Below, piece after piece: positions 1 through 32,133 of a DNA stretch of 32,133 nt. Source of the DNA: Clostridia bacterium (GTDB taxonomy: Bacteria > Bacillota > Clostridia > Clostridiales > Clostridiaceae); contig RZYZ01000003.1 in NCBI GenBank assembly GCA_009930125.1, positions 1 through 32,133 of the forward strand. Reading direction: 5' to 3'. Below the pieces are notes generated by a model. It worked only from the letters and a program-made list of their open reading frames with translations. It did no database searches and had not been told where the DNA came from. Each line of letters begins with the position of its first letter. The stretch's first letter is position 1. The translations under genes were made by a program, and so were the position numbers.

Positions 1-367
1 GTCCAGTATGGTCCGTGCGTTCATGACACCAACCCCGACCAATTTCATCTTCTGGAATCCCATCATCTCCATTGGTGTGCGAATTCTCATTGGTGTGGTT
101 GCGGGGTATGTGTACAGGGCACTGAAAAACAGAAACTACGGGATTGCCGTATCCGCTGTTGCGGGATCGCTGACCAACACCATTGGTGTTCTTGGTCTTG
201 CCTACGTGTTCTATCTTTCCAGATATGCAGCAGGATTAGGCATCTCGGAAGCCGCAGCAACCACTTTTATTCTATCCATAGTGGGTACCAATGGCGTGCC
301 GGAAGCGATTATATCCGCGCTCATCACAGTGCCGGTAATAGCCGCCTACAGAAAAATGAAAAAATAG
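1..367 (+). CDS. Putative ECF transporter S component, 5'-truncated by the window edge
   Basis: Frame is open back to base 2; hydrophobic segments, motif RAFMTPTPTNFIFWNPIISIGVRILIGVVAGYVYRALK typical of ECF S-components; stop at 365-367. Confidence 0.6.
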   Translation, partial: SSMVRAFMTPTPTNFIFWNPIISIGVRILIGVVAGYVYRALKNRNYGIAVSAVAGSLTNTIGVLGLAYVFYLSRYAAGLGISEAAATTFILSIVGTNGVPEAIISALITVPVIAAYRKMKK

Positions 368-375
368 ATATACTA

Positions 376-405
376 AAAGGAGATGGTTACCCATCTCCTT
401 TGTTT
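376..405. terminator. Intrinsic (probably bidirectional) terminator
   Basis: AAAGGAGATGG-TTAC-CCATCTCCTTT perfect 11-bp stem between convergent genes. Confidence 0.8.
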
Positions 406-427
406 TATAGGTTATTTCAGCAGTTCA

Positions 428-1981
428 TCACAGTCTCTTATAGTCCACATGCTCTTCAAGAACTTCTTTGTCGCTGTATAGATAGTCTTCATCCAGCACC
501 AGGCTCGAATCTTTCTCCACCGGACTCTCATCTTCAGTCAGGAACAGCACGGAATAATCCAGGCTTAAATCCTTGAAGAATAGGATTCCGTGTTTCTTGT
601 CCTTGGCGATCTTCACAAACAGTTTGCCTGTATAGGTTTCACCAGGTTTTACGATTACTCTTCCAAGAGTGGTTCCATCTTCATGTTTTGCCATGATGTG
701 CACTGAGCGTTTGGCTATGTCAAACAGCTGAAGCTGCATGGGATTAAAGGAATAATCCTCACTTCCTCTGTTGTGGACGGTGACCTTGTATTCAACCAGT
801 TCCTCTTTTTCATCCACATCCGGTTTTTCCGGCATGATTTTTGCCTTGGCATTCTCAGCCAGATGTTTCATCTTGTCTTTAAGTCCTTCCGCATTTTCTT
901 CCACATCATCAATGATTTCCTGTGCGCCGAACGGCTCATCCACAAAGTTATCATTCTCCGGTTCAAATGCATCTTCATCATCAAAAGCCATGTCATTCTT
1001 CATGAATCCATCGGTTTTTTCTTCGATGTCATCAGCAGTGGATGCAACCTTGCTCTTGAGATCTTCGAATTTTTTCTTGGCTTCATCGGATTTGTCTCTG
1101 ATTTCCTCCTGAACCTCTTCCACGACTTCATTCACATCATTCTGCTTTTTGAACCCTTCGAGTTTTTCTTCCGCTTCGCTCTTCAGATCAGCCGCTTTAC
1201 GCTTCACATTAGGTGCGATTTCCTGGTCAACCTTAGACTTTGCAGCTTCGATCTTATCTTCAGCAAGATCCTTGATCTCTACATATTTGTCCTTTGCCTC
1301 CATGCTGCCAAGTTTTGTCTGAAGTTTACCCTCTTCGATTTTGGTGCGAAGCTTTTCTCTTACAGCTTCCGTCTTCTCCATAACCGCTTTCTTGAGATCC
1401 AGATCAGCTACAGGCTCACCATCCTCATCCGGGTTAAAAGTGAAGTCACTGGATGGATTGGATATATTCACGACAATATCATCAATCACAGCATTGGTTC
1501 CGGCCTTGTAGACCTTTTTAGGTGTCACTTTCATGGGCTCCATGAATCCGTCTGTTTCAGATTCGATTTCATCTAGATCAAGTTCTGCCCATCTGGTCAG
1601 CTTTTCGGAATACTCCTTCTTCAGATTCTCATTTTTGATCTTGTTCTTCTTGTACAGTGCATACGCTGCTGCAGCTGCCGCAACGACGGCTACACCTGCA
1701 ACGATCTTGCCGGTATTCTTCTTGCCGTTTCTGCTGTCCAGCTTATTACTCACTTCTTTGCTGCTGTTTTTCGCAAAGCTCACAGCATCTTCCTTTACGC
1801 TGTCTTTCTTCTCAAAGAGCTGCTGCGCACTCTGGCTTCCCTTGTCCATGATGTTTGCCAGGGATTCCTTCAGATCTGAAGTGGCATCTTTCACTTTCGG
1901 AATCATATCCTTCGCCATTCCTTCGCCTTTTTTCACTAGTTCTTCGCTCTTTTTTACCATTTTATCCATTTCAAATTTCAT
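428..1981 (-). CDS. Lys/Glu-rich helical protein with one TM-like segment (YtxH/apolipoprotein-like) and Ig-like (DUF4352-like) C-terminal domain
   Basis: Start moved to MKFEMDKMVKK (RBS AGGAGGG upstream) from the track's 2032. TM-like KIVAGVAVVAAAAAAYALYKK followed by long charged helical stretches; C-terminus VEYKVTVHNRGSEDYSFNPMQLQLFD. Confidence 0.65.
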   Translation of the reverse strand: MKFEMDKMVKKSEELVKKGEGMAKDMIPKVKDATSDLKESLANIMDKGSQSAQQLFEKKDSVKEDAVSFAKNSSKEVSNKLDSRNGKKNTGKIVAGVAVVAAAAAAYALYKKNKIKNENLKKEYSEKLTRWAELDLDEIESETDGFMEPMKVTPKKVYKAGTNAVIDDIVVNISNPSSDFTFNPDEDGEPVADLDLKKAVMEKTEAVREKLRTKIEEGKLQTKLGSMEAKDKYVEIKDLAEDKIEAAKSKVDQEIAPNVKRKAADLKSEAEEKLEGFKKQNDVNEVVEEVQEEIRDKSDEAKKKFEDLKSKVASTADDIEEKTDGFMKNDMAFDDEDAFEPENDNFVDEPFGAQEIIDDVEENAEGLKDKMKHLAENAKAKIMPEKPDVDEKEELVEYKVTVHNRGSEDYSFNPMQLQLFDIAKRSVHIMAKHEDGTTLGRVIVKPGETYTGKLFVKIAKDKKHGILFFKDLSLDYSVLFLTEDESPVEKDSSLVLDEDYLYSDKEVLEEHVDYKRL

Positions 1982-2313
1982 AGGATGTTCCCTCCTGTTT
2001 ATTGTAAATTCAGTCTTTAACCCATTATACATTCAATACTTTAAATATTCAGTAATCGATAGAATTGTTAATACACTTTTTACACCACGGTCACGGTTTA
2101 TCAGTTAAATAGCATATTATAGAGCTTTATATCCACTTTTATGTTTATTTATATCTTTAATTTGCAGGCACAACGAACCCTCTATGATTTGCTTTTACAC
2201 CATTCCATAGGATTGTTAATAGACTTTTATCAATTTAAACAGGCACTGATGATTATCATTTTTCTTTTTTTACCTTATAATGGTCATATAAGTAAACATT
2301 GGAGGTGTTTTTA

Positions 2314-3249
2314 ATGAAGTATATTCCATACATCCTCCTGGGTATTGTCATTTTAGCTATAGTGTATTTTCTTGCAGTGATTACTCGTTATGTAAACCGC
2401 ATCTTATACCCGAAAACGAAAACCTATGACATGGCCAAGGAGAAAATCCGAAAGCAGGGATATTTTCCCGAAGAATACATCGACTCCCTATCCTACGAAC
2501 CACTGAACCTGAAATCTCCCTATGGATACATGATCAATGGCAGACTCTATCCCAATGATTCCGACAAATATGTCATCATCGTCCATGGAATCACCATGAA
2601 CCTCTACGGAGCACTGAAATATCTGCCTTTCTTCTATAAGAAAGGGTTCAATGTTGTCGTATTCGATCTTAGAAACCATGGAGAAACCGGTGGGGACAAT
2701 ACCACCTATGGCTATTTTGAAAAGTGGGATCTGAAAACCGTAACAGATTACCTGTTCAAAAAATTCGGAGACGGCATCAGTGTAGGCCTTCATGGAGAGT
2801 CCATGGGCGGAACCATTTCCATGCTCAACATGGCCATGGACAAGCGAATCCGATATGGCATCATAGACTGCGCATTCTCAGACCTTCCTGAACTTCTGCT
2901 ATTGAAATTAAGACAGGACACGAGAGTCCACAGCAAAAAGCTCATCAATCTCGTGAACCTCTTCATCAAGATCAGAGCCGGATTCTCCATAGAAGATGTT
3001 TCCCCTCTGAAAGAACTTCCCACCATCAGCCAGCCGATTCTCTTCATTCACGGTGCAAAGGATGACTATGTGCCCGCTGCGATGACGAAAGCCATGTACT
3101 CCTTCAAAATGGATAAGAAGTTCATGTATATCGCTGAAGATGGCGAACATGGAACTTCCATGGCAACCTCTCCTGATGCATACGATGAAAAGGTCACAGA
3201 TTTTCTGAATGAAGTCTATCCCGATGAACATTTTAATATAGGACATTGA
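2314..3249 (+). CDS. Alpha/beta hydrolase (serine aminopeptidase-like), N-terminal membrane anchor
   Basis: RBS GGAGGTG before ATG at 2314; GLHGESMGG nucleophile elbow, HGxxxDDYVP and GEHG motifs; N-terminal hydrophobic helix. Confidence 0.9.
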   Translation: MKYIPYILLGIVILAIVYFLAVITRYVNRILYPKTKTYDMAKEKIRKQGYFPEEYIDSLSYEPLNLKSPYGYMINGRLYPNDSDKYVIIVHGITMNLYGALKYLPFFYKKGFNVVVFDLRNHGETGGDNTTYGYFEKWDLKTVTDYLFKKFGDGISVGLHGESMGGTISMLNMAMDKRIRYGIIDCAFSDLPELLLLKLRQDTRVHSKKLINLVNLFIKIRAGFSIEDVSPLKELPTISQPILFIHGAKDDYVPAAMTKAMYSFKMDKKFMYIAEDGEHGTSMATSPDAYDEKVTDFLNEVYPDEHFNIGH

Positions 3250-3263
3250 TATGATTCCTATGC

Positions 3264-3301
3264 AGGCAGGTCACACGTGACCTGCCTTTCTGCTGTTTTT
3301 T
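3264..3301 (+). terminator. Intrinsic terminator downstream of hydrolase
   Basis: AGGCAGGTCA-CACG-TGACCTGCCT stem, T-run follows shortly after. Confidence 0.8.
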
Positions 3302-3380
3302 TCTAGCGGATCGTCCTTGATTCACAGTACTTCTTCCCCTCTCTTCTTGATTTTAGACCAAAGGATGTCCATTTAGGGTA

Positions 3381-3432
3381 TTCACTTAGAACGGTTGTTC
3401 TGTTATAATTGCATTATAAAGAATGTATGTTC
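3381..3432 (+). promoter_or_regulatory. dinB promoter with LexA (SOS) box
   Basis: TTCACT (3381-3386), 17-bp spacer, TATAAT (3404-3409); GAACGGTTGTTC (3389-3400) matches Gram-positive LexA core GAACN4GTTC exactly; second site GAATGTATGTTC (3421-3432) has one mismatch. Confidence 0.75.
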
Positions 3433-3465
3433 TAATTTTGTTAAAGAAGTATAGGTGAATTTGAA

Positions 3466-4710
3466 ATGGAAAATATCATTTTTCATGTGGACGTGAACTC
3501 CGCTTATCTTTCCTGGAATGCCATCTGGGATCTTCAGCACGGGAAAACCCTGGATCTTCGAACGGTACCTTCCATTGTGGGAGGCGACCCGGAAAGCCGT
3601 CACGGAATCGTCCTCGCAAAATCCATTCCCAGCAAGAAATATGGCATCAAGACCGGAGAAACCCTTTTTTCAGCCCTCATGAAGTGTCCCGAGCTGAAAA
3701 TCGTTCCACCCAGATACAGTATGTATCTGAAAGCCAGTGATGCTATGGTGGAAATTCTGCGTGAATATTCCCCGCTCATAGAGCGCTATTCCATCGACGA
3801 GTGCTTTCTGGATATGAGACACCTGACAAGAGAAAACGCCGTAGAGACTGCCCTGTCCCTGAAAAACAGGATCCATGAGGAACTGGGCTTCACTGTCAAT
3901 GTGGGGATTTCCACAGGGAAGCTTCTGGCAAAGATGGCCTCCGACTTCAAAAAGCCCGATCAGGTTCATACCCTCTATCAGGAAGAGGTCCCGAAGAAAA
4001 TGTGGCCCCTGCCCGTTCAGGACATGTTTATGGTCGGCTCCCGTACCACGGAAAAACTGAAGAAAATGAATATCACAACCATAGGAGATCTGGCCAAAGC
4101 GGATCCCAGGTTTCTTCATGAGAAATTCAAGAAGTATGGTTATATGATTTCCTGCTACGCCCGAGGAATAGACTCTGCCACTGTGAAGAATGAGGGTACC
4201 GTGGAAATGAAGGGAATGGGAAATTCCACGACCCTCCCCTTTGATTTCACGGATCGGATTTCCTGTCACAATGTGCTCCTCTCCATAGGAGAAACACTGG
4301 TCCCCAGACTGAGAGAAGCCGGAAAGCTTGTGAAAACCGTATCCATTCATATTCGCAGCAGTGATTTCACTTCTTTCTCCATGCAGAAGACCCTCCCCTT
4401 CGCCTCGGATTCCACCAGTCTGCTCATGGCTGCAGCCTGTGAACTGTTTGATGAAATCTGGAACGAAGAGCCGGTCAGGCATCTGGGGATCTCTTTCTCC
4501 CAGCTGAAGGAGAAGGACATCCAGCAGCTTTCTTTCTTTAAAGACAGCCGGGCTGAGAAAATGAATCGCATGGATCAGGTCATTGATATGGTGAGAAAGA
4601 ATTTCGGCGATGATTCCCTCATACGAGCCACCTTCATCAATTCTCCAGTCAAAGCGTTTTCTGGAGGCGTGGTGGAAAAAGACTATATTTTCATGAACAG
4701 TCACTTATGA
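3466..4710 (+). CDS. dinB: Y-family DNA polymerase IV
   Basis: HVDVNSAYLSW, ERYSIDECFLDM catalytic motif, GISTGKLLAKMASDFKKPD; 414 aa. Confidence 0.93.
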   Translation: MENIIFHVDVNSAYLSWNAIWDLQHGKTLDLRTVPSIVGGDPESRHGIVLAKSIPSKKYGIKTGETLFSALMKCPELKIVPPRYSMYLKASDAMVEILREYSPLIERYSIDECFLDMRHLTRENAVETALSLKNRIHEELGFTVNVGISTGKLLAKMASDFKKPDQVHTLYQEEVPKKMWPLPVQDMFMVGSRTTEKLKKMNITTIGDLAKADPRFLHEKFKKYGYMISCYARGIDSATVKNEGTVEMKGMGNSTTLPFDFTDRISCHNVLLSIGETLVPRLREAGKLVKTVSIHIRSSDFTSFSMQKTLPFASDSTSLLMAAACELFDEIWNEEPVRHLGISFSQLKEKDIQQLSFFKDSRAEKMNRMDQVIDMVRKNFGDDSLIRATFINSPVKAFSGGVVEKDYIFMNSHL

Positions 4711-4723
4711 GGAGGGAAACGGG

Positions 4724-4987
4724 ATGAAAGTACTGGCCAAACCCATAGAAATGATAGCCTGGTTTGATTTCAAGGGCCTGATCCACCCGATCCGATTCAG
4801 GCTCATCGATGAGGATGGGAAATACAGAACCATTTCCATCAAAAGCATCCAGGCACGGAAAAAGGAAAAGCTTGCAGGGAATCTGATGCAGGTTTTCCTC
4901 TGCCGAGGAATCGTCAACGAAAAGGAAGTGCTTTTTGAACTGAAGTATGAGAAAGACACGGACCAGTGGACACTATTCAAAATGTGA
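4724..4987 (+). CDS. Conserved-type hypothetical small protein in dinB operon
   Basis: RBS GGAGGG 13 bp after dinB stop, 87 aa intact ORF, same strand. Confidence 0.75.
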   Translation: MKVLAKPIEMIAWFDFKGLIHPIRFRLIDEDGKYRTISIKSIQARKKEKLAGNLMQVFLCRGIVNEKEVLFELKYEKDTDQWTLFKM

Positions 4988-5009
4988 AAAGAGGAATCCG
5001 GCCCATAAG

Positions 5010-5042
5010 AAAAGACTGTCATCAAAGGTGACAGTCTTTTCA
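5010..5042. terminator. Intrinsic bidirectional terminator
   Basis: AAAAGACTGTCA-TCAAAGG-TGACAGTCTTTT, 12-bp perfect stem between convergent genes. Confidence 0.85.
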
Positions 5043-5067
5043 GGTTCATTCAATATTCTACTGGATA

Positions 5068-6753
5068 TTATCTGACCACAATGGCATGATTTCTTATGTT
5101 ATAGGAATAAGCAAAACTTGGAATATCAACCCAGTATTCTCTTCTTCCATTCCATGACCATGGATCCGTTATTTTCAGCTTATTGGCTTCCGAATCATAT
5201 CCTGTGACCAGAACGGCATGATTGTTTCTCAGAAGAGACTGAATCTGCCCTTCCACATTGTACTTCACATAGACAGGCGCCTCTCTTCTCACGGTAAGAT
5301 AGACAACCACAGGGTTATCCGCGAGGATTTCTTTTTTGATGTCTTCCACCGTACTTCCACTGAAGTTCACGGTTCTTCCAGCGCCATAGGTGTTGCTGTA
5401 ATCTGTCAGTGCCTGAGGATAGATCGTCGTTCTTAAACTCAGGTCCTGTTTGTAGGGAGATCCCACAAATCCCTTGGCAGGGTTGGAGGAATGCTTTGGC
5501 ATCGCATCCAGGAACTGTCTGTAGGATACATCTCTGGCAATCCCTTTATACTGAAGTGCCATGAGAAGCGCAGTGGCTTCACACCCGACGGGTGCATAGA
5601 CAGGACTCAGCTGGCTGTGATAGGGAACGGTTATGCTCTTGTAGACTCCATTGACTTCCGTCAGATAATCTCCGGATGCCCAGCCTGTTTTTCCGTTGTA
5701 GACGATATTGTTCCATTTTCCTTCTGATCCGATGACTTCCACCACTGCACCCTGAGGAAGAACAAGCATGGATGCAAAGCTCGTGCCTGCACCTGCTCTC
5801 ATATGAAGGGCATGGGTGGTCTTCTTCTGTACCAGAGTCGGTGCTGGTGCTGGCTCTGATACAGGAGGTTCCTCAGTTTCAGCTGGAGGTGGTGCAGGAG
5901 TGTCTACCACTGGAGGTGCCTCTGGTTCCGTCACAGGAGCAGCTTTGATAAGCTTCAGATACTTCCCGGAAGCCCACCCGGTTTTGCCCTGATAAGTCAC
6001 CTTTTTCCATTCTCCATCCTCAACCAGTGTCACAGATGCGCCCTTGGGCATAACCATGACAGACGCATAGGTTTTCGCTGGTCCGGTTCTCATGTACAGA
6101 TTTCCAGTAGTCTCATAAATCGCCCCACCGACTGCAGGATCTGTTGCTGCTGGAGGCGCTTCTGAGGGCGGATCCACCGGCTGGCTTACGCTGACCTGGG
6201 TGAGATATTTCCCGGATGCCCATCCGGTTTTCCCGTTATAAGTGATTTTCTTCCATGCACCACCATCTTCAACGAGCGTCACCGTGGCGCCCTTGGGCAT
6301 GACAAGGATGGCCTTGTTGCTGGTTCCGGCTCCAGTTCTCATATAGAGATTCGCTGTAGTTTTCATGGTGGTTGCAGCAGGTGTGGACGGTGTCACCGGT
6401 GCCGGTGCAGGATCCACTGGTGCTGGCGCTGGTGCTGATGGAGCCTCCGCTCCAGGATTCTGCGCAGGATTGATCCATACGCCTGGTGCATTGACAGCTC
6501 TTGATATGTTGATCATTCCGTTATGAATCTTATAAACATAATAATTGCCTGGCTGATAGGTGGTTACGGAATTGATTTTTCTGGCTGCATTGACGCTGTC
6601 CATATAACCTGGAATTTTTTCCGAAACAGAATAAGTGCTGCCCACATCAGGTAGCGGATTGGCAAATACCGTGAAGGATGATGTGCTCATGGTTCCAACC
6701 AGAATGGTTGCACTGATTGCTGCAGTCAATTTTTTAGACATGGTTTTCTTCAA
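5068..6753 (-). CDS. Secreted protein: three bacterial SH3 domains plus C39-like cysteine peptidase domain
   Basis: Signal peptide MKKTMSKKLTAAISATILVGTMSTSSFTVFA; three NLYMRTGxG...GKTGWASGKYL repeats separated by Pro/Ala-rich linkers; C-terminal PVGCEATALLMAL, NNHAVLVTGYD and DPW motifs. Confidence 0.9.
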   Translation of the reverse strand: MKKTMSKKLTAAISATILVGTMSTSSFTVFANPLPDVGSTYSVSEKIPGYMDSVNAARKINSVTTYQPGNYYVYKIHNGMINISRAVNAPGVWINPAQNPGAEAPSAPAPAPVDPAPAPVTPSTPAATTMKTTANLYMRTGAGTSNKAILVMPKGATVTLVEDGGAWKKITYNGKTGWASGKYLTQVSVSQPVDPPSEAPPAATDPAVGGAIYETTGNLYMRTGPAKTYASVMVMPKGASVTLVEDGEWKKVTYQGKTGWASGKYLKLIKAAPVTEPEAPPVVDTPAPPPAETEEPPVSEPAPAPTLVQKKTTHALHMRAGAGTSFASMLVLPQGAVVEVIGSEGKWNNIVYNGKTGWASGDYLTEVNGVYKSITVPYHSQLSPVYAPVGCEATALLMALQYKGIARDVSYRQFLDAMPKHSSNPAKGFVGSPYKQDLSLRTTIYPQALTDYSNTYGAGRTVNFSGSTVEDIKKEILADNPVVVYLTVRREAPVYVKYNVEGQIQSLLRNNHAVLVTGYDSEANKLKITDPWSWNGRREYWVDIPSFAYSYNIRNHAIVVR

Positions 6754-6786
6754 TTGAATTCCCCATTTTTCACAATCTATTGCGTG

Positions 6787-6823
6787 ATCGTTTATACGTA
6801 AACGATTTCATGAAATAATTATA
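6787..6823 (-). promoter_or_regulatory. Promoter -10 with adjacent operator-like dyad
   Basis: Minus-strand TATAAT at 6823-6818; ATCGTTTA-TACG-TAAACGAT dyad at 6787-6806 just downstream. Confidence 0.45.
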
Positions 6824-6912
6824 TCATAGAAACTCTATACTGTACTATGAGTTTACCGGTATGATATGTAAAAATTGTTATAATTGCTATAGTAGGATTC
6901 AATATAAATTGA

Positions 6913-6942
6913 AAGGACTGTCATTGCTGACAGTCCTTCCTT
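6913..6942 (-). terminator. Terminator of nifJ
   Basis: AAGGACTGTCA-TTGC-TGACAGTCCTT perfect 11-bp stem just downstream of the nifJ stop. Confidence 0.75.
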
Positions 6943-6967
6943 TCTATTTCTGATATTCAGTTGATTC

Positions 6968-9900
6968 CTATTCTTCGGTCTTTGCAGCTGAATAGTCATA
7001 AGATGCAAGTCTCTTGTAGTTATCAAGTCTTTCCATAGCATCCTTTTCTGTCTTTGCAAACAGTTCTTCAGCAACATCTGGATATGCCTTGCTGAGTGAA
7101 GCGTATCTGACTTCACTGTCAAGGAATTCTCTGAAGCTTCTTGTTGGTTCCTTAGAATCAAGTGTGAATGGGTTCTTACCCTGCTCCTTAAGAGTTGGGT
7201 TGTATCTGTACAGCTGCCAGTATCCAGCTTCAACAGCTCTCTTGGTCTGTTCCTGGCTGAAGCCCATACCAAGTTTAAGTCCCTGGTTGATACATGGAGC
7301 GTATGCGATAACAAGTGATGGACCATCATAAGCTTCTGCTTCTGTCAGTGCCTTCATGGTCTGGTTCTTATCAGCACCCATACCAATCTGTGCTACATAT
7401 ACATAGCCATAGCTCATTGCCATCATACCAAGGTCCTTCTTCTTTGTTCTCTTACCAGCAGCAGCAAACTTAGCGATTGCAGCAGTTGGTGTAGCCTTGG
7501 ATGACTGTCCTCCAGTGTTGGAGTAAACTTCTGTATCCATGACAAGAACGTTGATGTTTTCTCCAGTAGCAAGAACGTGGTCAAGTCCACCGTAACCGAT
7601 GTCGTATGCCCATCCGTCTCCACCGAAGATCCACTGGCTCTTCTTGGTCAGGAAGTCTCTTTCATTATACAGTTCCTTCGCTTCAGCAAGATCGGAATCC
7701 TTAAGAAGTGGAAGAAGTGCAGCTCTTGCAGCCTTGGATTCTTCACCCTTATCGAAGTTTTCGATCCAGTTCTGTGTAGCAGCCTTCAGCTCTTCTGAAG
7801 CATCAGCATTTGCTACCAGTCTTTCAGCGATTGGAAGTAGTTTTTCTCTATGTGTCTTATGTCCAAGGTAGATACCAAGACCGAATTCAGCATTATCTTC
7901 AAATAATGAGTTCGCCCAGGCTGGACCCTGTCCAAGATGGTTTGTTGTGTAAACGGATGCTGGTGCTGAACCACCCCAGATGGATGAACATCCGGTAGCG
8001 TTGGCAATCATCATTCTGTCACCAAATAGCTGTGTTACAAGCTTAGCATATGGAGTTTCTCCACATCCTGCGCAAGCACCTGAGAACTCAAGTAGTGGCT
8101 GCTCGAACTGGCTGCCCTTCAGTGTGTTCTTGTTCATTGGATTCAGCTTGGCTGTCAGAGACATTGCATATTCCCAGTTCTCTGTTTCGTGCATCTGTGT
8201 TTCGATTGGCTTCATGACAAGCGCCTTCTTAGGTGCTGGACATACCTGAGCACAGTTTCCGCAACCTGTACAGTCAAGAACAGAAACCTGAATCTTGTAC
8301 TGAAGATCTGCGAACGCCTTACCGCCCATAGCCTTCTTCGCTTCGAATCCTTCTGGTGCATTGGCCATTTCTTCTTCATTGACAAGGAATGGTCTGATTA
8401 CAGCATGAGGACAAACATAGGAACACTGGTTACACTGAATACAGTTTTCAATATTCCACTCTGGAACGTTGACAGCGATTCCTCTCTTTTCGAATGCGGA
8501 TGTTCCCATTGGGAATGTACCGTCTTCTCTTCCTAGGAATGCGGATACTGGGAGTGAATCCCCTTCCTGAGCATTCATTGGTTCAAGGATGTTTCTGATG
8601 AAATCTGGAACAGATTTCTTTTCAGCAGCTTCGTCTGAAGCGGAAGCCCAGTCAGCTGGAACATCAATCTTCACAAGTGCGTTTACGCCTCTTTCGATGG
8701 CTTCGAAGTTCATGTTGACGACCTTCTCACCCTTCTTACCGTAGGATTTCACAACGGAATCCTTCAGGTGCTTGATGGCATCTTCCACAGGGATGATGTT
8801 GGCAAGCTTGAAGAAAGCGGACTGCATGATCATGTTGATTCTTGTTCCAAGACCGATTTCTGTAGCAAGTGACTGTGCGTCAAGTGTGTAGAACTTGATG
8901 TTCTTCTTGGCGATGGCATTCTTCATTCTTGCTGGAAGATGCGTATTCAGTTCATCCGCATTCCATGGGCAGTTCAGAAGGAATGATCCATTCTCTTTCA
9001 GTCCCTTGGTCATATCGTATTTATTCACATAGGATGGGTTATGACATGCAACGAAATCTGGGTTCTGAATCAGGTAAGGGCTCTTGATCTTGTTCTTACC
9101 GAATCTCAGATGGGATACTGTGATACCACCGGATTTCTTGGAGTCATAGGAGAAGTATCCCTGAGCATACATGTCTGTGTTGTCACCGATGATCTTGATT
9201 GCAGACTTGTTGGCACCAACTGTACCGTCTGATCCAAGTCCCCAGAACTGGCACTGTACGGTACCTTCTGAAGTTGTATCGATTTCTTCATGTTTTGCAA
9301 GGGAAGTGTAGGTAACGTCATCTTCGATACCGATGGTGAAGCCGTTCTTCACTTCATTGTACTTCAGGTTTTCAAACACTGCCAGGATCTGTCCTGGTGT
9401 AACGTCCTTGGAGCCTAATCCGTATCTTCCGCCTACGATGACAGGTCTTACATCTGATTCGTAGTATGCGTTTCTTACATCCTGGTATAGTGGTTCTCCA
9501 GCTGAACCTGGTTCCTTTGTTCTGTCAAGAACAGCGATCTTCTTCACTGTCTTTGGTACAGCATTCAGGAAGTGCTTCATGGAGAATGGTCTGTAAAGAT
9601 GAACATTGACAAGGCCGACTTTCTCGCCCTTCTTTGTCAGGTGATCGATGACTTCAGATGCGGTGTCGCATACTGAACCCATAGCGATGATCACATGCTC
9701 AGCATCTTCTGCTCCGTGATAGTTGAACAGCTGATAGTCTCTTCCAGTAAGCTTGTTGATTTCTTCCATGTATCCTTCAACGATTTCTGGAACAGCCATG
9801 TAATATCTGTTGGCAGCTTCTCTTCCCTGGAAATAGATGTCAGGGTTCTGAGCAGTACCTCTTGTTACAGGTCTTTCTGAGTTTAAGGATCTGTTTCTGA

Positions 9901-10504
9901 ATTCAGCTACAGCTTCCTTGTCCAGAAGATTTTCAAGCTCATCGTATTCGATGACTTCAACCTTCTGAATTTCTGAGGATGTTCTGAAACCATCGAAGAA
10001 GTTAAGGAATGGAACTCTGCTCTTGATGGAAGCAAGATGCGCAACTCCAGCCAGGTCCATGATTTCCTGAACGTTTGATTCAGCAAGCATAGCGAATCCA
10101 GACTGTCTTGCAGCCATTACGTCCTGATGGTCACCGAATATGGAAAGTGCGTGTGCAGCAAGTGCTCTTGCACTGACATGGAATACGCCAGGAAGAAGTT
10201 CTCCTGCGATTTTGTACATATTTGGGAGCATAAGCAGTAATCCTTGTGATGCTGTGTATGTAGTCGTGAGTGCTCCACCCTGAAGGGATCCGTGAACTGC
10301 ACCAGCCGCTCCAGCTTCTGACTGCATTTCAACGACCTTTACAGGTTGTCCGAAAATATTCTTGACACCCTTAGATGCCCACTCATCAACATTTTCACCC
10401 ATTGTTGAAGATGGTGTAATTGGATAGATCGCTGATACATCTGTAAATGCATACGAGATGTAGGATGCAGCCATATTTCCATCCATGGTTTTAGTTTTTC
10501 TCAT
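6968..10504 (-). CDS. nifJ: Pyruvate:ferredoxin (flavodoxin) oxidoreductase
   Basis: 1178 aa; [12 protein letters not shown]-terminus, two ferredoxin motifs [12 protein letters not shown] and [12 protein letters not shown], TPP-domain [51 protein letters not shown]. Confidence 0.98.
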   Translation of the reverse strand: [1178 protein letters not shown]

Positions 10505-10532
10505 GTCTATACCTCTCCTTAATATATATTTC

Positions 10533-10680
10533 CTAGAAATCCGGCCTAAAGATTTCTAAAATATAACTACGTTTCCGTAGGTTATAAATGCGCATGAATT
10601 TGAGTATAGTTAATAAATTATCATTAGCTATACTCAAACGACACAACATTATTATACAATATTTGGTAAGGTTTTACCAA
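10533..10680 (-). promoter_or_regulatory. nifJ promoter and structured 5' leader
   Basis: Minus strand TTGGTA-N18-TATAAT; dyad over the -35; long 16-position hairpin at 10599-10638; smaller hairpin TAGAAATC-N9-GATTTCTA near the RBS. Confidence 0.55.
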
Positions 10681-10714
10681 CGAAAAATGGCATATATTTC
10701 GCATTTTCGCATAT

Positions 10715-12286
10715 TTACTGTTTTTTTATGATATTCTCCATTCCCTCTAAAATCTCATCCGCGCTTTCCCTTTGGAAATCAAGGGTTTCGATGTATTTGA
10801 TCAGTTCCTCTTTTTTCCTCAGATTGGACAAGGCGGCTTCAACAGTTCTCTTTTCCAGGTCAAAATCATCCATTTTTGGTACAAGCTTGACATAATCCTT
10901 GATGGGGACAATATCACCATCTTTGGCGACCCTGACGTTATATCCGTCGTTTGCCAGAAGTTCTCGAAGTGCTTCGGATGCTTCCGGGTCTCCATGGGTC
11001 AGGAAGATTTCCTTAGGCCCCTTTCTTATGGCTTTCACCCAGTTGTAGAGTCCTTTTCTGTCCGCATGTCCGGAAAGACCGGAAAAACTGTGGATCTTGG
11101 CATTCACTGCAATATCCTCACCAAAGAGCGTCACGCTCTTCACACCATCCTGAATGATTCTGCCAAGGGAGCCATGAGCCTGATACCCTACGAATACCAC
11201 GCTGCACTCACTTCTCCAGAGGTTATGCTTCAGATGATGCCGGACTCTTCCTGCTGTGGCCATGCCCGATGCACTGATGATGACGCAGCCTTTCTGTGTG
11301 CGGTTCAGCTTCATGGAATCTTCTACAGACTCCGTGAAGAACAGATTCTTGAACTCCAGCACATGATCCCCTCTACTCATCTTCTCCTGACTTTCCGCAT
11401 CGAAGTATCTGCTGTATTCTTTGAAGATTGCTGTGGATTTTGATGCAAGAGGCGAATCCACATAGACCTTGACCCCTCTTTCGAGCTTTCCGGCTTCCTG
11501 GAATTCATTCAGGATATAGAGCAGTTCCTGGGTTCGCCCCACAGCGAAGGATGGGATGATGACATTACCACCTCTTCTGTATGTATCATTGATGATTTTG
11601 ATAAGCTCCTCATGTTCCACCTGATTATCAGGATGAAGTCTGTTCCCATAGGTGGATTCCATGATCAGAAAATCCGCTTCCGTCACTTCCACAGGTTCCT
11701 TCATCAGTGGAATCCCGTGATTGCCAAGGTCTCCCGAATAGACAAGTTTGATTTTCCGCTCTTCTTCCTGTATGTACATTTCAGTGATGGCCGCCCCCAG
11801 CATATGCCCGGCTTCCAGAAAATTCATCCTGAAGCCTTCGAAGAGCTCCACAGGCTGATTGAAATCCACCTCTTCCAGAAGCGTCAGTGCCCCTTCCGCA
11901 TCTTTAGCAGTGTAAAGCGGTTCGATGGGGCCAAGTCCCTTCCTCTGCCTCTTCTTATTCTCCCATTCCGCATCCTGTTCGTGGATGTAGGCGGAATCCA
12001 TCAGAAGAATTCTGCAAAGGGCAGCCGCTGGCGGTGTGGCAATGACCTTCCCTCTGAATCCTCTTTTGTAAAGCAAAGGAATACGTCCGCTGTGGTCGAT
12101 GTGAGCATGAGAAAGGATGAGATAGTCGATGGTGGACGGGATATAGGCGAAGACGTCGTTCCCTTTATCCTTTTCGTCCCTGCCCTGGTATAAGCCGCAA
12201 TCCAGAAGCACTCTTTTGTCCCTGACTCTCAGTAAATGACTGGATCCTGTCACAGTTCCTGCGCCACCTGAAAATTCTATACGCAT
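10715..12286 (-). CDS. MBL-fold beta-CASP RNA-specificity-type metallo-hydrolase (YSH1/CPSF-like)
   Basis: SHAHIDHSGRIPLL, GAGTVTGS N-terminus, beta-CASP SFAVGRTQELLYIL, C-terminal SGLSGHADRKGL and THGDPEA motifs; [10 protein letters not shown]. Confidence 0.93.
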   Translation of the reverse strand: MRIEFSGGAGTVTGSSHLLRVRDKRVLLDCGLYQGRDEKDKGNDVFAYIPSTIDYLILSHAHIDHSGRIPLLYKRGFRGKVIATPPAAALCRILLMDSAYIHEQDAEWENKKRQRKGLGPIEPLYTAKDAEGALTLLEEVDFNQPVELFEGFRMNFLEAGHMLGAAITEMYIQEEERKIKLVYSGDLGNHGIPLMKEPVEVTEADFLIMESTYGNRLHPDNQVEHEELIKIINDTYRRGGNVIIPSFAVGRTQELLYILNEFQEAGKLERGVKVYVDSPLASKSTAIFKEYSRYFDAESQEKMSRGDHVLEFKNLFFTESVEDSMKLNRTQKGCVIISASGMATAGRVRHHLKHNLWRSECSVVFVGYQAHGSLGRIIQDGVKSVTLFGEDIAVNAKIHSFSGLSGHADRKGLYNWVKAIRKGPKEIFLTHGDPEASEALRELLANDGYNVRVAKDGDIVPIKDYVKLVPKMDDFDLEKRTVEAALSNLRKKEELIKYIETLDFQRESADEILEGMENIIKKQ

Positions 12287-12428
12287 ACACGGTCCTCCTT
12301 ATCTGTTGTTACTCTCATTATATCAATAATTGTCAGATATTTTTGTTAACATTCAGTTTATTCACAGTTTCCGGTAACGTTTTCTGTTTTAAAGATAGTA
12401 CAGTTTCACCTGAAATAATCTGTATAAT

Positions 12429-12462
12429 AAGAAAAAGCATGGATTTTCATGCCTTTTCCTTG
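12429..12462 (-). terminator. Probable terminator downstream of murG
   Basis: Minus strand GCATG-AAAATC-CATGC followed by TTTTTC. Confidence 0.5.
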
Positions 12463-12490
12463 TTTAATCTGTACTACTATTTGTTTTGGA

Positions 12491-13552
12491 CTATTTCGAA
12501 TACTTCTCAATAAGCTCCATGATCTTATCCGTTGCACCGCTGAGCTGCGACTCTTCCATGTGACTGATAAAAACTTCCCGATCTTCGTGCAGCTTCAGTA
12601 TGCTCATTCTAAGGGATACATCCGTCAGTTCCTCTTCCACAAGAACCATGGAATATCCGTTCTTGTAGAAACTCTGCGCATTCTCGATCTGATCTCCTCT
12701 GCTGGCTTCTTTTGACAAGGGAATCAGAAGGTTCGGCTTGCGCAGGGCCAGAAACTCGAAGATGGAATTGGATCCCGCTCTTGATACGATCAGGTCCGCA
12801 GCAGCAAGAATGTCCTTCATCTCTTCCACCACATATTCATACTGCTTATAGCCTTGGGTCTCCTTCAGGCTCTCATCCAGATTGTTCTTGCCGCAGAGGT
12901 GGATGATGTTGAAGATGGGAAGAAGCTCTGGCAGAATTTTTCTGAGAGATGTATTGATCTTCACTGAACCGATGCTGCCGCCCATGACCAGGAGTACCGG
13001 TTTGTTCTCTGTAAAACCTGCAGCCTCTCTTGCACGTTCGCCATCTCCTTGATATAGATCTTCTCTGATGGGACTGCCCACAAGAATCGCTTTTTCTCCG
13101 ATTTTCGATACCGTGTCAGGAAACGTCACAAGCAATCTGTCCACAAACCGGGAGGCCAGCTTATTGGCAAGCCCCGGGGTCAGGTCTGACTCATGGGCAA
13201 GTACCGGAATTCTGAGAAAACTTGCTGCTGCCACCACAGGTACGCTGACAAATCCTCCTTTGGAAAATACGATATCCGGCTTCTCCTGCCTCAGAATATG
13301 AAGAGACTGAAGAAAGCCTGCTACTACTTTGAAAGGGTCGGTGAAGTTCTTCAGGTCGAAATACCTTCTGAGTTTTCCGGAAGAGATGCCGAAATAGGGA
13401 ATCTTCGTTTTCCCGATGATTTCCTTTTCTATGCCGTTTTTCGATCCGATGTATTTAATCTCATAGCTCAGCTGCCTAAGCTTCGGTACAAGCGCAAGGT
13501 TCGGATTCACGTGCCCTGCAGTACCTCCACCCGTCATGATGATCTTTTTCAT
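12491..13552 (-). CDS. murG: UDP-GlcNAc:undecaprenyl-PP-MurNAc-pentapeptide GlcNAc transferase
   Basis: [57 protein letters not shown]. Internal ATG at 13552 has better RBS spacing to AAGGGA than the track's 13561. Confidence 0.93.
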
Positions 13553-13770
13553 ATTTTTCATTTCCCTTCTGCCAGAACAGACCCTGCTCAGTACGATTAC
13601 TTCAGTTGAGTCTCTTCTGTGTATTCAAACATCTCTATTATACCAAATATTCTTATGCGAATTCACAAATATTTTACCATGTAAATGTATACACCTGACA
13701 CCAGAAACATCTTCAGTTCATTTTCTTTGATATAATGGTTTCATCAGTTAGGAAAGTCAGGTGAAAAGTC

Positions 13771-14280
13771 ATAAAACTAGTAGAAATCCAATCCATAGAC
13801 GAAAATCGGTTTAAAGAATATATTGAGGCCTGGCGCAGTGAAAACCAGCGGATTTCCCCTTCTTCCTGCGACATGGGCACACACTCCTTTTCGCAGTGGA
13901 GAGAAGCGCAGCTTGCGCTTTCTGAGGAAACCACCCGTCCAGAGGGCATGGTTCGTGCTGAAACGCTGTTTCTTATAGAAGACAACGGATACATCATCGG
14001 TGCCATCAATCTCCGTTATGCCATGACGGAGGATCTTCTGAGGCTTGGCGGACATCTGAGTTTCGGCATCCGGCCCGAAGAACGCAAAAAAGGATATGCC
14101 TTCATCATGGTCAAGCTTGCACTGAATCGGCTTCGGATAAGCGGAATCACAAGAGCGCTGGTAACCATCACAAGAGACAACAAGGCAGCCCAGAAGACCA
14201 TCCGAAAAATCGGAGGAAAGCTGGAAAACGCATATGAATCAAAGGGAACGGTCATTGACCGCTACTGGATCAGTCTATGA
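13771..14280 (+). CDS. GNAT family N-acetyltransferase with apparent non-canonical (ATA) start
   Basis: Frame open upstream of the track's ATG (13873) to a TGA at 13762; N-terminus (I/M)KLVEIQSIDENRFKEYIEAWRSENQRISP is GNAT-like; AGGTGA at 13759-13764 spaced correctly for ATA at 13771. Core GHLSFGIRPEERKKGYAFIMVKLAL. Confidence 0.8.
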   Translation: MKLVEIQSIDENRFKEYIEAWRSENQRISPSSCDMGTHSFSQWREAQLALSEETTRPEGMVRAETLFLIEDNGYIIGAINLRYAMTEDLLRLGGHLSFGIRPEERKKGYAFIMVKLALNRLRISGITRALVTITRDNKAAQKTIRKIGGKLENAYESKGTVIDRYWISL

Positions 14281-14301
14281 TCATAATGGTTTCAGAGCAA
14301 A

Positions 14302-14331
14302 GAACCTCAGCATTTGCCGGGGTTCTTTTTG
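14302..14331 (+). terminator. Probable terminator of GNAT gene
   Basis: AAGAACC ... GGTTCTT with following TTT. Confidence 0.45.
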
Positions 14332-14334
14332 TCG

Positions 14335-15195
14335 CTATGCTTTGGAAATATCCGGGAACGTGAATGAATCCGGGAGCGACAGGTCCCCATAACTTCTGAT
14401 CATCCATCCCGCATCAGCATCCTCCTCCAGACTGAGTCCTTTCAGATTCCCTAGAGGCGCGAAATGACAGATGACTCTTTCAGCATGCTCTGGAATGATT
14501 CTCTCCAGAAGAGTCTCGAGACGATAAGGTCTTGTGGAAAACACATCATAGAGATGAAGCACATTGTCTTCTATCTCCATGAGAACAAGAAGATCCTCGG
14601 AAAGTCGATAGATACACTGGTCAAATCCATGGACATAGTAGAAGGCCAGAATATGTTACTCCCCGAGGGCTGCCACCTTTGAATGCAGCGGTAGAGACTC
14701 CCTTTTGTGCTTCAGAAGTTCATCCAGCGTCATCCTGACCTGTACAGAAGATGCAATGCTCTTCCTGTACAAGGACGGATCGACAATGAATCGAAAACTC
14801 TTCACAGGGCGAAAGCCCCACCGGGTATAGAGCGGAACCGCCTTTTCATCCGCTGCAAGAAAGAAGAAATCACAGGTGTCCTCATACTCCTTCAGAACGT
14901 GCAGAAGAAGGCTGCCGGCAAGGCCTTTCCCTCTATGAGAAGGCTCCGTCATGACCGTTCCGATCTGAACGGCCTTTTGCTTCTTCCCTTCCATGAGAAG
15001 TTCCATGGTGCTTACGGATACATTGGCGATGATCCGTTCGTCAGAAGAATAGCTGTAGGGTATGTAGTCCTCGTTCCATCCCCCTGCCGCATGCCATTTT
15101 TCAAAATCAATTCCGAAGGTCTCTTTGGCCAGTGCCGCAAATGATGTTCGCAGCTCCGGATTATCCTTGTAGTTACTGACCAGTCTGTATGTCAA
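14335..15195 (-). pseudogene. GNAT N-acetyltransferase interrupted by a single in-frame TAA (14656-14658)
   Basis: ORFs 14656..15195 and 14335..14580 are in the same frame; the segment between reads HILAFYYVHGFDQCIYRLSEDLLVL directly into MEIEDNVLHLYDVFS. TTG start at 15195 with G-rich RBS. Confidence 0.75.
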
Positions 15196-15252
15196 AACTC
15201 TTCACCCCCCCTGAATTCATTGTAAGTCAGATTCATCTGTATGCCAACGAAA

Positions 15253-15292
15253 AAGAAGTTCTGACCGTACATTTCATACGGCAGAACTTCTT
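15253..15292 (-). terminator. Terminator of KDG/KDPG operon
   Basis: AAGAAGTTCTG-A-CCGTA-CATTTCA-TACGG-CAGAACTTCTT; on minus strand followed by TTTTC. Confidence 0.75.
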
Positions 15293-15339
15293 CGTCAATC
15301 GGGTAAATTGAACATATATATACAAAGACAGACTCGGGT

Positions 15340-16287
15340 TTATCTGTCGATGCTATCTCGTAGTCCCATGAAAATCTCCACCTGATCTTTGTAGGGGAAG
15401 CCTTCCATGTCTCCTTTCACCAGTGTCGCCATGGCACCCACGGCGTTGGCGCGTTTCGCGCAGTCCACCAGCGAAAGATTTTCCAGGTATCCTGAAAGGA
15501 ATCCTGCAGCATAACCGTCACCGGCACCCACCGTGTCCACAGGCTGGTCCACGGTATAGCCTTTTACGAGTTCCTCTTCTTCTACGCTCCGTACATAGCA
15601 TCCGCTTTTTCCAAGCTTCAGGGCTACAATCTTCACGCCCATTTTGAGGAATCGGTCGCATACTTCCTTCGGTTCTTCTGTTCCAAGAAGTAGTTCCGCT
15701 TCGTCTTTTCCAGGGAATAGGATGTCTGACAGCGCTGCCATCTCCAGGATGTATTTTCTCGCTTCGTCTTTCGACCAGAGCTTCAGTCTGATGTTCGGAT
15801 CAAAGGAGATGGTGACGCCGCACTTTCTGGCTTCCTTCACCGCGTAGAACACCGCTTCTCTCACTTCTTCCGAAAGCGCCAGAGAAATCCCTGTCACATG
15901 AAGAATCTTTGCGCTGCAGATGTAGTCCATGTCCAGGTCTTCAATGGACAGATGGCTCGCTGCAGAGCCTTTACGGTAATAATACACATTGGGGTTCACC
16001 GTGGAGAATCTTTCCTTGAAAAGAATGCCCGTGGTTCGATGGGGATCCTTCTTGACTCTGGATACATCCACTTCTTCCCCCATGACGGTGGATTTGATGT
16101 ACCTGCCGAATTCATCTTCTCCAAGCTTTGAAAACCAGCCTGCCTTATGTCCGAGCCTTGCCAGTGCAATGGCCACATTGGACTCCGCTCCACCGATGGA
16201 TTTCGTGAATGTCCCTACATAACGCAGGGGTCCCTGGGTTTCGGGGTTGAACAGCACCATGGTTTCGCCAAAAGTTACTACTTCCAT
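15340..16287 (-). CDS. PfkB family carbohydrate kinase (2-keto-3-deoxygluconate kinase-like)
   Basis: GGAESNVAIALARLG N-terminal motif and DTVGAGDGYAAGFLSG anion-hole motif. Confidence 0.9.
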   Translation of the reverse strand: MEVVTFGETMVLFNPETQGPLRYVGTFTKSIGGAESNVAIALARLGHKAGWFSKLGEDEFGRYIKSTVMGEEVDVSRVKKDPHRTTGILFKERFSTVNPNVYYYRKGSAASHLSIEDLDMDYICSAKILHVTGISLALSEEVREAVFYAVKEARKCGVTISFDPNIRLKLWSKDEARKYILEMAALSDILFPGKDEAELLLGTEEPKEVCDRFLKMGVKIVALKLGKSGCYVRSVEEEELVKGYTVDQPVDTVGAGDGYAAGFLSGYLENLSLVDCAKRANAVGAMATLVKGDMEGFPYKDQVEIFMGLRDSIDR

Positions 16288-16290
16288 GAA

Positions 16291-17322
16291 TTACCTCTGT
16301 ACTCTTCCGGATCCGTCTCCACCTGCCAGAGCAAGCACTTCGTCCTTGGATACATGGTTGGTGTCTCCAGGAATGGTATGCTTCAGCGCAGAAGCCGCTA
16401 CAGCGAATTCCAGCGCGTCCTGATAAGGCATTTCCGTAACCAGACCATAGATGAGGCCGGATGCGAAGGAATCTCCTCCTCCTACACGGTCTACGATTCT
16501 CAGTTCATACTTCTTGGAAAGATAGGATTTGTCTCCATCAAAAAGGATTGCAGACCAGCCGTTGTCTGATGCGGAGTAGCTTTCTCTTAAAGTGGATGCC
16601 ACAAGCTTCACACCGAACTTCTCGATGATCTGACGGGCCACTTCTTCGTAGGCGCCATGGCTGATTTCTCCCTTGCTGATGTCCGTATCAGCGGCCTTGA
16701 TGCCGAATACCTTTTCCGCATCCTCTTCGTTTCCGATGCACACGTCCACATAGTCCATGAGTCCGGTCATGACTTCCTTGGCCTTTTCCTGACTCCACAG
16801 CTTCTTTCTGTAGTTGAGATCCACTGAAACCGTAATGTTCTTTGCCTTGGCTGCCTTCAGGGCTGCCAGTGTTAGCTCAGCTGCATCATCGCTTAAAGCG
16901 GGGGTGATTCCTGTGAAGTGGAACCAGTCCACGCCATCAAAAATCTCATCCCAGTTGAACTCATCCGCCTTCGCTTCCGCGATGGCAGCATGGGCTCTGT
17001 CATAGATGACATTGGATGCTCTCTGGGAGGCTCCTGTTTCCAGGAAGTAGATGCCCAGTCTGTCTCCGCCCCGTGCAATATAGTTTGTATCCACGCCGTA
17101 TCTTCTCAGGGAATTCACTGCGCTCTGTCCGATTTCATTCTTTGGCACCTTTGTGACGAATCTGGTCTCCAGGCCATAGTTGGATAGGGAAACGCAACAG
17201 TTGGCTTCTCCTCCGCCATAACAGACATCAAAACTGTCCGCCTGAACAAATCTTTCAAATCCGGGTGTGGAGAGTCTCAGCATGATTTCTCCTAAAGTTA
17301 CTACTCTTTTCATCTTCTTCAT
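16291..17322 (-). CDS. PfkB family sugar kinase, probable 2-keto-3-deoxygluconate kinase
   Basis: GGGEANCCVSLSNYG, VDLNYRKKLWS, DRVGGGDSFASGLIYG; lies 3 bp upstream of the next kinase and 8 bp downstream of the aldolase. Confidence 0.9.
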   Translation of the reverse strand: MKKMKRVVTLGEIMLRLSTPGFERFVQADSFDVCYGGGEANCCVSLSNYGLETRFVTKVPKNEIGQSAVNSLRRYGVDTNYIARGGDRLGIYFLETGASQRASNVIYDRAHAAIAEAKADEFNWDEIFDGVDWFHFTGITPALSDDAAELTLAALKAAKAKNITVSVDLNYRKKLWSQEKAKEVMTGLMDYVDVCIGNEEDAEKVFGIKAADTDISKGEISHGAYEEVARQIIEKFGVKLVASTLRESYSASDNGWSAILFDGDKSYLSKKYELRIVDRVGGGDSFASGLIYGLVTEMPYQDALEFAVAASALKHTIPGDTNHVSKDEVLALAGGDGSGRVQR

Positions 17323-17330
17323 CGACTCCT

Positions 17331-17975
17331 TTACTTTCTTGCTTCTCTGATCTTTTCAACGAACTCTTTGGCGATTTCCGTGATCTTTGCGTAATCACCG
17401 GTCTTGGCTGGGCCAGTCAAGTCTCCGCCGACACCTACGGCAACGCAGCCGTTCTTGATCCATTTTCCTACATTATCCAGACTGACTCCACCTGTAGGCA
17501 TCAGCACGGTCTGTGGAAGTGGCCCTTTGATGGCCTTGATGAAATCCGGTCCGAAGGCGCTTCCAGGGAATACCTTGATTACATCGACCCCCGCTTCCAT
17601 GGCTGTGATGATCTCTGTCAGTGTCATGCATCCTGCCATATAAGGAATCTGATATCTGTTGCACAGCTTTGCGGTCTCCAGATCAAATCCAGGGCTCACA
17701 ATGTACTCTGCGCCGGCCAGAATGGCAATTCTTGCAGTTTCCGAATCCAGAACGGTTCCGGCCCCGATGATGAGTTCCTCTTTCTTGAACTTGTTCTTCA
17801 GGGATGTGATCACATTCTGGGCTCCTGGTACGGTGAATGTCACCTCAATGGCTGGTACGCCGCCTTCGATACATGCTTTACTGATCTTCTCCGCCTGCTC
17901 TTCGCTGTCTGCTCTTACAACGGCAACAATTCCTGCTTCCATGATTCGGGTCAGTGTTTCAATTTTAGGGATCAT
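17331..17975 (-). CDS. eda: KDPG/4-hydroxy-2-oxoglutarate aldolase
   Basis: [70 protein letters not shown]. Confidence 0.93.
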   Translation of the reverse strand: [214 protein letters not shown]

Positions 17976-17997
17976 AGTTTGCCTCCTTCATATTCAA

Positions 17998-18027
17998 GTT
18001 CCATAATGTGGAACACGGTTCCATAAT
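17998..18027. promoter_or_regulatory. Probable IclR-family operator upstream of the aldolase operon
   Basis: GTTCCA-TAATG-TGGAAC-ACG-GTTCCA: three alternating half-sites, with direct repeat GTTCCATAAT at 20-bp period. Confidence 0.65.
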
Positions 18028-18093
18028 TTTACTACAGGTTTATTTTACTCCATAACCCGCTCCATTTGCAATCGGTTTATGAAGAAATTTACC

Positions 18094-18858
18094 TTATTTG
18101 GAAAAATAACCCAGTTCCTGAGAGATGGCCTTCTTGGCATCGAGAATATGTCTGGACAGTTCCTCCACCTTTTCATCGGTCATCCTCTGCACTGGTCCTG
18201 AAATACTGAAGGCCGCAACGGGTCTGCTGCTGTAATCCAGCACCGATGTGCCCATGCATTTCACTCCCAGCTCGTTCTCCTGGCGATCCATGGCATAGCC
18301 TTTTTCACGGATATCCCGGATTTCCTCCATGAAGGATGGAAAATCCGTGATGGTGTAATCCGTCTTTTCAGTGATTTCAATCTGGTTCCATATTCTTCTG
18401 ATTTCTTCATCGTCAAGATCCGCCAGCATGGCCTTCCCCACCGAGGTGGAATAGAGGGTGCCCTTCTTTCCGATGTTGGAATACATTCTCACGGTATTTT
18501 CAGACTCCACTTTATCCACATAGAGAATTTCAGATCCATCCATGATGACGAGATGAATCACTTCCCCTGAGAGGTCTCTCAGCTTTTCCAGGTATGGCCT
18601 CGCCACTTTCAGTACATCGAGTTTCTCAATGGGTCTGGATCCCAGAATGAACATCTTCATGGTGAGATGGTATCTGCCCGTCCCTTCATGCTGCTTCACA
18701 TAACCGTTGGAAATGAGTGTGCTTAAAAGCCGGTGAACGGTGCTCTTTGAAAGATTCACCCGTTCAGAGAGTTCCAGAAGCCCTACCCCTTCCACATGCT
18801 GAGACAAAACCTCCAGAAGCTGCATGGCTCTGTCGATGGATTGCACTGTATCTGCCAA
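18094..18858 (-). CDS. IclR family transcriptional regulator (KdgR-like)
   Basis: HTH SERVNLSKSTVHRLLSTLISNGYV; C-terminal effector domain. Probable start is TTG at 18858 (RBS GAGGTGA) rather than the track's 18906. Confidence 0.9.
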   Translation of the reverse strand: MADTVQSIDRAMQLLEVLSQHVEGVGLLELSERVNLSKSTVHRLLSTLISNGYVKQHEGTGRYHLTMKMFILGSRPIEKLDVLKVARPYLEKLRDLSGEVIHLVIMDGSEILYVDKVESENTVRMYSNIGKKGTLYSTSVGKAMLADLDDEEIRRIWNQIEITEKTDYTITDFPSFMEEIRDIREKGYAMDRQENELGVKCMGTSVLDYSSRPVAAFSISGPVQRMTDEKVEELSRHILDAKKAISQELGYFSK

Positions 18859-18862
18859 AGAA

Positions 18863-19519
18863 TCACCTCGTTTCCTTGTCATTGAAGATTTCTCTGATCT
18901 TCTCATTTAAGATCTCCGCCATTTTCCCATGACCTTCTTCATCCAGATGCATATGGTCCGTCTCACCCATCTTCAGATGCAGACCGGCATTTAGAAAATG
19001 AAATCCGTTGTCCTTGGCCATCTCTTCCAGATAGGGCACCATGTCTCTGGATTTTCTGTCCGCTTCACGACCCATGGATAAGTAGGCATCCACATGCATA
19101 TAGTCTTTTCCGATGGGCGCCGGTGCAACGATGAGAATCTCCGGGTCACTATCGTTTCTTCCCACTCCGTTGTGCAGAACCTTGTTTGCCAGTCTGATGA
19201 TGCCCATGGCAATGTTGTGGGGCGTCATGCTGTAGCGCTCTTTGGAATCATTGGTGCCGAGCTTGATGATCACAAGGTCCAGCGGTTTATGGGTCATGAT
19301 GCAGGGATAGATGTAATCCAGTCCCTTCAGTCCCTCCTTCAGCTGATCCTCACAGACAGCGCATCTGCCATTGAGCCCTTCCTCTATGATTTCATAGTCC
19401 TCGCCAAGATGCTTCTGAAGTTTTCTGGTCCATCGGATTTCCTTTGAAAATCTCTGTTCGTCCTTGGCGTTGAATCCCCAAGTGTTGGAATCGCCAAAGC
19501 ATAATACTCTTTTCTCCAT
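18863..19519 (-). CDS. SGNH/GDSL-family hydrolase (esterase)
   Basis: FGDSNTWGF block I, KLGTNDSK block III, DHMHLDEEGHGKMA block V. Confidence 0.92.
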   Translation of the reverse strand: MEKRVLCFGDSNTWGFNAKDEQRFSKEIRWTRKLQKHLGEDYEIIEEGLNGRCAVCEDQLKEGLKGLDYIYPCIMTHKPLDLVIIKLGTNDSKERYSMTPHNIAMGIIRLANKVLHNGVGRNDSDPEILIVAPAPIGKDYMHVDAYLSMGREADRKSRDMVPYLEEMAKDNGFHFLNAGLHLKMGETDHMHLDEEGHGKMAEILNEKIREIFNDKETR

Positions 19520-19587
19520 TCTAGTCTACTCCTTTTGTCATAGGATCCATAAAAGATCCCGGTTTTGTTATCATTTCTATTATCCTT

Positions 19588-19606
19588 GATAATGATAATG
19601 ATTTCA
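19588..19606. promoter_or_regulatory. Fur-box-like sequence upstream of SGNH hydrolase
   Basis: GATAATGATAATGATTTCA, 15 of 19 identical to the classical GATAATGATAATCATTATC by eye. Confidence 0.3.
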
Positions 19607-19806
19607 ATGCAGCGCAGAAACATTTACACCATAAAATTTATGAAGGACAGTAATTTCTCCTCATGGAACAGCTGTCAGTCCCTTCATCATTTTCAGGCAT
19701 TCTCAGAGTAAATGCAATGTAACTCTCCTAAGGTTGCATTTACTTTAAAATCTTTCTCGTGTAAATCTACTTTCGTTAATTTAAATACAAAAATCAATCT
19801 TTGTGA

Positions 19807-19812
19807 TATAAT
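19807..19812 (+). promoter_or_regulatory. -10 element (TATAAT) of scfA promoter
   Basis: Consensus TATAAT 31 bp before ATG; -35 weak. Confidence 0.5.
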
Positions 19813-19843
19813 ATTTACGCACTATTTAGAGGAGGTTTTCACT

Positions 19844-19993
19844 ATGAAAAAACACATCAAGACACTGACAAAAAGCACTCTAAAGAAAAGCGTTATCAAG
19901 GGAGGCTGCGGAGAATGCCAGACATCCTGCCAGTCCGCCTGCAAAACTTCCTGTACTGTAGCCAATCAGGAATGTGAGAATGCGGACAGATAG
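19844..19993 (+). CDS. scfA: SCIFF (six-cysteines-in-forty-five) ranthipeptide precursor
   Basis: MKKHIKTLTKSTLKKSVIKGGCGECQTSCQSACKTSCTVANQECENADR, 49 aa, six Cys, RBS GAGGAGG; precedes radical SAM maturase. Confidence 0.96.
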   Translation: MKKHIKTLTKSTLKKSVIKGGCGECQTSCQSACKTSCTVANQECENADR

Positions 19994-20005
19994 ATAACGT
20001 GAAGT

Positions 20006-20042
20006 GAAGGGCGTGATGCGAACATCATTCCCTTTTCTTTTT
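20006..20042 (+). terminator. Imperfect terminator/attenuator between scfA and scfB
   Basis: AAGGG-c-GTGATG-CGAA-CATCAT-t-CCCTT followed by TTCTTTTTCTT. Confidence 0.6.
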
Positions 20043-20077
20043 CTTATTACATTTAATAACTCAGGAGGAAAAACAAT

Positions 20078-21496
20078 ATGATCCATAAATACAAAATGAA
20101 CGGGCTAAGTATCGTCATGGATGTCAATGGAGGCTCCGTCCACGTGGTGGACGATGTCACCTATGATCTTCTGGACCACTACGAAGCCTATAGAGACGGT
20201 CAGATGGATGAAAAAGCGCTCCATGAGAGCATGAGCGGTTATGAACCGGAAGAAATCAGCGCATCCCTAAAGGAAGTCGAGGAGCTGGAAAAGGAAGGTC
20301 TTCTCTATACGGAAGACACCTACCCTGAACTGGCAGCCTTCCGAAACAGAAAACCTGTGATCAAAGCCTTATGCCTGAACATCGCCCATGACTGCAATCT
20401 GAAGTGCAGATACTGCTTTGCCCAGCAGGGAGATTTCGGCGGTGCTAAATGCCTGATGCCTCTTTCTGTCGGGAAAAGAGCGCTGGAATTTCTCGTGGAA
20501 AATTCAGGAAACAGAAGAAATCTCGAAGTGGACTTCTTCGGCGGAGAACCCCTCATGAACTTCGATGTGGTGAAGGAGCTGGTTCATTACGGAAACAAGC
20601 TGGGACAGGAACGAAACAAGAACTTCAGATTCACCATCACCACCAACGGTGTGCTTCTGGATGACAAGAAGATCGATTTCATCAATGAACACATGCACAA
20701 TGCTGTTCTTTCTCTCGATGGAAGAAAGAAAATCAATGACGACATGAGACTGACCATGGTGGATACAGGAAGCTATGACCTCATCGTGCCGAAGTTTCAA
20801 AGGCTGGTGGAGAAAAGAGGAAACAAGACCTACTACATCAGAGGAACCTTCACCAGAAACAGTCTGGATTTCTCCGAAGATGTGAAGCACTTCAAGGAGC
20901 TTGGTTTTGTGCATACGTCCATGGAGCCTGTGGTTTCAGCCGACGAGAATCCCTATGCCATCAGAGAAGAGGACCTGCCGGAAATTCTTGCGGAATACGA
21001 GAAGCTTGCTCTGGAGTATGCGGATATGAAGGTCAAAGGAGACCCCTTCAGCTTCTTCCACTTCATAGTGGACCTTACACAGGGCCCCTGCGTGATCAAG
21101 CGTATCACAGGATGCGGAGCAGGTACCGAATACCTCTCCATCACACCTGAAGGTGACATCTATCCCTGTCATCAGTTTGTAGGCAATGAAGCCTATAAGA
21201 TGGGCAACATCATGGAGGAGGAAGTCCACCTGCCCGAGGAAATGCAGACGTACTTCAAAAACGCCCATGTCTATACCAAAGAGGACTGCAGAACCTGCTT
21301 CTCCAAGTTCTACTGTTCCGGAGGCTGTCACGCCAACGCCATCAGTTTCAATGGAGACATCCATAAACCCTACAAGATAGGCTGTGAAATGCAGAGAAAA
21401 CGTCTGGAATGTGCCATCATGATCGAAGCCAAAAGAATGATCGATGGAGCGGAAGAAGATGCAGAGGAAACGCGCGAAGAGGTGCTGTTTCTATGA
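20078..21496 (+). CDS. scfB: Thioether cross-link-forming SCIFF peptide maturase (radical SAM/SPASM)
   Basis: CNLKCRYC radical SAM motif, FFGGEPLMNF, SPASM cysteines CHQF...CRTCFSKFYCSGGCHANA; 472 aa; RBS AGGAGG. Confidence 0.96.
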   Translation: MIHKYKMNGLSIVMDVNGGSVHVVDDVTYDLLDHYEAYRDGQMDEKALHESMSGYEPEEISASLKEVEELEKEGLLYTEDTYPELAAFRNRKPVIKALCLNIAHDCNLKCRYCFAQQGDFGGAKCLMPLSVGKRALEFLVENSGNRRNLEVDFFGGEPLMNFDVVKELVHYGNKLGQERNKNFRFTITTNGVLLDDKKIDFINEHMHNAVLSLDGRKKINDDMRLTMVDTGSYDLIVPKFQRLVEKRGNKTYYIRGTFTRNSLDFSEDVKHFKELGFVHTSMEPVVSADENPYAIREEDLPEILAEYEKLALEYADMKVKGDPFSFFHFIVDLTQGPCVIKRITGCGAGTEYLSITPEGDIYPCHQFVGNEAYKMGNIMEEEVHLPEEMQTYFKNAHVYTKEDCRTCFSKFYCSGGCHANAISFNGDIHKPYKIGCEMQRKRLECAIMIEAKRMIDGAEEDAEETREEVLFL

Positions 21497-22953
21497 TCCG
21501 CTATGACAGGCTTCCTCTGATCCAGGGCCTCCTGGATTATGCCAAGGAGAAGAACGCCAGGTTTCATATGCCGGGTCACCGTAATGAGGAGAACATTAAG
21601 GAGCTTTCCATCCTGAAGGAGAATCTCTACAGCTTTGATGTGACGGAAGTGGAAGGCACAGACAATCTTCACTACCCCGAGGAAATCATCGCCAGGTCCC
21701 AGATGCTTCTCACCCGGGCCATGGGGTCAAAGGAAAGCCTCTACTGCGTAAACGGAAGCACGGCCGCTAATTACGCCATGATCTTCGGACTCCTGAAAAG
21801 AGAAGAAACTGTTCTTGTTCAGCGGAACTGTCATCAGAGCATCTATCATGCCATTTCTCTCCTTGAGCTGGAACCGGCCTATCTCCTGCCTGAAATGGTG
21901 GAAGACTTCAATCTGCCGTCCTTCATCACCCTTAAAGAGCTGAAGCGTGTTCATGAAGCCAATCCGAAGGCTCGGGCAGTGATCCTGACTTCCCCCACCT
22001 ATCACGGCATGGTCACAGACATTTCCCCTCTGTCGGAGTACTGCGACAGACATGGATTGTATCTCCTGGTGGACGAAGCCCACGGGGCGCATTTTCCTTT
22101 TTCTCCCCTGCTTCCGGATTCTTCTCTGAAGTCAGGGGCTCACGCCTCCAGTGTCAGCTTCCACAAGACCCTGCCTAGTCTCACCCAGGGATCGGTGCTG
22201 AACCTGTCGGAAAAACTCACGGAGGAGGAAAGGTATCGCATCCGCCACTACCATCGTGTATTCCAGAGCAGCAGCCCTTCTTATCCGCTTCTTGCTTCCA
22301 TGGAGATTGCAAGATACATTATGGAGGAAAAGGGAGACGCTTCATACAAGTCGCTGCTTAAAGAGATCACCCTTCTGAAAAATGAACTGATGAAGATCCC
22401 CGGCATCCGGATTCTCGGCAAGAAAGAGGTGCCTAACTTCGATGAAACCAGACTGGTCATCAAAGCGCCATTTCCTGGTGCCGAGATGGATCGGCTTCTT
22501 CGGGAAGAGCATCAGATCCAGTGTGAAATGACCGAAGGAAAAAACCTCATCTTCATCCTGACGCCTTTCGACAAGAAGGAGGATCTGGCACGGATCGCTC
22601 ACGCGCTCATGGCCATTTCACTGAAATACGAGAAAAGATGGTCTGAAGCAATAGAAGAGATGCCGTCCTTCCACTCCATGCACATGCAGATTCCGGTCCG
22701 AAGATTCTCGGAAAACGATGTGCTCCATCTTTCTTCGGAAGAAGTGCCTCTCAAGGAGGCTTCCGGGAAAGTCTCCACAGAAAAAATCGTGCCTTACCCG
22801 CCAGGCATCCCCCTTCTTCTGCCTGGAGAAGTGATCACACAGGAGATCCTGGATGCCCTGGACATCTACTACGCCGAGAACGCGAACATACTGAAGTCCC
22901 GGTCCAAAGAGAAAGACCGGATCTTTGTGGTCAAGGAAAATACGGCGCTGTAA
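21493..22953 (+). CDS. Orn/Lys/Arg decarboxylase-family PLP-dependent enzyme
   Basis: MPGHRNEEN, DVTEVEGTDNLHYPEE, VDEAHGAHFPF, SFHKTLPSLTQGS PLP-Lys motif. Start ATG 21493 overlaps the scfB stop (ATGA). Confidence 0.93.
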   Translation: MIRYDRLPLIQGLLDYAKEKNARFHMPGHRNEENIKELSILKENLYSFDVTEVEGTDNLHYPEEIIARSQMLLTRAMGSKESLYCVNGSTAANYAMIFGLLKREETVLVQRNCHQSIYHAISLLELEPAYLLPEMVEDFNLPSFITLKELKRVHEANPKARAVILTSPTYHGMVTDISPLSEYCDRHGLYLLVDEAHGAHFPFSPLLPDSSLKSGAHASSVSFHKTLPSLTQGSVLNLSEKLTEEERYRIRHYHRVFQSSSPSYPLLASMEIARYIMEEKGDASYKSLLKEITLLKNELMKIPGIRILGKKEVPNFDETRLVIKAPFPGAEMDRLLREEHQIQCEMTEGKNLIFILTPFDKKEDLARIAHALMAISLKYEKRWSEAIEEMPSFHSMHMQIPVRRFSENDVLHLSSEEVPLKEASGKVSTEKIVPYPPGIPLLLPGEVITQEILDALDIYYAENANILKSRSKEKDRIFVVKENTAL

Positions 22954-22963
22954 CAGACGTCAT

Positions 22964-23014
22964 AAAGAAGGAAGCGCAGCTGATCAATGAGGCTGCGCTT
23001 CCTTCTTTCTTTTT
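22964..23014. terminator. Strong intrinsic terminator
   Basis: AAAGAAGGAAGCGCAGC-N11-GCTGCGCTTCCTTCTTT, 17-bp perfect stem plus T-rich tail. Confidence 0.92.
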
Positions 23015-26000
23015 TCAGATTCTGGCTGTGAAGTTTCCGTTTTCCTCTTTCGTTATGGGTTCATCGGATGTCTTCTGAAGGATCTGTCGCACTTTCTCTT
23101 CCAGCTTTTCGTTTCCTCTGGCATAACCGAAGAGTTTCAACACTTCAGTCACCAGACTCTCCTCCGGAATGGAAACCTGCTTCTCCACCACATCCTGTAT
23201 GGCCAGCTGAATTTCTTCCAGAGGAAGATCCTCCGCCTCTCTTTTCATTTCTCTGGTGGCATAGCGATAGAAGCTGACACCGGAGTCCTTGTCCTCTCCA
23301 TAGATGAAATACTGACCTTCTTTTTCCACAATCTCATATCCGAGACCCGATAAAATGGTGTCGATGGTGTCTACACTTTTCTGGGTGTATCTTACACCAA
23401 AGGCTTTCAGTGTCTGTCTGTACAGTAGATTCAAAGTGATGGGCGCCTCCACATGAATGATTTTCATCAGTGTATCCTTGATGTCTCTGGTGTTCTTTGG
23501 CATCCTGAACTCTTCTGCGCTCATGGGTCTGTGATCAAACTCCGCCTGCACATAAGCTCTTGAAATCCCCTCTTCCGCACGGGAATCTTCCGGCTTCTCC
23601 TCCTGAGAAATGAGATTTCCGATGCCGAGGTCCTGGCTCTTGGCTTTATTTTCAGTGGTCATTGCACCACTGCGGATCTCTCTGACTTTCTCGAGAATTC
23701 TCTCCACTTCCTGCTGGCTGTTTTCCATCCAGTCCATGGGATAGACTTTCAGAAGATTCCATCCAAGTCCTTCCAGTACCATCTCCTGCAGAATGTCCCG
23801 ATCCCTTGCGCTTTTGGCATTTTTGTAGGATTCGCCCTGGCAGAGTATGCCCAGAAGATATTCCTCGGGCTTCTCTTCGTTCACCACGGCCAGATCCACC
23901 TTATATTTGGATGCACCGACGCGGATGTCCACCTGAAGACCCTTTGCCAAGAGCTCTTTACGGATGGCATCGGCAAGGGTGTCCTTCTGCACCCGGGACT
24001 TCACCTCTGCCAGGTCCACAGGCTGGCTGCCTCTTCGCGCATAGTCCAGAAATCCTTTCAGGTCATGAATGCCCTGGGAAGAGGTTCTGGACGTGTCCAT
24101 CATTTCCGGACGGATGCTGGTGAAGATCTTCATCTCCTTTTTGGATCTTGTGATGGCCACATTCAGGCGTTTCCATCCGTTTTCTCTGTTGAGCGGTCCG
24201 AAATTCAGCGTGATCTTTCCTTCTTCATCCGGTCCATACCCGATGCTGAACAGAATCACGTCCCGCTCATCTCCCTGGACATTCTCCAGATTCTTCACGA
24301 AAACCGGCTCGTCCATGGCAAGGATTCTTTCTTCGATTTCAGGATAATTCTTCAGCGCTTCAGAGAGGGTATCCTCAATCATGTCTTTCTGCGCCATGCT
24401 GAAGGTGACGACGCCAATGGAATCTTCTCTTCTTTTCTCATCCTGCAGGCGCATCATGATTTCAGCAACCACCGCTTCCGCTTCCTTGGGATTCGCTCTG
24501 GTGCCGCCTCGTCCATAGGTGGCCTCCACATACTGATAGCTCACCTTTGATTTCAGTTCTCCCGGTGAGGGATAGGTGTACAGGTCATTGTCATAGTAGG
24601 TTCTGTTGCTGTAGGCGATGAGGCTTTCATGACGACTTCTGTAGTGCCAGAGCAGTGAGGTCTCCGGCATGGATAAGGCCAGCGCATCCTCCAGAATATT
24701 ATCCAGATCCTCCATGACGCCATCTTCCTCTTCCACTTTGCCGCTGGCCGTACTGAAGAACGTGGTCGGAGGGAGCTGCTTGGGATCGCCTACGATGACT
24801 ACTTCCTTTCCTCTGGCCATGGCACCCACGGATTCCGCCGTCGGCATCTGGGAAGCCTCGTCGAAGATGACCAGATCAAAGTATTCCCTGGAGGTGCCCA
24901 GATACTGGGCCACAGACAGAGGGCTCATGAGCATGCAGGGCGTGATTCGCGGAAGAAGGTTCGGCAGTCTGTCAAAGAGGTTTCTCAGGGTCATGCCCCG
25001 ACCGCCGCTTCGTATGGCTCTCTGCAGGATGCCCACCTCCGAGGAGCCATTGGCTTCCTTCATCATATTCGGCACTCTGGAAGCCAGTACATGCTGGATT
25101 TCTCTCCTGGCCAGATTCTCGTACTTTTCCGTGATTTCCCTGAAATAGGCGATTTTTTCCTTGAACTGTCTGCCTGTCACCGCCTGAAGAAGAGGCTCCT
25201 TCGACAGGATATACAGGAAGGCTCCCTTATAAAGGCTCTTCATCAGGGCTTCTTCCGCATCCTTTCCGGGCAGGGTTCCTTCTTCATAAGCTTGAATCAT
25301 AGGCATCAGCTCTTTTTTCTCCGCCTTCTCGATGAGTCTGTTATAGGTTGTCCACTCTCTCAGAGCCTCCAGATTGTATCCATAGGTCGTAAGCCTGTCG
25401 AAGAACCGATAGGCCCAGTTCCCTTCCAGACCCGGAAGGGTCTCCACATCCAGTGAAAGCTTCTCTTTCAGGGCGGTGTAGTCCTTCTCGAAGGTTGAAT
25501 AGGCCTCTAGAAACTGCTGGGATGTTTCCTGGCGAATCTCTTTGAAGACCATGAGCGCTTTCTCTGCACCCTTCAGATCAAGCTGACGGAAGAGGCTTCT
25601 GAAGTTCTCTAGCTCCGCCATGATGCCTCTCAGATGCACGGATGTCTTCTCCTCCAACGAACTGATAAACGGCCTGTCAGAAACACCAAGACCACTCAGG
25701 ATCTCGTCAAGGGACGATTCCAGTTTTCTCTTCTCTTCCATCTGGTTAAGGAGAGGAAGGGTCTCTTCTTCCGTTACTTCCTTTCCTCTTCTCTGAGCGG
25801 ACAGGACTCTTGTGACTTTCTTCCGGGTCATGCCTCTCAGCAGGATGAACTTCTCCTCCGCTTTCAGGAACGTGTCTCTCAGCTCCTTTTCATTCAGAAG
25901 AAACAGGCTGGGTTCATATTCTGTCAGAAGCTTTTCTTCCAGCTGCTCCTTTTTCTCCGCCAGAAGAGCGGCGTTTTCCAGAAGATCCAGCCGGTAGCCG

Positions 26001-28789
26001 TCTTCATGGAAGAGCAGTTCTCTGGAAAGCGATGTCTCCTCCAGTTTCTTCAGAAGACCATGGACTGCATCCAGCTTCCTCTTCTCGCTCAGATCTTTCA
26101 GGGAGAGTTCATTCATGAGCGCATCGGTGATGCTGCCCAGTTTTTCCGCTTTCTCCTTCAGTTGATCGATTTCCTTCTCCACCTGGCTCTTCAGATCGAA
26201 GGTGTAGTCTGTGATGCCGATGCCTTTCAGCGGTGCATCCGCATATTCTCCAGTGGTTTCCGAGATGGATCGGAGTTCTCTGCCCAGGAGGAAAAGCTCC
26301 TCCATCTGGGCTCTGGTCAGGGCTTCATACCGGATATCCAGTCCTTCGATCTCTGGAGCGGATTCCAGATATTCCAGTTTACCCATGAGTTCATAGGCGG
26401 ACAGGTCAAAACCATAGGATCTATAGAGCGCTCCGACCACTTCATTGAGTTCTCCTCGGAGCTCCTTCAGCTTCAGGGCTTCCCCTTTAAAATCCACCTC
26501 ACCTCTGGAGACCATTTTGGTGGTCTCTTCCAGCTTCTTCAGTATATGGGTCTTCTTGCTTTTATTGGAATGCACCTCCAGTGAAAAGTGACCCAGCCCC
26601 AGGCCTTCCAGCCTTCTCTGAACCACAGACAGCGCCGCCATTTTCTCCGCCACGAAAAGAACCCTCTTCCCCTGGTAGAGCGCATTGGCGATGATGGTGG
26701 TGATGGTCTGGGATTTCCCTGTGCCGGGTGGTCCGTGGAGGACGAAGGATTTTCCTTTCACCGCCGCATCCACGGCCTGAAGCTGACTGGCATCGGTGCT
26801 TACCGGTAGTAGAATCTCTGAAGGGGAGATCACTTCATCGAGCATGATCTGGTCCTTCAGAATCTTTTCCGGCTCAAAGGTCAGCTTTCCCTCCATGAGC
26901 GAACGGATCACCTTGTTTCTCTTCAGGTCCTCCCCGTGATTTCTGATGTCGTTCCACATGATGAATCTGGAGAAGGAAAAGAGTCCCAGATGCACTTCGT
27001 CCAGCACATCCCATCGCTTCTGACTGAGCACGGCGTTTCTGACTATGCTCAGGACCTTCACCACATCCACACCCTTCTCATCCAGCGGCAGCTCGGAAAG
27101 ACCCTGTATCTCCAGATCGAAATCCTGCTTCAGCTTTTCCAGAAGCGTGATGTTCACCAGTGTATCCTCTTCCCTTGCTGAGATGGTGTAGGCGTTTCTG
27201 CCCACTTTCTTCTTCATCTCCACCGGGATCAGAAGCAGCGGTGCATAGCGTTCCTTGGTAGATCGGCTGTTTTCATACCATTTGAGCACGCCCATGGTGA
27301 GAAAGAGACTGTTTGCCCCCGATTCCTCCAGATGCGTTCTGGCATCTCTATACATCCTTGTGAGCTTCTTCTCTAGAGTCTCCTCCTCCATCAGTGTGCG
27401 AAGCTTTCTCTGCTGGAACTCTCCTTCCAGAAGCGGTCCGTAGGCGGTGAAATAGTCCGCGGCTTTAGACAGGCTTTCCCCTTCTCTTCTTTCATGATCG
27501 GACACTCTCGAGAGCACCTGAAATTCCCTGCCGTCATAGAGCACATCTTCCAGAGCACGCAGATCCTTCACCAGAAGCTCGATGCCTTTTCTGCCCGGCA
27601 CGTAGTTCAGAAGACTGTTCCGAAGACTGAGATCCAGAAGCTTTCTTTCCCAGAGGGTTTTTCGATCCAGCACCTTCTCGGGCTTTTCTTCCACCAGCTT
27701 CACCACTTCCTTCAGCTCAGGAAGCTCATTTGTCCTCTCCTCCATATTCTGCTCTTTCCTCTGCACATACTGGCCATTCACAAGAAGCCTCTCCGGCAGT
27801 GGGCGGATTCCTCCGACTCTTGCTCTTTTCACATCGATGGACAGGAGAAAGTTCTCTTCATTTTTCAGGTGGCTTAGGGCATGCTCTTCCGACTGGGTGA
27901 AGGAAAGATTCTGTCCGCTTCGGATGTCTGTGGTTTCCAGAACACCGATGATGGACATGCCTTCCGCAGAACGCTTCGTCAGGGAGGTGGCATCATACTC
28001 CACCGTATCCTGAAAGAACTCCTCTTCCTGCCAGTATCCAAGGAAGGAATGGCCTTTGATGAGAACGATGATCGGATAGATGGAAACGGCCTCCAGGCAG
28101 GAAGCAAAGAGCAGTGTAAGGTCCAGACAGGTGCCCATCTTCTTCTCCAGCACCTCACTGGAAAGACGCACTCTCTGTCCTCTGGCCACAAAGGATGCAG
28201 GCGGACCGATGTAGGTGATCTCCTGATTCTTCAGTGCCATGAAGATGGCGTGAACCTGTTCCCGGACACGGTTGATGTCTCCCTTCTGATACCCTTCAAA
28301 GGACGGGTCCTTTCCCGATTCCTTCAGAATATGGGAGGCTTCCACCAGTATGTTGTCGATGGCGGGATGATTAGGCGTCACGAATGCCGTGAGCACTTCA
28401 GGCATGGTATCCATCCCCTGCCATTCATTGTAGGAAAGGACATGGACCTCCCTGGTCTCCTCCATGAGCACTGTCCCTTCTTCAGAGATTTCGATCTTCA
28501 TCAGCGCGGTCATGGCTTCCGTTAAATGAAACAGATCCTCCGGATTCAGCTCCACGGTAATCTGTCCCAGGTCCACCTCCAGACCGGAAGGCAGAACATC
28601 CAGTGTCCTTGTGAAGGGCTTTGCGATGTTCTCCTGAAAAGAGACGCTGATTTTAAGCTGTTTCAGGTCTCTATCTGACTGATTGGTCACTGTGATTTTG
28701 CGCAGGAACGGAATTCCGTTCAGGACCATGGCGTAATTCAGGGTGTCGGCGTAATCCACTTGTATGCTTAAGTGCTTTGTCACTTCCAT
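23015..28789 (-). CDS. Giant multidomain protein: transglutaminase-like, DUF4011, SF1 (UPF1-like) helicase, Vsr/MTES_1575-like nuclease, DUF3320
   Basis: ~1924 aa; GTCLDLTLLFAS...GHSFLGYW (transglutaminase-like), Walker A VLHGPPGTGKSQT, Walker B VIFDEASQMPTAES, VGDPKQLPP, NVQGDERDVILFSIGYG, LNVAITRSKKEMKI; YKVDLAV...GILCQGESYKNAKSARDRDILQ..LEGLGWNLLKVYPMDWMEN; C-terminal DUF3320-like. Start at 28789 has RBS AAGGAGG. Confidence 0.9.
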   Translation of the reverse strand: MEVTKHLSIQVDYADTLNYAMVLNGIPFLRKITVTNQSDRDLKQLKISVSFQENIAKPFTRTLDVLPSGLEVDLGQITVELNPEDLFHLTEAMTALMKIEISEEGTVLMEETREVHVLSYNEWQGMDTMPEVLTAFVTPNHPAIDNILVEASHILKESGKDPSFEGYQKGDINRVREQVHAIFMALKNQEITYIGPPASFVARGQRVRLSSEVLEKKMGTCLDLTLLFASCLEAVSIYPIIVLIKGHSFLGYWQEEEFFQDTVEYDATSLTKRSAEGMSIIGVLETTDIRSGQNLSFTQSEEHALSHLKNEENFLLSIDVKRARVGGIRPLPERLLVNGQYVQRKEQNMEERTNELPELKEVVKLVEEKPEKVLDRKTLWERKLLDLSLRNSLLNYVPGRKGIELLVKDLRALEDVLYDGREFQVLSRVSDHERREGESLSKAADYFTAYGPLLEGEFQQRKLRTLMEEETLEKKLTRMYRDARTHLEESGANSLFLTMGVLKWYENSRSTKERYAPLLLIPVEMKKKVGRNAYTISAREEDTLVNITLLEKLKQDFDLEIQGLSELPLDEKGVDVVKVLSIVRNAVLSQKRWDVLDEVHLGLFSFSRFIMWNDIRNHGEDLKRNKVIRSLMEGKLTFEPEKILKDQIMLDEVISPSEILLPVSTDASQLQAVDAAVKGKSFVLHGPPGTGKSQTITTIIANALYQGKRVLFVAEKMAALSVVQRRLEGLGLGHFSLEVHSNKSKKTHILKKLEETTKMVSRGEVDFKGEALKLKELRGELNEVVGALYRSYGFDLSAYELMGKLEYLESAPEIEGLDIRYEALTRAQMEELFLLGRELRSISETTGEYADAPLKGIGITDYTFDLKSQVEKEIDQLKEKAEKLGSITDALMNELSLKDLSEKRKLDAVHGLLKKLEETSLSRELLFHEDGYRLDLLENAALLAEKKEQLEEKLLTEYEPSLFLLNEKELRDTFLKAEEKFILLRGMTRKKVTRVLSAQRRGKEVTEEETLPLLNQMEEKRKLESSLDEILSGLGVSDRPFISSLEEKTSVHLRGIMAELENFRSLFRQLDLKGAEKALMVFKEIRQETSQQFLEAYSTFEKDYTALKEKLSLDVETLPGLEGNWAYRFFDRLTTYGYNLEALREWTTYNRLIEKAEKKELMPMIQAYEEGTLPGKDAEEALMKSLYKGAFLYILSKEPLLQAVTGRQFKEKIAYFREITEKYENLARREIQHVLASRVPNMMKEANGSSEVGILQRAIRSGGRGMTLRNLFDRLPNLLPRITPCMLMSPLSVAQYLGTSREYFDLVIFDEASQMPTAESVGAMARGKEVVIVGDPKQLPPTTFFSTASGKVEEEDGVMEDLDNILEDALALSMPETSLLWHYRSRHESLIAYSNRTYYDNDLYTYPSPGELKSKVSYQYVEATYGRGGTRANPKEAEAVVAEIMMRLQDEKRREDSIGVVTFSMAQKDMIEDTLSEALKNYPEIEERILAMDEPVFVKNLENVQGDERDVILFSIGYGPDEEGKITLNFGPLNRENGWKRLNVAITRSKKEMKIFTSIRPEMMDTSRTSSQGIHDLKGFLDYARRGSQPVDLAEVKSRVQKDTLADAIRKELLAKGLQVDIRVGASKYKVDLAVVNEEKPEEYLLGILCQGESYKNAKSARDRDILQEMVLEGLGWNLLKVYPMDWMENSQQEVERILEKVREIRSGAMTTENKAKSQDLGIGNLISQEEKPEDSRAEEGISRAYVQAEFDHRPMSAEEFRMPKNTRDIKDTLMKIIHVEAPITLNLLYRQTLKAFGVRYTQKSVDTIDTILSGLGYEIVEKEGQYFIYGEDKDSGVSFYRYATREMKREAEDLPLEEIQLAIQDVVEKQVSIPEESLVTEVLKLFGYARGNEKLEEKVRQILQKTSDEPITKEENGNFTARI

Positions 28790-28858
28790 ATTTGCCTCCT
28801 TAGACTCTTCTCCTTTCATTCTAGTACATTATCGGAATATTTTGTAGATATTTCCGTT

Positions 28859-28887
28859 TTGATGAAATTTTGGCATCATTTTGTAAT
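28859..28887 (+). promoter_or_regulatory. Candidate promoter for the DUF4349 gene
   Basis: TTGATG-N17-TGTAAT. Confidence 0.45.
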
Positions 28888-28977
28888 TACTTCGCTTCAC
28901 GAAGCATATACAATGGACTTAGGAAACAACGAAAAGAAGACACAAAGCCACCCATATCCATAAAGGGGGAAATCAGC

Positions 28978-29943
28978 ATGAAAACAGGAAAGAAAATCGC
29001 CATCGGCATCGCTTCCCTGCTCCTATTGTCCTTCATAGGGGTATTCATCTTCACACTTCTGGGCGGAAATCTAGCAAAAAACGCCACGGAGGACTCCATG
29101 GGCTATGCCCCAGGCATGCCGGCGGAGTCGCCTGCAGAACAGGCTTATGAAGAATCAGGCGGTGAATACGATCAGGGATTCGGACGGGAAGGCTCCATCG
29201 GAGACAAGATCATAGGAACCTATTCCATGAACTTCGAAACCCTGGAATTCAGTGAAACCATATCCGATCTGGAGTCTCTTGTAAGCAAGTATCAGGGATA
29301 TATCCAGAGTTCCCAGATCTACAACCAGTCTTCCATGGAAGGCAGAATCTATAAGTATGCTGTGCATACGCTGCGTATTCCCAAGGAAGAGGTCATGGCC
29401 TTCAATACAGAGCTGAAACTCATGGCGCATATGGTATCGGAAAACTCCAGCGTTCAGAACGTGACGAGGTACTACAGAGATACCGAGGCAAGGCTGGAAA
29501 CCCTGGAAGCCCAAAGAAAGAGGCTCAATGAGCTCTATGAACAGGCGGAAAGAATCGAAGACATCATCACCATCGAATCCAAGCTCAACGACATCATCTA
29601 TCAGATCGAGTCTCTCAAGGGAGAGCTTCAGTATCTGGATGAAGAGATCAACTACAGCACCGTCACCACCTATGTGCAGGAAGTATCGAAACTCACCACA
29701 GGAGAAAGCATTCAGGCCTCCTTCAGTGAAAGAATCGGAAATGCCCTTAGCGAATCCGTCTACTTCTTCCAGGAAGCTATGATCAGCTTCTTCATCGTAC
29801 TGATCTATCTGGTACCCTTCCTTGTGATCTTCGGTATCCTGGCCTATGTCGGAAATAAGATCATCAGAAGAAGAAAACCGAAAGTGAAGAAAGAATCGAT
29901 CGGAAACTCCCACATTGAAGAATCAGAAAACACCAAGCAATAA
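28978..29943 (+). CDS. DUF4349 domain-containing membrane protein
   Basis: RBS GGGGGA before ATG 28978 (track start 28870 too early); N-terminal TM, coiled coil ETLEAQRKRLNELYEQAERIEDIITIESKLNDIIYQIESLKGELQYLDEEINYSTVT, C-terminal TM. Confidence 0.88.
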   Translation: MKTGKKIAIGIASLLLLSFIGVFIFTLLGGNLAKNATEDSMGYAPGMPAESPAEQAYEESGGEYDQGFGREGSIGDKIIGTYSMNFETLEFSETISDLESLVSKYQGYIQSSQIYNQSSMEGRIYKYAVHTLRIPKEEVMAFNTELKLMAHMVSENSSVQNVTRYYRDTEARLETLEAQRKRLNELYEQAERIEDIITIESKLNDIIYQIESLKGELQYLDEEINYSTVTTYVQEVSKLTTGESIQASFSERIGNALSESVYFFQEAMISFFIVLIYLVPFLVIFGILAYVGNKIIRRRKPKVKKESIGNSHIEESENTKQ

Positions 29944-30009
29944 TCAGACTTCAGCTGGAGAGGAGTATGAAAGAGTTTCTCACCTTTTCCCATAACCGTA
30001 TATTTTCAG

Positions 30010-30044
30010 AAGGAAAGCCAAAGCTTGCTTTCCTTTTTCTTTTT
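30010..30044 (+). terminator. Intrinsic terminator
   Basis: AAGGAAAGC-N8-GCTTTCCTT followed by TTTCTTTTT. Confidence 0.75.
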
Positions 30045-30146
30045 GCGTATGGATAACCGGAGCCAGATGGACTAAAATGGGAAGTGAAGAAACCATCAGA
30101 GGATGCACAAGCATCCTCATGAAGTATAGATAGGCGGTGCATAAAA

Positions 30147-31784
30147 ATGAAACTGGACGGAGATCGGATCAGAGAGCTGACCCTTAACCTTGTGGGTATA
30201 CGAAGTGTCGTGGGAACCAGCGAGGAAAATCATGTAAGTGAAAGAATAAAGGAGATTCTTGGAGACATGCCCTATTTCAGGGAGAATCCGGATCATCTTT
30301 TCTATGTGGAGAACAAGGATGACCCTGTAGGAAGAAAATCCCTCATGGCCATGGTGAGAGGCAGAAAAGATAAGAACCCCAAATGCGTTGTACTCATCGG
30401 ACATATCGACACCGTGGGCACATCAGACTATGGCGATCTGGAAGAACTGGCAACGGATCCCGTGGCGCTGACGGAGAAGTTCCGTCAGCTGGAGCTGCCC
30501 CTGCGCGTCAAGGAAGACCTGGAATCGGGAAACTACCTCTTCGGTCGGGGCGTTCTGGACATGAAATCCGGCGTCTCCATCCTGATTCATCTTCTGGAGG
30601 AGGCAGCCAAAGACCCGGAGAATTTCTCCGGCAGCCTTGTGGCGGCATTCGTTTCCGATGAAGAGGGCAATTCCAGAGGAATGCTCTCCTGCGTTCCGGA
30701 GCTTGTGAAGCTCAAGAAACAATACAGCCTGGAGTATCAGATGGCCCTGGATACGGATTATACCTCCACCAGAACCCTCATGGACCCTAATCGCTACCTT
30801 TATGCCGGCACCATCGGAAAACTCATGCCTTCCTTCTACATCGTCGGTAAGGAAACCCATGTGGGAGATCCTTTCGGAGGACTGGACGCCAATGAAATCG
30901 CCGCAGAGCTGATTCGCAGGATCAATCTCAATGTGGATCTTTCTGATGACGTCATGGGCGAAGTCACTGTACCTCCCGTGACCTTGAGACTGAGAGACCT
31001 GAAACCCGAATACTCCGTACAGACCAATCGGGACAGCTTTGTCTATTTCAACTTCGCCACCCATAACTCCACCCCCTCCAAGGTGCTTCATAGACTGATG
31101 CATGTGGCAAACGACGCCTTTCTGGATGTCATCGAGAAGCTGAATCGTCAGTATCTGAGCTTCACAGAAAAGATGGACCTGCCTCATAAGAAGCTTCCCT
31201 GGGTGAGCAAAGTCTACACCTATGATGAAGTCTATGATGCCGTGGCAGCGAAAATGCCCCATATCCGGGAAGTGCTGGATCAGTATGCCAGGGGCCTCAT
31301 GGACAAAGGCATCACCGATGAAAGAGAAGTCTCCCTGCATCTTGTGAAAAAACTTCACGGCTTATGGGGGAAGAAGGATCCCATGATCATCCTCTACTTC
31401 TCTCCTCCTTACTATCCCCATATGGCGGTGAGCGGAAAGAATGAAGTGGAGAAAAAGCTCATCAGAACACTAAAGGATCTTTCTGACGAAACGCTGCCAA
31501 ACCCCATCCGTTTCAGGAAGTTCTATCCCTATATTTCGGATCTCAGCTACTTCTCCCTGCCGGATGAAGCGTCCGTCACGGATCTTCGACGGAACATGCC
31601 GGGCTTTGGCCTCTCCTATACTCTTCCGCTGGAGGACATCAAGGAGCTCAGCCTGCCCGTCACAAACATCGGACCCTACGGATTCGATGCCCATCAGTTC
31701 ACGGAGCGCATCGAGGTGGACTATTCCTTCTACAGACTGCCGGACATCGTTCTGAAGACCGTTCTGAAGATGCTGGAAGAATAG
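30147..31784 (+). CDS. rocB: M20-family peptidase, RocB-like
   Basis: GHIDTVGTSDYG, GRGVLDMKSGVS, FVSDEEGNSRG, DTDYTSTRTLMDPNRYLYAGTIGKLMPSFYIVGKETHVGDPFGGLDAN. Confidence 0.85.
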   Translation: MKLDGDRIRELTLNLVGIRSVVGTSEENHVSERIKEILGDMPYFRENPDHLFYVENKDDPVGRKSLMAMVRGRKDKNPKCVVLIGHIDTVGTSDYGDLEELATDPVALTEKFRQLELPLRVKEDLESGNYLFGRGVLDMKSGVSILIHLLEEAAKDPENFSGSLVAAFVSDEEGNSRGMLSCVPELVKLKKQYSLEYQMALDTDYTSTRTLMDPNRYLYAGTIGKLMPSFYIVGKETHVGDPFGGLDANEIAAELIRRINLNVDLSDDVMGEVTVPPVTLRLRDLKPEYSVQTNRDSFVYFNFATHNSTPSKVLHRLMHVANDAFLDVIEKLNRQYLSFTEKMDLPHKKLPWVSKVYTYDEVYDAVAAKMPHIREVLDQYARGLMDKGITDEREVSLHLVKKLHGLWGKKDPMIILYFSPPYYPHMAVSGKNEVEKKLIRTLKDLSDETLPNPIRFRKFYPYISDLSYFSLPDEASVTDLRRNMPGFGLSYTLPLEDIKELSLPVTNIGPYGFDAHQFTERIEVDYSFYRLPDIVLKTVLKMLEE

Positions 31785-31817
31785 TCGGGAGAATAACTCA
31801 TTACAGAAAGCATCAAG

Positions 31818-31866
31818 GGGTCGTTGCAAAACTACGTAATATAGTTTTGTAACGGCCCTTTTTTTG
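31818..31866 (+). terminator. IS-end hairpin likely acting as terminator for rocB
   Basis: GGGTCGTTGCAAAACTA-CGTAATA-TAGTTTTGTAACGGCCC then TTTTTTTTT. Confidence 0.65.
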
Positions 31867-31979
31867 TAGTAATTGGTACCAAATCACTATCGATAATTAC
31901 TGGCAGATCTCGAGTTGAACTGATAGTTTAATTCAAGGCATGACAAATAAGCCTAGTACCATTTCTGTTTTGAGTTGGT

Positions 31980-32133
31980 CTACGCTGTTTTCTTGTAGTC
32001 GATTATTTCGGTCTGATTGTTCAAAATCTTGCTATGGAGTTTGTTGATGTTAAGCGCTACTGCGACCAGCGTGAGATCAGAAACAACCTTATTCATTGTG
32101 CGATGACGGAACCGCTTATAGTTGAGCCCATCC
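31980..32133 (-). CDS. IS1182-family transposase, C-terminal fragment (5' end outside the window)
   Basis: Minus strand translates to DGLNYKRFRHRTMNKVVSDLTLVAVALNINKLHSKILNNQTEIIDYKKTA-stop; not in the ORF track because it has no start in the window. Confidence 0.75.
   Translation of the reverse strand, partial: DGLNYKRFRHRTMNKVVSDLTLVAVALNINKLHSKILNNQTEIIDYKKTA

What the first reader, a model, noticed from the sequence alone, without database searches (positions are those of the whole stretch)
23015..28789. Giant single-gene transglutaminase-like/DUF4011/SF1-helicase/Vsr-like/DUF3320 protein, possible defence effector
A 5.8-kb monocistronic gene combines an N-terminal Ig-like region, a Cys-His-Asp transglutaminase-like segment (GTCLDLTLL, GHSFLGYW, YDATSL), a full SF1 helicase, a Vsr-like nuclease fold and DUF3320. 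Helicase-nuclease fusions of this type are commonly suspected or shown to be antiviral. The role of the transglutaminase-like domain in such proteins is not clear to me. No partner gene or neighbouring defence gene is visible here, so it may act alone.
Basis: partly seen in the sequence, partly recalled or inferred. Interest (0 to 1): 0.62.

Follow-up and report, generated by a model that had tools for sequence, protein, structure and literature searches.

The report
ProA anti-phage helicase, nuclease site lost
A giant bacterial protein that belongs to a recently named anti-phage family (ProA) combines a protease-like domain, a DNA/RNA helicase and a nuclease fold, and in this bacterium and its branch of the family the nuclease has lost key active-site residues while the protease-like triad and the helicase motor are kept.

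Summary
The gene is real: minus strand, 23015-28789, start codon at 28789 with an AGGAGG site, 1924 aa, single-gene. Its architecture is broadly as described. It is a full-length, above-cutoff match to NCBIfam NF058533 'anti-phage protein ProA' (1940 bits, cutoff 1500) and matches PADLOC candidate PDC-S37, so the family is already named as anti-phage.

First, the gene is not island DNA here: it is single-copy and in the same gene order in all 4 genomes held for the genus (ProA identities 93, 52 and 52%), under purifying selection. Second, the Vsr-like (EDxHD) nuclease has lost its active-site pattern: E1616 is A, E1659 is L, D1661 is Q, H1666 is K; only D1642 and D1673 remain. Across 85 relatives this follows a deep split. 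One side keeps E1659 and usually H1666; the mainly Bacillota/Bacteroidota side (53 rows) has E1659 in none. The transglutaminase-like triad and helicase Walker residues are kept on both sides.

Most likely this is a chromosomally fixed ProA that uses the helicase as sensor/motor and the transglutaminase-like domain as effector, with the nuclease fold reduced to nucleic-acid binding. The defence role is by homology; the mechanism is inference.

The parts
23015..28789 (-). ProA-family gene, 1924 aa (1934 aa if counted from the upstream ATG at 28819)
28795..28800 (-). Shine-Dalgarno AGGAGG of the ATG at 28789
   Evidence: sequence
28430..28771 (-). N-terminal Ig-like beta-sandwich (residues about 17-130, numbering from the ATG at 28819)
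   Evidence: AlphaFold model and Foldseek
27755..28417 (-). transglutaminase-like domain (residues about 135-355); triad C231 (28127-28129), H257 (28049-28051), D276 (27992-27994)
27131..27643 (-). DUF4011 (residues 393-563)
   Evidence: Pfam 8.3e-45
24110..26800 (-). SF1 helicase core with a long insert (residues 674-1570); Walker A GPPGTGKS at 26711-26734, Walker B DEAS at 24851-24862
23687..23968 (-). MTES_1575/Vsr-like (EDxHD) nuclease fold, residues 1618-1711; degenerate motif ILCQGESYK at 23822-23848 in place of the canonical (V/I)ECDGATYH
23393..23509 (-). DUF3320 (residues 1771-1809), followed by a C-terminal helical/winged-helix-like region
   Evidence: Pfam 24.2 bits (cutoff 25); model

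Best explanation
This is a chromosomally fixed member of the single-gene ProA anti-phage family. Shown here: family membership by profile, domain order, synteny in the genus, purifying selection, conserved transglutaminase-like triad and helicase residues, and a degenerate nuclease site. Inferred: the SF1 helicase engages abnormal nucleic acid made during infection (free ends, replication intermediates). ATP-driven movement then releases or activates the N-terminal transglutaminase-like cysteine hydrolase/acyltransferase, which modifies or cleaves a protein target. The Vsr-like fold helps grip nucleic acid but does not cut it in this branch. In the other branch (Pseudomonadota, Verrucomicrobiota, Planctomycetota and others) the nuclease probably does cut.
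For: NF058533 'anti-phage protein ProA' 1940 bits over 1500, covering 1-1903 of 1903; PDC-S37 1177 bits. Above cutoff in all 4 genomes of the genus and in one other genus. Walker A Lys and Walker B Glu in 86 of 87 aligned sequences; triad C 78, H 79, D/E 80 of 87. Nuclease E1659: 31 of 31 in one group, 0 of 54 in the rest; H1666: 26 of 31 in the first and never without E1659. On a tree from helicase columns only, the no-E label needs 2 changes against a mean of 25 for shuffled labels, and 53 no-E rows form one side of a branch with support 100. dN/dS between the two closest copies is 0.126 overall, 0.171 in the transglutaminase-like domain and 0.068 in the nuclease-like domain, so the degenerate domain is still constrained. 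Relatives lie on plasmids, many called conjugative.
Against: No phage assay for this branch in anything I could read; the paper behind NCBI's ProA name was not found. The locus holds no other defence gene, and neighbours of relatives in the no-E branch rarely match defence models. Genus-wide fixation would also fit a housekeeping repair or recombination role. A nuclease can survive motif changes: Vsr itself lacks the Glu of the ExK motif (general knowledge). One relative in another genus, G014, has lost the transglutaminase triad too (D, T, D), yet keeps the helicase residues.
Confidence: 0.45

Rival explanations
1. It is a ProA defence protein whose nuclease is still active through a rearranged site (D1642 and D1673 plus substitutes), so it works like the other branch: the helicase tracks invading DNA and the nuclease cuts it.
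For: D1642 and D1673-R1674 are nearly invariant in both branches; the nuclease-like domain has low dN/dS, 0.068.
Against: E1616, E1659, D1661 and H1666 are all replaced here. Even within the genus the residues at 1659/1661/1666 differ (L-Q-K/R against Q-F-Q), as expected of an unused site.
Confidence: 0.17
2. It is a chromosomal genome-maintenance protein (repair, recombination or transcription-replication conflict) and defence is incidental or absent in this genus.
For: Single-copy and syntenic in 4 of 4 genomes, purifying selection, no defence neighbours. A large DUF4011 gene (relation to ProA not tested) is a core flank present in every P. aeruginosa isolate (PMC10250203). In rhizobial plasmids ProA is followed by a gene annotated as DNA repair exonuclease.
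Against: Most genera of the same family lack a ProA above the cutoff (5 of 58 genomes have one), so it is not essential housekeeping; homologues are on plasmids; NCBI curates the family as anti-phage.
Confidence: 0.28
3. It is a decaying former defence gene that now does little.
For: Loss of nuclease residues here, and of the triad in G014.
Against: Uninterrupted frames in all four genomes of the genus, dN/dS 0.115-0.126, helicase core dN/dS 0.028.
Confidence: 0.05
4. The transglutaminase-like domain is a non-enzymatic binding module and the helicase alone acts, for example by displacing or blocking phage replication proteins.
For: The triad is lost in about a tenth of relatives, in several independent places (8 changes on the tree).
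Against: The triad is kept in about 90% of relatives at 30-40% identity to this protein.
Confidence: 0.05

Closest known systems
ProA anti-phage protein (NCBIfam NF058533); possibly the 'Prometheus' system reported by DefenseFinder (link by name only, not verified)
   Same: Full-length profile match well above the curated cutoff, same length and domain order.
   Different: This copy is chromosomally fixed in its genus and its nuclease site is degenerate. I could not read which member was tested, so whether the tested one has an intact nuclease is unknown.
PDC-S37 (PADLOC phage defence candidate)
   Same: 1177 bits over residues 389-1924.
   Different: The model match starts at DUF4011 and does not cover the N-terminal Ig and transglutaminase-like part.
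Hhe (NCBIfam NF042953, DUF4011 anti-phage protein)
   Same: Shares DUF4011, helicase and nuclease-like region (784 bits).
   Different: Far below Hhe's cutoff of 2000, so not Hhe.
Vsr / EDxHD endonucleases (I-Bth0305I, PDB 3r3p; NGO0050, PDB 3hrl)
   Same: Fold of the C-terminal nuclease-like domain (TM-score by target length 0.72 and 0.75; Foldseek E-values are weak, 0.12 and 0.07).
   Different: Active-site E, E/D and H replaced here.
RAP-domain proteins (9i05, 9g6k chains)
   Same: Weak profile similarity to the nuclease-like domain (E 0.0015); RAP domains are Vsr-like folds thought to bind RNA without catalysis (general knowledge).
   Different: Eukaryotic organelle proteins, no helicase.

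Membership tests
ProA anti-phage protein (NF058533) | score above the curated equivalog cutoff over the whole model | tested here: met
   1940.3 bits against 1500, model positions 1-1903 of 1903
ProA anti-phage protein (NF058533) | domain order Ig, transglutaminase-like, DUF4011, SF1 helicase, Vsr-like fold, DUF3320 | tested here: met
   (DUF3320 marginal at 24.2 bits)
ProA anti-phage protein (NF058533) | protects cells from phage | not testable with these tools
   no assay possible; source paper not held
active Vsr/EDxHD nuclease | E, D, H and D of the EDxHD pattern plus motif E1659/D1661 | tested here: not met
   only D1642 and D1673 of six positions remain
active transglutaminase-like enzyme | Cys, His and Asp at the fold's triad positions | tested here: met
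   C231 at the start of a helix, H257 at the start of the second following strand, D276 after it; activity itself not tested
Hhe | score above its cutoff | tested here: not met
   784 bits against 2000
mobile defence-island gene in this genus | variable presence or location among close relatives | tested here: not met
   same neighbours in 4 of 4 genomes; only four genomes are held

The most novel reading that the evidence does not exclude
In the Bacillota/Bacteroidota half of the ProA family the defence does not run through DNA cutting at all: a helicase-gated transglutaminase-like protease or acyltransferase is the effector, and the former nuclease is a nucleic-acid sensor.
Probability: 0.3. 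Interest if true: 0.65.

Novelty: new variant of a known kind. Interest (0 to 1): 0.4.

Why it matters
ProA is widespread across many phyla and carries three possible enzymes in one chain. Natural loss of the nuclease site in one half of the family, with the transglutaminase-like triad and helicase kept, points to which part matters and gives matched natural controls for experiments. It also shows that a protein filed as anti-phage can be a fixed, vertically inherited chromosomal gene in one genus and plasmid cargo in other bacteria.

Tried and rejected
Literature for ProA, PDC-S37 and DUF4011 with DUF3320: nothing held describes ProA. 'Prometheus' appears in surveys without description, so its identity with ProA is only a guess from the name. 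Empty-site test outside the genus: no other genus showed the left and right flanking genes side by side, so acquisition at this site could not be dated. Defence-neighbourhood test: few PADLOC hits among about 290 neighbours of relatives, and I ran no random-gene control, so it decides nothing; the neighbours came from a simple longest-ORF rule. Foldseek of the whole C-terminal model gave mainly winged-helix hits such as cullins; only the 3hrl and 3r3p matches concern the nuclease-like part. Viral structure library: short, partial, mostly unnamed matches of no use.

Full report
Observation. One long ORF fills the interval on the minus strand. Residue numbers below count from 28819. Pfam finds DUF4011, the SF1 helicase halves, the MTES_1575 nuclease fold, and DUF3320 just under its cutoff. 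The flanking genes on both sides run on the opposite strand, so there is no operon partner. The neighbours are ordinary clostridial chromosomal genes: SCIFF peptide and its maturase, an ornithine/lysine/arginine decarboxylase family protein, a DUF4349 protein, an M20 peptidase, and further off KDPG aldolase, sugar kinases, MurG and pyruvate:ferredoxin oxidoreductase. The GC content of the gene resembles that of its near neighbours.

Family. The protein is a full-length match to NCBIfam equivalog NF058533, 'anti-phage protein ProA', 1940 bits against a cutoff of 1500, and matches PADLOC PDC-S37. It is not Hhe, whose cutoff it misses by far. So the family is already recorded as anti-phage. I found no readable paper on it; 'Prometheus', a DefenseFinder system in Pseudomonas and rumen surveys, may be the same thing, but that rests on the name.

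Core or island. All four genomes of the genus carry exactly one copy, between DUF4349/M20 and the decarboxylase/SCIFF-maturase genes. ProA identities to the window are 93, 52 and 52%, in step with the adjacent neighbours (decarboxylase 90, 51, 52; DUF4349 90, 56, 55). dN/dS between the two closest copies is 0.126 and for the other pair 0.115. Among 58 related genomes only five exceed the family cutoff: the four of this genus and one of another genus, G014. The G014 protein is identical, in the aligned columns, to that of Clostridiaceae bacterium JG1575 (L067); it lies near murG, the beta-CASP gene and pyruvate:ferredoxin oxidoreductase, genes that also lie in this window. Thus the gene is fixed and vertically inherited here, on a sample of four. 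The same family is on plasmids of Klebsiella, Acinetobacter, Rhizobium and others, and one unannotated 11-kb sequence deposited as a bacteriophage carries a copy.

N-terminal domains. AlphaFold on residues 1-400 with 70 sequences gives pLDDT 91. Foldseek ranks transglutaminase 2 and factor XIII chains and a Parabacteroides putative protease (3kd4) among the top hits; many of the matches concern the Ig-like sandwich only. A profile of the alignment also picks up 3kd4 weakly (E 0.32) over the stretch with the Cys-containing helix. Pfam Transglut_core matches 30 of the 70 aligned sequences, DUF553 24. C231 starts a helix, H257 starts a strand, D276 follows: the usual Cys-His-Asp order. The triad is kept in about 90% of 87 sequences.

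Nuclease. The C-terminal model contains a fold similar to 3hrl and to the homing endonuclease I-Bth0305I (3r3p), which I know as EDxHD/Vsr-like (the EDxHD/Vsr class is named in PMC12350094). In Klebsiella, rhizobia and Pseudomonas the motif reads (V/I)ECDGATYH, and the first helix carries an E. In this protein it reads ILCQGESYK and the first-helix E is A. Over the family, comparing the 31 sequences with E1659 against the other 54: position 1616 is E in 28 of 31 against 9 of 54; 1661 is D in 31 of 31 against 44 of 54; 1666 is H in 26 of 31, and H1666 never occurs without E1659; D1642 and D1673 are nearly invariant in both. A tree from helicase columns alone puts 53 no-E rows on one side of a branch with support 100; the one other no-E row is a Methanospirillum copy. 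The window's genus and G014 are among the minority that lost D1661 too. The tree is unrooted, so loss rather than gain is an inference from the canonical motif being shared with a DUF4011 relative outside ProA (G007, IECDG); it is also a FastTree tree with some long branches.

Mechanism. Shown: conserved helicase and triad residues, degenerate nuclease residues, constraint on the whole chain. Inferred: helicase as sensor and motor, transglutaminase-like domain as effector, nuclease fold as nucleic-acid grip. Weak profile similarity to RAP-domain proteins, which are Vsr-like folds without catalysis (general knowledge), offers a precedent. Against: no assay, no defence neighbours, and G014 has lost the triad as well.

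Verdict.

Noticed in passing
L022:15867-16997; L034:15821-16981; L035:15780-16859: In Bacteroides the gene convergent with ProA is annotated as a reverse transcriptase; Dysgonomonas and Apibacter have a similar-sized gene at the same place, and two of the neighbours scanned match retron-type reverse transcriptase models. Which two was not checked.
   Followed up: partly
L024:7971-17702, L025:7989-16630: In rhizobial plasmids ProA is followed directly by a gene annotated as DNA repair exonuclease and (L024) a large 'DNA-binding protein', which could be an SbcD/SbcC-like pair; a possible multi-gene version of ProA.
   Followed up: no
L020:1769-7441 (same as L067): ProA of Clostridiaceae bacterium JG1575 has lost the transglutaminase triad (D, T, D) and the nuclease motif, but keeps the Walker A and B residues.
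   Followed up: partly
L021 (G007:C12), ORF of about 2400 aa: A DUF4011-type helicase protein of 2398 aa with a different N-terminal part and an intact IECDG nuclease motif.
   Followed up: no
window:10715-12286: Beta-CASP metallo-beta-lactamase that scores 426 bits on the type VII CRISPR Cas14 model (cutoff 800) but lies in a housekeeping setting next to murG; probably an ordinary ribonuclease.
   Followed up: no
window:19712-21496: SCIFF six-cysteine ranthipeptide and its radical SAM maturase, intact.
   Followed up: no
L027 (MT836269.1): An 11-kb unannotated sequence deposited as 'Bacteriophage sp.' carries a ProA gene close to that of Bacteroides; possibly bacterial DNA mislabelled as phage.
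   Followed up: no
L022 (NZ_OY725931.1): A 45-kb 'plasmid' of Bacteroides finegoldii that holds rpsA, ftsK, trxB and glutamine synthetase; looks like a chromosomal fragment.
   Followed up: no
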